A program made the translations under genes and the position numbers. Below are positions 1 to 64,000 of a stretch of 64,000 nt of DNA, one piece after another; position 1 is the stretch's first letter, and every line of letters begins with the position of its first letter. The notes under the pieces were generated by a model. It was not told the DNA's origin and ran no database searches. It saw only the letters and a list, made by a program, of their open reading frames with translations. This stretch comes from Mesorhizobium sp. (GTDB taxonomy: Bacteria > Pseudomonadota > Alphaproteobacteria > Rhizobiales > Rhizobiaceae). The stretch lies in assembly GCF_005063415.1 (NCBI RefSeq), contig NZ_SUEG01000001.1:62001-126000 (forward strand), written 5' to 3'.

Positions 1-10
1 CGTGGAGTAG
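1..10 (+). CDS. gatC: Asp-tRNA(Asn)/Glu-tRNA(Gln) amidotransferase subunit C, last codons only
   Basis: Only a Val-Glu-stop end (GTG GAG TAG) is visible, with the rest of the gene left of the window. Rhizobial GatC proteins commonly end in Val-Val-Glu, and gatA lies one gene downstream, so this is probably the 3' end of gatC. GatC is the small subunit of the GatCAB complex that amidates mischarged Glu-tRNA(Gln). The call rests on context and two residues and needs the flanking sequence. Confidence 0.4.
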
Positions 11-17
11 CAGGCCG

Positions 18-476
18 ATGGCAATCGAGATCGCCGCGGAGACGCCGCTGCAGGACGATGTGCGCGGGCTGGTCGAGGAGCTCAATGCCACATTGCTGGA
101 GCTGACGCGGCCGGAGCATTGCTACCATTTGACGGTCGAGCAGATGGCGGACCGCGACACGACCGTCTTCATCGCCCGCGACAACGGCCTTGCCATCGGT
201 TGCGGCGCATTGAAGCGCCACGATGCTGTCGTAGGCGAGGTCAAGCGCATGTATACGCGACCTTCGCATCGCGGCCGCAAGATCGGCGCCAAGATTGTCG
301 AGCGTATCGAGGCGCTGGCGCGCCAAGAAGGGCTTAAGCGTCTGGTGCTGGAGACGGGCGACCGTCATCCCGCCGCCTGGACCGTCTACGAACGAGCTGG
401 TTTTTCGCGTTGCGGCCCGGTGCTGAATTATCCCGATTCTGAGTGGTCGGTGTTTTACGAAAAGAGCCTTGCCTGA
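18..476 (+). CDS. GNAT family N-acetyltransferase
   Basis: A 152-residue single-domain GNAT protein. The acetyl-CoA binding motif A is seen around residues 76-100, where a strand with [12 protein letters not shown] runs into [17 protein letters not shown], matching the R/Q-x-x-G-x-G/A pattern. A C-terminal YERAGF motif before the last strand is typical of the fold. The substrate cannot be read from sequence. It starts 8 bases after the presumed gatC stop, and its stop overlaps the gatA start (ATGA), so it is likely co-translated between gatC and gatA. That is a positional link only and does not prove a role in tRNA amidation. Confidence 0.85.
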
Positions 477-2041
477 TGAGCGACCTGACCCAGCTGACGA
501 TTTCGCAGGCCCGCGCCAAATTGCGCTCCAGGGAGATCACCGCCACCGAAATCACCGAGGCTTATCTGTCGGCGATCGAGCGAGCCAATCCGGCGCTCAA
601 TGCTTATGTCGTGGTCACCGACGACAGGGCGCGCGACATGGCCAAGGCCTCCGACGCGAAACTGGCCAAGGGCGAGGGCGGGTCGCTCGAGGGTATCCCG
701 CTCGGCATCAAGGATTTGTTCGGCACCGAAGGCGTCCACACCCAGGCCTGCAGCCATGTGCTGGATGGCTTCAAGCCGCGCTATGAATCGACTATCACCG
801 CCAATCTGTGGGCGGATGGCGCCGTCATGCTCGGCAAGCTCAACATGGACGAGTTCGCGATGGGCTCGTCCAACGAGACCTCGTATTACGGGCCCGTCAT
901 CAACCCGTGGCGGCGTTCGCGCCTCGACACAGTGGTGATGCCGACGACACATCAGGGCGAGGGCGGCTTCGTTTCGGCGGGCGGCACCAGGACCGCGCGC
1001 ACGTTGGACAATGCCCAACTGGTGCCGGGCGGTTCGTCCGGTGGCTCGGCATCAGCGGTCTCGGCCTTCCTGTGCGCCGGCGCCACCGCCACCGACACCG
1101 GCGGCTCGATCCGCCAGCCCGCCGCCTTCACTGGCACAGTCGGCATCAAGCCGACCTATGGCCGCTGTTCGCGCTGGGGCATCGTTGCCTTCGCCTCGTC
1201 GCTCGACCAGGCCGGGCCGATCGCGCGCGACGTCCGCGACGCCGCGATCCTGTTGAAGTCGATGGCTTCGGTTGACCCGAAGGATACGACGTCCGTCGAC
1301 CTGCCGGTGCCGGACTACGAGGCGGCGATCGGCCGCCCGATCAAAGGCATGAAGGTCGGCATCCCAAAGGAATATCGTGTCGACGACATGCCGGCGGAGA
1401 TTGAGGCGCTGTGGCAGAAAGGCATTGCCTGGCTGAGGGATGCCGGTGCCGAGATCGTCGATATCTCGCTGCCGCACACCAAATACGCGCTGCCGGCCTA
1501 TTACATTGTGGCGCCCGCCGAAGCTTCGTCCAACCTCGCCCGTTACGACGGCGTCCGCTATGGGTTGCGCGTGCCCGGCAAGGACATTGTCGACATGTAT
1601 GAAAACACCCGCGCCGCCGGCTTCGGGCGCGAGGTCAAGCGCCGTATCATGATCGGCACCTATGTGCTTTCCGCCGGCTATTACGATGCCTACTATCTGC
1701 AGGCGCAGAAGGTTCGAACCCTGATCAAACGTGACTTCGAAAATGTGTTTGCCGCAGGCGTCGACGTCATTCTGACGCCGGCAACGCCGTCCGCCGCCTT
1801 TGGCATCGCCGACGAGGACATGGCAGCCGACCCGGTCAAAATGTATCTCAACGACATCTTTACGGTGACGGTGAACATGGCCGGCCTGCCCGGCATAGCG
1901 GTCCCGGCTGGGCTCGACGCCAAGGGGCTGCCGCTCGGCCTGCAGCTAATCGGCCGGCCCTTCGACGAGGAAACGCTGTTCCAGACCGCCCACGTCATCG
2001 AACAGGCGGCCGGCACACTTCAGCCGGAAAAATGGTGGTAG
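476..2041 (+). CDS. gatA: Asp-tRNA(Asn)/Glu-tRNA(Gln) amidotransferase subunit A
   Basis: The glutaminase subunit of GatCAB, 521 residues, which releases ammonia from glutamine to convert Glu-tRNA(Gln) or Asp-tRNA(Asn) to the amidated form. The amidase signature is complete. Lys79 is in GIKDLF, the serine-rich loop GGSSGGS is at about 185-191, and the nucleophile Ser211 is in DTGGSIRQP. Compared with the classical family (nucleophile near 178), there is an extra segment of about 33 residues at roughly 147-180, just before the serine loop. The chosen ATG overlaps the upstream stop as ATGA. An upstream in-frame ATG at 443 would lie inside the acetyltransferase gene and is less likely. Confidence 0.96.
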
Positions 2042-2069
2042 GATCGTTTCTCATCTGAGGGGGTGAGGG

Positions 2070-2864
2070 ATGTTCTTCTATGTCTCCAAGATTCTATGGT
2101 TCTTCGTCCAGCCGTTGAATCTCACGATCTTCCTGCTGCTGGCGGGGCTGGTCGCGGCGATGTTCGGCCGGCGACGGTTGGCGACCGCCGGCAGCGCTCT
2201 TGCCTTCCTCATTCTGGCGGTTTCGACATGGAGCCCGCTCGGCCCCATGATGCTCAATCGGCTGGAGGAACGCTTCCCCAGGCCGCCGCTGCCGGAAAAG
2301 GTTGACGGTATCATAGTGCTTGGGGGCAGTCTGGATGGCGCCGTCAATCTGGTGCGTGGTGGCTACGAAATGAACTCCAGCGGCGACCGAATGGTCGAGG
2401 CGGCCGTGCTGGCGCGGCGGTTTCCGACAGCGAAAGTCGTTATCTCCGGTGGCAGCATCGAAACGTTCCGCGGCGGCGAAGGCGATGCAGATACCGCGCC
2501 GCGTCTTTTCGCCGCTTTCGGCGTGGCGGCCGATCGGCTGATCCTCGAGAACAAATCCCGCAACACCTACGAGAATGCTGTCTTTACCAAGGAACTGGTG
2601 ACGCCGAAACCGGGCGAGACCTGGTTGCTGGTGACCTCGGCCTTCCACATGCCACGCGCCAAGGCGCTGTTCGACAAAGCCGGCTTTTCGACCGTTCCGT
2701 GGCCAGTCGACTATCGCACCTCCGGTAGGGAAGGCATCACCACGTTCCCCTATCCCGGCGACTGGCTGGAGGTCAGCACTGTTGCGATCCGCGAATGGAT
2801 AGGGCTCATCGCCTATTGGCTGTCGGGCCGCATCGATCGGCCTTTTCCCGGGCCGGGCGGCTGA
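2070..2864 (+). CDS. YdcF/ElyC-like membrane protein (DUF218)
   Basis: A 264-residue inner-membrane protein. Two hydrophobic segments lie near residues 8-30 and 38-55. They are followed by a DUF218 domain opening with DGIIVLGGS and containing RNTYENA and the SAFHMPRA motif typical of YdcF/SanA/ElyC proteins. E. coli ElyC affects envelope biogenesis through the lipid carrier and peptidoglycan, so an envelope role is plausible but not shown here. A purine-rich GAGGGGGTGAGGG directly before the ATG is a strong ribosome binding site. The 3' end overlaps the convergent DUF599 gene by 52 bases. Confidence 0.85.
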   Translation: MFFYVSKILWFFVQPLNLTIFLLLAGLVAAMFGRRRLATAGSALAFLILAVSTWSPLGPMMLNRLEERFPRPPLPEKVDGIIVLGGSLDGAVNLVRGGYEMNSSGDRMVEAAVLARRFPTAKVVISGGSIETFRGGEGDADTAPRLFAAFGVAADRLILENKSRNTYENAVFTKELVTPKPGETWLLVTSAFHMPRAKALFDKAGFSTVPWPVDYRTSGREGITTFPYPGDWLEVSTVAIREWIGLIAYWLSGRIDRPFPGPGG

Positions 2865-3556
2865 CCGAGCACCGCCTGCCGCGCCGCCGAGAAAAATTGG
2901 CGGCGCACCAGCACCGCCAGCAGCAGCAGCGTCGATAGCACGAAAACGGCGGGATCGACGAACCAGCCAAGATAGCCAATCGAGAAGAACACGCCGCGCA
3001 GGCCCGAATTGAAATGCTTCCCGGCCAGCATGTTCATGCGCGCCGCACGCCAGACTGCCGTTTCGGTGACCGGATTGCGCGACGCCTCGCCATGCGGAAT
3101 CGGCACGGCGCCGATCAGGATCGAGCAATAATTGAACAGCCGGTAAGCCCAGCCGAACTTGAAGAAGGAAAAGGCCAGGATCAGCACCAACCCGAACACC
3201 TTCGTCTGGAACGCCGCGCGTGAGGACGTAGCGCCAAACGGCAGGTCGCTCAGCACGGTCAGAACCTGATCGGAGGCGCCGAGCAGGGCAAAACAGCCGC
3301 CGATCGCAATCAGCGAACTCGAGGCAAAGAAGGCGGTTCCCTGCTGCAGGCCGCTCATGATGGCGGTGTCGACGATGCGGATCTCGCGCTCGGCCATGGT
3401 CCGCATCCAGGCCTCGCGCTGCGCGTTCATCGCCCTCGTCAGCGACACGCGGCTGACCAGCATTCCGTCTGCGGCGAGCGTATGCAGCACCCACGCGGCA
3501 AGGAAGAACCCCAGCGCCGCAGGGTCGGCCATCGATAGATGAAAGGAATCGCTCAT
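2813..3556 (-). CDS. DUF599 family membrane protein
   Basis: A 247-residue protein with several hydrophobic helices: near the N-terminus after MADPAALG, around the mid region (FGLVLILAFSFFKFG), and near the C-terminus (FVLSTLLLLAVLV). Family-typical features are the EREIRIVDTAIM segment and the conserved FNYCSILIGA and HFNSGLRG stretches. No function is established for the family. It is divergent from sdaA and its 3' end overlaps the ydcF-like gene on the other strand. A second possible start lies at Met9 (position 3532). Confidence 0.85.
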   Translation of the reverse strand: MSDSFHLSMADPAALGFFLAAWVLHTLAADGMLVSRVSLTRAMNAQREAWMRTMAEREIRIVDTAIMSGLQQGTAFFASSSLIAIGGCFALLGASDQVLTVLSDLPFGATSSRAAFQTKVFGLVLILAFSFFKFGWAYRLFNYCSILIGAVPIPHGEASRNPVTETAVWRAARMNMLAGKHFNSGLRGVFFSIGYLGWFVDPAVFVLSTLLLLAVLVRRQFFSAARQAVLGQPPGPGKGRSMRPDSQ

Positions 3557-3726
3557 GCGTTGCTTTTACCACAGGCGGAGGGGACGCTTCGATGGCCGAA
3601 GCTGGAATGTCGCTGCCGGAGCAAACAAGGTCGGCAGGCGCAGCGCCGCAATCTTCAAAACAGCTGAAAACATCATGGGAATTCCTATATGTAGACCTCA
3701 ACAGGGTCCCAGGAGAAAACGCCCAC

Positions 3727-5130
3727 GTGTTCCTTTCGGTTTTCGACCTGTTCAAGATCGGCATCGGCCCATCGAGTTCGCACACGATGGGGCCGATGAC
3801 GGCTGCGCGGCGTTTTCTCGACGAGATTGCGGGAGACGACTGGCCGCGCCCGGCCGGCGCCAAGGTCGACCGCATCGCGGCCAGCCTGCATGGCTCGCTC
3901 GCCTATACCGGCATCGGCCATGGCTCCGATCGTGCCGTGGTGCTCGGCCTCGCCGGCCAGACGCCGCAGACGGTGGATCCCGACCAGGCGGACGGCATCA
4001 TCGCTCGCATCGCCGCCGAGAAGCGGATTTCGCCGCCCGGCCATCCGTCTTATCGTTTCGACCCGGCAACGGATCTTGTGCTGGATCGCAAGACGCCGAT
4101 GCCGGGTCACGCCAATGGCATGGCCTTCTCTGCCTATGATGCCGGCGACCGCTTGCTGCTGAGGCGCGTCTACTATTCGATCGGCGGCGGCTTCGTAGTG
4201 TCCGAGGAAGAACTGCAGCGGCTGAAGGCAAGGGGCTCGGCGACAACAGAGGGCAAGAAGGTTCCGTATCCGTTCAAGAACGCCGTCGAAATGCTGTCCA
4301 TGGCAGCGAGAAGCGGGCTTTCCATTGCCGAGATGAAGCGCGTCAACGAGGAGACGCAGATGTCGCGCGAGGAGCTCGACGCCGGCCTCGACGGCATCTG
4401 GAGCGCCATGAAGGGGTGCATCGAGCGCGGCCTGTCGCAAGACGGCATCATGCCGGGCGGACTGAAAGTGCGCCGTCGTGCCCGCATGCTGCACGACAAG
4501 CTGCAAGAGCAATGGCAGCAGAACCGGCCCAACCCGCTGCTCGCCAATGACTGGCTGTCGATCTATGCGATGGCGGTCAACGAGGAGAACGCCGCCGGCG
4601 GCCGTGTCGTCACCGCGCCAACCAATGGGGCGGCCGGCACTCTGCCCGCGGTGCTGCGCTACTGGCTGCATTTCCATCCCGAAGCCGACCAGCCCAGCAT
4701 CCGCGATTTCCTGCTGACGGCGGCGGCGGTGGGCGGCATCATCAAAACCAATGCTTCGATCTCGGGGGCGGAAGTCGGCTGCCAGGGTGAGGTCGGTTCG
4801 GCTTCGGCAATGGCTGCGGCGGGACTGTGCGCCGTGATGGGCGGCACACCCGAGCAGGTCGAGAACGCCGCCGAAATCGCGCTGGAACATCATCTCGGCA
4901 TGACCTGCGATCCGGTCGGCGGCTTGGTGCAGGTGCCGTGCATCGAGCGCAACGCGCTTGGCGCCGTCAAGGCGGTGACCGCCGCTTCGCTGGCCATCAA
5001 GGGCGACGGCGTTCATTTCGTGCCGCTCGATGCCGCGATCGAGACGATGCGCCAGACCGGCCTCGACATGAACGAAAAGTACAAGGAAACCAGCCTTGGC
5101 GGATTGGCCGTCAATGTCGTGGAGTGCTGA
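3727..5130 (+). CDS. sdaA: L-serine ammonia-lyase, single-chain iron-sulfur type
   Basis: Deaminates L-serine to pyruvate and ammonia with a 4Fe-4S cluster. The product is 467 residues, close to the usual 455-470. The N-terminal half has the beta domain motif [13 protein letters not shown]. The alpha domain has the serine-binding [11 protein letters not shown], and its cluster cysteines sit in [19 protein letters not shown] and VPCIERN. The start is set at GTG, giving the normal N-terminus ([11 protein letters not shown]), with AGGAGA 10 bases upstream. The longer in-frame extension to 3592 has no family similarity. It is transcribed divergently from the DUF599 gene. Confidence 0.95.
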
Positions 5131-5215
5131 GCGCCAATCTGGCGGCCTGGACCACCACTGTGGAGAAGTCGATCAGGCCGTTGACGCGTTCGCGTGCTGG
5201 ACTAAACCTTAAACG

Positions 5216-5653
5216 ATGTCTCTCAATCTCATAAAGCTTTGCGTCGGCTGTGACAGCGTCGAGGATCTGGAAGAGTGGATTGCGTTCCGTCTCGACGAGC
5301 GGCGCCGCGCTGGCGAACCGGCCGAGCACTACCACACCACCCGCATGGTGCCGACACGCGGCGCCGAGATTACCGACGGCGGTTCGCTCTACTGGGTGAT
5401 CAAGGGCAATGTCCAATGCCGCCAGCTGATCACCGAAATCCAGACCTTCACCGATGACGAGGGCATCGGCCGTTGCCGTCTGATCCTCGATCCCGAGGTC
5501 GTGCGCACCGACTGGCAACCGCGCCGTGCATTCCAGGGGTGGCGCTACCTGAAGCCGGCGGACGCGCCGGCCGATCTCGGCAAGGGTAAAGCCGGGCTGA
5601 TCGAGATGCCGCCGAAGCTCAGGCGTGAGCTTGCCGATCTCGGCCTGCTCTGA
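5216..5653 (+). CDS. DUF1489 family protein
   Basis: A 145-residue cytosolic protein found across alphaproteobacteria, recognised by the N-terminal LIKLCVGCDSVEDLE, the central HTTRMVPTR and GSLYWVIKG, and the FQGWRYLK segment. No biochemical function is known. There is no clear Shine-Dalgarno before the ATG, so the start rests on family length. It stands alone between sdaA and the VWA/J-domain pair, with no sign of an operon. Confidence 0.88.
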   Translation: MSLNLIKLCVGCDSVEDLEEWIAFRLDERRRAGEPAEHYHTTRMVPTRGAEITDGGSLYWVIKGNVQCRQLITEIQTFTDDEGIGRCRLILDPEVVRTDWQPRRAFQGWRYLKPADAPADLGKGKAGLIEMPPKLRRELADLGLL

Positions 5654-5778
5654 CGCCGAGAACCGCGACGCCAAGACCACCAGGCGAAGCGCTTGTCCGC
5701 AGTTGCCATCATCACCGGTCCTCCAGGTCGCCTCATCTGGGCTTGCAAGCCGGGGAACAACGCCACATCTTGAATGTC

Positions 5779-6510
5779 ATGAGCGACAAGAAGCAGCCAG
5801 TGCCTGCAAAGGCAAATCCTGCGCCGGTCGAGTCTCAATCGAGCACCGGCGAGATCGACGCGTTTCTCCGTCAGGCAAGAACGCTCGCTGCATCCGCCAC
5901 CGGTTCAGGCAGGCTGATCCTGTCCCTCGACGCGACGATGAGCCGCCAGCCGACCTGGGATCTCGCCTGTGCGCTGCAGGCCGAGATGTTCGACGCCGTC
6001 GGCAAGGCCGGGGCACTCAAGGTGCAGCTGGTCTATTTTCGCGGTCTTGGCGAGTGCCGCTCATCCGCATTTGTCACCGATACCGAAGCTCTGAAACAGC
6101 TGATGACGCGGATCGAATGCCGCAGCGGCCATACCCAAATCGGCAAGGTGCTCGCTCATGCGCTGAAACAGACGGCGGCGGCCAAGGTCAACGCGCTGGT
6201 CTATATCGGCGACGCGATGGAAGAAAACATAGATGATCTGGCCGAAAAGGCCGGCAGCCTCGGCCTGCACGGCGTTCCTGTCTTCGTCTTTCAGGAGGGC
6301 CATGATGCCGCCGCGGAAAAGGCGTTCAAGGAAATTGCGCGGCTGTCGAAAGGGGCCTGGTTCCGGTTCGATCGGCGGGCTGCCGCAACCTTGGCCGGCC
6401 TGCTTTCGTCCGTCGCCGTGTTTGCGACCGGCGGGCTGAAAGCACTGGAGGCCCGGGGCAGGCCGGAGGACCGGCTGATGATCGAGCATCTGAGGGGCGG
6501 CGGAAACTGA
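5779..6510 (+). CDS. VWA-like domain protein of unknown function
   Basis: A 243-residue protein. After a Pro/Ser-rich N-terminus of about 30 residues comes a strand LILSLDATMSR, an Asp-x-Thr-x-Ser variant of the metal-ion-dependent adhesion site of von Willebrand A folds. ALVYIGDAMEEN supplies the later Asp. There is no signal peptide. Its stop overlaps the start of a membrane J-domain protein (TGATG), implying translational coupling. Function is unknown. VWA proteins often pair with chaperone or AAA partners, which fits the J-domain neighbour, but that is inference. The start at Met in MSDKKQPV is preferred over an in-frame ATG 12 codons upstream. Confidence 0.75.
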   Translation: MSDKKQPVPAKANPAPVESQSSTGEIDAFLRQARTLAASATGSGRLILSLDATMSRQPTWDLACALQAEMFDAVGKAGALKVQLVYFRGLGECRSSAFVTDTEALKQLMTRIECRSGHTQIGKVLAHALKQTAAAKVNALVYIGDAMEENIDDLAEKAGSLGLHGVPVFVFQEGHDAAAEKAFKEIARLSKGAWFRFDRRAAATLAGLLSSVAVFATGGLKALEARGRPEDRLMIEHLRGGGN

Positions 6511-7208
6511 TGGGCGCAATTATCGCTTTTGTAGCATTGCTTCTGGTGTTTCTCGGCACGCTCACCATCTTCCTGCGCGCCGATCCGGCCAAGCTTGCAG
6601 GCGGCATGAGAACGCTTGGACCTGTGCTGCTCGGGCTGGTCGGCGTCGCCGTGCTGCTGGTCGGGCGCGAGGGCATCGGCGGCTTGATCCTGTCGGCTGC
6701 GCTCGCCTGGTACGGCTCCATGCGCATGAATCGGCCGGCAGCCAAACTGGCACCAGGCAAGCGGTCGACAGTTCGTACCGCGGCGCTTGAGATGGAACTC
6801 GATCACGATACCGGCGGCCTCGAAGGCCTTGTGCTGGCCGGGCGCCATGAAGGCAAGATGCTTGGTTCGATGGGGCTTGCCGAATTGCAGCAACTCTATC
6901 GCGAACTCTCCGGCGATCCGGAGAGCCGCCAATTGCTAGAGACGTATCTTGACGGCAGATTTCCCATCTGGCGCAAAGACGCTGATGCGAATGGTGGCGA
7001 AGGGCTGGGTGTTGCGCCAGGTTCTGGCGCCATGACTAAGGAGGAGGCCTACAAGATCCTTGGTCTTGAAGCGGGGGCTGCCGCGGCGGATGTCCGCAAA
7101 GCGCACCGCCGCCTGATGCAGCGCCTGCACCCCGATATCGGTGGCACGTCTTTCCTGGCGGCGCGGATCAATGAAGCCAAGGACGTCTTGCTCTCCAATC
7201 ACAACTAG
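6510..7208 (+). CDS. membrane-anchored J-domain (DnaJ-like) protein
   Basis: A 232-residue protein with two N-terminal hydrophobic helices (residues about 3-22 and 35-68), a middle region containing MGLAELQQLYRELSGD, and a C-terminal J domain from about residue 175. The HPD tripeptide needed to stimulate DnaK ATPase is present in RLHPDIGG. The layout, membrane segment then C-terminal J domain, resembles TIM14/DjlA-like co-chaperones and lacks the Gly/Phe and zinc-finger regions of true DnaJ. It is translationally coupled to the upstream VWA-like gene, and the two proteins probably act together. Confidence 0.85.
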   Translation: MGAIIAFVALLLVFLGTLTIFLRADPAKLAGGMRTLGPVLLGLVGVAVLLVGREGIGGLILSAALAWYGSMRMNRPAAKLAPGKRSTVRTAALEMELDHDTGGLEGLVLAGRHEGKMLGSMGLAELQQLYRELSGDPESRQLLETYLDGRFPIWRKDADANGGEGLGVAPGSGAMTKEEAYKILGLEAGAAAADVRKAHRRLMQRLHPDIGGTSFLAARINEAKDVLLSNHN

Positions 7209-7256
7209 TCTCCTTCGACGCAGAACTTTCGGGAAAGATATCGTTTCGCGCGCCGC

Positions 7257-8645
7257 TTACTGCTGGACGGCGTAGCACTCGATCTTCTTCTTTTTCAAAG
7301 CGTTGCAGGCCTTCCAGGCAGAAGTCTTCGAACCGAAACCACCGAACCGGGCACGGTAGTAGGTGACACCGTCTTTATCGAAGGCGATGGTGAAACCGGA
7401 GGCATCGGCCAGAACGGAGGGCGCCTGCTTCGTCGCCTTGTCGAGGAAAGCCTTCGCTTCGGCCTGTTTTGGCGAAGAGGCGACCTGTATTGCCCAGCCG
7501 GATGGCACTGACGCCGTGCTGACCGGATCGACCTCTGCCGCCGGTTCGGCATAGGCTGCGGCGACCCGGGCTGTCGCCACGTCGTCCACCGTCGACACAG
7601 CCGTCGTCTTGACCCTCTTGGCCTGAACGACCGGAGTGGTTTCTTCAGCGATGGGCGCATTTTCCTCGACAAGGGAGGCAACGGCATCGTCGTCCGGCTT
7701 ACTGTCCGGTGTCGGCGCGTCATGTTTCGGTAGAAGCACCTTGGCCAAAGCTGAAATCGGATTGCCGCCACCAGCCTCGGCAATCAGCACGCCGCCGCCG
7801 CGCGACGAGGCCTTCGGCATGTAGGCATTGATCAACCCGGCCATCTGGCTGTCGCGGCTGCCGCCGGACCTGCCGCCCATGACCACCGCTACGATGCGCC
7901 GATCGCCATCCGAGACCGAGGAGACCAGATTGTAACCGGAGGCGCGGGTGTAACCGGTCTTGATGCCGTCGACGCCCTTGATGCGTCCGAGCAGACGATT
8001 GTGGCCGTTGATACGCTGCCGCCCATAAAGAAAGGAGCGCTGCGAGAAATAGCCGTAATATTGCGGAAAATGCTCTCTCAGGGCGATGCCGAGCATCGCC
8101 ATGTCGCGCGCGGTCGTGAACTGGCCGGGATCAGGCAAGCCGTTGGCGTTGCGGAAAACGGTTCCCCTCATGCCCAGCGCCCGCGCCTTGGCGGTCATCA
8201 TGCGGGCGAAATTGGCTTCATTGCCGCCGAGCATCTCGCCAAGCGCCGTTGCGGAATCGTTTGCCGATTTGGTCACCATCGACAGGATCGCGGTCTCGAC
8301 CGTGACCGAGCCGCCCCGCTTGACGCCGAGCTTCGTCGGCGGTTCGGCAGCGGCATTGGCCGAGAACACGACCGGGGAATTCTTGCTGATCCTGCCCTTC
8401 GCCAATGCCTCGAACGTCAGATAGAGCGTCATCATCTTGGTAAGCGACGCCGGATAGCGCCGGCCATCGGCATCCGACGAATAAAGCACCTTGCCGGTCT
8501 TGGCATCGATGACGATGGCCGCCGACTTGGCCGCCATGGATGAAGCCGCGTCCGCGACGACGAAGCTCATCGCCATAGCGAGGATCATGATCGTTTTGAG
8601 GGGGGACGCGGATTTGGAAACGAAGCCCGACAACGCCTTACGCAC
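7257..8645 (-). CDS. D-alanyl-D-alanine carboxypeptidase with C-terminal SPOR domain
   Basis: A 462-residue penicillin-binding protein of the peptidase S11 (DacA/DacF) family that trims the terminal D-Ala of peptidoglycan stem peptides in the periplasm. A signal peptide covers residues 1 to about 38. The active-site motifs are complete: SLTK at 67-70, SAN at 127-129 and KTG at 229-231. A Pro/Ala-rich linker (about 290-380) leads to a SPOR domain at about 385-462, including the repeated 'WAIQVASSP' and 'YYRARFGGF' strands. SPOR domains bind denuded glycan at the division septum, which suggests septal targeting. The 3' end faces the J-domain gene. Confidence 0.92.
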   Translation of the reverse strand: MRKALSGFVSKSASPLKTIMILAMAMSFVVADAASSMAAKSAAIVIDAKTGKVLYSSDADGRRYPASLTKMMTLYLTFEALAKGRISKNSPVVFSANAAAEPPTKLGVKRGGSVTVETAILSMVTKSANDSATALGEMLGGNEANFARMMTAKARALGMRGTVFRNANGLPDPGQFTTARDMAMLGIALREHFPQYYGYFSQRSFLYGRQRINGHNRLLGRIKGVDGIKTGYTRASGYNLVSSVSDGDRRIVAVVMGGRSGGSRDSQMAGLINAYMPKASSRGGGVLIAEAGGGNPISALAKVLLPKHDAPTPDSKPDDDAVASLVEENAPIAEETTPVVQAKRVKTTAVSTVDDVATARVAAAYAEPAAEVDPVSTASVPSGWAIQVASSPKQAEAKAFLDKATKQAPSVLADASGFTIAFDKDGVTYYRARFGGFGSKTSAWKACNALKKKKIECYAVQQ

Positions 8646-8841
8646 TGATAGTTCCTTTGAATTTCCGTTGCCTTGGAGGCGGCAAAGGGTCCTGCCTCAT
8701 CTTCGGCCACGCTAACGCGGGCAGCGTTACCAATCCGTTTATGGTAACCGCCGCGTTCACCATTTTCTGCGGGATTGAGCTTCTCTTTATTCGAATCTTA
8801 GCGATTGCCGGCAGCTCACGATGCGCATTGCCGCGGGAATC

Positions 8842-8870
8842 TTGACTTTTTGTGCACTGCACAATATATT
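8842..8870 (+). promoter_or_regulatory. phasin promoter (sigma-70 type) with embedded palindromic operator
   Basis: TTGACT (8842-8847) and TATATT (8865-8870) are separated by exactly 17 bases, each matching the housekeeping consensus in 5 of 6 positions. The spacer holds a perfect 15-base inverted repeat at 8850-8864 (arms TTGTGCA and TGCACAA around a central C). The half-site TGCACAA recurs at 8880-8886, 22 bases downstream, about two helical turns. A repressor bound here would block RNA polymerase. The GCAC-rich palindrome makes a PhaR/AniA-type regulator of polyhydroxybutyrate genes a reasonable guess. Confidence 0.7.
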
Positions 8871-8942
8871 TACACGCATTGCACAACGCAGGCCGGACAA
8901 GGCGTCTGTCGTCCAAGGCAACCGTTCAAGGGAAAGCGTGAA

Positions 8943-9272
8943 ATGACCCAGACTTACGAAGATTTCAGCAAATACGGCAAGGAATTTGCGGACACCGGAT
9001 TAAAGAGCTTCGCCTCGCTGTCCAAGGGTGCGCAGGCTATCGCCGCCGAGGCGGGCGAGTACACCAAGAAAAGCTTCGAAGCTGGTAGCGCCGCTGTCGA
9101 GAAGCTCTTTTCCGCCAAGTCGCTGGACAAGGCGATCGAGATCCAGTCCGACTATGCCAAGCAGTCCTATGAGAGCTTCGTCACCGAGGCCACCAAGCTT
9201 GGCGATCTCTATGCCGAACTCGCCAAGGAAGCCTACAAGCCGTTCGAATCGATCGTCGCCAAGGCGAAGTGA
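8943..9272 (+). CDS. phasin family protein
   Basis: A 109-residue, mostly helical, Lys/Glu/Ala-rich protein with no signal peptide. Phasins coat polyhydroxyalkanoate granules. The Phasin_2-type features visible are TYEDFSKYGKEF at the N-terminus, the KSFEAGSAAVEKL helix, and the DYAKQSYESFVTEATKLGDLYAELAKEAYKP helix near the C-terminus. It is preceded by GGGAAAGCGTGAA as ribosome binding region and by a strong promoter with a palindromic operator, and is followed by a good terminator, so it is monocistronic. No other granule genes are nearby. Confidence 0.88.
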   Translation: MTQTYEDFSKYGKEFADTGLKSFASLSKGAQAIAAEAGEYTKKSFEAGSAAVEKLFSAKSLDKAIEIQSDYAKQSYESFVTEATKLGDLYAELAKEAYKPFESIVAKAK

Positions 9273-9315
9273 ATTCGACGAACGTTCCGAGCCGGCCCTG
9301 GGCTCGCAAAGACAG

Positions 9316-9346
9316 ACCCGGTCGCAAACGCGCGGCCGGGTTTTTT
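9316..9346 (+). terminator. rho-independent terminator of the phasin gene
   Basis: Ten-base arms ACCCGGTCGC and GCGGCCGGGT (one G-T pair) enclose a 6-base loop and are followed by a run of T. It lies 44 bases after the phasin stop. Confidence 0.85.
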
Positions 9347-9544
9347 CATGCCAGCTCGAAATCGGGGCCTGCGGTCTTCACGATTTGAAAAATCGGTCAA
9401 GTTTGGCCACCTAGCCATATTGTCAGCTAAACAGAAGGGCTTAAAATCGTCCATCGAACACCTACATGTCGAGCATGCATGAGGATTCGAAAGAGGCAGG
9501 ACTACGTGACTACAGGTTTGACTGCCACGAGCTACGTGGTGCGA

Positions 9545-9871
9545 ATGCAGAACGGCAGCAACGGCAATGAGGCCGGTCGCGGCACGGCCGTCATCACGCG
9601 CACAAAAACCAAGACCAAGAAGCCCAGTCTGTATCGGGTCCTCATTCTTAACGACGACTACACACCCATGGAATTCGTGGTCCACGTGCTGGAGCGCTTT
9701 TTCCAGAAGGACCGCGAAGCCGCCACACGCATAATGCTTCATGTTCACAATCATGGGGTGGGCGAGTGCGGGGTCTATACATTCGAGGTGGCCGAGACCA
9801 AAGTGTCTCAGGTCATGGATTTCGCCCGACAGAATCAGCATCCGCTGCAATGCGTGATGGAGAAGAAGTGA
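9545..9871 (+). CDS. clpS: ATP-dependent Clp protease adaptor ClpS
   Basis: An N-recognin adaptor that delivers N-degron substrates to ClpAP, 108 residues from this ATG. Core motifs are [17 protein letters not shown], where the Asp pair and Met line the N-terminal-residue pocket, VLERFF, and the [15 protein letters not shown] stretch. The disordered Lys/Thr-rich N-terminus precedes them. The start is uncertain. An in-frame GTG at 9506 has a better Shine-Dalgarno (AGGCAGG) and an ATG at 9479 also exists. clpA begins 6 bases after the stop, so the two form an operon. Confidence 0.92.
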
Positions 9872-9877
9872 GGTAAC

Positions 9878-12346
9878 ATGCCGGCTTTCTCCCAAGGCCT
9901 GGAAAAGGCGCTTCACCAAGCGCTGACGCTCGCCAATGAGCGGCACCATGAATATGCAACCCTTGAACATTTGCTGCTCGCCCTGATCGACGACACCGAG
10001 GCGGCCGCCGTCATGCGTGCCTGCAACGTCGATCTCGACGAGTTGAAGCATACGGTCCTCACCTATATCGACACCGAGCTCGACAATCTCGTCACCGGCT
10101 ACGATGAAGATTCCAAGCCGACTGCCGGTTTCCAGCGCGTCATCCAGCGCGCAGTGATCCATGTGCAGTCGTCAGGCCGCGAGGAAGTGTCCGGCGCCAA
10201 CGTGCTCGTCGCCATCTTCGCTGAGCGCGAGAGCCACGCCGCTTACTTCCTGCAGGAACAGCAGATGACCCGCTACGACGCGGTCAACTACATCTCGCAT
10301 GGCATCGCCAAGCGCCCCGGCGCTTCCGAGACGCGGACGCCGCGCGGCGCCGACGACGAGCAAGGCAGCCAGAGCGGGGCCGAGCCGCAAGAGGAAGGCG
10401 GCAAGAAGAAGCAGCAGCAGGACGCGCTGACTGCTTATTGCGTCAACCTGAACAACAAAGCCAAGGCCGGCAAGATCGATCCATTGATCGGTCGCGAGAG
10501 CGAGATCAACCGGACTATCCAGGTTCTGTGCCGCCGCTCCAAGAACAACCCGCTCTATGTCGGTGATCCCGGCGTCGGCAAGACGGCGATCGCCGAGGGC
10601 CTCGCCAAGCGCATCGTCGAGGGCGACGTTCCCGAAGTGCTGCACAATGCCACCATCTTCGCGCTCGACATGGGCACGCTGCTGGCCGGCACCCGCTATC
10701 GCGGCGATTTCGAGGAGCGGCTGAAGCAGGTCGTCAAGGAGCTCGAAGACTATCCCGGCGCCGTGCTGTTCATCGATGAAATCCACACCGTGATCGGGGC
10801 AGGGGCCACCTCCGGCGGCGCCATGGATGCATCGAACCTGTTGAAGCCGGCGCTGTCGTCCGGCGCCATCCGCTGTATCGGCTCGACCACCTACAAGGAG
10901 TTCCGTCAGTTCTTCGAGAAGGACCGCGCGCTGGTGCGGCGCTTCCAGAAGATCGACGTCAACGAGCCGACGGTCGAGGACGCCATCGAGATCATGAAGG
11001 GCCTCAAGCCTTATTTCGAAGAGTTCCACAAGGTCCGCTACACTAGTGAGGCGATCAAGGCTTCGGTCGAGCTCTCGGCGCGTTACATCAACGACCGCAA
11101 GCTGCCGGACAAGGCGATCGACGTGATCGACGAGACCGGCGCCTCGCAGATGCTGGTGCCGGAAGCAAAGCGCAAGAAGACGATCGGCATCAAGGAGATC
11201 GAAGCGACGATCGCCACCATGGCGCGCATCCCGCCGAAGACGGTTTCCGCCGACGACGAGAAGGTGCTGCAAGGCCTCGACATCGAATTGAAGCGCGTCG
11301 TTTACGGCCAGGACACCGCGATCACAGCGCTGACCTCGGCCATCAAGCTGGCGCGGGCCGGCCTGCGGGAACCGGAAAAGCCGATCGGCTCGTACCTGTT
11401 CTCGGGCCCGACCGGTGTCGGCAAGACGGAAGTGGCCAAGCAGCTCGCCGCCTCGCTCGGCGTGGAGCTGATCCGCTTCGACATGTCGGAATATATGGAA
11501 CGCCATACCGTTTCGCGGCTGATCGGCGCGCCTCCGGGCTATGTCGGCTTCGACCAGGGCGGCCTTCTGACCGACGGCGTCGACCAGCATCCGCATTGCG
11601 TGCTGTTGCTGGACGAAGTCGAGAAGGCGCATCCGGACCTGTTCAACATCCTGTTGCAGGTCATGGATCACGGCAAGCTGACCGACCACAACGGCAAGCA
11701 GATAGACTTCCGCAATGTCATCCTGATCATGACCACCAATGCGGGTGCATCCGATGCGCAGCGCGCGGCGATCGGTTTCGGTTCGACCAAGCGCGAAGGC
11801 GACGATGTCGAGGCGATCAACCGGCTGTTCACGCCGGAGTTCCGCAACCGCCTCGATGCGATTATTCCGTTCGGCTCGCTGCCGGTGCCGGTCATCCATC
11901 AGGTGGTGCAGAAGTTCGTCATGCAGCTGGAAGCGCAGCTTTCCGAGCGTGGCGTGACTTTCGACTTGTCGCAGGATGCAATCGCATGGCTGGCCGACAA
12001 GGGCTATGACGAGCGCATGGGCGCCCGGCCGCTTGGCCGTGTCATCCAGGAGCACATCAAGAAGCCGCTGGCCGATGAGGTGCTGTTCGGCAAGCTCAAG
12101 AAGGGCGGCACGGTGCGTGTCACCGTCGAGAAGAAGGAAACCGGCGAGACAGGCCTGAAGCTCGAATCGCTCGCCGACGAGGCGCCGGTGAAGCCGAAGA
12201 AGGAAGACCCGGACGACGTGCCGAAAGCCAAGAAGGCGGTGGCGAAAAAGCCCGCCGCCAAAAAGGCGGTGGCGCAGAAGCCGGAGCCCAAAGGTAAGGA
12301 CGGCGGCAAGCGCAGCCTTGTGCCGCAACTGCCGCGCAAGAGCTGA
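9878..12346 (+). CDS. clpA: ATP-dependent Clp protease ATP-binding subunit ClpA
   Basis: The unfoldase of ClpAP, 822 residues. In order: Clp N domain with two repeats (1 to about 145), a charged Gln/Gly linker, the first AAA+ module with Walker A GDPGVGKT and Walker [10 protein letters not shown], then the second AAA+ module with GPTGVGKT and [13 protein letters not shown], and the C-terminal D2-small domain. The IGF-type loop for ClpP binding appears in AIGFGSTK. It ends in an unusual tail of about 55 residues rich in Lys, Ala and Pro ([14 protein letters not shown]), longer than in E. coli ClpA (758 residues). A ribosome binding site AGGT lies upstream, and a strong terminator follows. Confidence 0.97.
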
Positions 12347-12360
12347 CGAACCAGCCAGCA

Positions 12361-12389
12361 AAAAAGCCCCGGAAACGGGGCTTTTTTTT
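12361..12389. terminator. rho-independent terminator between clpA and the HIT gene
   Basis: AAAAAGCCCCG and CGGGGCTTTTT pair perfectly around GAAA, with A-runs and T-runs on both sides, so it can stop transcription from both converging genes. Confidence 0.92.
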
Positions 12390-12440
12390 ATGACACCTTC
12401 CGTTAAGCACCCGGCGCCCGCCGGAGCGGTTTGCGCCGGT

Positions 12441-12872
12441 TCAGCTTGCCAGCGCTATCCGTATCTTGCCGGCGTTCTCGGCCAGGACTTCAGGCTTTTC
12501 CATCTGTCCGCTGTGCGGCTTCAAGGGAATGCCGTCGAAGCGCGGAATGACATGGACATGGAGGTGGAAGACGGTCTGGCCCGAAGCTGGTTCGTTGAAC
12601 TGCAAGACCGTGACGCCATCGGCATCGAAAGCCTTTTTTACGGCCCGCGCAACTTTCTGGACGTGAATGAAGAGCGGGCCAAGCACCACCGGATCCGCGT
12701 CGAGCAGGTTGCGCGACGGCGCTTTCGGCACCACCAGCGTGTGACCTTGTCCTTGCGGCATCACATCCATGAAGACGACGACCGCGTCATCCTCGTAGAC
12801 GCGGTGCGAAGGGATTTCTCCGCGCAGGATTTTCGCGAAGATGTTGCTGCTGTCGTAGGTTGCTTCGGCCAT
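12441..12872 (-). CDS. HIT family protein (histidine triad nucleotide-binding hydrolase)
   Basis: A 143-residue HINT-like protein. The N-terminal FAKILRGEIPSHRVYEDD and the C-terminal triad HLHVHVIPR are diagnostic. The middle His is the nucleophile for hydrolysis of nucleoside phosphoramidates or similar nucleotide substrates. The start at MAEATYDSS has GGAG upstream and matches family length. A 20-codon upstream extension has no similarity. It converges on clpA across a shared terminator. Confidence 0.93.
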   Translation of the reverse strand: MAEATYDSSNIFAKILRGEIPSHRVYEDDAVVVFMDVMPQGQGHTLVVPKAPSRNLLDADPVVLGPLFIHVQKVARAVKKAFDADGVTVLQFNEPASGQTVFHLHVHVIPRFDGIPLKPHSGQMEKPEVLAENAGKIRIALAS

Positions 12873-12992
12873 GGCGCGCGCTCCGGTTCTTGGCTCGCTG
12901 TCTCGTGTAGCGAAGCTGTTCCGGGCGGGCAAGACGATCGATCGACATCGGCCATGCCGGCCCGCGCGGCTGAGCGATTGGGTCTCGCTACC

Positions 12993-14207
12993 CTACTCCG
13001 CCAGGTCCTTGCGGAACGGGGTGTGCTCTTCCAGATATTCGCTCATCCGCTTGACTTCGCGCCGCTCGCGTTGGAGGTAGTCGGCCACTGCATTGCGCAG
13101 ACCTGGATGGGCGATGTAGTGCGCCGAATGCATTGTCACGGGCCGGTAGCCGCGCGCCAGCTTGTGCTCGCCCTGCGCACCGGCTTCAACCACCTTCAGC
13201 TTGCGCGAGATGGCGAAATCGATCGCCTGATGGTAGCAGACCTCGAAATGCAGGAATGGGTGGTCCTCGATGCAGCCCCAATTGCGGCCGTAGAGCGCGT
13301 CGGAACCGATGAAGTTGATGGCACCGGCAATGTAGCGCCCGTTGCGTTTGGCCATAATCAGCAGGATGTCGTCGGCCATGCGCTCGCCGATCAGCGAGAA
13401 GAAATCGCGGTTGAGGTAGGGCCGGCCCCATTTCCTGCTGCCGGTATCCATGTAGAACGCGAAAAAGTCGTCCCAGGCCTTTTCGGTCAGATCCTTGCCG
13501 GTCAGCCAGTCGATCGAGATGCCGTCGGCGTGCGCCTCGCGCCGCTCTTTCTTCATCGCCTTGCGCTTGCGCGAGGCTAACGTCGCGAGAAAATCGTCGT
13601 AGCTCGAAAAGCCTTCGTTGGAGAAGTGAAACTGCTGGTCGGTGCGATGCAGGAAGCCGGCCGCCGCCAATATCTGGACGTCGTCCTCCGGCGCGAAGGT
13701 AACATGCGCGGAAGACACGCCGAGCTTATCCGTCACCGCCTTCAGGCCGGCCGCAAGACCGGCCTTGACGGTCGGGCTGTCCTCGCCCTTGCCGACCAGC
13801 AGGCGAGGGCCGGTGACGGGCGTGAACGGCACCGCGCATTGCAGCTTCGGATAGTAGCGCCCGCCGGCGCGTTCGAATGCGTCCGACCAGCCATGGTCGA
13901 AGACATATTCGCCCTGGCTGTGCGACTTCAGATAGCAGGGGACCGCCCCGAGCAGCTTGCCTCGTGCGGTTTCCAGCCTGAGGTGATGGCCTTGCCAGCC
14001 GGTGCGCCGAACAGCGCAGCCGGAATCTTCCAGCGCGCTCAAAAAAGCGAATGAAACAAGCGGGTTGTAGCCGTTTTCTGCATCGCCGCGTGTAGTGCCG
14101 CCGAGGCTGTCCCATTCAGCGCTGGTAAAGGCGCCGATGCCCGCGGCGATGCGGATCGACAGCTCCGCATTCGCCGTTTGTCTTTCGCAGTCGTCCCCTT
14201 GATCCAT
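12993..14207 (-). CDS. FemAB-like/GNAT acyltransferase (DUF482 family)
   Basis: A 404-residue protein of the family annotated as peptidogalycan biosynthesis/GNAT (PF04339). Diagnostic parts are EWDSLGG and NPLVSFAFLSALEDSG near the N-terminus, YLKSHSQGEYVFDHGW at about residue 100, the SRKRKAMKKERR basic helix, and the C-terminal GALYGRNWG-like region 'DALYGRNWGC' followed by FEVCYHQAIDFAI and GAQGEHKLARGY. Members are thought to transfer an acyl or aminoacyl group, but the substrate is unknown. The gene is followed in its direction by the HIT gene and preceded by the glycerophosphodiesterase/RidA pair, all on the same strand. Confidence 0.85.
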   Translation of the reverse strand: MDQGDDCERQTANAELSIRIAAGIGAFTSAEWDSLGGTTRGDAENGYNPLVSFAFLSALEDSGCAVRRTGWQGHHLRLETARGKLLGAVPCYLKSHSQGEYVFDHGWSDAFERAGGRYYPKLQCAVPFTPVTGPRLLVGKGEDSPTVKAGLAAGLKAVTDKLGVSSAHVTFAPEDDVQILAAAGFLHRTDQQFHFSNEGFSSYDDFLATLASRKRKAMKKERREAHADGISIDWLTGKDLTEKAWDDFFAFYMDTGSRKWGRPYLNRDFFSLIGERMADDILLIMAKRNGRYIAGAINFIGSDALYGRNWGCIEDHPFLHFEVCYHQAIDFAISRKLKVVEAGAQGEHKLARGYRPVTMHSAHYIAHPGLRNAVADYLQRERREVKRMSEYLEEHTPFRKDLAE

Positions 14208-14247
14208 GAGGCTTACTTAAGCTCGCTGCGGACCCATACAAGCCCGC

Positions 14248-14994
14248 TCAGGCAAGCCGTACCAGATCGGGCTCGAATCCTTCGAACGTCATCTGGTCGG
14301 CATATTTGAAGGTCAGATCGACGGCAGGCTGGTCATGCACGGTCCAGGTGATCACCGGCATGCCGAGTCTCTCTCGCACGAAGGAGACGAACCGGTTCGG
14401 CAGGTCGCCGGCGGCGTAGGAGGTGAAGGCGATGTCATGCGCCAGCATGGCGAAATGCGCCTCGATCAGGTGGTTGTCGTTGCCGTAGGCGGTCAACCCT
14501 CCGGGTATGCCGGGTGCATATTTCGCGAACTCGCGGATCAGCCAATGGTCGAACGACATGATCGCGGTCTTGCCCTTGTATTGCTTGAGCATCTTGCCGA
14601 CGCTTTCGACCAGGCCTTCGTCGTGCCCGGCAGCTCCTTTCAGTTCGACAACCATCGGCACACGGCCGTCGACCAGATCGAGCGCCTGCTGCAGCGTCGG
14701 CAAATGGTCGGCGGTGCCGCCGACCTTCAGCGCCGTGATCTCGGCAGCCGTACGCTGCCAGACGAAGCCGTCCTTGCCGGTCAACCGCCGCAGATCGCCA
14801 TCGTGGATGATGACGGGGACGCCGTCGGATGACAGGTGCACATCGCATTCGATCGCGTAGCCGCGCTCGGCTGCCGCGGCAAACGCGGAAAGCGTGTTCT
14901 CCCAGCGCGTCTTGTTCATGTCGTGGAGGCCGCGATGGGCGACGGGCCGGGCGGTCAGCCAAGAAAGATCGGTCATTGTCGCAGTCCCGGTCAT
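14248..14994 (-). CDS. glycerophosphodiester phosphodiesterase family protein
   Basis: A 248-residue TIM-barrel GDPD protein that hydrolyses glycerophosphodiesters to glycerol 3-phosphate and an alcohol. The start of the domain, VAHRGLHD with NTLSAF, carries the catalytic His and the family Glu region. IECDVHLSSDGVPVIIHD gives the metal-binding Glu-x-Asp and the second catalytic His. There is no signal peptide, so it is cytosolic. It overlaps the end of ridA as ATGA at 14994, indicating coupling. An alternative start is the ATG at 14976. Confidence 0.9.
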   Translation of the reverse strand: MTGTATMTDLSWLTARPVAHRGLHDMNKTRWENTLSAFAAAAERGYAIECDVHLSSDGVPVIIHDGDLRRLTGKDGFVWQRTAAEITALKVGGTADHLPTLQQALDLVDGRVPMVVELKGAAGHDEGLVESVGKMLKQYKGKTAIMSFDHWLIREFAKYAPGIPGGLTAYGNDNHLIEAHFAMLAHDIAFTSYAAGDLPNRFVSFVRERLGMPVITWTVHDQPAVDLTFKYADQMTFEGFEPDLVRLA

Positions 14995-15455
14995 TCGACT
15001 TCGAAGATCGCTTCGATTTCCACTGCGGCATTAAGCGGCAGGGAGGCGGTGCCGACGGCGGAGCGAGCGTGCTTGCCGCGATCGCCGAGCACGGCGACGA
15101 GAAAATCCGAGGCGCCGTTGGCAACCAGATGCTGTTCGACAAAATCCGGTGCCGAGGCGACGAAGACGGTGATCTTCACCAAGCGACGGATTTTCTCGAG
15201 ATCGCCAAGTGCCGCCTGGGCCTGCGCCAATATGTTGATCGCACAGTATTTTGCGGCTTCCTTGCCGGTCGCGGTGTCGACATCGCGGCCAAGCAGTCCG
15301 CTCGCCTGGAGCTTGCCCTCCTTGAGCGGCAACTGCCCGGCGGTGAACAGCAGATTGCCGGTCCTGCAATATGGCACGTAATTGGCGGCGGGCGCGGCGG
15401 CGGCCGGCAGCGTCACGCCGAGTTCGCTTAGCCGCTTTTCGATTGTTTCGCTCAT
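14991..15455 (-). CDS. RidA family protein (YjgF/YER057c/UK114)
   Basis: A 154-residue member of the RidA superfamily, whose best-known members hydrolyse reactive enamine/imine intermediates made by PLP enzymes. Visible family features are NYVPYCRTGNLLFTAGQLP and the C-terminal VTVFVASAPDF-like segment (KITVFVASAPDFVEQH). The catalytic Arg of archetypal RidA is not obvious at the usual C-terminal site, where the sequence reads SAVGTASLPLNAAVEIEAI, so it may belong to another Rid subgroup. Translationally coupled to the glycerophosphodiesterase gene and divergent from eipB. Confidence 0.88.
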   Translation of the reverse strand: MSETIEKRLSELGVTLPAAAAPAANYVPYCRTGNLLFTAGQLPLKEGKLQASGLLGRDVDTATGKEAAKYCAINILAQAQAALGDLEKIRRLVKITVFVASAPDFVEQHLVANGASDFLVAVLGDRGKHARSAVGTASLPLNAAVEIEAIFEVE

Positions 15456-15593
15456 GCTATTTCCCTATTGCTTGAAGGCGCCGCGCAGGCCGGGCCGAAA
15501 TTGCTATTTTTGCCTCGCTTCCGCCACGACTTTTTTTAAGCTGGACCATCTTTCCATGCGGCCTGCCGTTAGCCGCGATGATCGGAGCACCCC

Positions 15594-16421
15594 ATGCGCG
15601 CAACGCGCCTCGCATTCAACGCCGTTCTCCTGACAGCGGCTTCCTGGGCGGCTCCCGCTTTTGCGGTGCCTGCGCTGCAGGCGCATCGTGCTGTTTACGA
15701 CATTTCACTCGACAAGGCCTCCGATCGCTCCGGCATTACTGGCATCACCGGCCGCATGGTCTACGAGTTCAACGGCTCGCCTTGCGAGGGCTATACGGTA
15801 AAGTTCCGTTTGGTGACCCAGATCGTAACCAACGACAACACCAGGCTGACCGACCAGCAGATGACCACCTTCGAGGATGCCGAGGGCAAGACCTTCTCCT
15901 TCGTGAACAAATCCTTTGTCGACCAGAACCTCGACAAGGAGGTCAAGGGTACCGCAACGAAGGAGGCCAATGGTCTCAAGGTCGATATCGACAAGCCCGA
16001 AAAGAGCAGCCTGGAACTCGCGCCGACCCAGTTCCCGACCCAGCAAATGGTCGAAATGATCGGCAAGGCGGAAAAGGGCGAGCGGTTCTACGAAACCAAC
16101 CTGTTCGACGGCTCTGAGGATGCCAACAAGGTGGTGACCACCACCGTCGTCGTCGGCAAGCAAGCCGATGCCGACAACACCGATCCGGAAGCGCCGGCGC
16201 TGGCCAAGCTCGCCACCGACAAATACTGGCCGGTCGACATCGCCTATTTCGACGATGCCGACAAAGGCGGCGAGGAGGTGCCGGAATACCGGATCAGCTT
16301 CAAGCTGCACGAGAACGGCATCACGCGCGATCTCGTCATGGACTATGGCGAGTTCTCGATGACCGGCAAACTGGTCAATCTGTCGCTGTTCGATCAGCCA
16401 AAGACCTGCCCGTCGAAATAG
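15594..16421 (+). CDS. eipB: EipB-like periplasmic envelope integrity protein (DUF1849)
   Basis: A 275-residue exported protein with signal peptide 1 to about 24 (ending AAPAFA). The DUF1849 domain shows the AHRAVYDISLDKASDRSGI start, GRMVYEFNGSPCEGY, and the C-terminal RISFKLHENGITRDLVMDYG. The only two cysteines of the mature protein, in SPCEGY and KTCPSK, match the conserved disulfide that closes the beta-spiral of Brucella EipB, a protein needed for envelope integrity. It is transcribed alone, divergently from ridA. Confidence 0.9.
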   Translation: MRATRLAFNAVLLTAASWAAPAFAVPALQAHRAVYDISLDKASDRSGITGITGRMVYEFNGSPCEGYTVKFRLVTQIVTNDNTRLTDQQMTTFEDAEGKTFSFVNKSFVDQNLDKEVKGTATKEANGLKVDIDKPEKSSLELAPTQFPTQQMVEMIGKAEKGERFYETNLFDGSEDANKVVTTTVVVGKQADADNTDPEAPALAKLATDKYWPVDIAYFDDADKGGEEVPEYRISFKLHENGITRDLVMDYGEFSMTGKLVNLSLFDQPKTCPSK

Positions 16422-16556
16422 GCTCGAACCAACGACAAGCCGCCGGCGCTGTCCGGGACAGTAGCGCTTGATCTTGCGGGGCATGTCGCATCGACTTGAG
16501 CATGCCGCAATTGCCTATCAACGTCTTACGACGGTAAGCGCCGTGGGGGGAGCAGG

Positions 16557-17855
16557 TTGAGCAGGATCGACGTTTTTGTGGCGCCGCGGCCCAATGCGAC
16601 GCTGATCAAGGCCATGACATTCGTCAACCGGATTGTCATGCTGCACGGCATTCCGGGGCTTCGCGACCTGTTGCCATTCAACCGTCTGGCCGGTTTGCGC
16701 GGCGTCGCCAATGTCCGCCACATCGATTTTCCGGAGGATGACCGGCAAAGGCTGAAGGTTTGTTGCGGTGCGGGCAAGGCGACGTTCATCACACCCAACC
16801 ATCCCGAATTCTTTACCGACTGGATGATCGACAAGGAGGTCGTGTCGCGGGTAAGCCCGCTGGCGGCATCCTGGGCCACGCATGGCGTCGTCAATGGGCT
16901 TGGCCGGCTGACGCAGAAATTCTGGCTGGCCAACAATCTGATCGCGCAAATCCCGGGCAATAGCGCGGCGGCCAAGGAACATTCGGTGGCCTGGGCGCTG
17001 AAAGGGCACGGCGTGCTCCTGCATCCCGAAGGCGGTGTCGGCTGGCATGCCAACATCGTTGCCCCGCTGCTGCCAGGCGCGGTCGAAATGGGGTTCGAAG
17101 CGCTGAAGCGCGGCCGCCTGATGGATCCGGATTTCAAGGTTTGGATCGCGCCCGTGACCTGGAAGCTCGCTTTTACGGGGAATGTCGAGGCAGCACTGGC
17201 AAAGGAATGCGCCTATGTCGAGCACAGCCTGAAGATCGAACGCCGTGCCGCCAATACGCTGCCGGAGCGCGTCCATCACATCTATGCGACGCTGCTGTCG
17301 CGGGATGAGGCTGCAAATGGCCTGCGGCCCGATGAGCGGGCTTCATATGACACACGTCAGAAGGATCTGCTGACCGAACTCGGCCATCGGCTTGCTGAAC
17401 TTGTTTCGCTCGAAGCCGGCACGCTCGACAATGCCGAGCTTTTGCGCCGGTCGCGGCGCTGGCTGCGGGAAAACACGGACGGCACCGGAAGCCAAAAGCA
17501 GGTCCGAACGCTGGCGGATACGATCCAGCGCCTGCGGCGTGTCGGGCCGTGGGCTTCGGCCAATCCGCGCATCACGCAGGAGGAGATCGCCGAACATTTG
17601 AAGCGGATCCGCAACGACTATTGCAAGGGTACGCTGCGCGATACGATCAACCGTTTCGTGCCGCAGCCGGCGGGCCCTCGCCGCGCCTATGTCCGGGTAC
17701 CGGAGCCGCTGGGCTTGCACGCCTATCAAGGCTCCGTCGAGGAGGCACTCGCCGAACTGCACGACCGCATGCAGGAGACCGTCACCAGGACGATGACGCA
17801 ACTCGAGGCCGGCGGCGGCTTCATTTTCTATGCCAATCCCTTCTATCATCGTTAG
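16557..17855 (+). CDS. acyltransferase-like protein (PlsC-related), function unassigned
   Basis: A 432-residue protein. The segment FITPNHPEFFTDWMIDKEV (about residues 77-95) followed by LLHPEGGVGWH (about 155) resembles the NHx4D and EGT-type motifs of glycerophosphate acyltransferases. The spacing, however, is His-x5-Asp and the second motif is PEGGVG, so catalytic competence is uncertain. The C-terminal half is helical and charged, with no recognised domain. The start is TTG with GGGGGGAGCAGG directly upstream. The DUF4031 gene follows 43 bases downstream. It could be a divergent lipid acyltransferase or a conserved alphaproteobacterial protein of another role. Confidence 0.6.
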   Translation: MSRIDVFVAPRPNATLIKAMTFVNRIVMLHGIPGLRDLLPFNRLAGLRGVANVRHIDFPEDDRQRLKVCCGAGKATFITPNHPEFFTDWMIDKEVVSRVSPLAASWATHGVVNGLGRLTQKFWLANNLIAQIPGNSAAAKEHSVAWALKGHGVLLHPEGGVGWHANIVAPLLPGAVEMGFEALKRGRLMDPDFKVWIAPVTWKLAFTGNVEAALAKECAYVEHSLKIERRAANTLPERVHHIYATLLSRDEAANGLRPDERASYDTRQKDLLTELGHRLAELVSLEAGTLDNAELLRRSRRWLRENTDGTGSQKQVRTLADTIQRLRRVGPWASANPRITQEEIAEHLKRIRNDYCKGTLRDTINRFVPQPAGPRRAYVRVPEPLGLHAYQGSVEEALAELHDRMQETVTRTMTQLEAGGGFIFYANPFYHR

Positions 17856-17898
17856 CGGCGTGTTGGTCGGCGCAAGATGAAGGAGTGCGGCAAGCCTC

Positions 17899-18177
17899 AT
17901 GGCGGTCTATGTCGATGCGGCGATCTGGAAATGGGTCGGCCACCGCTGGTGTCATCTGCTGGCAGACGATACCGACGAGTTGCATCGCTTCGCCGGGCAG
18001 CTCGGCATCAAGCGCTCGTCCTACCAAGGGCCGCCGAAGACATCGGCGCCACATTATGACATAACCGGGTTCGAGCGCGACCGCGCAGTGCGGTTAGGCG
18101 CCATCGAATGCAGCCGCGAGGAGATCGTCGCCGTTTTCCGGCGTGTGCGGGTGCCGAAGGGGAAGATGCGACGATGA
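17899..18177 (+). CDS. DUF4031 domain-containing protein
   Basis: A 92-residue small protein fitting DUF4031: MAVYVDAAIWKW, HRWCHLLADDTDELHRFA, and HYDITGFERDRAVRLGAIE. No function is established. AAGGAG lies about 13 bases before the ATG. It follows the acyltransferase-like gene on the same strand and may share its transcript. Confidence 0.88.
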   Translation: MAVYVDAAIWKWVGHRWCHLLADDTDELHRFAGQLGIKRSSYQGPPKTSAPHYDITGFERDRAVRLGAIECSREEIVAVFRRVRVPKGKMRR

Positions 18178-18225
18178 CACCGGTGCGCTGATCGCCGCAC
18201 GCTGAGCCGCACGACGCCACAGCGC

Positions 18226-18254
18226 TTGCGTTTGTCGCGCTTCCCCTCTATATG
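18226..18254 (+). promoter_or_regulatory. probable rpsB promoter
   Basis: TTGCGT and TATATG spaced by 17 bases lie about 130 bases before the rpsB ATG, leaving an untranslated leader of about 120 bases. S2 leaders are often autoregulatory, but no defined fold was recognised in this one. Confidence 0.5.
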
Positions 18255-18382
18255 CGCGCTCATTCCACACACGGACTTTGGTATCTGCCCGGGAGAAATC
18301 CGGCTGAAACCTCCGGTGGCGTTCGAGGACAAAGTCCAAAAATGCCTGTGTCCGTGGAGGCTAACCGGAAAGGAAATAAGAA

Positions 18383-19180
18383 ATGGCTCTGCCTGATTTC
18401 AGCATGCGCCAGCTATTGGAAGCTGGCATTCACTTCGGCCACCAGACCCACCGCTGGAACCCGAAAATGGCGCCCTATATCTACGGCGCCCGCAACAACA
18501 TCCACATCATCGACCTCTCGCAGACGGTGCCTTTGCTGCACCAGGCGCTGAAGCAGGTTTCCGACACTGTTGCCAAGGGCGGCCGCGTGCTGTTCGTCGG
18601 CACCAAGCGCCAGGCCTCCGACATCGTCGCCGATGCCGCGCAGCGTTCGGCCCAGTACTATGTCAACTCGCGCTGGCTCGGCGGCATGCTGACCAACTGG
18701 AAGACGATCTCGAATTCCATCCAGCGCCTGCGCAAGCTCGACGAAATGCTGTCCGGCGAGGCTCAGGGCCTGACCAAGAAGGAGCGCCTCAACCTCGATC
18801 GCGAGCGTGAGAAGCTCGACAAGGCGCTGGGCGGCATCAAGGACATGGGTTCGACGCCCGATTTGATGTTCGTGATCGACACCAACAAGGAAGCGATCGC
18901 CATTCTCGAGGCCAAGCGTCTCGGCATCCCGGTCGTTGCCATCATCGATTCCAACTGCGACCCGGACAAGATCGACTTCCCGATCCCCGGCAACGACGAC
19001 GCGGCCCGTGCCATCCAGCTCTATTGCGATCTGATTGCCAAGGCAGCCATCGACGGCATCGCCCGTCAGCAGGGCGCGCTCGGTGTCGATATCGGCGCAT
19101 CGGTCGAGGCTCCGGTCGAGCCGGCGCTCGATCAGACCCCGGCCGCCGAGAGCCCGGCAGCCCAGACCCCGGAAGTATAA
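18383..19180 (+). CDS. rpsB: 30S ribosomal protein S2
   Basis: A 265-residue S2 protein of the small ribosomal subunit. The family signatures [19 protein letters not shown] at the N-terminus and [19 protein letters not shown] with the following [15 protein letters not shown] are intact. A Pro/Ala/Glu-rich tail of about 30 residues extends beyond the usual core, as in many alphaproteobacteria. GGAAAGGAAATAAGAA precedes the ATG. tsf follows, the universal rpsB-tsf arrangement, with a hairpin between them. Confidence 0.98.
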
Positions 19181-19184
19181 TAGC

Positions 19185-19208
19185 GAAGGCCGGCTGCGGC
19201 CTTCATCT
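19185..19208 (+). terminator. attenuator-like hairpin between rpsB and tsf
   Basis: GAAGGCCG and CGGCCTTC form a perfect 8-base stem with a 4-base loop starting 5 bases after the rpsB stop. Only a weak T stretch follows, so partial termination, lowering tsf relative to rpsB, is more likely than a full stop. Confidence 0.55.
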
Positions 19209-19299
19209 TTCCAATATGTTGGCGCGGTAAGCGCTACCGGCACCAGGCGCATCATCGAAAATCGATGGTGCGTCGGTGCATTTAGACAAAGAGGCGACA

Positions 19300-20223
19300 A
19301 TGAGCATTTCGGCTGCACAGGTCAAAGAACTCCGCGACTTGACCGGCGCGGGCATGATGGACTGCAAGGCGGCGTTGAACGAGACCAACGGCAATATGGA
19401 AGAAGCCATCGACTGGCTGCGCAAGAAGGGCATTTCCAAGGCCGACAAGAAGGCTGGCCGTACCGCTGCCGAAGGCCTGATCGGCGTCGATTCCGGCGTC
19501 CGCGAGGCAGCGATCGTCGAGGTCAATTCCGAGACGGATTTCGTTGCGCGCAATGCTGCGTTCCAGGAGATCGTCGCCAATGTCGCGAAGGTTGCGCTCG
19601 CCTATGGCGGCAAGACCGAGGCCGTTGCCGCTGCTCCCTATCCGGGCTCGGGCAAGTCGGTCACTGAGACCATCAAGGACGCTGTCGGCACCATCGGCGA
19701 GAATCTGGGCTTCCGCCGCTCGGCCAAGCTCACCGTCGAGCACGGCGCTGTCGCAACCTACGTTCACAATGCGGTCGCCGACGGCCTTGGCAAGCTCGGC
19801 GTGCTGGTGGCCATCGAGACGACAGGCAACGCGCATGCCGCGAACGCCTTCGCCCGCCAGGTTGCCATGCATGTCGCTGCCACCAATCCGATGGCCTTGA
19901 CCACCGAAGAGCTCGATCCGGTCGCGGTGGAGCGCGAGAAGGCGATCTTCGCCGACCAGGCGCGCCAGTCCGGCAAGCCGGAAGCGATCATCGAGAAGAT
20001 GGTCGAGGGCCGTTTGCGCAAGTTCTACGAAGAGGTCGTGCTGCTCAAGCAGGCTTTCGTGCTCAATCCCGACATCACCGTCGAGAAGGCGCTGAAGGAT
20101 GCCGAAAGCGAGATCGGCGCGCCAGCCAAAATCGCTGCCTATCTGCGCTTCGCGCTCGGTGAGGGCATCGAGAAGGAAGAGACCGATTTCGCGGCGGAAG
20201 TCGCGGCAGCGGTCAAGAAGTAA
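19300..20223 (+). CDS. tsf: translation elongation factor Ts
   Basis: The guanine nucleotide exchange factor for EF-Tu, 307 residues. The N-terminal UBA-like domain with [19 protein letters not shown] and the signature [11 protein letters not shown] are present, followed by the [11 protein letters not shown] motif that contacts EF-Tu and the C-terminal helical region. The ATG is chosen to give the [11 protein letters not shown] start. An in-frame ATG 8 codons upstream lacks family support. The last 11 bases overlap the convergent LysR gene. Confidence 0.98.
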
Positions 20224-21163
20224 ACTGTCCGCTCGAAAGGCTTTTTCGGCCGGGTGTCCGCGAGGATGCCCGGCCGATTTCTTGCGCGGTGTCGATGAAG
20301 GCGCGGAGCTTCGGGGCCATCGCGGCGCGGCGCGGGAAATAGAGGAACAGTCCCGGTTCCTCGATCGATGCCTCGCCAAGGACTTCGACCAGCCGGCCTG
20401 CTTCGATGTCGGGCTTGACAAGCGGCTCGAACAGATAGGCGAGGCCGATGCCGGCAAGCGCCATGTCCCTTGCCGACAGCGGATCGCTGACGACCACGCT
20501 GCCGCGTGTCTCGACGCTGATATCCTTGCCCTGGTCTGACAGATCCCAACGATAGAGCGCACGTGATCGCAACAGCCGATAGCCGATGCAGTTGCGGGTG
20601 GAGAGATCAGCAATTGTTCGCGGCTTTCCGTGGCGGCCGACATAGGCCGGAGAGGCGACAATCGTCGTCCGGAATGGCTGAGTCAGTCGCACCGTCACCA
20701 TATCCTCGGCGATCATCTCGCCCAGCCGGATGCCGGCGTCGAAACCCTCGCCGACGATATCGCTCAGACGTTCGTCGGTGACGATCTCCAGCGTCACGTC
20801 AGGGTAACGTTCCGCCATCGCCGTCAGGATGGGCATCAGCGCCAAAGGCAGCGCCAAACGCGGCGCGTTGATCCTGAGCAGTCCGCTTGCCCGGCCTTTG
20901 ACCGAGCGGATGCGTTCGATCCGGTCGGCAATGTCTTCCAGCGCCGGCTCCGCCGCAGCGACAAGCGCGGTGCCAGTCTCGGTCAGCGAGACGCTGCGCG
21001 TGGTGCGGGCAAACAACGGCTGGCCGATTCGCTCCTCTACCAGCCGCACCGCATGGCTGACCGCTGACGGGCTCATGCCGAGCTCGGCGGCCGCCGACGC
21101 GAAGCCGCCACGCCGCGCGACGGCAACGATTATAGGTAGGTGGCTAAGCAGATCGCGGTCCAT
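20213..21163 (-). CDS. LysR family transcriptional regulator
   Basis: A 316-residue regulator with an N-terminal winged helix (residues about 8-66: [31 protein letters not shown]) and a periplasmic-binding-like effector domain from about 90. It is transcribed divergently from the NTF2-like/aldo-keto reductase genes with only 114 bases between, the usual arrangement for a LysR activator and its target. Its last codons overlap tsf, and its C-terminus is encoded across the tsf terminator hairpin, so the extreme C-terminal tail may be recent or dispensable. Confidence 0.92.
20246..20280 (+). terminator. tsf terminator, inside the 3' coding end of the LysR gene
   Basis: TCGGCCGGG and CCCGGCCGA form a 9-base stem with a 14-base loop, followed by TTT, 23 bases after the tsf stop. 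It lies within the convergent lysR coding sequence. Confidence 0.6.
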
Positions 21164-21277
21164 TCATGCATGATATCGCATAGTTCATTCGGATAATGCA
21201 ATCTTATCGGTGGGAAAAGGAGGGCGCATCTTTGGCTGCATCACACGGCAAGCGCCGAGCAGCCAAGGAGACGTCCA
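21164..21277. promoter_or_regulatory. divergent lysR / NTF2-like intergenic control region
   Basis: This 114-base region holds ATGCAT and GATATC palindromes next to each other near the lysR start (21166-21181) and TTCATTCGGATAATGCA further on. Such AT-rich interrupted dyads are what LysR regulators usually bind. No exact site can be fixed from sequence. AAGGAGAC at the right end is the ribosome binding site for the NTF2-like gene. Confidence 0.35.
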
Positions 21278-21706
21278 ATGACCGACCTCGATTCCGAACG
21301 AACCCGTAATCTCGAGACCGTGCGTAAATTCTTTGATCTGATGCACCGCAAGGACATTGAGGCATGGGACGACCTTTGGGCTGAAGATGGCCGTATCCTT
21401 GTCTTCTACCCGCCGGCAGGATTTGGAAACAGCATCGAGGGCAAGGCCGCGATCCTGGCGGCCTTCAGAGGCCTCTTCGGCAGTTTCGAATCCTTCGATT
21501 CGCAGTTGACAGCCATCTATCCGGCAGCGGATTCGGACTCGATCGTCGTTGAGTACAAGAACCGCGCGGTGCTGATCGGCGGCACTGAATACACCAACAG
21601 CAATATCACGATCTTCCGTTTCGAGAGCGGTCTGATCAGCGCCTACCACGATTATTTCGATCCGCGCCGGTTCCAGGTGGTGGTCGATGCGCTGGCCAAA
21701 GCCTGA
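21278..21706 (+). CDS. NTF2-like/SnoaL-type protein
   Basis: A 142-residue protein with the cone-shaped NTF2-like fold: a start with NLETVRKFFDLMHRKDIEAWDDLWAEDG, a central YPPAGFGNSIEGKAAILAAF, and a last strand ISAYHDYFDPRRF. Such proteins are small-molecule isomerases, dehydratases or binding proteins. The substrate here is unknown. AAGGAG precedes the ATG. The aldo-keto reductase follows 55 bases later on the same strand, and the LysR gene is divergent, so the three probably form one regulated unit. Confidence 0.85.
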   Translation: MTDLDSERTRNLETVRKFFDLMHRKDIEAWDDLWAEDGRILVFYPPAGFGNSIEGKAAILAAFRGLFGSFESFDSQLTAIYPAADSDSIVVEYKNRAVLIGGTEYTNSNITIFRFESGLISAYHDYFDPRRFQVVVDALAKA

Positions 21707-21761
21707 CTGCGTATCCCAGGCAAGACCTCAATCCCGCTTTTCAAACTTCAGGAGAAAATCC

Positions 21762-22868
21762 ATGACCATGTCCTACTACACGCTCGGCAACAGCGGGCTC
21801 CGTGTCACTCGCCTGGCGCTCGGCACCATGACATTCGGCACGGAATGGGGCTGGGGCGCGGAGAAGGAAACCGCGCGCGCCTTGGTTGATGCCTATGTCG
21901 AAGCCGGTGGCAATTTCTTCGATACCGCCGATCTCTATACCGGTGGCACGGCCGAAACCTGGCTCGGCGAATTCATCGCCGAGCGTGGGTTGCGCGACAA
22001 GGCGGTGATCAGTACCAAATTCACCTACAACGCCGAACCGGGCAACCCGAATGCCGGCGGCAACGGCCGCAAGAACATCCTGCGGGCGGTAGACGGTTCG
22101 CTGAAGCGGCTCGGCACCGACTACATCGACCTCTACATCCTCCATACCTGGGACAGGCTGACACCACCGGAGGAGGTGATGCGGACGCTGGACGATCTGG
22201 TGCGCGCCGGAAAGATCCGGCATGTCGGTCTGTCCGACGTGCCGGCCTGGTACGCAAGCCGGGCGCAGGCGGTCGCCGAGCATCGCGGCTATGAACCGGT
22301 TTCGGCGCTTCAGCTCGAATATTCGCTGGCCGAGCGCAACATCGAGCACGAATTCGTGACGTTCGGCACGCGCTATGGCGCCGGAATCATGGTCTGGAGT
22401 CCATTGGCCAGCGGCCTGCTCAGCGGAAAATACCGTTTCGATACAATCGTCAAGAATGGTGGCCGGCTGGAGACAATGCGTGGTTCGACCAATCCCGGTT
22501 TCCAGAAATTCACCGATCGCAACTGGCAAATCGTGGCCGAACTGGAGACGGTTGCCGGCCAGCTCGGCCGCAGCATGGCCCAGGTCGCCCTGAACTGGAC
22601 GGCAAACAGGCCAGGCATTGCGTCCGTCATCGTCGGCGCCACCAGGCTTAACCAGCTCAAGGACAATCTCGGCGCGCTTGATTTCGACATTCCCGAAGAT
22701 CTTCGGGCACGGCTCGATGAGGTGAGCCGGCCGGTCACGCCCTTTCCGTATTCGTTCTTCGGCCCTGAAATACAAGGCGGCCTGACCGGTGGGCAGGCGG
22801 TGGGCGGTAAGCCGGCAAGTTATCTGCCGGACCTGCTCATGCAAGGCACTTTTGCCGGCGTGAGCTGA
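21762..22868 (+). CDS. aldo/keto reductase
   Basis: A 368-residue NADPH-dependent TIM-barrel oxidoreductase. The catalytic tetrad is visible: Asp and Tyr in FFDTADLYTGG, Lys in VISTKF, and His in YILHTWD. The cofactor segment near the C-terminus reads ASVIVGATRLNQLKDNLGAL. It resembles the YghZ/Gpr-like group that includes reductases of sugars and toxic aldehydes. The physiological substrate is unknown. AGGAGA lies 6 bases before the ATG. An upstream in-frame ATG overlaps the NTF2-like gene and is not used. Confidence 0.93.
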   Translation: MTMSYYTLGNSGLRVTRLALGTMTFGTEWGWGAEKETARALVDAYVEAGGNFFDTADLYTGGTAETWLGEFIAERGLRDKAVISTKFTYNAEPGNPNAGGNGRKNILRAVDGSLKRLGTDYIDLYILHTWDRLTPPEEVMRTLDDLVRAGKIRHVGLSDVPAWYASRAQAVAEHRGYEPVSALQLEYSLAERNIEHEFVTFGTRYGAGIMVWSPLASGLLSGKYRFDTIVKNGGRLETMRGSTNPGFQKFTDRNWQIVAELETVAGQLGRSMAQVALNWTANRPGIASVIVGATRLNQLKDNLGALDFDIPEDLRARLDEVSRPVTPFPYSFFGPEIQGGLTGGQAVGGKPASYLPDLLMQGTFAGVS

Positions 22869-22904
22869 CGGTTATCCCGGTCGACGATCTCAACTTTCCG
22901 GCTC

Positions 22905-22935
22905 GGGCGCCGCGTGACATCGCGGCGCCCTTCGT
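22905..22935 (+). terminator. terminator hairpin between the aldo/keto reductase and pyrH
   Basis: Perfect 10-base arms GGGCGCCGCG and CGCGGCGCCC around a 6-base loop, 37 bases after the reductase stop. There is no real T-run, so it may be rho-assisted, but it separates the accessory module from the pyrH operon. Confidence 0.6.
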
Positions 22936-23000
22936 GTATCGGAACGCCCAGTGTTTCGGGGCGCACCGAAACGCGTCACACGCACGATGACGAGGACCAG

Positions 23001-23723
23001 ATGACGGTGAAGCCCCTCTACCGACGTGTCTTGCTGAAAGCATCGGGCGAAGCGTTGATGGGCGAGCAGCATTTCGGCATCGACGTATCGGTGGTCGACC
23101 GCATCGCCGCCGACATCGCCGAGGCCCGCGCACTGGGCATCGAAGTCGGTGTCGTCATCGGCGGCGGCAACATCTTCCGTGGCGTCGCGGTTGCCTCGAA
23201 GGGCGGCGACCGCGTTACCGGCGACCATATGGGCATGCTAGCCACTGTCATCAACTCGCTGGCGCTGCGCACCTCGCTCAACAAGATCGGCGTCGACGCC
23301 GTGGTGCTGTCGGCGATCGCCATGCCCGAGCTTTGCGAAAGTTTTTCGCAGCGTCAGGCGACCGCCTACATGAACCAGGGCAAGGTCGTCATCTTCGCCG
23401 GCGGCACCGGCAATCCGTTCTTCACCACCGATTCGGCTGCAGCCCTTCGCGCCGCCGAGATCGGCGCCGATGCTCTGTTCAAGGGCACCCAGGTCGATGG
23501 TGTCTATTCGGCTGATCCCAAGAAGGACCCGCACGCGACACGTTTCGAGCGGATCAGCCATGACGAAGTCATCAAACGCGGACTTTCGATCATGGATACG
23601 GCGGCGATTGCACTTGCGCGCGAAAACAACATTCCGATAATCGTTTATTCGATCCACGAGAAGGGTGGTTTCGGCGATATCCTGAGGGGCGGCGGCCGTT
23701 GCACGGTTGTCGCAGACGATTGA
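23001..23723 (+). CDS. pyrH: UMP kinase
   Basis: Phosphorylates UMP to UDP, 240 residues, amino acid kinase fold. Motifs: RRVLLKASGEALMG at the N-terminus (phosphate-binding Lys and Gly), VVIGGGNIFRG, GDHMGMLATVINSLAL, and FAGGTGNPFFTTDSAA near the acceptor site. The GTP-regulated hexameric enzyme is typical of bacteria. The start uses GAGGACCAG as ribosome binding region. An in-frame ORF extension of 29 codons upstream crosses the terminator hairpin and is rejected. First gene of the pyrH-frr-uppS-cdsA block. Confidence 0.97.
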   Translation: MTVKPLYRRVLLKASGEALMGEQHFGIDVSVVDRIAADIAEARALGIEVGVVIGGGNIFRGVAVASKGGDRVTGDHMGMLATVINSLALRTSLNKIGVDAVVLSAIAMPELCESFSQRQATAYMNQGKVVIFAGGTGNPFFTTDSAAALRAAEIGADALFKGTQVDGVYSADPKKDPHATRFERISHDEVIKRGLSIMDTAAIALARENNIPIIVYSIHEKGGFGDILRGGGRCTVVADD

Positions 23724-23817
23724 CCGGACCCATGAACCCGAAAGGGACCGGTTGCGGATGAGGCTCGAACAGGCCTTATCCTAAGCAGTGAACCCGGGTT
23801 AACGGGTCGAGGAGACG

Positions 23818-24375
23818 ATGATGAGTGGCGAATACGACGATCTCAAACGGCGCATGGACGGGGCGATCGCCGCGTTCAAGCATGATCTGGCTTCGCTGCG
23901 CACCGGCCGCGCGTCGAGCAACCTGCTCGATGCCGTCCAGGTGCAGGCCTATGGCACCGCCATGCCGATCAACCAGGTGGCAACAGTGTCGGTTCCGGAA
24001 CCGCGCATGATTTCGGTTTCGGTCTGGGACAAGTCGATGGTGAGCGCCGTCGACCGTGCCATCCGTGAAGCCAATCTCGGCTTCAATCCTATCGTCGACG
24101 GTACCAATCTCAGGATTCCGCTGCCCGAGCTCAACGAACAGCGCCGCAAGGAGCTGGTCAAGATCTCGCACGGTTATGCCGAGAATGCCCGCGTCGCCGC
24201 ACGCCACGTTCGTCGGGACGGCATGGACTTCCTGAAAAAGGCGGAAAAGGACGGCGACATCAGTGAGGACGACCATCGCAAACGGGCCGACCAGGTTCAG
24301 AAACTGACCGACGAGACAATCAGCACCATCGACCACCTGCTTTCCGACAAGGAAGCGGAAATCATGCAGGTCTAG
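23818..24375 (+). CDS. frr: ribosome recycling factor
   Basis: A 185-residue RRF that splits the post-termination ribosome with EF-G. It has the expected three-helix-bundle domain and beta insert, with [34 protein letters not shown], and the [25 protein letters not shown] signature. Two adjacent ATG codons (23818, 23821) follow GAGGAG. The second has the better spacing. Confidence 0.97.
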
Positions 24376-24407
24376 GGTCTGGCCACGCCTGGCCCGGAAG
24401 CGAGAAT

Positions 24408-25130
24408 ATGGCAACGCCCGCGCATGTCGCGATCATCATGGACGGAAACGGACGCTGGGCCAAGGCGCGCGGCTTGCCGCGGCTGGCCGGTCACCGCGCC
24501 GGCGTCGAGGCGCTGCGCAAGACAGTGCGGGCCGCCCCCGGCCTCGGCATCTCCTTCCTGACCGTCTACGCTTTTTCGTCGGAAAACTGGTCACGGCCGA
24601 AATCCGAAGTCAGCGACCTCATGGGCCTGCTGAAGCTTTTCATCCGACGTGACCTCGCCGAGCTGCACCAGAGTGGGGTACGGATCAGGGTCATCGGTGA
24701 CAGGGCAGGGCTGCAGCCCGACATAAGGGGGCTGCTCGAGGAAGCCGAAACGCTCACTCTCAGCAACGAGGCGCTGACACTGGTCATTGCCTTCAATTAC
24801 GGCGGGCGCGACGAGATCGTGCGCACCGCGCGCAAGCTTGCAGCGGCGGTGGCGCGCGGTGAGATGGAGAGCGAGGCGATCACGGCCGATTCCTTTGCCA
24901 GCTCGCTCGATACAGAGGGCATTCCGGACCCGGAACTGGTCATCCGCACCAGCGGCGAGCTTCGGCTGTCCAACTTCCTGTTGTGGCAGGCCGCCTATAG
25001 CGAACTCGTTTTCCTGCCTTGCTACTGGCCCGACTTCAGTCGCGAGCACCTGTCCGATGCACTGCGCGATTTCGCCGGCCGCGAGCGCCGCTTCGGCGGA
25101 CTTGCCGCCCAAGATGCCGCCTCAGGCTGA
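24408..25130 (+). CDS. uppS: undecaprenyl diphosphate synthase
   Basis: A cis-prenyltransferase, 240 residues, that makes the C55 lipid carrier for peptidoglycan and O-antigen from FPP and IPP. The catalytic [15 protein letters not shown], with the key Asp, is at residues 11-25. The later motifs [26 protein letters not shown] and the C-terminal [25 protein letters not shown] are complete. cdsA starts 3 bases after the stop. Confidence 0.97.
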
Positions 25131-25133
25131 GGA

Positions 25134-25967
25134 ATGAGCAACCTCCAACTCCGGGTCATTTCGGCGGTCGTGCTTGCCATCGTCACGCTTGCCCTGACCT
25201 GGCTCGGCGGACTGTCCTTCCGGTTGCTTTGCGCCGCCATGGCGGCCGTGATCTTCTACGAGTGGACGCGGATGAGCCGCCCCGTTGCCCCGGCAGGTGC
25301 TAGTGCTACGGCAGGTCTCGGCTTTCTGCCGGAGGCGCTGATCGTGGTCTTTATTGGTGCCCTCGTCGCCGGCCTGCCTGCATTTTTGCTGCTGCCGCTC
25401 GTCGCGGCTCTGGTGGCTATCACTGCCGTCGCTTCTTCCATGCGCAGGGCAGGACCGTGGGAAGCATCCGGCCTTGCCTATGCGGCCGTGTCCGGCTTGT
25501 CGCTGGCCTTCTTGCGTGACGGCGACCATTCAGGGCTGCTGGCCATTCTGTTCCTGTTCGCCGTGGTTTGGGCGACCGATATCTTTGCCTATTTCGTCGG
25601 CCGCTCCGTCGGCGGCCCAAGGCTGGCGCCGTCGATCTCGCCGGGCAAGACGCGGAGCGGGGCGCTCGGTGGGGTGGTCGGCGGCGTAGTTGCCGGGCTG
25701 CTTCTGGCCGCCGTAGCCGGAACGGCCAACCTCGTCGTGCTTGGCGTGGTCGCACTGGTACTTTCGATCGTCGCGCAGGCCGGCGATCTGTTCGAATCAT
25801 GGGTCAAGCGACGCCACGGCCGTAAAGATTCCGGCACGCTGATACCCGGCCATGGCGGTATCATGGATCGGGTCGATGGACTTGTCGCGGCGGCTTTCGC
25901 CCTATACGTCATCGGCTGGATTTCCGCGACCGCCGATCATCCGGCACAGGGACTGTTTCCGGTTTGA
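25134..25967 (+). CDS. cdsA: phosphatidate cytidylyltransferase
   Basis: An integral membrane enzyme, 277 residues, making CDP-diacylglycerol for phospholipid synthesis. About seven hydrophobic helices are visible, and the C-terminal CDP-alcohol signature is intact in FESWVKRRHGRKDSG followed by PGHGGIMDRVDG. AGGA overlaps the uppS stop. In many alphaproteobacteria dxr follows cdsA. Here the next gene is rseP, 104 bases later. Confidence 0.96.
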   Translation: MSNLQLRVISAVVLAIVTLALTWLGGLSFRLLCAAMAAVIFYEWTRMSRPVAPAGASATAGLGFLPEALIVVFIGALVAGLPAFLLLPLVAALVAITAVASSMRRAGPWEASGLAYAAVSGLSLAFLRDGDHSGLLAILFLFAVVWATDIFAYFVGRSVGGPRLAPSISPGKTRSGALGGVVGGVVAGLLLAAVAGTANLVVLGVVALVLSIVAQAGDLFESWVKRRHGRKDSGTLIPGHGGIMDRVDGLVAAAFALYVIGWISATADHPAQGLFPV

Positions 25968-26071
25968 GCGGCATCGTCGGTGGGCCGGCGCGGGGCTGCG
26001 CCATGGATTCGCCTGGATTGATGTCACAGTCGCGGCGTGATCTGTGCCGTGGATGAATTTGAGGGCATGAG

Positions 26072-27214
26072 TTGAACGAGATTCTTCACGCGGTTTTCAG
26101 CACAGAGGGCTTTGTCCTCGGCACGCTGGTGCCTTTCCTGTTCGTGCTGACCGTGGTCGTTTTCGTCCACGAAATGGGCCACTACCTCGTCGGCCGCTGG
26201 TGCGGTATCGGCGCAAAAGCCTTTTCGATCGGTTTTGGCCCTGAAATCATCGGCTTCAACGACAGCCGCGGCACGCGCTGGAAGCTTTGCGCCATACCGC
26301 TCGGCGGCTACGTCAAGTTCGTCGGCGACATGAACGCGACGTCGAGCCAGCCCAGTTCGGAGGAGATCGAGGCGCTGAGCGACGAAGAACGCAAGGTTGC
26401 CTTCCACACGCAGCCGATCTGGAAGCGCGCGGCGACAGTGGTGGCGGGGCCGCTGTTCAACTTCCTGCTGACGATCGCCGTCTTTTCCGTGCTGTTTTCC
26501 GTCCATGGCCGGCCCGTGCTGGAGCCGATGGTGGCTGAGGTCACCGTCGGCAGTCCGGCCGCCGCGGCCGGCATCATGCCCGGCGACCGATTCGTCAGCG
26601 TCGACGGCAGCAAGGTCGAGACCTTTGCCGACGTCCAGCGTCTGGTCTCTGGCCGCGCCGGCGACAGCATCACCTTCGTCATGCTACGCGGCGGCAAGGA
26701 AATCACCGTCACGGCGACGCCGCGCTTGATGGAACAACAAGATGCACTAGGCAACAAGGTCCAGGTGGCCGTGATCGGCGTCGTCAACAACAAGGAACTC
26801 GGCCAGCCACGGCTCATTACCTATAGTCCGGCCGGGGCGGTCGGGGCAGCGGTCCAGGAAACCGGACACGTCATCCAGCGTACCGGCCAGTTCCTGCAAC
26901 GTTTCGTTGTCGGTCGCGAGGACAAGTGCCAGCTGGGCGGCCCCATCAAGATCGCCAAGATGTCGGGTCAGGCGGCAAGGCTCGGCTTTGAATGGCTCGT
27001 GCAGCTTGTTGCATTCCTGTCAGTCGGGATAGGGATTCTCAACCTTTTGCCGATTCCCCCCCTCGACGGAGGGCATCTTCTGTTCTACGGCGTGGAGGCT
27101 GTCATCCGGCGGCCGGTGTCCGAACGCATGATGGAAATGGCTTACCGAAGCGGCCTCATATTGGTGCTCGGGTTCATGGGCTTTGTTTTCTGGAACGATC
27201 TGTTTGGGTGCTGA
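26072..27214 (+). CDS. rseP: RIP metalloprotease RseP
   Basis: A site-2 intramembrane zinc protease, 380 residues. The first membrane helix carries HEMGH (His33-Glu34, His37), PDZ-type sequence follows (about 125-205), and the third helix region holds the second metal motif in LPIPPLDGGHL. It cleaves membrane-bound substrates such as anti-sigma factors and signal-peptide remnants. The start is TTG with GAGGG upstream; no in-frame ATG gives the family N-terminus. It is next to bamA, the conserved order. Confidence 0.95.
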   Translation: MNEILHAVFSTEGFVLGTLVPFLFVLTVVVFVHEMGHYLVGRWCGIGAKAFSIGFGPEIIGFNDSRGTRWKLCAIPLGGYVKFVGDMNATSSQPSSEEIEALSDEERKVAFHTQPIWKRAATVVAGPLFNFLLTIAVFSVLFSVHGRPVLEPMVAEVTVGSPAAAAGIMPGDRFVSVDGSKVETFADVQRLVSGRAGDSITFVMLRGGKEITVTATPRLMEQQDALGNKVQVAVIGVVNNKELGQPRLITYSPAGAVGAAVQETGHVIQRTGQFLQRFVVGREDKCQLGGPIKIAKMSGQAARLGFEWLVQLVAFLSVGIGILNLLPIPPLDGGHLLFYGVEAVIRRPVSERMMEMAYRSGLILVLGFMGFVFWNDLFGC

Positions 27215-27431
27215 AATCATGAAGGAATTTGGCTTCGGCACGAGCAATGTTGAGACGCCGTTTACCATGCGTGGGGATATGCGTGACGCGAAAGCCACGC
27301 CGCAGGGTTAAGTAAATACAAATTAACCAGAAGCCTTGCGTGTAGGGAAAATCCGGTTAATACGGTAGGGGAAATTACCGCACGTCCGGTTTTCTCGCCG
27401 TGGGGACTTCGAGAAAAGGTACAAAAGCCCG

Positions 27432-29786
27432 ATGAAGGCAGCATCCAAGTTTCTGAGCGCCGCGTCCGCGGTGGCTATGTCCGCCGCTCTGGTTGTACCA
27501 GGCGCGCTCGCAGTGCAGTTCGTTGCCACATCGGCCGCCGAGGCGGCTGTCGTCTCCAGAGTCGAAGTCACCGGCAATCAGCGTGTCGACGCGGACACCA
27601 TCCGCAATTACGTGACGATCAAGCCCGGCAAGGCGTTTTCCAGTTCGGATATCGACGATGCGGTCAAGGCGCTGTTTGGCACCGGGCTGTTTTCGGATGT
27701 GCAGATCAACCAGGTCGGATCGACGCTGGTCATCAAGGTGTCCGAATACCAGGTCGTCAACCAGGTGCTGTTCCAGGGCAACAAGAAGCTCAAGGACAAC
27801 GCGCTTGAGGCCGCGGTGCAATTGAAGCCGCGCGGCACCTTCTCGCAACAGCAGCTCGATGCCGATGTCGAGGCGGTCAAGGCCGCATACCGGCGTATCG
27901 GCCGCGACGACGCCGCCGTGACCACCCAGATCATGGATCTCGGCGACAACCGCGTAAACGTGGTCTTCAACATCAATGAAGGCGGCCGCACCCAGATCGC
28001 AGCGATCAATTTCGTCGGCAACAGCGCCTATTCGAGCCGCCGGCTGTCGGACATTATCTCCACCAAGCGCTCGTCCTTCCTTTCGTTCGTGCTGCGCGAC
28101 GACGTCTATGACGAAGACAAGCTGCGCGCCGACCAGGAGCTGCTGCGCCGCTTCTATTACAATCATGGCTATGCGGACTTCCAGGTCGTCTCGGCCGTCG
28201 GCGAACTCGACGACACCACCAACAAATACACCGTCACCATCACGGTGCAGGAGGGCGAGCGTTATACATTCGGGGATGTCAGCGTCGAAAGCACGATCCC
28301 CGAGGTCGACAGCAAGTCGCTTGAATCGGTGGTCGAGACCCACAAGGGCGATGTCTACAACGCCAAAAACGTCGAGGACACGATCATTGCGCTGACCGAG
28401 AAGGTGGCTGGGTCCGGCTATGCCTTCGCCCAGGTGACGCCGCGCGGCGACCGCAACTTCGAGAACCACACGATCTCGGTCGTCTATACGGTCGACCAGG
28501 GTACCAAGGCCTATATCGAGCGCATCGAGATTCGCGGCAACGATCGGACGCGCGACTACGTCATTCGCCGCGAGTTCGACGTCAGCGAAGGCGACGCTTT
28601 CAATCAGGTCCTCATCCAGCGCGCGAAGAGGCGGCTGGAAGCGCTCGATTATTTTGAGAAAGTCGAAATCTCTACCGTTCCGGGTTCTGAGCCGGACCAG
28701 GTTGTGCTGGTGGTCGAGGTGGTCGAGAAATCGACCGGTGAGTTCACGGTCGGCGCCGGTTATTCGAGCGGCGGTGAAACGTCAGGTCCGTCCGTCGAAG
28801 GCTCCATCAGTGAGCGCAACTTCCTCGGTCGCGGCCAATTCATCAAGGTGGCGGCGGGCGGTGGCAAAAACTCGCGCGACTACAGCTTCTCTTTCACCGA
28901 ACCCTATTTCCTCGGACGCCGCATCGCGGCTGGCTTCGACATCTACAAGCAGAGCCGAAACTACGACCATTACGACAGCGACACGACAGGCGCGACCGTT
29001 CGCTTCGGCCTGCCGATCACCGACAATATCTCGACGCAACTCGCTTATAATATTGCGCAAGAGAAGTACGAGTTCGACGAGGGCTGCGACCCAGCGGCCG
29101 GTTGCGACGTGTCCCAGGCGATCCAAAACGGCGTTAACGAGAGCCCATGGCTCAAGTCTTCGGTCAGTCTCGGCCTGATCTACAATACGATCGACGACAT
29201 GAAGAACCCGCATGACGGCATTTATGCCAATGTCGGCACGGAAGTGGCCGGCCTCGGCGGCGACGCCAAGTTCATCAAGGTTACGGCGCGCGGCAGCATT
29301 TATCAGACCCTGTCCGAACAATTGGATCTGGTGGGCCTCATTTCGGGCGGCGCCGGTCATGTCCAAGGGTATGGCAACGGCGATCTGCGCGTCTTCGACC
29401 ATTTCCAGAGCAGCGACCGTATGATCCGCGGTTTCGAATATGGCGGCATCGGCCCGGTTGCTTCGGATAACAGCAATGACCATCTCGGCGGCACCACCTA
29501 CTTCAATGCCTCGGCGGAAGCGCAGTTCCCGCTGCCGGTCATCCCCGAAAGCTTCGGTTTGCGTGGCGCTGTGTTCGCCGATGCGGCAACGCTCTACGGC
29601 AGCAAAATCGCAAGTGGCCTTGTCAATTCTTCGACAACCGGCATGGAATGGCGCGCTTCCGTCGGTGTCGGTTTGATGTGGGCATCGCCTTTTGGCCCGA
29701 TCCGCATCGACTATGCGATCCCGGTCAAGAAGGAAAAGACCGACGACGTGCAGGAATTCAACTTCGGCATATCGACCCGCTTCTGA
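27432..29786 (+). CDS. bamA: outer membrane protein assembly factor BamA
   Basis: The essential insertase of the BAM complex, 784 residues. A signal peptide (1 to about 38) is followed by five POTRA domains (about 40-440) and a C-terminal 16-strand Omp85 barrel. The lid-lock RGF is present in MIRGFEYGGIGP, and the protein ends in FNFGISTRF with the terminal Phe expected of outer-membrane barrels. It lies 217 bases after rseP, in a gap with no gene. A composite palindromic element lies just downstream, before lpxD. Confidence 0.97.
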   Translation: MKAASKFLSAASAVAMSAALVVPGALAVQFVATSAAEAAVVSRVEVTGNQRVDADTIRNYVTIKPGKAFSSSDIDDAVKALFGTGLFSDVQINQVGSTLVIKVSEYQVVNQVLFQGNKKLKDNALEAAVQLKPRGTFSQQQLDADVEAVKAAYRRIGRDDAAVTTQIMDLGDNRVNVVFNINEGGRTQIAAINFVGNSAYSSRRLSDIISTKRSSFLSFVLRDDVYDEDKLRADQELLRRFYYNHGYADFQVVSAVGELDDTTNKYTVTITVQEGERYTFGDVSVESTIPEVDSKSLESVVETHKGDVYNAKNVEDTIIALTEKVAGSGYAFAQVTPRGDRNFENHTISVVYTVDQGTKAYIERIEIRGNDRTRDYVIRREFDVSEGDAFNQVLIQRAKRRLEALDYFEKVEISTVPGSEPDQVVLVVEVVEKSTGEFTVGAGYSSGGETSGPSVEGSISERNFLGRGQFIKVAAGGGKNSRDYSFSFTEPYFLGRRIAAGFDIYKQSRNYDHYDSDTTGATVRFGLPITDNISTQLAYNIAQEKYEFDEGCDPAAGCDVSQAIQNGVNESPWLKSSVSLGLIYNTIDDMKNPHDGIYANVGTEVAGLGGDAKFIKVTARGSIYQTLSEQLDLVGLISGGAGHVQGYGNGDLRVFDHFQSSDRMIRGFEYGGIGPVASDNSNDHLGGTTYFNASAEAQFPLPVIPESFGLRGAVFADAATLYGSKIASGLVNSSTTGMEWRASVGVGLMWASPFGPIRIDYAIPVKKEKTDDVQEFNFGISTRF

Positions 29787-29841
29787 TGCGTGGGTAACGA
29801 TGCTTCCGGCTCGTTTGGATCCGGATGGCAGTGATCCGAAA

Positions 29842-29944
29842 CTACAGCGCAGCGTGTCCTAGCGGACGCGCAAAGGACGTTGTAGCACTTTGATTTGCGC
29901 ATGATCCTTTCCGAGGATCGATTTCCGATTTCGGGGTCATGCGC
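29842..29944. repeat. composite palindromic intergenic element (rhizobial RIME-like)
   Basis: Two hairpins fill most of the bamA-lpxD gap. The first has outer arms CTACAGCG (29842-29849) and CGTTGTAG (29878-29885) and inner arms GCGTGTCC (29852-29859) and GGACGCGC (29864-29871). The second has arms GCGCATGA (29897-29904) and TCATGCGC (29937-29944). Paired imperfect palindromes of this size and composition are characteristic of dispersed rhizobial intergenic mosaic elements. Family membership is from memory of such elements and was not checked by search. Confidence 0.65.
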
Positions 29945-29965
29945 TAGCTGGATATTGCTTCTGGA

Positions 29966-31024
29966 ATGACCGATCCGGTGTTCTTCGCGCCCTCACGCCG
30001 GTATACGGCCGGCGAAGTCGCGAATCTGACCGGCTCGACACTTGTCGATTCCGGCCTCTCCGATGTATCGATCGAGGCTCTGGCGCCCGCCAACGAAGGC
30101 GGCGAGAACGCGCTTGTCTTCGTCGATGGCAGGCGCAATTTCGCCCTGATGCAGGCATTGCGGGCGGCAGCGGTTCTCTGCCCGGCCGAATTTGCCGGCA
30201 AGGCGCCGGCGGGCATCGCGGTTCTGGTGCATCCGCGCCCGCAGCAGGCTTTCGCAATGGTCGGGCGCCTGCTTTTTCCGGCGGCTGCAACGCCTGGACC
30301 GATGACCGGCGAAACCGGTATCTCGCCGCACGCCCATATCGATGCGACCGCCCATGTCGAGGCCGGTGCGATCATCGAAGCGGGTGCGGTCATCGGACCG
30401 CGCGCTGCCATCGGCAGCGGGACCGTCATTGCCCCGCATGCGGTCATCGGTCCGTCCTCTCAGATCGGCCGCGACGGCTATGTCGGTCCAGGTGCCAGCG
30501 TGCAATATGCGTTGATCGGCAATCGCGTCATCATCCATGGCGGTGCCAGGATCGGCCAGGATGGCTTCGGTTTCGTAGCCGGCGCCAAGGGTCCGGAGCG
30601 GGTTCCGCAGATCGGCCGCGTCATCATCCAGGACGACGTCGAGATCGGGTCGAATACGACCGTCGATCGCGGCGCCATGTCCGACACAATCATCGGCCAG
30701 GGTACCAAGATCGACAATCTGGTACAGATCGCCCACAATGTTCGCATCGGCCGCAATTGCATAATAGCCGGGCTTTCGGGTATTTCCGGTTCCGTGACGG
30801 TAGGCGACAACGTCACCATGGGTGGCGGCGTCGGCCTTGCGGATCATTTGACCATCGGGTCCGGGGCCAAGCTTGCGGCAAGAAGCGGGTTTATGAGCAA
30901 TGTGCCTGCCGGTGAGATTTGGGGAGGATATCCGGCGCAGCCGATGGCGGAAGCCATGCGCGAGATAGCGGCCTTGCGCAGACTTGCACGGACGCGCAAA
31001 CAGGGTGAGGGGGGAAATGGCTGA
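29966..31024 (+). CDS. lpxD: UDP-3-O-(3-hydroxyacyl)glucosamine N-acyltransferase
   Basis: The third step of lipid A synthesis, 352 residues. The N-terminal uridine-binding domain (to about 110) is followed by left-handed beta-helix hexapeptide repeats, and the catalytic His region appears in [22 protein letters not shown] carries the conserved substrate-binding stretch. The stop overlaps the fabZ start by 8 bases. Confidence 0.96.
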
Positions 31025-31481
31025 CATCGCAGCGGCGACGCTCGAAGCGGTTGACATAATGCGGCTGATGAAGCTCCTGCCGCACCGCTATCCGTTCCTG
31101 ATGATCGACCGTATCGTCGACATAGATGGCGACGAATCCGCCATCGGCATCAAGAACGTCACCATAAACGAGCCGCATTTCCAGGGTCATTTCCCCGACC
31201 AGCCGGTCATGCCCGGCGTGCTGATCATCGAGGCGATGGCGCAGACGGCCGGCGCCATCTGCATCCGCAGCCTCGGTACGGAAAAGCCGTCGCTGGTTTA
31301 TTTCCTGACCATCGACAATGCCAAGTTCCGCAAGCCGGTCGTTCCAGGCGACCAGTTGAAAATTCATGTGAAGAAAATCAAGAAACGCGGCAATCTTCTC
31401 AAATTCGCTTGCGAGGCCCTCGTCGATGGCGCCAAGGCGGCGGAAGCCGAGATCTCGGCGATGATGGTCGCAAGCGGCTGA
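31017..31481 (+). CDS. fabZ: 3-hydroxyacyl-ACP dehydratase FabZ
   Basis: A 154-residue hot-dog-fold dehydratase of type II fatty acid synthesis. The active-site His is in [18 protein letters not shown] and the Glu in [10 protein letters not shown]. The [13 protein letters not shown]-terminal signature is present. GGGGAAATGG provides the ribosome binding site inside the end of lpxD. It sits between lpxD and lpxA, where it shares the hydroxyacyl-ACP pool. Confidence 0.97.
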
Positions 31482-31488
31482 CAAACGA

Positions 31489-32328
31489 ATGCTAATGAAA
31501 ATCCAGACAGTCATCCATCCATCGTCGGTCATCGAGGCAGGCGCCCAAATCGGCGAAGGCGCCCGCATCGGGCCCTTCTGTAACGTCGGTTCCGACGCCG
31601 TGATCGGCGACCGTGTCGAACTGGTCAGCCATGTCTCGGTGATTGGCGCGACCACCATCGGGGCATCGACCAAGGTCTATCCGATGGCGATACTGGGCGC
31701 GCCGCCGCAGAACACCAAGCACAAGGGCGGCCGTACCACGCTGGTGATCGGCGAGAACTGCACGATCCGCGAAGGCGTCACCATGCATGTCGGCACCGAT
31801 TCCAGCCGCGGCGAGACGACGATCGGCGACAACGGGAATTTTCTTGCCTATGCCCACATTGCCCATGACTGCGTGGTCGGCAAGAACGCCACCTTCGCCA
31901 ATCAAGCGACGTTAGGCGGGCATTGCGAAGTCGGTGACAATGTCTACATCGGCGGCCTTACCGCGGTTCATCAGTTTGTACGCATCGGCGATAACGCCTT
32001 TCTCGGCGGCTGCTCGGCGATCGTCGGCGACGTCATTCCCTACGCCATCGCCGTTGGCAACCGTGCCAGCCTTCGCGGCCTCAACATCATTGGCCTGAAG
32101 CGCGCCGGCTTGCCGCGTTCGGAGATCCACTTGCTGCGCAAAGCCTATAAGACGATCTTCGATCGCTCCCGGACCGTCGGCGAAAACATCGAATTCGCCA
32201 AGGCGGAGTTCGCCTCGTCGCGGACTGCCATGAAGATCGTCGATTTCATCGCCGGTCGCGGCAAGCGGCACTATGCCGTGCCGTCGCTCAAGGGTGGCGA
32301 CGGCGACGATACCGATGATGAAGACTGA
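31489..32328 (+). CDS. lpxA: acyl-ACP--UDP-N-acetylglucosamine O-acyltransferase
   Basis: The first lipid A step, 279 residues. A hexapeptide beta-helix domain fills the N-terminal two thirds, with the catalytic His in AYAHIAHDCVVG, then a C-terminal helical cap starting around GLKRAGLPRSEIHLLR. Two in-frame ATGs lie close together (31489 and 31495), and neither has a strong Shine-Dalgarno. lpxI begins 6 bases later. Confidence 0.97.
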   Translation: MLMKIQTVIHPSSVIEAGAQIGEGARIGPFCNVGSDAVIGDRVELVSHVSVIGATTIGASTKVYPMAILGAPPQNTKHKGGRTTLVIGENCTIREGVTMHVGTDSSRGETTIGDNGNFLAYAHIAHDCVVGKNATFANQATLGGHCEVGDNVYIGGLTAVHQFVRIGDNAFLGGCSAIVGDVIPYAIAVGNRASLRGLNIIGLKRAGLPRSEIHLLRKAYKTIFDRSRTVGENIEFAKAEFASSRTAMKIVDFIAGRGKRHYAVPSLKGGDGDDTDDED

Positions 32329-32334
32329 GGGCAG

Positions 32335-33237
32335 ATGACGAAGATTGAGGCTGCCGGAAAGGGCCTTGATCTCGCGCCAGATGCCAAGGTCGGCATCATC
32401 GCCGGCGGCGGCAGTCTCCCGGTCGAAATTGCCCGAGCGCTCGCCCGGCAAGGCAAATCGCCCTTCGTCGTGATGGCGGCCGGCGAGGTCGATCGCATAG
32501 CCGATTTCGAGCCCTATGAGCAGGCAACCTTGAGGCTGGAAGACGTCGGCTCGCTGCTGCCGATGCTCAAGCGGCATCACGTTACGCATCTGGTGACCGC
32601 GGGTCATATCACGCGCCGCCCCAGGCTGAGCGCCATGCGCCTCAATCTCGGCCTACTCGCCTGGCTACCCAGCCTCTTCGTCGGTGTAACCCGGGGGGAC
32701 GATACGGTGCTGAAACTGTTCGTGCGCAGGATCGAGCGCAGCGGCATCAAGGTCGTCGGCGCTCACGAGATCGTGCCGGAGCTGGTCGCCGCTGAAGGCC
32801 TGCTGACCAAGGCGGCGCCACGCAAATCCGACTGGCGCGACATCGAGGCGGCGCACGCTGCAGCAAAGGCAATCGGCGCGCTGGATATCGGCCAAGCGGC
32901 TGTTGCGGTCGGCGGCCGCGCTATTGCGTTGGAAGGCGTCGAAGGCACCGACGGGCTGCTCGAGCGGACAAAACAATTACGAGGGCACGGCAGGCTGGCT
33001 GGCAGGAGCCGTGGTGTTTTGGTCAAATGTGCCAAGCCCGGTCAGGAACTGCGTGCCGATCTGCCCTCCATAGGTCCTCTGACGGTCGAGGCGGCGCATG
33101 CCGCCGGACTGGCCGGCATTGCGGTCGAAGCCGGCCGCTCGCTGGTGCTCGAAGGTCCCGCCACCATCGGGCGTGCCAATGCGCTCGGCCTGTTCGTGAT
33201 CGGGCTGCCTGCTGCGGAGCCGGCGCATGGCGAATGA
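32335..33237 (+). CDS. lpxI: UDP-2,3-diacylglucosamine pyrophosphatase LpxI
   Basis: A 300-residue DUF1009 enzyme that replaces LpxH in alphaproteobacteria for making lipid X. Conserved parts seen are VGIIAGGGSLPVEIARA at the N-terminus, the LRLEDVGSLLPMLKRHHVTHLVTAGHI segment, and C-terminal GRSRGVLVKCAKPGQELRADLPSIGP. It is preceded by GAGGGCAG and overlaps lpxB by 11 bases. Confidence 0.95.
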   Translation: MTKIEAAGKGLDLAPDAKVGIIAGGGSLPVEIARALARQGKSPFVVMAAGEVDRIADFEPYEQATLRLEDVGSLLPMLKRHHVTHLVTAGHITRRPRLSAMRLNLGLLAWLPSLFVGVTRGDDTVLKLFVRRIERSGIKVVGAHEIVPELVAAEGLLTKAAPRKSDWRDIEAAHAAAKAIGALDIGQAAVAVGGRAIALEGVEGTDGLLERTKQLRGHGRLAGRSRGVLVKCAKPGQELRADLPSIGPLTVEAAHAAGLAGIAVEAGRSLVLEGPATIGRANALGLFVIGLPAAEPAHGE

Positions 33238-34393
33238 GCGGTCGTTGAAGATAGCCGTCGTCGCCGGCGAGGAGTCCGGCGACCTGCTTGGCGCCGACCT
33301 TGTGCAGGCGCTCAAGCGCATGACCGGGCGCGAAGTCCGGCTTGTCGGCATCGGCGGCCGCCATTTGCAGGCGCTCGGCCTGGCGCCATTGTTCGACGGC
33401 AGCGAGATCGCACTAATGGGGCTTAGCGCCATCCTGCGCGACTTGCCGCGCCTGATGCGGCGGATCGGCCAGACGGCAAACGCGATTGCCGGTGAAAAGC
33501 CCGATTGCCTTATTACCATCGACAGTCCGGATTTCTCGCTGCGCGTCGCCAAGAAGGTGCGTGCTGCCGACCCGACGATCCCGATCGTCCATTATGTCTG
33601 CCCGAGCGTTTGGGCTTGGCGGCCGGGCAGGGCGCCGGCGATGATGCCATATGTCGATCACATCCTTTGCATCCTGCCGTTCGAGGTGAAGGAACTCGCT
33701 CGCCTGGGCGGGCCGCCCGGCACCTATGTCGGGCATCGCCTTGCACATGATCCGGGCATAATCAGTGCCGCCGGGGCGCAGGCGCAGCCGCGTGACCTGT
33801 CTGCAGATCACGTTAAAACGTTGCTTGTATTGCCCGGTTCGCGTCGTGGTGAGGTGCGGCGCCTGGTTGGACCGTTCGGCGAAACGGTGTCGATCCTGCG
33901 GGCGCGCGGGCACCGCTTGCGCCTGCTGTTGCCGACGGTGCCGCACGTCGCCGACCTGGTCAGGTCCTCGGTCGCGAGCTGGGACGAGAAGCCGGAGATC
34001 ATCCTCGATGCCGAACGCAAATGGCAGGCCTTCGGCAAGGCCGATGCGGCGCTGATCGCGTCGGGGACTGTATCGCTGGAACTTGCATTGGCAGGTGTGC
34101 CGATGATCTCCTGCTACCGGCTCGATCCGGTCATGCGCATGGCGCAGCCGCTGATCAAAGTATGGAGCGCAGCCTTGCCCAATCTCATCGCCGACCGGCC
34201 GGTTGTGCCGGAACACTACAATCAATATGTGCGGCCGCATTATCTAGCGCGGCAACTGGAGGCGCTGTTCTTCGACACCGCCTACCGCGCTTGGCAGAAG
34301 GACGGTTTTGCCGACATTGCCGGGCATATGGCAACCGCCAAGCCGTCAGGCGAGATTGCCGCGGGGGTGGTGATGGGGATGGTGAGGAAGTGA
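33227..34393 (+). CDS. lpxB: lipid-A-disaccharide synthase
   Basis: A GT19 glycosyltransferase, 388 residues, joining lipid X and UDP-diacylglucosamine. Signatures: VVAGEESGDLLGADLVQAL at the N-terminus, the central YVCPSVWAWRPGRAPAM, and LLVLPGSRRGEVRRL starting the donor-binding half. It is the last gene of the lipid A run. Its stop codon is followed immediately by two inverted copies of the heptamer that forms the downstream array. Confidence 0.96.
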   Translation: MANERSLKIAVVAGEESGDLLGADLVQALKRMTGREVRLVGIGGRHLQALGLAPLFDGSEIALMGLSAILRDLPRLMRRIGQTANAIAGEKPDCLITIDSPDFSLRVAKKVRAADPTIPIVHYVCPSVWAWRPGRAPAMMPYVDHILCILPFEVKELARLGGPPGTYVGHRLAHDPGIISAAGAQAQPRDLSADHVKTLLVLPGSRRGEVRRLVGPFGETVSILRARGHRLRLLLPTVPHVADLVRSSVASWDEKPEIILDAERKWQAFGKADAALIASGTVSLELALAGVPMISCYRLDPVMRMAQPLIKVWSAALPNLIADRPVVPEHYNQYVRPHYLARQLEALFFDTAYRAWQKDGFADIAGHMATAKPSGEIAAGVVMGMVRK

Positions 34394-34516
34394 GTGAATA
34401 GTGAATAGTAGTTTCTATAGACAGGGAGCGACGCTTTGCTACTCCCATTCACCATTCACCATTCACCATTCACCATTCACCATTCACCATTCACCATTCA
34501 CTATTCACCATTCACG
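34394..34516. repeat. heptamer tandem array with inverted copies, between lpxB and gltA
   Basis: Ten head-to-tail heptamers fill 34447-34516: seven ATTCACC, then ATTCACT, ATTCACC and ATTCACG. At 34394-34407, right after the lpxB stop, are two copies of GTGAATA in the opposite orientation. The 13 bases at 34394-34406 are perfectly complementary to 34496-34508, so transcripts of either strand can form a long hairpin. It lies between two convergent genes and may act in their termination. Confidence 0.9.
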
Positions 34517-34520
34517 ATCT

Positions 34521-35849
34521 TCACCGCTTCGCGATCGGCACATAATCCCGTTCCGGCGCGCCGGTATAAAGCTGGCGCGGGCGACCGATCTTCTGGTGCG
34601 GGTCCTCGATCATCTCCTTCCACTGCGCGATCCAGCCGACGGTGCGGGCGACCGCGAACAGCACGGTGAACATGGTGGTGGGGAAGCCCAGCGCCTTTAG
34701 CGTGATTCCGGAATAGAAATCGACGTTCGGATAGAGCTTCTTCTCAATGAAATAGGAATCGGTCAGCGCGATCTTTTCCAGCTCCATGGCGATGTCGAGC
34801 AGCGGATCGTCCTTGATGCCGAGCTCGCCCAGGACCTCGTGCGCGGTCTTCTGCATGATCTTGGCGCGCGGATCGTAGTTCTTGTAAACGCGGTGGCCAA
34901 AGCCCATCAATCGGAACGGATCGTTCTTATCCTTGGCGCGCGCAATGAATTCCGGGATGTGATCGACATGGCCGATCTCGCCCAGCATGTTCAGGGCTGC
35001 CTCATTGGCGCCGCCATGTGCGGGACCCCATAGGCAGGCGATACCGGCAGCGATACAGGCAAAGGGATTGGCGCCCGACGAGCCGGCCAGGCGGACGGTC
35101 GAAGTCGAGGCGTTCTGTTCGTGATCGGCGTGCAAGATGAAGATCCGCTCCATCGCGCGCGCCAGCACCGGATTGATCTTGTATTCCTCGCAAGGCACGG
35201 CGAAGCACATATGAAGGAAGTTGGCTGCGAAATTCAGCTCATTCTTCGGATAAATGAACGGCTGGCCGATGTGGTATTTGTACGCCATCGCCGCGATCGT
35301 CGGCATCTTGGCGATCAGCCGCATCGAGGCGACCATGCGCTGATAAGGGTCCGAGATGTCGGTGGAATCGTGATAGAAGGCCGACAGCGCGCCGACCACG
35401 CCGCACATCACCGCCATCGGATGCGCATCGCGCCGGAAGCCGGTGAAAAAGCGCGACATCTGCTCATGCACCATGGTGTGGCGCGTCACCCGGTAGTCGA
35501 AATCGTCCTTCTGCGCCTTGGTCGGTAGTTCACCATAGAGCAAGAGATAGCAGACTTCGAGGAAGTCGCCGTGCTCGGCCAATTGGTCGATCGGGTAGCC
35601 GCGGTGCAAGAGAATGCCGGCATCGCCATCGATGAAGGTGATTTCCGACTCGCAGCTCGCCGTCGACGTAAAGCCGGGATCGTAGGTAAAGACGCCGGTG
35701 GTGTTGTAGAGCGAACCGATGTCGATGACGTCAGGTCCTACCGAGCCACTTCGTATCTTGAATTCATGGGTTTTGCCGCCGAGTTCCAGCTTTGCCGTCG
35801 ATGCCTGGGTTTTGCCGCCAAATTCCATTTTTGTCGCAGGTTCGGTCAT
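34521..35849 (-). CDS. gltA: citrate synthase
   Basis: A hexameric type I citrate synthase of the TCA cycle, 442 residues. The catalytic residues lie in [23 protein letters not shown] (His), [14 protein letters not shown], and NVDFYSG (Asp). AAGGAG precedes the ATG. The N-terminus carries a duplicated strand (KMEFGGKT then KLELGGKT, 13 codons apart), matching a 14-base direct repeat at 35768-35781 and 35807-35820. It is downstream of gltX on the same strand but separated by 179 bases. Confidence 0.97.
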
Positions 35850-36028
35850 AGCAAACTCCTTTTTGTTTCCTCAGGCCGGCAAAGGCAAAATATCTGAACC
35901 CAACACGTCAAAAGCATCGGAATACGCACATTTGCGCCCGCAATTGAATCTGCGCGCCAGATTAGGCCAAGACCCAATGTTGCACTGCGAAACACACCTT
36001 TCAATGCCAATCTTCTTGGGCCAGTTTG

Positions 36029-37450
36029 CTAATCAATTTGATCAGCGATCCGCGCCAGGCTTTCCTCGCGGCCCAGCACGGCAAGCACATCAAAGACACC
36101 TGGCGAGGTACTTTTGCCGGTGAGCGCGGCGCGCAAAGGTTGGGCCACGGCGCCGAGTTTATGGTCGCCGGCCTGCGCATAGTCGCGGATCGCGGCTTCC
36201 GCTGAGGCGGCAGACCAGTCCGAAGCCGTGGCTAGTGCCGCATGAGCGCCCCGCAGGATCGCGCGCGCCTCACCGCTGAGCAGCGCCGCCGCCTTCTCGT
36301 CGACCGGCAGCGGCCGCTCCACGAACAGGAATGCAGCCCCTTCAACAAGTTCGACCAGCGTCTTAGCTCGCTCCTTCAGGCCCGGCAAAGCGGCAAGCAG
36401 TTGCGCCTTGCGTCTGTCGTCGAGGCGCGCGGCGATTGCCGGGCCGCCTTCTAGATAGGGCAGAGTGGCGATGAAGATGTCGAGCAGCGCCGCCTCGTTC
36501 ATGCGGCGCATGTGCACGCCGTTGAGCGCTTCGAGCTTGGCGAGGTCGAAACGGGCGGCGCCCTTGTTGACGTCGCCAATGTCGAACCATGCGATCATGT
36601 CGGCGATCGACATGATCTCATCGTCGCCGTGGCTCCAGCCAAGCCTCGCCAGATAGTTGAGCAGCGCCTCCGGCAGGTAACCCATGGCGCGATAGGCCTC
36701 GACGCCAAGCGCACCGTGCCGCTTCGATAGCTTGGCTCCATCGGCACCGTGGATCAGCGGGATATGCGACATCGATGGCACCTCCCAGCCCATGGCACGG
36801 TAGATTACGGTCTGGCGTGCGGCGTTGGTCAAATGATCGTCGCCGCGGATGATGTGGGTGACGCCCATGTCGTGATCGTCGACGACGACGGCATGCATGT
36901 AGGTTGGATTGCCGTCCGAGCGCAGAATAATGAAATCGTCGAGATCCTTGTTGGGAAAGCGCACGTCGCCCTGGACGCGGTCATGCACCACCGTCTCGCC
37001 GTCTGTCGGCGCCTTGATGCGGATCGCCCCCTTGGCGCCGGCCGGCGCCTCCGAGGGGTCGCGGTCGCGCCATCGTCCGTCATAGCGAGGAGGCAGCCCC
37101 TTGGCCCGTGCGCTCTCGCGCATTGCTTCCAGCTCGGCAGGCGTCGCATAACAATAATAGGCCTTGCCCATGCGAACGAGCTCCTCGGCCACCTCGCGAT
37201 GGCGCGGCGCACGCTCGAACTGCGACACCGGCTCGCCGTCCCATGCCAGGCCAAGCCAGGAAAGCCCGTCGAGAATGGCCGCGGTTGCCGCATCGGTGGA
37301 GCGCTCGCGGTCGGTGTCCTCGATGCGCAGCAGCATCGTGCCGCCTGTGTGCTTGGCATACAGCCAGTTGAACAGCGCCGTGCGCGCGCCGCCAATGTGC
37401 AGATAGCCGGTGGGCGAGGGGGCAAAACGGGTGACGACCTTATCGGGCAT
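36029..37450 (-). CDS. gltX: glutamate--tRNA ligase
   Basis: A class I synthetase, 473 residues, charging tRNA(Glu); with GatCAB present it likely also mischarges tRNA(Gln). The HIGH-type motif is in [16 protein letters not shown] and the KMSKS-type motif is KLSKRHGA. The start at [12 protein letters not shown] gives the family N-terminus. A 28-codon upstream extension is excluded. It is divergent from comEC. Confidence 0.97.
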
Positions 37451-37546
37451 GGAACTCTCAGGCGGGCGAAGGAAGTGGGTTTGAGGACTTTCGCGCGTTG
37501 CGCGTTCATGTAGCATAGGAGGTCGAGGGCGCAAGGGGCAGACCCG

Positions 37547-40011
37547 ATGGCTGTGCGAGGCCGTGGTGCGGGCGAGGGCGAGGACGCTGGTAGCGGCGTC
37601 AGCGAACGCTTGCTGTTTGCCGCTCCCCTGCCTGTCCTGCCGACACCGGCATTGCTGCCCGCTCCGCGCTTCGATGCTCCGTCGCTGCCGGCCAGCGACC
37701 CAGCAACGTTTTCCGTGCCCGCGGGCGAGCCCATCGTGCGCCTACGCCGTCGTTTCCGCCTTCCGTCACCGTCCCGTATCCGCAACAGCGTAACCTCGGC
37801 GGCCGGCCTGGAACTCGACCGCGGCGTCGCCTTCCTGCTGGTGCCGGTGTTCCTCGCATGCGGGGTGGTCGTGTATTTCGCGATGGCGGCTGAGCCGGCC
37901 TTCCCACAGTCGATAGCTATCGTCGCCTTGGCAGCCCTTTGTGCCGTCGTCTCGCGGTCATGGCCCAGGACGCGCCTGTGCTTCATGGTGGCGTTGCTCT
38001 GCGCGCTTGGCGTGCTTGCCGCCAAGTTCGAGACCTGGCGTGTCGGGACGCATATGCTCGGTTCCGAAATCTCGACGCGGCTGACGGGTCGCGTCGTATC
38101 GTACGAGCCCATGGCGAGCGGCCGCATCAGGCTGACAATCGATGTGATCTCAACCGCCAGGCCGACACTGCGCTACATGCCGGAACGGGTCCGCGTTTCG
38201 GCGATGAAAATACCGGCTGAGCTGACCGCCGGTTCCGAGATCGCCGGCTATGTGCGGCTGCTGCCGCCGACCGGGCCGGTGCGGCCCGACAGCTATGATT
38301 TCTCCTTCGACAGCTATTTCGCCGGTATCGGCGGCAGCGGCTTTTTTCTCGGCAATCCGAAACTCGTGTCGTCGGGCAGCATGCCGCTTGCCGCGCGGCT
38401 TTCTTCCGCGATCGAAGACGCGCGCGAATCCATCGCCGACCATATCCGCAGCCGCATCGGCGGCGCCGAGGGCGAGATTGCCGCTGCGCTGATCGTCGGC
38501 GTGCGCGCCGGCATTCCCGAGGAGATCAACGAAGCGATGCGGCGTACAGGCATCTACCACATCATCTCCATCTCGGGGCTGCATATGGCGTTGGTCGCCG
38601 GCACCATCATGGCGCTGTTACGCGGCGCCTTTGCGCTGTTTCCCGATTTCTCATCGCGACGGCCGGTCAAGAAATATGCCGCGACCGCCGCGCTTTTTTC
38701 GATTGCGGCCTACCTCGTCTTTTCCGGCATTGTGGTAGCGGCCGAACGCAGCTTCATCATGCTGGCGGTGATGCTTATCGCCGTGCTGTTCGACCGGGCC
38801 GCGCTCACCATGCGCAACCTGGCGATCTCGGCCATCGCGGTCATTCTGGTGTCGCCGCACGAGGTGGTCGGTCCGAGCTTCCAGATGTCCTTCGCCGCGA
38901 CGGCGGCCCTTGTCGGCGCCTATGCCGGCTGGTCCGACTACCGCGCCGGCAGGGCCACCACGCCGCCGCCGCGGCGGTCGCCGCTACGCTTCGCCACTCG
39001 AAAGGTCCTGCTGGGCATGGGCGGCCTGGCGATGACCTCGATCATTGCAGGGAGCGCCACGGCGCTTTTCGCCATGTGGCATTTCCAGCGCGTGGCGCCG
39101 CTCAGCCTATTCGCCAATCTGGCCATCATGCCTATCGTCTCACTGGTCGTCATGCCCTTCGCCGTCCTCAGTGCGCTGGCGATGCCGTTCGGCGCGGATG
39201 GGCCTTTCCTCTACGTGATGGGCAAGGGGCTGACGGCGATGATCGCCCTGTCCGGGTGGATCTCCGAGCGCTCGCCGATCGATGCGGTCGGGCTGATTTC
39301 GCTGAGATCTGTCCTTTTGGTGACGATCGCCCTCGTCATTGCCAGCATGGCGACGACCTGGTTGCGGCTGGCGGCACTTCCTTTTGCGCTCGCCGGCTTG
39401 CTGACGACAACGCAGACGCGCGTACCCGATGTATTGATCTCGGAGGACGCACGGCTGGTCGCGCTGCCGATCGGCAGCGGTGAACTCGCGGTCAACCGGG
39501 CACGCCCGAATGAGTTCACCATCGACAACTGGAAACGCGCGCTCACATCAGAGGCTATGTCGCGCCGGAAACACCTGGAAAGAACGATCCGCAATTCGAC
39601 ATTGCCGATCCGGCCGACCTACCGCCGGGCATGCCGTTCATTTGCACGGACGGCCTCTGCCTTGCCAGGCATCCATCCGGCGCGATCATCGCGCAAGCCA
39701 AGGACCGCGATACTGCACGGCCAGCCTGCGCCTTTGCCAGCTTGATCGTCATCGACGACGCCACCGCCCATAATCCCTGCTACTACGACCGGCTGGTCCT
39801 CGTCGTCACCAAACGGCAACTGGCGCGCGCGGGAAGTGCGGCCGTCTATTTCGATCCACAAGCGGCAACACGCGCCGAAATCCGTTTCGCCGTCGAAAAA
39901 TCATACCGGCCCTGGCACGTGCAGCGGAAATTTTCACGCGCGGCGCGGGGCCTGCCGCCATACCGCAGGGCCGACAAACCCAAAGCCGGCGCCAAGGGCG
40001 GAGCTCAGTAG
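37547..40011 (+). pseudogene. comEC: ComEC/Rec2-family DNA uptake channel, frameshifted near the 3' end
   Basis: The N-terminal part has membrane helices, a DUF4131 region, and the competence domain with GIYHIISISGLHMALVAG and FQMSFAATAALVGAYAGW. The frame that begins at 37547 runs on to 39745, but after about 39553 its sequence loses all family character. The neighbouring frame from 39553 to 40011 continues sensibly as GYVAPETPGKNDPQFDI and MPFICTDGLCLARHPSG, down to PWHVQRKFSRAARG. One lost G in the run at 39553-39554 explains the break. The product would lack the proper C-terminal soluble region. A base-calling error is the alternative. The 3' end overlaps lexA by 7 bases. Confidence 0.75.
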
Positions 40012-40739
40012 CGGCGGATCAGTCCGACGAGCTTGCCTTGCACCTTGACCCTGTCTGGTCCGAAGATGCGCGTCTCGTAGGCCGGATTGGCGGCTTCCAG
40101 GGCGATCGAAGCGCCCTTGCGGCGGAACCGCTTCAGCGTCGCTTCTTCCTCGTCGACCAGTGCCACCACGATCTCACCGGGGCTCGCCGTATCGGCATTG
40201 CGGATGATCACCGTGTCGCCGTCGAAAATGCCAGCCTCGATCATCGAATCGCCTTTGACCTCGAGCGCATAATGCTCGCCGCCCATGATCATATCCGGCG
40301 GCACCGAAATCGAATGCGTCTGGTGCTGGATGGCGTCGATCGGCACACCAGCGGCGATGCGGCCCATCACCGGAATCGAAACGGCGGCGACGACATCGTC
40401 GTCATTGCCGGCTGCAGGGACGCGCGATGATGTCGGCTTGCCCTGCCGAGGGGCGCCTTGCCCAAGACTGCCCTGGATGACACTCGGCGAGAACTTGCGT
40501 GCCGCATTGAGGCCGGGGGCGATCGAGTCAGGCAGGCGCAGCACCTCCAGCGCACGGGCCCGGTTGGGCAAACGGCGAATGAAGCCGCGCTCCTCCAGCG
40601 CTGTAATCAGCCGGTGGATTCCGGATTTGGAAGCCAGGTCGAGCGCTTCCTTCATCTCGTCGAAGGAAGGCGGGATACCGCTTTCCTTCAACCTTTCGTG
40701 GATGAACATAAGCAGTTCGTGTTGTTTGCGTGTCAGCAT
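40005..40739 (-). CDS. lexA: LexA repressor, SOS response
   Basis: A 244-residue repressor and serine protease. The N-terminal winged helix begins [28 protein letters not shown]. The self-cleavage Ala-Gly bond is in GRIAAGVP, the catalytic Ser in [13 protein letters not shown], and the Lys in EEEATLKRF. The linker between the domains is longer than in E. coli (202 residues), as usual in rhizobia. The start is set at MLTRKQHE. It carries a matching SOS box 50-64 bases upstream of the start, so it is autoregulated. Confidence 0.96.
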
Positions 40740-41187
40740 AGCGACCCCCAACAGAATCAGAAAAACAAACCCAGAACAAACACTATCTGTTCCAGTTGTG
40801 TTCCGCAACTGTTTAAAGTTTAATGAATGCGTTAAGGCTCGGGAAACAAACCACGCCCTTACCGGAATGCCGCATTTTCACCCGCCGCGAGCCTCATCGC
40901 CTTGATTCTGCTGTCGTTTGCGCCCTTCTGGCTTCCTAGAATGCGCCACTGGCATCCGCCGTCGGTCGGCAAAGGGCACGGAAGTGAATCCGTATCGACT
41001 GTGTGGTTCGGTCAATGCACCGTGAACGAAACGAACTCAAAACGCCAACCTCGGGTTAACTCCTGGTTTCCACCGCCTGGTCAGGCTGCTTCTCGCTGGT
41101 GGAGCCTTGCTGCGCGCTACCCGGTAATGGAAGAACAGTCGATGCGTGTCCGGCGTTGCGTCGAATCTTTGGGGGAGCAGGCAAATC
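40740..41187. other. lexA-kynU intergenic region, no gene seen
   Basis: A 448-base region between divergent genes. It contains the lexA SOS box near the left end and GGGGGAG, the kynU ribosome binding site, at the right end. Short frames here have no family features, GC skew or ribosome binding site supporting a gene. No riboswitch or repeat was recognised. Confidence 0.6.
40789..40803. promoter_or_regulatory. alphaproteobacterial SOS box of lexA
   Basis: GTTC-N7-GTTC on the plus strand, equal to GAAC-N7-GAAC on the lexA strand, the direct-repeat LexA site of rhizobia and other alphaproteobacteria. It lies 50-64 bases before the lexA start codon. Confidence 0.85.
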
Positions 41188-42435
41188 ATGACAGGAATTC
41201 CCGATCTCGCGGCCATAAAGGCGATGGATGCCGCAGATCCGCTGCGCGCGATGCGTGACCGCTTTGTGTTGCCGCAAGGAGTGATCTATCTCGACGGCAA
41301 TTCGCTAGGGGCTGCTTCGCGTGCCGCTTTCGATGAATTGCGCAAGGCCGCGACCGAAGAATGGTCGCATGATCTCATCCGCGCATGGAACACGGCCGGC
41401 TGGTTCAACATGCCGCTTGAACTTGGCGACCAGCTCGGGCGCCTGATCGGTGCCGCGACCGGCCAGACGGTGGTCTGCGACACGACGTCGGTCAACATCT
41501 ACAAGCTGCTGCACGCCGCCATGGCCATGCGGCCGCAGCGGCGGGTCATCGTCGCCGAGGGCGATAGTTTTCCGACAGACCTTTACATGGCTGAAGGTGT
41601 GGTTTCGACGCGAAAAGATACGCTGCTGCGCCTCTCGGGGGTCGACGCGCCGACCATCGAAGAGCTGATCGACGAACGCACTGCCGTGGTGCTGGTCAAC
41701 CACGTCAACTACAAGTCGGGCGAACTGCGCGACATGCCGGGGCTGACGCGCAGGGCCCAGGAGGCCGGGGCGATGATCGTCTGGGATCTCTGCCACACCG
41801 CCGGTGCGATGCCAGTCGAGCTCGACAAGGCAAACGCCGATTTTGCCGTTGGCTGCACCTACAAATATCTGAATGGCGGACCGGGCGCACCTGCCTTCAT
41901 CTATGCGGCTGAGCGGCATCTTGCCGACATCCAGCAGCCGCTCACCGGCTGGTGGGGCCATGCACGGCCCTTCGCCTTCGAGCCAGGCTATGCGGCCGGC
42001 ACCGGCATCCGCCGGTTTCTGTGCGGCACCCAGCCGGTCCTGTCGATGCGGACGCTGAAGGGCGCGCTCGACATCTGGAACGATGTCGACATGACGGCGG
42101 TGCGCAAGAAGAGCATCGCGCTGGCCGATCTGTTCATCGAGCTTGTCGAGACAAGGTGCGGCACTTACGGGCTCACGCTCGAAAGCACGCGCGATGGGGA
42201 AAAACGCGGCAGCCAGATTTCATTCATGCACGAGCATGGCTACCAGATCATGCGCGCGCTGATCGAACGTGGCGTGATCGGCGATTTTCGCGCGCCATCG
42301 ACCATGCGCTTCGGCTTCACCCCGCTCTATGTCGGCTATGCCGATGTCTGGCAGGCCGTCGAAGTGCTTGAGGACATCCTGCGCACCGGGGCGTGGAAGG
42401 ATGCGCGCTTCGCCATCAAGGCGGCTGTCACTTGA
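41188..42435 (+). CDS. kynU: kynureninase
   Basis: A PLP enzyme, 415 residues, splitting kynurenine to anthranilate and alanine. The PLP lysine is Lys226 in YKYLNGGPGAP. Other family features are YLDGNSLG at 34-41, the VNHVNYKSGELRDM stretch, and WDLCHTAGAMPVEL, whose Asp contacts the pyridine ring. GGGGGAG precedes the ATG. A probable kynurenine formamidase follows 97 bases downstream, suggesting a two-gene tryptophan catabolic unit. No tryptophan dioxygenase is in the window. Confidence 0.95.
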   Translation: MTGIPDLAAIKAMDAADPLRAMRDRFVLPQGVIYLDGNSLGAASRAAFDELRKAATEEWSHDLIRAWNTAGWFNMPLELGDQLGRLIGAATGQTVVCDTTSVNIYKLLHAAMAMRPQRRVIVAEGDSFPTDLYMAEGVVSTRKDTLLRLSGVDAPTIEELIDERTAVVLVNHVNYKSGELRDMPGLTRRAQEAGAMIVWDLCHTAGAMPVELDKANADFAVGCTYKYLNGGPGAPAFIYAAERHLADIQQPLTGWWGHARPFAFEPGYAAGTGIRRFLCGTQPVLSMRTLKGALDIWNDVDMTAVRKKSIALADLFIELVETRCGTYGLTLESTRDGEKRGSQISFMHEHGYQIMRALIERGVIGDFRAPSTMRFGFTPLYVGYADVWQAVEVLEDILRTGAWKDARFAIKAAVT

Positions 42436-42532
42436 GATTGATGCGAGAGCTGGAATCGTGAGGCTGGCGACGACGTGCCGCGCGATGCTTACGGCTACGT
42501 TGCAAGGCCATATTGCCAGGGGAGGGCGCAGG

Positions 42533-43363
42533 GTGTTCGAACGTCACATTGCCGATTGGGACAACGCCTATGCCAACGGCGCCAACATAGCCGGGAGCGA
42601 TCGCTGGCCGGCGGCCTGGATCGAGCCCGCGCGGGTTTTCCGCAACGTGCTTTCGACGCAAGGCAGGGCGCAGCTCGACATGGCCTATGGCGATAACCCA
42701 CGCAACCGGCTCGATCTTTTCCTGCCGGCCATCAAGCCCAAGGGACTCGTGGTGTTCGTCCATGGCGGCTACTGGATGGCTTTCGACAAGAGTTTCTGGT
42801 CGCATCTTGCCGCTGGCGCTGTTGATCGTGGCTATGCGGTTGCTATGCCGTCCTACACGCTCTGTCCGCAGATACGCATTGGCGGCATCGTCAAGGAAGT
42901 CGGCGCGGCGATCGGCAAGGCGGCGGCGATGGTCGCAGGGCCGCTGATGCTGACCGGACACTCGGCCGGCGGCCATCTTGTTAGCAGGATGGTTACGGCG
43001 ACGACGCCGCTGGCGCCCGAAGTGGTCCGGCGCGTTCGTCATGTGGTGTCGATCTCAGGGGTGCACGATTTGCGCCCGATCATGCGCACCGGCATGAACG
43101 AGACGCTGGCAATCGATGAGGCCGAGGCGCAGGCCGAAAGCCCGGTGCTGCTGCGCCCTACGGACAAGACCCGCCTGACCTGCTGGGCCGGCGGCGGCGA
43201 GCGCGCCGAATTCCTGCGCCAGAGCGCGTTGCTGGCCAACATCTGGATCGGCCTGGGTGCCGCGACCAGCTCGGTGGTCGAGCCTGACCGGCATCATTTC
43301 AACATCATCGACGGTTTGGCCGATCCGGACCATCCGCTGACCCGGACCTTGATCTCGGAGTAA
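42533..43363 (+). CDS. alpha/beta hydrolase, probable kynurenine formamidase (AFMID-like)
   Basis: A 276-residue alpha/beta hydrolase with the oxyanion motif HGGYW at 77-81, nucleophile elbow GHSAGGH with Ser144, and a C-terminal catalytic His region in EPDRHHFNIIDGL. The HGGYW form is typical of animal and yeast-type arylformamidases, unlike the metal-dependent bacterial KynB. Position after kynU supports hydrolysis of N-formylkynurenine. A GTG start is chosen because GGGAGGG lies 7 bases upstream. The longer in-frame extension overlaps kynU and has no similarity. A general esterase is the alternative. Confidence 0.75.
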   Translation: MFERHIADWDNAYANGANIAGSDRWPAAWIEPARVFRNVLSTQGRAQLDMAYGDNPRNRLDLFLPAIKPKGLVVFVHGGYWMAFDKSFWSHLAAGAVDRGYAVAMPSYTLCPQIRIGGIVKEVGAAIGKAAAMVAGPLMLTGHSAGGHLVSRMVTATTPLAPEVVRRVRHVVSISGVHDLRPIMRTGMNETLAIDEAEAQAESPVLLRPTDKTRLTCWAGGGERAEFLRQSALLANIWIGLGAATSSVVEPDRHHFNIIDGLADPDHPLTRTLISE

Positions 43364-43370
43364 GGCAGGT

Positions 43371-44576
43371 TCAGCGTAGCATCAGCACGTCGCAGGGAGA
43401 GCCCGCCGCCGCGGCAGGCGCGAACGGCGCGCGAACGATCAGCCCGTTGGCGTCGGCCAGCATTTTCAGCATCGAGGAGTCCTGGATGCCGAACGGCGTC
43501 GCCACGAGCGTACCGGCGTCATCGCTGACAATAGCCCGCACATAATCCTGCCTGAGATCATTGGCCGGCATGGCAGCACCGAGCCGTGCCTGACGTATAT
43601 CCTGCTGAAAGGCGCGGCCGCCGAGCCGCGCCAGCAGCGGCTTCAGGAAGAGCTGAGTGCAGACCAGACTCGCCACCGGATTGCCGGGCAGGCCGATGCA
43701 GCGAATGTCGCCTAGCCGCCCGAACATCAGCGGCTTGCCCGGCCGCATGGCGATCTTCCAGAAATCGAGCGTCATGCCTTGCCCGGTCAGCACGTCATGG
43801 ACGAAGTCGTGGTCACCGACCGAGGCACCGCCCAGCGTGACGATGACATTCGCGCCAACCTTCACGGCCTTTTCCACCAGCGCAGCGATCGCCTCCCTGC
43901 GGTCCGGCGCGATGCCAAGGTCGAGCGCGCGCGCACCGACCGACTGTGCGGCAGCGGCGACACCATAGGCGTTGGAGGAGATGATCTGGTCGGGGCCAAG
44001 CTCGCTGCCCGGCGGCAGCAATTCGTCGCCGGTGGCGATAATGGCGACCACCGGCCGCTTGACCACGCCGACCTCGGGGTGGTTGGCCGATGCAGCCAGC
44101 GACAAGGCCGCCGGATCGAGCAGGCGGCCGTTGGGCAGCAGGACATCGCCCTTGGCGAAATCGAGCCCGAGGCGGCGGATGTTGCGCCCCTGCACCGTCG
44201 GCTCCGTCACTTCGACGCTGCCGCCGCCGAGATCGCGGACGTTCTCCTGGATGACAACGGTGTCGGCGCCTTCGGGAAGCGGCGCGCCGGTGAAGATGCG
44301 CACGGCCTGCCCCTGCTGCACCGATCCGGTAAAGCCGCGTCCCGCCGGCGCCATGCCGATCACCGAAAACCTTGCCGGTACGGACGCGATATCGGCCGCC
44401 CGCACGGCATAGCCGTCCATGGCGGAGGCGTTGAACGGCGGCTGGGTGCGGAGCGCCACAACCGGCTCCGCCAGCACGCGGTCGGCGGCATCCAGCAGTG
44501 CGACGCGTTCGCCCGGCAGCGCTGCTGCGCCGTCCAGCAGACGCTCGAGCGCCTCGGCAACCGGGACCAGCGCCAT
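43371..44576 (-). CDS. moeA: molybdopterin molybdotransferase MoeA
   Basis: Inserts molybdate into adenylated molybdopterin, 401 residues. Domain order is as in MoeA: N-terminal ALVPVAEALERLL and PPFNASAMDGYAVRAAD, domain III with GDELLPPGSELGPDQI and TLGGASVGDHDFVHDVL, and the C-terminal barrel. Its ATG overlaps the moaC stop by one base. Last gene of the ppiD-trpD-trpC-moaC-moeA run, only 7 bases from the convergent hydrolase gene. Confidence 0.96.
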   Translation of the reverse strand: MALVPVAEALERLLDGAAALPGERVALLDAADRVLAEPVVALRTQPPFNASAMDGYAVRAADIASVPARFSVIGMAPAGRGFTGSVQQGQAVRIFTGAPLPEGADTVVIQENVRDLGGGSVEVTEPTVQGRNIRRLGLDFAKGDVLLPNGRLLDPAALSLAASANHPEVGVVKRPVVAIIATGDELLPPGSELGPDQIISSNAYGVAAAAQSVGARALDLGIAPDRREAIAALVEKAVKVGANVIVTLGGASVGDHDFVHDVLTGQGMTLDFWKIAMRPGKPLMFGRLGDIRCIGLPGNPVASLVCTQLFLKPLLARLGGRAFQQDIRQARLGAAMPANDLRQDYVRAIVSDDAGTLVATPFGIQDSSMLKMLADANGLIVRAPFAPAAAAGSPCDVLMLR

Positions 44577-45082
44577 TATCGGCCCGCCTCGGTGGCCCCG
44601 TCTCCGGTGATCTTGTAGTTGCCGGATTTGCCGCCGGTCTTTTCAACCAGCCTGATGCCGGAGATGACCATGGCGCGGTCGACCGCCTTGGCCATGTCGT
44701 AGATGGTCAGGCAAGCGACCGAGACGGCGCTCAGAGCCTCCATCTCAACGCCGGTCTTGCCGGTGACGCGGGTCAATGCCGTCACTTTCAGGCCGGGCAG
44801 CGCGGCGTCCGGCTCGATATTGACAGATATCTTGGTCAGCAGCAGCGGATGGCAGAGCGGGATCAGTTCATGCGTCTTCTTGGCCGCCATGATGCCGGCA
44901 ATGCGCGCGGTGCCTAGAACGTCGCCCTTCTTGGCATCGCCGGCAAGGATCATGTCCAGCGTCTCGGGCCGCATCGCGACAAAACCTTCCGCAACTGCCG
45001 TGCGCACCGTCTCAGCCTTGTCGCCGACATCGACCATATTGGCTTCGCCCTGCGCGCCAAGATGGGTGAGGGCGGCCGCCAT
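44576..45082 (-). CDS. moaC: cyclic pyranopterin monophosphate synthase accessory protein MoaC
   Basis: A 168-residue enzyme of molybdenum cofactor synthesis, acting after MoaA to form cyclic pyranopterin monophosphate. The signature [14 protein letters not shown] and the C-terminal [21 protein letters not shown] are intact, with [18 protein letters not shown] near the N-terminus. Two bases separate it from trpC and it overlaps moeA. Confidence 0.97.
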
Positions 45083-45084
45083 CG

Positions 45085-45897
45085 TCAGATCGCCTCTGCC
45101 GGCGCCTTGCCCGTCAGAAGCAGGCGCGTTGCCGTGGCCACGTCCTGCTGGCGCATCAGGCTCTCACCGACGAGGAAAGTGGCGATGCCGCTCCGCTCCA
45201 GCCGGCGGCAATCGTCATGCGAAAAGATCCCGCTCTCACTGACCAGAAGGCGGCCGGCCGGCACCATCGCTACCAGCCGTTCCGAGGTCTCGAGCCTGGT
45301 TTCGAAGGTCCGGAGATTGCGGTTGTTAATGCCGATCAGCCGCGATGACAGCCGCAGCGCACGTTCCATTTCCGCCTCGTCATGCACTTCGACCAGCGCG
45401 TCCATGCCCAGCCCGAAAGCTGTCGCTTCGAGTTCTCTTGCCAACGCGTCGTCGACGCTGGCCATGATGATCAGGATGGCATCGGCGCCCCAGGCCCTGG
45501 CCTCGTGGACCTGATAGGGGTCGAACAGGAAATCCTTGCGCAAGGCAGGCAGCTCGACGGCAGCGCGCGCAGTGGTGAGGAATTCGGGCGCCCCCTGGAA
45601 GGAGGGTGCGTCGGTCAGCACCGAAAGACAGGCGGCACCGCCTTCCGCATAGGCCCTGGCCAGCGCCGGCGGATCGAAATCGGCGCGGATCAGGCCTTTG
45701 GACGGGCTAGCCTTCTTGATTTCGGCAATCAGCGCGAACCTGCCGGATTTGCGCTTTGCCTCAAGGGCGGAAAGAAAGCCGCGCGGCGCGTCGGCATTCA
45801 TCGCGCGTGCCTTGATCTCGGCAAACGGCACTTGCGCTTTGGCCGCCGCGATCTCGTCGCGCTTGTAAGCCTCGATCTTGCGCAGGATGTCGGACAT
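45085..45897 (-). CDS. trpC: indole-3-glycerol phosphate synthase
   Basis: A TIM-barrel enzyme of tryptophan synthesis, 270 residues. The catalytic and substrate residues are in [14 protein letters not shown] (Lys), [26 protein letters not shown], and [23 protein letters not shown] ends the barrel. It lies between trpD and moaC, a common alphaproteobacterial order. Confidence 0.97.
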
Positions 45898-45901
45898 AGT
45901 T

Positions 45902-46912
45902 TTAACCGTTCGAAATCTCGACCAGCCTGTCGAGCACTTTTAGCGCGCGGCCGCTGTCGATGGCCTGCGTTGCCGTCACCATGCCGTCGGCAAGTGTCGT
46001 CGCCTTGCCGGCCACCACCAGCCCGGCGCCGGCATTCATCAGCACCGTATCGCGAAAGGCGCCGGCGGCGCCGCCCAGCATGTCGCGCATTGCCTGGGCA
46101 TTGTGGGCGGCGTCGCCGCCGCGCAACTCGTCCTTGGTGTGACGCGTCAGCCCGACTGCTTCAGGGGTTAGCTTAAAGCTGCGTATCTCGCCGCCGGCCA
46201 ATTCGGCGACCTGCGTCTCGCCAGTGGTGGTGATCTCGTCATAGCCGTCGCCATGGACCACCCAGGCATGGTCGGCACCAAGCTCCTTCAACGTTTCTGC
46301 CACCGGCATGATCCATTCGGGCAGGAACACGCCGACCATCTGCCGTCTGACACTGGCCGGATTGGAAAGCGGGCCCAGCAGGTTGAAGATGGTGCGGGTG
46401 CCGAGCTCGACCCGGGTCGGGCCGACATGCTTCATCGCCGGGTGATGCGCCGGCGCGAACATGAAGCCAACTCCGGCCTCGTGGATGCAGCGGCCGATCG
46501 TCTCCGGAGGGATGTCGATCTTGACGCCCAATGCGATCAGCACATCGGCGGCGCCAGTCAGCGAGGACAGTCCGCGATTGCCGTGCTTGGCGACGGGCAC
46601 GCCGCTGCCGGCGATGACGAAAGCGGATGCGGTCGAAATGTTGACACTGTGCGAATTGTCGCCGCCGGTGCCGACAATGTCGATGGCGCCCTCGGGAGCT
46701 TCGACGCGCAGCATCTTGGCGCGCATGGTGGCGACGGCGCCGGCGATCTCGCTGACCGTCTCACCGCGCACGCGCAATGCCATCAGGAAGCCGCCGATCT
46801 GGCCGGGGGTGGCATCGCCGGACATGATGATGTCGAAGGCCTCGCGCGCCTCCTCGAACGAAAGAGCGCTGCCGGCGGCGACCTTGGCGATGTGGATCTT
46901 CAGCGCGCTCAT
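45902..46912 (-). CDS. trpD: anthranilate phosphoribosyltransferase
   Basis: The second step of tryptophan synthesis, 336 residues. Signatures: [17 protein letters not shown], which binds phosphoribosyl pyrophosphate, [17 protein letters not shown], and [16 protein letters not shown]. The start overlaps the ppiD stop (ATGA). trpE/trpG are not in the window. Confidence 0.97.
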
Positions 46913-48801
46913 CTGGCCAGGGCTTGGGTTACGGCGGTCTGATCGATGCGGACGTCATATTGCGTCTGCAACTGCGCCACCAACTGGTCGAGCAGGTCGT
47001 CGGACATACCGGAGGTGAAGGATTTCTGCGCGTCCTGGGGTACTGAGCTGGCATCGGCCCCGGCAGGCTCGAACACCTCGGCAACCTTGAACAGGACCTG
47101 TCCGTCGCCCGTAGGCGAGGGGATCAGCCCGGTGCCGCCTTCGCCGACGCCGAACATCGCGGCGGCCCCTTCCTTGCCGAAATCGACGTCGTCAGCATCG
47201 CGCTTGACGCCGCGCTTGGTCTGCTTTTCGAGCTTGAGCTCACCGGCGATCACCTCGATCGTGGCGCCGGCCTTGAGACGCTTCTCGAGCTCTTGTGCCT
47301 TTGCGGTGAGCCGTTTGGTGGTCTCCGCCGCGGTCCAGTCGGCCACGACCTTCTGGCGGACTTCGTCCAATGTGCGGTCGCGGGCCGGCGTGATCGCGCT
47401 CACGTCGTAGAAGACGAAGCCGTTATCGGCGGTGGTGAGACCTTCATTGTCGGTTCCGGGTTCGGATTCGAACACCGCCTTGATGAGTGCCGGCGATTCC
47501 GGCAGGTCTTTGACGATGCTTCCATCCGGCCGCTGGCCGGTGCGGTCGATGGCGTCGATGGTGACGACCTTCAGCTTCAATTTGGCGGCTGCCTCGGCGA
47601 GCGAACTGCCCGAGGCGCGCGTATCCTCGTAATTGTCGTGCACGTCCAGCAAGATGCGGCTTGCCTCGCCCAGTGCCAGATCCTTGCGGATCTGCTCGGA
47701 TACTTCGGCCAGCGGCTTCACCACTTCCGGCTTGATCTCGGTTACGCGCAGCAGAACGGGACCAAATGCGCCTTGTACGACCGGGCTGACCTCATTGACG
47801 TTGAGCTTGAAGGCGGCATCGGCAACTGCCTTGTCGGCGATCTTGTCCTTGGCCAGCGTGCCGAGCAGCGTGTCGGCCGGCGCCTTGCCTTCGGCGGCGA
47901 CGATCTTATCGAAGGTCGCGCCGGTCCTGAGCGAATCGAGCGCCGCCTTTGCGGCATCAGGCGTCTTGAATACAAGCTGCTCGATGGTGCGCATCTCCGG
48001 CGTGGTGTAGCGCGCCTTGTTCTTGTTGTAGTCGTCGCTGACCTGTTGGTCGGTCACCGCACTCAAATCCATGATGTCTTCCGGTTCGAGCCTGACATAG
48101 GAGAACTTACGGTATTCGGGCGCGGCGTAGGTTTTCTTGTTTTCCCCGAAATAGGCCGAAAGCACGCTGTCGGACGGCGCTTCTATCGGCTCGACAAGCG
48201 ATTTCGGCAAGGTCAGGTAATCGATGGTGCGATCTTCGCCGCGATAGAGCGCGACCGCCTTGAAAAATGTATCCGGGGCCTTGAGGCCGTCCGAAACCGC
48301 CTCGACGATCTGCTGGCGGACCGCCACCTGGGCGCGGTTCTTCAAATAGTCTTCCGGCCGCATGCCGATCTGCCGAAGCAGGTACTCGAAGGTTCTCCTA
48401 TCGAAGGTTCCGGCAGGCCCTTTGAACGCCGGGTCTTCACGCGTCAGTTCGGCGAGCCGGTCCTTGGACAGGCCGAGGCCGAGCTTGCGGGCCTGCTCGT
48501 CGAGGACGGCGCCCGACACGAGTTGCGCCAGCACCTGGTTGTCGATGCCGAGCGCCGTCGCCTGCTCACGACTGATGCGTTGACCGAATTGCTGCGACAT
48601 GACGCTGAGCTGGCGATCGTAGGCGAGGCGGTATTCGTTAATCGAGACCTTGGTGCCTCCGGCCGTAATCACGGCGTCATGGCCGGCAAGACCGCCCATC
48701 AGCCGCCCCGAGATGCCCCAAATGGCGAAGCTCAACACCAACAATGACAGCAGCAGTTTCGCGACCCAGGTCCCCGCCGCGCTTCTCAACATACCAAGCA
48801 T
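46909..48801 (-). CDS. SurA N-terminal domain / PpiD-like peptidyl-prolyl isomerase
   Basis: A 630-residue membrane-anchored periplasmic chaperone. One helix at residues about 14-36 ([18 protein letters not shown]) leads to a SurA-N-like region with [26 protein letters not shown] parvulin-type domain lies around residues 260-370 ([33 protein letters not shown]), followed by further folded repeats. PpiD-type proteins help newly exported proteins fold at the Sec translocon. The start [12 protein letters not shown] has GGAAG upstream. An upstream 119-codon extension runs into tpiA and is rejected. Confidence 0.93.
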
Positions 48802-48943
48802 GAGTACTTCCGATTTTTGCGCATTTCGCATGCGCCGAGTCTGAAACAAGCGCAATAGCGCCCTTCCTGCCCACTGTCGATTGCTTTGTGGCCTGATTTT
48901 GATAGTGAGGGCCAGCTGGAAATTGCCCGGAGAAACAAATCCC

Positions 48944-49711
48944 ATGACGCCTGGAATCCGCCCGCTCGTCGCCGGCAACTGGAAAATGAACGGTACCAGC
49001 GCCTCGCTCAACGAGCTCAGGATGATCGGCAACGGCTTCATGAGCGGGCTCGACGCCGAGACCGAAGCGGTGGTCTGCGTGCCGGCGACCTTGCTTGCGC
49101 ACGCCGCCGAGATTCTGTCGCGCACGCCGGTGCGGGCCGGTGGCGAGGATTGCCACACCGAGGAAAGCGGCGCCTATACCGGCTGTATCTCGGCCGAGAT
49201 GCTGAAGGATGTGGGCGCCAGCCATGTCATCGTCGGCCATTCCGAATGCCGCGCCGATCGCAAGGAAGACGATGCCATTGTGCAGGCCAAGGCCTCCGCT
49301 GCATGGCGCGCCGGGCTGGTGGCCATCATATGCATTGGTGAAACAAGAGCCGAACGCGAAGCAGGAGCCACGCTCGACGTGCTGTCGCGCCAGGTCGCTG
49401 GCTCGGTCCCGCCAAACGCCACGGCTTCCAACACCGTCATTGCCTATGAGCCAATATGGGCGATTGGCACCGGCTTGACCCCGACCGTCGCCGACGTCGC
49501 CGAGGCACATGCGCATATCCGCGAAGAACTGGGGCGGAAGCTTGGCAATACGGCGGCCAAGATGCGCATTCTCTACGGCGGTTCGGTCAAGCCGTCCAAC
49601 GCCGTCGAGCTGCTCGGCGTCAGGAATGTCGACGGCGCGCTGGTCGGCGGCGCCAGCCTGAAGGCAGCGGACTTCCTCGGCATCGCGGAAGCCTATCGAA
49701 ACATCGCTTGA
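48944..49711 (+). CDS. tpiA: triose-phosphate isomerase
   Basis: A glycolytic TIM barrel, 255 residues. The catalytic triad is visible: Lys in AGNWKMNG, His in [14 protein letters not shown] and Glu in [11 protein letters not shown]. Loop 6 and the C-terminal phosphate site appear in [19 protein letters not shown] precedes the ATG. It is divergent from ppiD and followed by secG, the usual rhizobial order. Confidence 0.97.
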
Positions 49712-49873
49712 TACCGGGACAGCTTGCTGGATTTGAGCGACGGCCGGCGCCGAAATCGTTGCAAAGAACGCATTGCATCCCATATTCCGGCCACGGGCTT
49801 GGAAATGCCGTCAAAGCATTGTATTGAGCCGCCTCCAAATCAGCGGCCGCGCAAGGCCTTGCCAGGATAAATT

Positions 49874-50320
49874 ATGGAAACCGTACTGATCGTCGTCCAC
49901 CTCATGGTCGTGCTCGCGCTTGTCGGCGTGGTGCTGCTGCAGCGCTCCGAAGGCGGCGGCCTCGGCATCGGCGGCGGATCGGGCTTCATGACTGCGCGAG
50001 GCGCCGCCAATGCGCTGACGCGGGCGACGGCGATCCTGGCCGCGGCTTTCTTCGTCACTTCGCTGACATTGTCGATCGTTGCGCGCTATGGCGAGAAGCC
50101 GATCGACATTCTAGATCGCGTGCCGGCAACCTCGGACGGCAAGGGCGTACTCAACCAATTGCCCGGAACCACGACGCCGGCGCCGCCTTCGGGCACCACG
50201 GCGCCGACCCCGCCGTCCGGCAATGGTGCGGCAACGACGCCGCCGGCAACCGCTCCGGCGACGCCGCCAGCGACAAACGGCGCCACAGCGCCGGCCACGC
50301 CGCAGGTCCCCAACCAGTAA
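49874..50320 (+). CDS. secG: preprotein translocase subunit SecG
   Basis: A 148-residue SecYEG subunit with two membrane helices, the first at residues about 2-22 and the second around 55-75 (AILAAAFFVTSLTLSIV). The conserved VLLQRSEGGGLGIGGGSGFMT lies between them. The C-terminal half is a low-complexity Pro/Thr/Ala tail, typical of alphaproteobacterial SecG and much longer than the E. coli protein (110 residues). Confidence 0.95.
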   Translation: METVLIVVHLMVVLALVGVVLLQRSEGGGLGIGGGSGFMTARGAANALTRATAILAAAFFVTSLTLSIVARYGEKPIDILDRVPATSDGKGVLNQLPGTTTPAPPSGTTAPTPPSGNGAATTPPATAPATPPATNGATAPATPQVPNQ

Positions 50321-50519
50321 TCGGGCAACTTATGCCGCGATCTGTTGTCGTTTGAACACAGTCGCGGCAAATGCCGCACGATCAAGAAGATTCGACCGCG
50401 CCTCACGCTTGAGGCGCTTCCGGCTAATCGATTATACGTTGCACGCGGCATTCTCGGCGTCCTTGGGGGGCGCCGGGCGACGCCGTGGGCAACAAGCATT
50501 GAACGATCGGATCTTCCCC

Positions 50520-51641
50520 ATGCAGCTTCGCAGCTTCATTTTTGCCGGCCTTTGTGCCGTGCTCAGCCTAGGTGCGCCCGCTTACGCGGCCATGCCGACG
50601 GCAAATTCGGCCCATAAAGCCGCAGCAACAACCGACCTCGTCAACGTCGCTGCCAAAAGCGATGCGGCGCAATTGAAGCTTCTCAAAAAGAAGAAAGATC
50701 CGACGCCGGACGACCTTGCGCAGATTCGCAAGATCGAAGCCAAGATCGCAGCCGACAAGGAAGCCGCTCGCGCCAAGGCACTCGAAGCCAGGAAGCTGGC
50801 GATGCGCGAGGCGGCGAAAGCCAAAGCCGATGCGGAACGGCAGGCATTCCTTGCCAAGAAGGGCCAGCCGCTCGCGGCGGCCAAGGTGGCTGACGCCACG
50901 CCGGCAAAGAAGAAGACCGTTAACATCATCGAACCGATTACGCCCATTGCGCCGATCCAATCGGCCGAGCCGATCCCGGCCGAGGCCATGAACGTTGCGC
51001 TGACCGGCAACAATGGCGAGTTGCGCAGCGAACCGGTCGGGCAAAAGCCGCAGAGCGTCGGGCTGTTCGCGGGACTGTTCGGCGGCACATCGTCTTCGTC
51101 GATGTCGCTGCTTCCGGAAACACGCGCGCTCGACGCCGCGCTCGAAAGGAAGCAGGCCAAGCGGCAGTTCAAGGTCAAGCCGGAATTCGTGCCGCAGGAG
51201 GTCGAATTCACCGGCTACAACGCCGGCACCATCGTCATCGATACCAGCGCCCGTCGTCTCTACCTCGTCGAATCATCGTCAACCGCCCGCCGTTATGCCA
51301 TCGCGGTCGGCCGGGAAGGCCTGCAGTTCAAGGGTACGGTTGCCGTCGGCGACAAGCAGGAATGGCCGCGCTGGATTCCGACGCTGGATATGCAAAAGCG
51401 CGAACCCAAGCACTATGGCCAGTACAAGGACGGCATGCCCGGCGGCGGCGACAATCCGCTCGGTGCGCGCGCCATCTATCTTTACGACGGCAAGAAAGAT
51501 ACCCATCTGCGCATCCACGGCACCATTGCGCCGCAGTCGATCGGAACCAGCGCCTCCAATGGCTGCTTCCGCATGATCAACGAGCACGTAATGGATCTTT
51601 ACCGCCGGGTGAAAGTAGGCACCAAAGTCGTCATCATCTGA
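50520..51641 (+). CDS. L,D-transpeptidase (YkuD family), exported
   Basis: A 373-residue exported protein. A signal peptide covers residues 1 to about 23 (ending GAPAYA), then a long Ala/Lys-rich helical region (about 40-130), and a C-terminal YkuD domain from about 230. The catalytic motif is IHGTIAPQSIG with SNGCFRM, giving the His, Ser and nucleophilic Cys of L,D-transpeptidases that form 3-3 crosslinks or anchor proteins to peptidoglycan. The chosen ATG gives the signal peptide. The gene ends 19 bases before a strong terminator. Confidence 0.9.
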   Translation: MQLRSFIFAGLCAVLSLGAPAYAAMPTANSAHKAAATTDLVNVAAKSDAAQLKLLKKKKDPTPDDLAQIRKIEAKIAADKEAARAKALEARKLAMREAAKAKADAERQAFLAKKGQPLAAAKVADATPAKKKTVNIIEPITPIAPIQSAEPIPAEAMNVALTGNNGELRSEPVGQKPQSVGLFAGLFGGTSSSSMSLLPETRALDAALERKQAKRQFKVKPEFVPQEVEFTGYNAGTIVIDTSARRLYLVESSSTARRYAIAVGREGLQFKGTVAVGDKQEWPRWIPTLDMQKREPKHYGQYKDGMPGGGDNPLGARAIYLYDGKKDTHLRIHGTIAPQSIGTSASNGCFRMINEHVMDLYRRVKVGTKVVII

Positions 51642-51660
51642 CGCTTTGACAGATCGTGGC

Positions 51661-51692
51661 AAAAGGGCCGGCCTCGCCGGCCCTTTTGTTTT
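51661..51692 (+). terminator. terminator after the L,D-transpeptidase gene
   Basis: AAAAGGGCCGGC and GCCGGCCCTTTT pair perfectly around CTC, followed by GTTTTG. Confidence 0.9.
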
Positions 51693-51776
51693 GATACGCC
51701 AACGACTAGAGCGCCTTCTTGGGAAAAAGCCTTCGCGGCGGTTTTTTCTCTGGCGGAATCAATTCGGCCGCGTTAA

Positions 51777-53417
<1,641 letters not shown>

Positions 53418-53428
53418 ACTAGCCGCCC

Positions 53429-53968
53429 ATGCAAACTTACGTCGCGCTGCTCTACAGCATTGTCCTGGGCGAGGGGCGGCGGGTCGTCATGTCCGATCTG
53501 AAGGCGATGGCCGAAAGCCTGGGTCTGAATAACCCGCGCACGCTGGTAGCGACCGGCAATCTGGTCTTCGAGGCGCAAGAAACAGAACTTGCGGCGTTGG
53601 AGCAGCGGCTGGAGGCGGCGTTCGCAAAGACTTTCGGCCGCCACGTCGACATCATCGTGCGCCGCGCCGACGGCTGGCTGAGGCTGGCGGCCGGCAATCC
53701 GTTCCCAGCCGAATCGGCTGAGACCGCGGACCAGGTGGCGGTGCGCGTGATGCGGGCGCCCGTTCCCGCCGAGACCGCCGCGGCGCTTGAGGCATATGCC
53801 GGCAAGGACGAGAAGCTGCGGATTGTCGACGGCGACATCTGGATCATCTTTTCCCGCGAGATGCCGAGTTCGCGGCTGCTTGCGGCGGTGAGCCACAAAC
53901 GTCTCGGCATCGGCACCTCGCGCAACTGGAATACAGTGCGCCGCCTGGCCAAGATGGTCGCAGAATAA
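53429..53968 (+). CDS. DUF1697 domain-containing protein
   Basis: A 179-residue protein of the DUF1697 family, marked by MQTYVALLYSIVLG, the VVMSDLKAMAESLGLNNPRTLVATGNLVFEA stretch and the C-terminal GTSRNWNTVRRLAKM. Function is unknown. It follows pyrG by 11 bases on the same strand, so the two may be co-transcribed. A GC-rich hairpin follows. Confidence 0.9.
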   Translation: MQTYVALLYSIVLGEGRRVVMSDLKAMAESLGLNNPRTLVATGNLVFEAQETELAALEQRLEAAFAKTFGRHVDIIVRRADGWLRLAAGNPFPAESAETADQVAVRVMRAPVPAETAAALEAYAGKDEKLRIVDGDIWIIFSREMPSSRLLAAVSHKRLGIGTSRNWNTVRRLAKMVAE

Positions 53969-53970
53969 AC

Positions 53971-53990
53971 GGGGCGGCTCGCGCCGCCCC
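53971..53990. terminator. GC-rich hairpin between DUF1697 and the NCS1 pseudogene
   Basis: GGGGCGGC and GCCGCCCC form a perfect 8-base stem with a 4-base loop between two convergent genes. There is no T-run, so intrinsic termination would be weak. Confidence 0.45.
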
Positions 53991-53998
53991 GAGTCCGT

Positions 53999-55455
53999 TC
54001 AGGCCTTGGCTATCCTGGCTCCGGCACCGAGTGCCATCGTGCGCAGCACGTAGTAGATGACGCCGGCAATTGCCACGCCGAAGAATCAGCCATAGACGCC
54101 CCACCATGACGGCAGCAGGCTGGTGAAGTTGGGCAGGATCGAGGAGAAGACCGCGCCGATACCGGCGGCGATGAAGGCATTAACATGCCAGCCGCCCTGA
54201 AAGCGGAATTCGCCATTCTCCCTGTAGAGCGCCTCGACGTCGACCTCGCCCTTCCGGATCAGGTAGTAGTCGACCATCATCACGCCGAAGATCGGCCCCA
54301 TCGTCGCGCCAATGATGTTGACGAAGGAGGCAGCACTGCCTTCCCAGGGCGCGAAAGGATAAAGCACAAGCGCGATCAGCGCCGCGATGTAGCCGCCCTT
54401 CTTGAAGTCGATCTGCCGTGGAAAGACGTTGGAGAAGTCGAAGGCCGGCGACACGAAGTTCGCCACCACATTTATGCCAAGCGTCGCCACCGCAAAGGTC
54501 AGGGCTGCGAGCGCCGCCAGGAACCAGCTGTCGAACTTCGCCGAGATCTGGTCGGGATGCAGCAGCACCTCGCCATAGACGTCGAAGGCGGCGATCGTGG
54601 TTACGCCGGCGACCAGCGAGAACAGGATAAGATTGACCGGCAGGGCCCCAGATGATGCCCTTGCGCAGCGATGCCTTGTCCGGGGCGTAGCGCGCGAAAT
54701 CGCAGAAGTTGAGATAGGTGCGGAGAAATAGGTCACCCAGATCGCCGCCACCGCAAACAGCGAGGTCCAGGAGCCCGGCGTGCCCGGCACGCCTGCGTCC
54801 TTTGTCTTTTCCAGCAGCACATCCATCGGGATGTCGCTGGTGAAGGCGAAGGTGCCTGCCTTGATGCAAAGATAGATCGCCAGGATCAGCATCATCACCC
54901 ACACCGCCGGTCCGCCCCAATCCTGGAAGCGGCGCACCGTTTCCATGCCCTTCTGGATGATCAGGAGCTGCAGCGCCCATATGACGACGAAGCAGATCAC
55001 CTCGAGCCCAGAGTGGCCGAGGAAATGTGTGCCCTGGTTGAAGTCGGCGAACCATTGCGAGCGGATCAGCAGGGCTACGATCGCGCCGGAGGCCGCCGCC
55101 GTCTGCGCGCCGTACCAAAAGCAGGCGACGATGGCGCGCACCAGCGCCGGTATGTTGGCGCCCCAGATGCCGAAGGAAGCGCGCGCCAGGACAGGGTAGG
55201 GCACCCCGGTCTTCACGCCGGCATAGCCGACCATGTTCATCAACGCATAGATGATCAGCGAACCGATACCGATGGCGATGATGAAGTTGACGAAGCCACC
55301 GCAAAACAGGAACAGGCTGGCCGCCAGATAATAGCCCCACAGGCTGTGGACGTCCGACGTCCAGACGTTGAAGATCGAGAACGGTCCCCAGTTTCGAACC
55401 TTCGCCGGAGCGAGATCCTCATTTACAGGTCCGGTGATGCGCCTTGTATGGTCAT
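53999..55455 (-). pseudogene. NCS1 family nucleobase:cation symporter (allantoin/cytosine-type), decayed
   Basis: The broken frame encodes a twelve-helix permease with NEDLAPAKVRNWGPF, FNVWTSDVHSLWGYY and the C-terminal MVDYYLIRKGEVDVEALY. Four lesions are visible. A likely start at 55455 with GGAGGA reads MTIQGASPDL then stops at 55423-55425, one base out of frame with the rest. A one-base loss near 54716 and a one-base gain near 54645 leave about 23 codons misread, where the neighbouring frame still gives TYLNFCDFARYAPDKASLRK. An in-frame TGA at 54086-54088, probably from TGG, cuts off FFGVAIAGVIYYVLRTMALG at the end. The gene is probably non-functional unless these are sequence errors. Confidence 0.8.
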
Positions 55456-55583
55456 TGCTATGTCCTCCCCTTGCAACCGCACGCGCCTCCACGCATGGCA
55501 CGCAGGTTAAGCCTGACGCAGGGGAACCGGCAAGCAGACGATTTGCCGGCTTTGGGCTTAAAGTCATTCAATGAGAAACGCGC

Positions 55584-56426
55584 TTATCGGCCGGACGATG
55601 CCGTGGCTGCGATATTGAGCTTCGCCGCTGATTCGGTCGCTGCTTGCTTGCCGGCCGGTCGAGCACCGGCCACCGCCGACGTCTCGAAACTGGCCTCGAG
55701 CCAGGCTATTGCGCCGGTCACGTCGTCGAGGGCATAGGTTGCGGCCGTCGGTCCGTTCGGCTTCACGCGGATGGAGATGCCGCCAATTTCGTTGATCGCC
55801 TCGAAACCGTGTTCGTCCGATGTATCGTCTCCGAGGAATATCGGCCGCCGGCCGACAAAGGGCGGAATGTCCATAAAACGCCTGATGGCAGCACCTTTGA
55901 CGGCTTCCAAAGGCATCAGCTCGACGCCGGCATTTCCCGGAAGCACCCGATAACCCTTCGGAAGCCGGGCCAATGCCTGTTCGACCAGCTGGATTGCAGG
56001 CGCAAGCAGTTGCGGTGCTGCTCTTGTATGAACGGCAAGGACCGGCCCCTTGCGTTCGACATAGACCTTGCCGCTGCCCAGTTCGGCCTCGATCTCGTCG
56101 GCAAGGGCGGCGATGTCGGCCGGCGCGTCGGCGGCATCGATCGGACCGCTCGGCGTCAGCCGATGCTCCAGCCCATACAGTCCGGCGATCCGCAGCTTCA
56201 GCGGATGGAACAGCTTGTCCACGGCGGGGATCGATCGGCCGGTGATGAAGGCGACCGCACCATCCAGCCGCCGCTCGATGTGTCCAAGCAGGTTGCGCAA
56301 TTCCTCGCCGACGAACACCGCGTCGGGATGGGCAGCGTGTTCCAGCAGGGTTCCGTCTATGTCGAGGAAGAGCGCCCATTGTCCTTCCGGCAGGTTCAAC
56401 GCCGGCGGTTGTTCAAAGCTTTTCAC
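55584..56426 (-). CDS. otsB: trehalose-6-phosphate phosphatase (OtsB-like HAD phosphatase)
   Basis: A 280-residue HAD-superfamily phosphatase. Motif I is FLDIDGTLLEHA with nucleophile Asp22 and acid Asp24, motif II lies in AFITGRSIPAVD, and motif IV is FLGDDTSDEHGFEAINEIGG. This matches OtsB, which dephosphorylates trehalose 6-phosphate. Its ATG overlaps the stop of the GT20 synthase gene (ATGA), so the two are made together. Last gene of the four-gene sugar cluster. Confidence 0.92.
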   Translation of the reverse strand: MKSFEQPPALNLPEGQWALFLDIDGTLLEHAAHPDAVFVGEELRNLLGHIERRLDGAVAFITGRSIPAVDKLFHPLKLRIAGLYGLEHRLTPSGPIDAADAPADIAALADEIEAELGSGKVYVERKGPVLAVHTRAAPQLLAPAIQLVEQALARLPKGYRVLPGNAGVELMPLEAVKGAAIRRFMDIPPFVGRRPIFLGDDTSDEHGFEAINEIGGISIRVKPNGPTAATYALDDVTGAIAWLEASFETSAVAGARPAGKQAATESAAKLNIAATASSGR

Positions 56427-58204
56427 GATGCTGCCTTCCGTGCCCGCTCGAACATCGAGATGACGTTGTTGGTGTTCGATGGCGGGCGCTCGCCGGTTCC
56501 GGTCACCCTGTCGAGATCGCCGCGTTTGCGCAGGCGCGCGGCATCCAGCAGCATGCTGCCGGCCCAGCGGTAGACGTTGTTGTCGCGGACCATCTCGCGC
56601 ATCGGCCGCAAACGCTCGCGCTGCTCATCCGGCGTCATCGTCAGCGCCTGCAACAGCGCCTCGCTCATCATGGCCGCATCGTAGGGGTTGACGATCAGTG
56701 CTTCCAGCAATTCGCGTGAGGCGCCGGCAAAGGTGCTGAGCAAAAGCACGCCCTGTTCGTCGTCGCGCGCCGCGACGAATTCCTTGGCGACAAGGTTCAT
56801 GCCGTCATGCAGGCTGGTGACCATGCAGATGTCGGCGGCGCGATAGACCTCGTAGACCTGCTCCTGCCGATGATGTTCGGCGACCATCAGGATAGGGCTG
56901 TATGTCTCGCTGCCATAACGCCGGTTGAGCTCCTCGGCATAGCGACGGCATTCGTCATGGAGTTGCTGGTAGGCGGGCAATGTCCCCCGGCTCGGCGCGG
57001 CGATCTGCAGGAAAACCACCTTGCCTATCCATTCGGGATATCTCGTGAACAATTCGTCCAAGGCATGGAAGCGATCGAGAATGCCTTTCGTGTAGTCGAG
57101 GCGCTCGACGCCAACGCATAGTTTGGTATCCGTAGACAGGCCGAATCTGTCGCGTACGCTGGCGCGGCACTCCTCCACAGACGGCAGTTTTGCCAGCAAT
57201 TGGGCCGGCCATTCTATGGAAATGGGATAGGCGTGGACCAACGTGGTCTGCCCACCATAGGAGATTGCCGCGTCTGCCCGTTCGATCCGGCTCTCCAGAA
57301 AGCGGTCGACACTTTCGGTGAAGTTGTTGGCATGGAATTGGGTATGAAAGCCGATGATCGAACTGCCGAGCAGTCCTTCCAGGATCCGCTCACGCCACGG
57401 ACAGATGCTGAACACTTCCGAATTGGGCCACGGGATATGCCAGAAGGTGATGACTATCGCGTCCGGCAGGCGCTGGCGAATCATGCGCGGCAGCAGCGCA
57501 AAATGGTAGTCCTGCACCAGCACGATCGGCCGTTCGTTGCGGGCTTCGGCAACCACCGTATCGGCGAATTTGCGGTTGACGGCCTCGTAGGCGTCCCAGT
57601 CCGAGGCGCGAAACACGGGGCGGGTGAAGGCAATATGGCAAAGCGGCCATAGGCCCTCATTGGCGAAGCCCAGATAATAGCCCTGATATTCCTCCTCCGT
57701 CAGCCAGACCCTGCGCAGCGTGTAGGACGGATTGCCTGGCGGCACCTGCACCCGGTCGTCTTTGTCGACGGTGAGGCGGTCTGCCGTGCCGCCGCCATAG
57801 GCGATCCAGGTGCCGGCACAGGCGCGGGTGATGGGCTCGAGTGCCGAAACCAGCCCGCTGGCCGGCACCAAAAGTTGCACCCCGTCATCCTTGATGTTGT
57901 GGATGTAGGGTTCGCGGTTGGACACCACGATGACCTGTGCGTCCGGCAGGTCGTCGGCCAGGATCTTGCGCAAAGTGTCGGGCGACCACGTGACCAGTGC
58001 CGCATCGGCCGACTGGCCGTTCTTTTCGAACTCGCGCAGCACCTTGCGTGCCGCTTCCGATGCGACATCCTCGCTCGGCGTGTATGCGGCCGCCGTTGCG
58101 CGGCCGCGACGCTGGCGGGATATCGATAGGAGAATGGCAAAAGCGGAAAAGCCAAAACTTGCGATCAGCAAAACCCAGAGCAGGTTTACAGTATAATCTG
58201 ACAT
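56423..58204 (-). CDS. otsA: membrane-anchored GT20 synthase, trehalose-6-phosphate synthase-like
   Basis: A 593-residue glycosyltransferase, about 120 longer than E. coli OtsA. Residues about 8-28 form a single membrane helix, followed by a charged linker, and the GT20 domain begins near 89 ([12 protein letters not shown]). Catalytic and donor residues are kept: [23 protein letters not shown] (Arg, Lys) and [15 protein letters not shown]. The usual N-terminal GGL loop instead reads [11 protein letters not shown]. Coupling with an OtsB-like phosphatase supports trehalose synthesis, but another glucosyl-sugar product is possible. A perfect EcfG-type promoter lies about 100 bases upstream. Confidence 0.88.
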
Positions 58205-58306
58205 GGAATGTGATCTCGCCTCCGGCCAGCTGATAGCCGTTTTTTATTTGTTTTCTGGTTCGCGGCCGTGTGACAACGACAGCGTTGCCCAGCCGCCCAT
58301 TTTTGC

Positions 58307-58331
58307 AACGCACAAAGAGGCTATCGGTTCC
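58307..58331 (-). promoter_or_regulatory. candidate EcfG (general stress response) promoter of otsA
   Basis: On the minus strand, GGAAC (58331-58327), 16 bases, then CGTT (58310-58307), an exact match to the alphaproteobacterial EcfG/RpoE2 consensus GGAAC-N16/17-CGTT. It lies 103 bases before the otsA start. Its left flank is in the non-coding gap after the glycosidase gene. Confidence 0.7.
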
Positions 58332-58382
58332 GGACGATTGCAATGCCGCGCGTCATTTTCGATGCGCCGCAGCGCGGCGGCA

Positions 58383-60545
58383 TCAAGTGCGCACGATGAG
58401 CGGCACCATCCCCTCATACCGATCGGCGAGAAAGGCGACGACCCGGTCGCCGACACGCTGGAATGTGAGGTCGACCACTGTCGAGCCGACACCCAGATGC
58501 CGCAATGTCAGCGTGTCGATGCCGATCGGCAGCCTTGGGCGGGTGACCCGGATTTCGCCGTTCCAGCCGTCGATTTCGAGCCCAAGGCAGGCCTGCATCA
58601 GCATGAAGGCCGATCCCGCTGACCAGGCTTGCGGCAGGCACGCGACGGGATAGGCGATCGGCGCTTCGCCTGGCGACCGGGTAAAGCCGCAGAACAGTTC
58701 CGGCAGCCGCATGTTGAAATGGACAGCCGATTCAAACGTGCCGCTCATCAGCCGGACCACGCTGTCGCGGACGCCATAACGTGCCAAGCCGGCACCGCAC
58801 ATGGCGGTGTCGTGCGGCCAGATCGAACCATTGTGGTAGGACATCGGGTTGAAGAATATCGCATCGTCGGCCAGCGTCCTCACTCCCCAACCAGAGTGGA
58901 ACGACGCGGAGAGCAGCTGATCGGCGACCATCTGCGCCCGTTCCGGCTCGGGCAGCCCGACAAAGAGAAGATGGCCGGCATTCGACGTCCGTACCTTGCA
59001 GAGCTCGCCTGCACCATCGATCGCCAGTGCATAGAAATTGAGATCGTCCATCCAGAAATGGCGTTCCACCGCGGCGCGCATGGTTTCGGCGCGTTCCTCC
59101 CAATGATCGGCCTTGTCGTCCTCGCCGCGGCGGCGGGCGAGCGCTGCCAGCCCACGGAACGCGGCAAAGACGTAGCCTTGCACCTCGACTAGAGCGATCG
59201 GCCCCTTGGGCATGCGGCCATCGGCATGGAAGACGGAATCGAAACTGTCCTTCCAGCCCTGGTTGGCGAGGCCGGTCTCGGCGCCGCGCTGGTAGGTAAC
59301 GAAGCCGGTCGCGCGGCTTGTCTCCTCCGTCCATTCGGCCGCTGCACAGAGCGATGGCCACAGACTGTCGACAAACGCCATGTCGCCGGTTCGATCCGCA
59401 TAGGCGCAAGCGAGATGAATGTAGAGCGGCGTGGTATCGACACCGCCGTAATAGCGGCCGAACGGGAGCTCCCGCAGCGCCGCCATCTCGCCCTTGCGGG
59501 TCTCGTGCATGATCTTGCCCGGCTGCGAATCGCTGAACGGCGACGTTTCGGTTGCCTGATGCTGGGCGAGAAAGGCGAGTACGCCGCGCGCCAGCCCAGG
59601 ATTCAACCACAGCATCTGCAGTGCGGAAATTACCCCGTCACGGCCAAATGCCGTCGAGAACCAGGGTATGCCGGCATAGGGGTAAGGTCCGGTTGCAAGC
59701 TCGGTGGTCAGCAGCGCCACGTCCGCGCGCGCGCGTTCGATCCAGTCGTTGAAGACGCGGCCGGAGCTGTGAACCGTCGCACCGTGGCGGCGTTTGGCGC
59801 GCATGCCGAAGCGAGCGCGGGCGGCGGCAGCCCGAAAACGGTCGCGGTCGGGTGTCTCCGCCACTTCCGGGCCGACCTCGATATAGAGGACCTCGCTGCT
59901 GCGCTTCGTCACCGCAACCAGGAAATCCGCACGGCTGGGGGTCAAATTGTCCGGCGCCTGCGAGAACGAGATCGCCGACAGGCGTACGAGCTGGTCCAGC
60001 CCGTCATATCGAAGCACCACGGATGTCGGGCTGGTCTCGGCGGCGTGGGCTATTCCGCGCTTGAGCCGGGTCGAACCGCGCACCTCGAACATGTCACGGA
60101 AATCTGCTGCGAAATGCAAGGAAACCCGAATGGCCGACGATTCCTGGCTGTAGTTGGAAAGGGTGATGCGCTCGAACAGCCGGTCCTGCCAAAGCAGCCT
60201 GACACGTTCTATGTGGATCGCGCCCTGCGGAATGTCGCGACCACCGACACTCTGGATTGGCAGATTGGTCAGGTTCGAGGTGAAAAGCACATTGTCCTGG
60301 CTGAGCGATGCGCCTAGCAACGACATTTGCCGGCCACCGACCGTCAGCCGGAATTCCGAAAGCACACGCGTATCGTCTCGGAAAAAACCGTCGCCGGCGC
60401 CGCGGATGTCGCCATAGGCGTCGGCCACCGCGAAGCAGTCGCCTTGCTTGAGGGCGAACAGCCGGTGCGGCTCCCGGGGCGCAACCTCGTCGAGGGAGGC
60501 AAGGGCTACGGCGGGATCAAGCTTACGCTCGTCGAGTTGATTCAT
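58383..60545 (-). CDS. glycogen-debranching-type glycosidase (amylo-alpha-1,6-glucosidase family)
   Basis: A 720-residue protein. The N-terminal GDE_N domain (about 20-220) shows FALKQGDCFAVADAYGDIRGAGDGFFRDDTR. A C-terminal (alpha/alpha)6-barrel of the glycogen-debranching family has IPWFSTAFGRDGVISAL, the NQGWKDSFDSVFHADG stretch with candidate acid residues, and MSYHNGSIWPHD near the end. No signal peptide. Likely acts on an alpha-glucan or alpha-glucoside. It lies 47 bases after the GT4 gene and 178 before otsA on the same strand. Substrate unknown. Confidence 0.85.
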   Translation of the reverse strand: MNQLDERKLDPAVALASLDEVAPREPHRLFALKQGDCFAVADAYGDIRGAGDGFFRDDTRVLSEFRLTVGGRQMSLLGASLSQDNVLFTSNLTNLPIQSVGGRDIPQGAIHIERVRLLWQDRLFERITLSNYSQESSAIRVSLHFAADFRDMFEVRGSTRLKRGIAHAAETSPTSVVLRYDGLDQLVRLSAISFSQAPDNLTPSRADFLVAVTKRSSEVLYIEVGPEVAETPDRDRFRAAAARARFGMRAKRRHGATVHSSGRVFNDWIERARADVALLTTELATGPYPYAGIPWFSTAFGRDGVISALQMLWLNPGLARGVLAFLAQHQATETSPFSDSQPGKIMHETRKGEMAALRELPFGRYYGGVDTTPLYIHLACAYADRTGDMAFVDSLWPSLCAAAEWTEETSRATGFVTYQRGAETGLANQGWKDSFDSVFHADGRMPKGPIALVEVQGYVFAAFRGLAALARRRGEDDKADHWEERAETMRAAVERHFWMDDLNFYALAIDGAGELCKVRTSNAGHLLFVGLPEPERAQMVADQLLSASFHSGWGVRTLADDAIFFNPMSYHNGSIWPHDTAMCGAGLARYGVRDSVVRLMSGTFESAVHFNMRLPELFCGFTRSPGEAPIAYPVACLPQAWSAGSAFMLMQACLGLEIDGWNGEIRVTRPRLPIGIDTLTLRHLGVGSTVVDLTFQRVGDRVVAFLADRYEGMVPLIVRT

Positions 60546-60592
60546 ACGTCACAAGCTCTGTCGTTTCGTTCCAACGTCCACAATGACGCCGA

Positions 60593-61654
60593 TCAGGATG
60601 CTCTCGCTTCACCGGGAGCGCTGATCAGGCGCGAATAGGCAGCTACATAGTCGTGGGCCATTCTCGTGGCAGAAAAACGGTTTTCGAATACGGCTCTCAC
60701 CTGTCGCCGGTCGAGGCGCAGCAATTCCGGTATCGAGGCGACCGCAGCATCGACCGTATCGACAAGGAAACCGGTCACGCCGTGGTCGATGATTTCCGGC
60801 AGGGCGCCGCATTTCCAGGCGATCACCGGCGTGCCGCAGGCCATAGCCTCTATCGCGGCAAGACCGAACGGCTCCGGCCAATCGATCGGAAACAGCAGGC
60901 CGGCCGCCTTGCCGAGGAATTCCGCTTTTCTGTCCTCTTCGATCTCGCCGATATAGTCGACGCGGTCGCCGTCGATCAGCGGCTCGACCGTATCGTGGAA
61001 AAAGGCGCGGTCGTCATCGCCGATCTTTGCCGCAAGCTTCAGTTTCAGCCCGGAGCGCAAGGCGATCTCGATGGCGCGGTCCGGGCGCTTGTCGCGCGAC
61101 AGCCGGCCGAGAAAGGCCAGATACGGCTCGTCTGCATCCGTCTCGAAAGTCGGCTCGTACATATTGATCGGCAGCCCGTGATGGATGGTCGCCAGCCAAT
61201 TGGCCCTGGGTAACCCGGTTCTCTGGCTGCGCGAAATGGAGATCATCGGAAAGCGCGGAAAACGCTCGTAGGCCGGGGCCAAGTCGACATAGTCGAGCCT
61301 GCCATGCGGTGTCGTCACCGTCCGGTCGGGCATGTGTTCGAAGAAAGGAAAATGCAGGAAGTGGCTGAGATGGAAATGGATAATGTCGAACTGTTGCGCT
61401 CGGTTCCTCACCTCGGCCAGCATCGCCAGATGCGCCGCGGTTTCGGATTTGTGCGGGCGCGGATCGAGACGGAGCGCCCGCTCGCGACACGCTACCAATT
61501 TCGCCGACGTCTTGGTATCGCCGCTGGCGAACAGGGTCACGTCATGGCCAAGCTCGACCAATCCCTCGGTCAGATAGGAGACGATGCGCTCCGTCCCTCC
61601 ATAGAACCGGGGTGGCACGGATTCATGGAGCGGCGCCACATGGGCTATTCTCAT
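60593..61654 (-). CDS. glycosyltransferase family 4 protein
   Basis: A 353-residue GT-B glycosyltransferase. The acceptor half opens MRIAHVAPLHESVPPRFYGGTERIV, and the donor half has YLAFLGRLSRDKRPDRAIEIA and the E-x7-E motif in WPEPFGLAAIEAMACGTPVIA. Members use nucleotide-sugars, often UDP- or GDP-linked. It is the first gene of the leftward cluster ending in otsB. Its product may be the sugar acted on by the next genes. A near-EcfG site lies upstream. Confidence 0.9.
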   Translation of the reverse strand: MRIAHVAPLHESVPPRFYGGTERIVSYLTEGLVELGHDVTLFASGDTKTSAKLVACRERALRLDPRPHKSETAAHLAMLAEVRNRAQQFDIIHFHLSHFLHFPFFEHMPDRTVTTPHGRLDYVDLAPAYERFPRFPMISISRSQRTGLPRANWLATIHHGLPINMYEPTFETDADEPYLAFLGRLSRDKRPDRAIEIALRSGLKLKLAAKIGDDDRAFFHDTVEPLIDGDRVDYIGEIEEDRKAEFLGKAAGLLFPIDWPEPFGLAAIEAMACGTPVIAWKCGALPEIIDHGVTGFLVDTVDAAVASIPELLRLDRRQVRAVFENRFSATRMAHDYVAAYSRLISAPGEARAS

Positions 61655-61694
61655 GTTTTGGCATTTCCCTCAAAAAGACGGCTCGTGGCATCGA

Positions 61695-61719
61695 AATGCA
61701 TCAGCCGCGCTAACGTTCC
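61695..61719 (-). promoter_or_regulatory. weak EcfG-like site upstream of the GT4 gene
   Basis: GGAAC (61719-61715), 16 bases, CATT (61698-61695) on the minus strand, one mismatch in the -10. It lies 41 bases before the GT4 start. Suggestive only. Confidence 0.35.
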
Positions 61720-61819
61720 CGTACAATGGCAAGATGTCACTCAATTGGGGCTTCCTGGCGCTTCCACCGCTGCTCGTCTGATCCAGCCAACATTTTCCAG
61801 GCCAAGCCCTCTTTTGCCG

Positions 61820-61844
61820 GGAACCAAAGTCGGGTTCGCGAGTT
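61820..61844 (+). promoter_or_regulatory. EcfG-like site upstream of the DUF982 gene
   Basis: GGAAC (61820-61824), 16 bases, AGTT (61841-61844), keeping the GTT core of the -10. It lies 45 bases before the DUF982 ATG, a good promoter distance. Confidence 0.45.
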
Positions 61845-61888
61845 TAATGGGGTTCGATCGCACGCATCCGGTCGACGGGGAGGAAATG

Positions 61889-62191
61889 ATGGACCGCTTG
61901 CAATTCTTTTCGCCCGTGCGGATTTTGCGCGGACAGGGACAGCCCGTGGAGGAGATCGACAACGTTGCCGAAGCTATGGCATTCTTGCGAAAATGGCCGG
62001 CCGGGCGGCGCGGGCCGGTTTACCAGTGCGCCGTGAATTGCTGCGCTGCGGCCATGGCCGGCCGGATGTCGGCCGAGGAAGCGAGAAAGGCTTTTGCCGG
62101 TTTCGCCCGGATCACCCGCCTGCTCGAGGGCGATAGGCCGTTGCCGATGAGCGGCGAGGATCGGCATGGCGATCACGCGTTGAGGCGATAG
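61889..62191 (+). CDS. DUF982 domain-containing protein
   Basis: A 100-residue small protein of the rhizobia-typical DUF982 family. The family pattern is seen in FFSPVRILRGQGQPVEEIDNV, RKWPAGRRGPVYQCAVNCCAAAMAG and SAEEARKAFAGFARI. Function is unknown; several copies are usual per rhizobial genome. GGGGAGGAA precedes two adjacent ATGs, and the second is chosen for spacing. A much longer in-frame frame back to 61304 is antisense to the GT4 gene and is rejected. Confidence 0.8.
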   Translation: MDRLQFFSPVRILRGQGQPVEEIDNVAEAMAFLRKWPAGRRGPVYQCAVNCCAAAMAGRMSAEEARKAFAGFARITRLLEGDRPLPMSGEDRHGDHALRR

Positions 62192-62471
62192 GCGCCAACT
62201 GCCGCAGATCGTTAGAGCAAGCAAGGGTGGCATTCAGCCGGAGCGCCCGATCGGCGACCGTCGCGCTTTCGCTTACATTTTCGCAGGTGCACTTGCGCTG
62301 ATACTTGGTGCCGAAGGCACTGCCTTCATTGCTCGCCTTCTGGCAGACCAACCTATGGCAAATCAAAGTCGCTTCGGTTGTCTCGGGGGTAAGGCCCGTG
62401 ATGACTATTGCGGTTGTCGTGGCCGCCATGCCCGTGATCGCGAACCGGAGTAAATTCCGAAAATTATGCAT
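62112..62471 (-). CDS. small exported cysteine-containing hypothetical protein
   Basis: A 119-residue product from ATG 62471, preceded by GCGAGGT with good spacing. Residues 1 to about 34 look like a signal peptide (basic MHNFRNLLRF, hydrophobic AITGMAATTTAIVITGL, then TTEA). The segment after it has cysteine pairs (LICHRLVCQK and RKCTCENV), which suggests disulfides. The last third is polar with no family likeness and overlaps the end of the convergent DUF982 gene by 80 bases, so the true protein may be a remnant. No match recognised. Confidence 0.45.
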   Translation of the reverse strand: MHNFRNLLRFAITGMAATTTAIVITGLTPETTEATLICHRLVCQKASNEGSAFGTKYQRKCTCENVSESATVADRALRLNATLACSNDLRQLAPIASTRDRHADPRRSSATAYRPRAGG

Positions 62472-62687
62472 AGATACCTCGCTTTCTGACGCCTCGCTTC
62501 TCGGGCTCGCGCCCAAGCTTCCTCATTGTCGAGTGGGTGTTTGCAACAGGGCCGCATACGGATCGCTTACGCCTCAGCCGTCGGGCTCAGGAGCGGCATA
62601 AAAAGTTGGACGAAGCGCAGACAACGGTGCCGCATTGCGGTATTTCGACCAGAAAAGGCCAGAGATGCACTTTTCGGGGAACGGATA

Positions 62688-62849
62688 ATGTCGAAACGGC
62701 TTAGACTGGTGCTGGGAACGGCCGGCGCTATTGCCGTCGCCATCGTCTGGGGGATCATCGCCACGTCGATGGGAGTGCCGTCGATTCTGATCACTGTCGG
62801 AGCGGTCGCGATCGGCGCGGGCATCTACAGCTATCAAAACCGGAACTGA
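62688..62849 (+). CDS. small membrane protein (53 residues)
   Basis: MSKRLRLVLG opens a short protein with two hydrophobic stretches (about 8-25 and 29-47) ending SYQNRN. GGGGAACGG lies just before the ATG. Unassigned; two-helix proteins of this size are frequent in rhizobia. The longer frame from 62526 lacks a ribosome binding site. Confidence 0.55.
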   Translation: MSKRLRLVLGTAGAIAVAIVWGIIATSMGVPSILITVGAVAIGAGIYSYQNRN

Positions 62850-63112
62850 TCCGGTACCCGGCGACGCGGCATAGCCCAAAACTCCCACGGTCGCAGACTG
62901 CCTGCGGCAATGCTCAGTGTACGAAAATTACCAACGACAGCGTTCTGTGGAACGAGTGGCCTGCCGACGCTATTGTGGTGGCGGTCCGAGACACCCCCGC
63001 CTCGGGCCATTGGCTCACCCAGCCGAGTGGTCCGCTGCTAGCTATGGCAGCGGACCTTCACCCGGAGGACCGACCCCGGAAGACGGACATTGTGCCGAAT
63101 CGAGGGAGAACG

Positions 63113-63337
63113 ATGGTCGTTGACGAGATTGCAGCGCGGCGCCTGAAAATTCTGATCGAGCAATATATTGAGGCCAGGAAGAGGCGCCACGGTGTGGTTT
63201 CTACCGCAGCGGCTGAGATCGCGATCAGGGCTGTCATGCAGAATTGCCCGGTCTCCGGAAAAGCCCTGGACGACATGATTGCGGCATGTGCGTTCGAACA
63301 TGGGCTGGGGGTGCTGTTCGATCGACCTGACGCATGA
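63113..63337 (+). CDS. small hypothetical protein (74 residues)
   Basis: A helical, charged cytosolic protein beginning MVVDEIAARRLKILIEQYIEARKRR, with CPVSGKALDDMIAACAFEHG near the end. AGGGAGAAC precedes the ATG with good spacing. No family recognised and no clear partner. The longer in-frame start at 62975 has no ribosome binding site. Confidence 0.6.
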   Translation: MVVDEIAARRLKILIEQYIEARKRRHGVVSTAAAEIAIRAVMQNCPVSGKALDDMIAACAFEHGLGVLFDRPDA

Positions 63338-63422
63338 AGGCCTAAACGCCATGAATCCCAACGCCAAAATCGCACGGTGCTGTCGTGCACAAATCCGACG
63401 CTGTTCCTGAGGCGCTCGCGAC

Positions 63423-63519
63423 TAAAGCGCGTCGCGTCGATCGGCCTCATGCGACGCGCTTTAAGTTCTTGTTTTTATGCATGTCGCAAAACCGCTGCAC
63501 ATTTTTGCGCGACATGCAT
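63423..63519. repeat. pair of perfect palindromes (rhizobial mosaic-element type)
   Basis: Palindrome 1 has 13-base perfect arms TAAAGCGCGTCGC (63423-63435) and GCGACGCGCTTTA (63451-63463) with a 15-base loop. Palindrome 2 has 11-base perfect arms ATGCATGTCGC (63477-63487) and GCGACATGCAT (63509-63519) with a 21-base loop. The pair, 13 bases apart in the gap before the DUF6894 gene, resembles dispersed rhizobial intergenic elements; a genome search would confirm. Confidence 0.7.
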
Positions 63520-63546
63520 TAGAGAAACCGACCAACCGGAGCAGCC

Positions 63547-63801
63547 ATGCCGAGATATTTTTTCCATTTCCGAAACAATGAGGGCCGCTTGACGGAAGAT
63601 TTCGAGGGTCAGGAGTTGGACGGTTTGTCCGCGGCTCAGGATAACGCCATGGCTTCGGCCAAGGAAATCCTGGCCGAGGGCCTGCTCAGCGGCAACCCGG
63701 TCCTGACAGGCCTTTCATTCGAAATCTGCGACGAGAACCGGAAACTGCTTTTCCGATTTCCCTTCTCGGAAGCTGCCGAAAAGGCTGGCGCTCGACCGTG
63801 A
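63547..63801 (+). CDS. DUF6894 family protein
   Basis: An 84-residue protein starting MPRYFFHFRNNEG, the characteristic PRYYFH/PRYFFH opening of this rhizobial family, followed by EDFEGQELDGLSAAQDNAMASAKEIL and C-terminal FEICDENRKLLFRFPFSEA. Function is unknown; genomes usually carry several paralogues. CGGAGCAGCC precedes the ATG. The remaining 199 bases of the window hold no supported gene. Confidence 0.8.
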   Translation: MPRYFFHFRNNEGRLTEDFEGQELDGLSAAQDNAMASAKEILAEGLLSGNPVLTGLSFEICDENRKLLFRFPFSEAAEKAGARP

Positions 63802-64000
63802 TTCGCCAAAAGCCCGGCAATGCGGGCGAGCTTTGATTGAGCCTGGCTGAAAAACCGCATGTCGCGGCAAGACGGTCGTTGGTGCAAATCAGCACCATGG
63901 GCAAATTAGTAGCATAGCTGCCGGCACAAAGCAAGAACAAACATGGCTTGCCTTGCCGAAGGGGTCTGCGTTTGAGGAACTCGAGGGCAGGCCCGGGTAG

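Follow-up and report, generated by a model that had tools for sequence, protein, structure and literature searches.

The window, a 64,000-nucleotide stretch of Mesorhizobium DNA, holds directly 5' of otsA a site that is in all likelihood an EcfG (ECF15, RpoE2/SigT-like) promoter, predicted to start the otsA-otsB transcript. A pattern search of the window located GGAACCGATAGCCTCTTTGTGCGTT on the minus strand (58331-58307), an exact GGAAC-N16-CGTT, which bears out the first-pass annotation that such a motif stands in non-coding DNA before otsA. The glycosidase stop (58383) and the otsA ATG (58204) are separated by 178 bases, and the site lies in this gap, 51 bases after the stop and 102 bases 5' of the ATG. 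Its boxes and spacer agree with the definition of an EcfG (ECF15) promoter (GGAAC and CGTT separated by 16-17 bases, here 16), as does its non-coding, same-strand position shortly 5' of the gene. Strong support for the further proposal of that annotation, that otsAB has a general-stress promoter, comes from the conservation of the site, from the occurrence of the motif at nepR-ecfG and phyR as well, and from its genome-wide placement. We regard the promoter as a well-supported new example, in Mesorhizobium, of a known type of control; trehalose synthesis would be placed under the general stress response via a specific promoter. In Bradyrhizobium, osmotic tolerance and normal nodulation are reported to depend on trehalose synthesis (PMC8092242). 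The relevant features of the window are:

55584..56426, minus strand: otsB, trehalose-6-phosphate phosphatase (TIGR00685, 106.7 bits, cut-off 68.05; PF02358)
56423..58204, minus strand: otsA-like trehalose-6-phosphate synthase, GT20, 593 aa (PF00982, 411.6 bits)
58297..58300, minus strand: predicted region of transcription start, placed 7-10 bases past CGTT by the spacing given in the first-pass annotation, with a leader of about 93-96 bases
58307..58331, minus strand: predicted EcfG-type promoter of otsAB (-35 GGAAC 58331-58327, 16-base spacer, -10 CGTT 58310-58307)
58383..60545, minus strand: glycosidase of glycogen-debranching type, GDE_N_bis and MGH1-like (PF14742, PF22422)
60593..61654, minus strand: GT4-type glycosyltransferase, opening the upstream unit (PF00534, PF13692, PF13439)
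61695..61719, minus strand: predicted second EcfG-like promoter, GGAAC-N16-CATT, 40 bases 5' of the GT4 ATG

The window OtsA is the sole PF00982 match in the genome, and the solved structures closest to it are trehalose-phosphate synthases. Its GT20 domain is clear; its score against the TIGR02400 OtsA equivalog model lies under the cut-off (440.2 versus 564.85 bits). An N-terminal hydrophobic helix (residues 8-26, mean hydropathy 2.47) precedes the GT20 domain, so the protein may be membrane-anchored, and a hydrophobic stretch stands before this domain in 11/11 sampled relatives. Because otsB overlaps the end of otsA by 4 bases, the two genes are probably translated together. For TreY and TreS the genome gave no match over the cut-off, only weaker ones, and OtsAB may thus be its main trehalose route.

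Phosphorylated PhyR sequesters NepR and thereby frees EcfG. We propose that, on stress, activated PhyR would titrate NepR, that the freed EcfG would raise trehalose synthesis and that EcfG polymerase, starting at about 58297-58300, would yield an otsAB message. Which EcfG paralogue acts, and any metabolic tie between the gene pairs of the block, are parts of this scheme that we infer. The fold of the predicted otsA leader (58299-58205) is unremarkable (z -1.49). At more than 90 bases, this leader exceeds that of most of 48 promoter-like genomic sites, gene starts there being those of a simple caller.

Conservation of the site upstream of otsA

OtsA relatives were taken from genome contigs as 80 loci, the best 80 of 584. 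The exact N16 motif stands 5' of otsA in 30/80 (L009-L036, L040 and L059), hereafter the Mesorhizobium-type loci; 27 of their records are named Mesorhizobium, three bear broader names, and two of the loci share one assembly. Counted from where the otsA match begins, the motif's positions there range from -106 to -204. When the 30 loci are aligned with the motif as anchor, only the nine core columns out of 105 are invariant; the flanks vary, and so does the spacer, whose 16 columns are free of gaps. This invariance is no artefact of anchoring, since the motif is present in all 30 loci, and both boxes are also invariant when 16 sequences are aligned by MAFFT. Across the 392,275 bases of these loci, both strands included, there are two other exact sites versus 10 reversed-pattern matches. 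When 390 bases around the start were considered in 37 loci, the exact motif accompanied 33/37 otsA genes and 2/276 genes other than otsA and GT4. Many of the Mesorhizobium-type loci also show a short A-rich block 5-7 bases 5' of the -35 GGAAC, one column being A in 26/30; this block could serve as an upstream promoter element.

Among the 50 more distant OtsA loci, none has the exact motif within 500 bases 5' of the match and none has GGAAC-N15-18-NGTT in the 590 bases searched; a one-mismatch site occurs in 6/50. The negative result is weakened because the true gene start may sit well 5' of the match, and at one distant locus (L048) an exact site is found at -984 when 1500 bases are searched.

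A family search found GT20 proteins in 61 of 121 genomes and returned 30 loci. Short OtsA proteins, 29-36% identical to the window OtsA, are encoded at 29 of them, and an upstream GGAAC-N15-17-CGTT or -CATT at 3/29 of these short-type loci, one of the three sites lying inside a called upstream gene. The exact motif is present at one long-type locus (L284) among the 30. Seven long-type loci (64-77% identical), picked for their frame length and profile start, were fetched; the gene of L284 is among them, and one site is nearly identical to that of L035. All seven carry GGAAC-N16/17-NGTT 5' of otsA, three of them in exact form, the background of this relaxed pattern being 12/276 other genes in the loci. 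At two (L295 and L296) the glycosyltransferase-glycosidase pair was not found and a one-mismatch site before otsA is kept. An EcfG link general to rhizobial otsA was rejected on the 3/29 short-type loci, which together with the 0/50 distant relatives points to a lineage-specific link. Judging from the NGTT sites at 7/7 long-type loci versus the sites at 3/29 short-type loci, the promoter travels with the long OtsA type and not with otsA genes generally.

These results qualify the earlier statement that trehalose genes are known members of the general stress regulon in rhizobia. It holds for Bradyrhizobium diazoefficiens, in which trehalose-6-phosphate pathway genes are described as EcfG-controlled (PMC8092242); it is too broad in view of Rhizobium etli, whose wild type is described as expressing otsA constitutively (PMC3188799), and of the short-type loci. 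The likeness to B. diazoefficiens is drawn at the level of the pathway, and the arrangements differ, with otsCB and otsA there (PMC8092242) and glycosyltransferase, glycosidase, otsA and otsB with two predicted promoters here. The R. etli EcfG1 regulon resembles the present case in its motif, GGAAC-N16-CGTT with identical spacing, and in a primary sigma factor encoded in the nepR-phyR region (PMC3892343); its target gene differs, given the constitutive otsA described for the wild type of that species (PMC3188799). Against stress control of otsA one may also cite a table for Mesorhizobium alhagi under salt, in which two otsA genes are only slightly up, by 0.379 and 0.371 (p 0.13) (PMC4302635), and a start-site study of S. 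meliloti whose main text leaves otsA unnamed (PMC3616915). Among the titles listed by literature searches, several of them capped, none dealt with Mesorhizobium otsA as an EcfG target, which does not prove that such work is lacking.

The glycosyltransferase-glycosidase unit and its predicted promoter

The gene order of the window recurs around the 30 Mesorhizobium-type otsA genes: the glycosidase lies upstream in all 30 and the GT4 gene in 28 (contig ends are nearby in the other two), and otsB follows otsA in 28/30, the exceptions being L036 and L040. The second EcfG-like site, before the GT4 gene, departs from the consensus in its -10 box, which reads CATT in place of CGTT. GGAAC-N16/17-CATT precedes the GT4 gene in 27/28 Mesorhizobium-type loci, at -53 to -66 (N17 in five of them); L035 alone differs, with GCAAC-N16-CGTT at -57. 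The same pattern is found upstream of 2/276 other genes of the loci, and two Nitrospirillum loci that share the gene order both lack a site before GT4. A separate glycosidase promoter was rejected: the 200 bases upstream of the glycosidase hold no EcfG-like site with up to one mismatch in 28/29 loci, and a one-mismatch site in just one.

We suggest that the EcfG-like promoter with the CATT -10 box would start the upstream glycosyltransferase-glycosidase transcript, which would give the four-gene block two general-stress entry points. With a promoter of its own before otsAB and a related one before the glycosidase unit, both arms are probably stress-controlled. As to the separation of the two units, no terminator-like or sigma-70-like promoter site was found by pattern in 58150-58500. 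A terminator between the glycosidase and otsA was considered and discarded, none being found by pattern and the fold of the gap being unremarkable (z -1.12); with no terminator-like separator, part of otsAB expression may be read-through.

An alternative reading is that otsAB is transcribed mainly in this way, from the glycosyltransferase-glycosidase transcript, and that the internal site plays a minor part. The common strand, the 178-base gap, the stretch lacking terminator-like and sigma-70-like sites and the conserved EcfG-like site of the upstream unit would all suit this reading. We nevertheless consider it unlikely, since the internal site has the exact consensus and is kept in 30/30 loci, and L295 and L296 still carry their one-mismatch site where the upstream pair was not found. 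The reading that we prefer, transcription of otsAB from its own EcfG promoter, agrees with one half of the first-pass claim that stress control of otsAB is independent of the glycosidase. The other half fares less well, given the conserved EcfG-like site of the glycosyltransferase-glycosidase pair and the lack of a terminator-like separator; otsAB and the glycosidase unit are probably co-regulated.

A table of EcfG-dependent genes of Sphingomonas melonis includes a 'Glycosyltransferase' (#1750) and 'Glycosidases' (#1751), the latter with GGAAC-N16-CGTT, and lists CATT variants (PMC6599016). These genes are likened to the window pair by name, and trehalose synthesis is differently organised in that species, where it proceeds via a malto-oligosyltrehalose synthase/trehalohydrolase cluster (PMC6599016). 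Our guess is that the glycosyltransferase and the glycosidase of the window could be linked to trehalose via glucan turnover.

Genome-wide placement of the motif

Bare counts carry little information. The window contains two matches to GGAAC-N15-18-CGTT versus 2.14 expected, and the genome 79 exact GGAAC-N16-CGTT sites versus 109 matches to the reversed pattern. Whole-genome totals were therefore rejected as evidence and, as they do not rise above the reversed control, only position and conservation discriminate. Stretches around all 79 exact sites were taken, genes were called by our own simple codon-usage script, and sites at most 300 bases 5' of a called start were defined as promoter-like. 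By this definition, 66/79 exact sites are intergenic and 48/79 promoter-like; the corresponding values for reversed-pattern matches in 40 control loci are 7/42 and 1/42. Of 4000 25-mers drawn at random from the control loci, 6.8% are promoter-like; relative to this rate the placement of the exact sites has a binomial p of about 1e-35. With an N17 spacer in place of N16, 11/35 examined sites are promoter-like.

A whole-genome scan for the motif, proposed in the first-pass annotation as a check, was thereby carried out. All 48 downstream proteins, OtsA included, were scanned against Pfam (14/48 without a match); behind the promoter-like sites stand NepR, PhyR, an HWE histidine kinase, a sigma factor passing a sigma-32 model, two Ku proteins, a ferritin-like protein, a PRC-barrel protein, DUF892, two CsbD and two DUF3606. 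NepR is over the cut-off of PF18557, and PhyR scores 385.1 bits against its family model NF006623 (cut-off 240). The ECF sigma gene adjoining nepR, whose best NCBIfam models are named just 'RNA polymerase sigma factor', is by its position the canonical ecfG. The genome thus encodes EcfG (by position), NepR and PhyR, as is required of a genome with EcfG promoters, and the exact CGTT motif precedes nepR-ecfG as well as phyR. From the genomic placement, the genes behind the sites and the nepR-ecfG position, GGAAC-N16-CGTT is very probably the working general-stress promoter motif of this genome.

GGAAC-like -35 boxes are known in several ECF groups, and ECF-like factors are numerous in the genome, where the EcfG2-type protein has 18 matches with E of at most 0.001. 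Both points would be compatible with use of the otsA site by an ECF sigma factor outside the EcfG group that likewise recognises a GGAAC -35 box. We hold this to be improbable, as the identical full motif lies at nepR-ecfG and phyR here and at nepR-ecfG1 in 7/8 relatives, and is the published EcfG motif (PMC3892343, PMC7083833). A functionless chance match, for which one could cite a bare pattern expected about twice per window and a genome total not above the reversed control, has a negligible likelihood and is already contradicted by retention of the site in 30/30 loci with two other matches in 392 kb.

Several further observations concern individual sites. The two Ku genes are separate (L117 and L102) and each has an exact EcfG-type site just 5', so double-strand break repair probably belongs to the EcfG regulon. 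Contig C396 (L091 and L092), 38 kb long, holds 12 of the 79 exact sites versus 0.49 expected; several cluster round nepR-ecfG-phyR as a general-stress island, and identical 25-mers occur at C396:7206 and C396:11802. Within the window, GGAAC-N15-CGTT at 8632-8655, with a spacer one base under the usual, lies 43 bases 5' of a gene (7257-8588) for a SPOR-domain D-alanyl-D-alanine carboxypeptidase.

CATT sites and EcfG paralogues

The genome encodes a second ECF sigma factor of ecfG2 type, 48% identical to EcfG over 138 residues. GGAAC-N16-CATT precedes its gene in 22/22 fetched genus loci, our own genome included (L208 and L303-L324), at least six more listed copies lying outside this sample. At nepR-ecfG1 loci the box is CGTT in 7/8, with none shown at L329. 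A CATT promoter common to all EcfG-like copies was ruled out by a third copy (C60:4595-5128, L105), where the 400 bases preceding the match are free of GGAAC.

In Sphingopyxis granuli, which likewise has a pair of ecfG paralogues, CATT is a natural -10 box of a promoter transcribed in vitro by both of them (PMC7083833). Mutation of CGTT to CATT lowered in vitro transcription, and the CATT promoter gave the largest EcfG2/EcfG1 ratio, 38.5-fold, although the paralogue names may not match those used here (PMC7083833). The ecfG2 gene of S. granuli is described as lacking the consensus in front of it (PMC7083833), whereas the second EcfG-type gene here has a conserved GGAAC-N16-CATT. For R. etli, no EcfG2 motif is reported as found (PMC3892343).

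The two arms of the sugar block are possibly controlled via different EcfG paralogues. A broader scheme, to which we give little credence at present, would divide the Mesorhizobium stress response into two promoter classes, CGTT (nepR-ecfG1, phyR and otsAB) and CATT (ecfG2 and the glycosyltransferase-glycosidase unit); each paralogue would prefer its own class, otsAB being served by EcfG1 and the glucan genes by EcfG2. With the conserved CGTT/CATT split one can ask directly if the -10 box decides which EcfG paralogue serves which part of the regulon. Across the genome, 17/51 GGAAC-N16-CATT sites are promoter-like (p of about 2e-8 versus the random rate), and such sites precede genes for apparent PRC-barrel and CBS proteins, names that come from reading the sequences.
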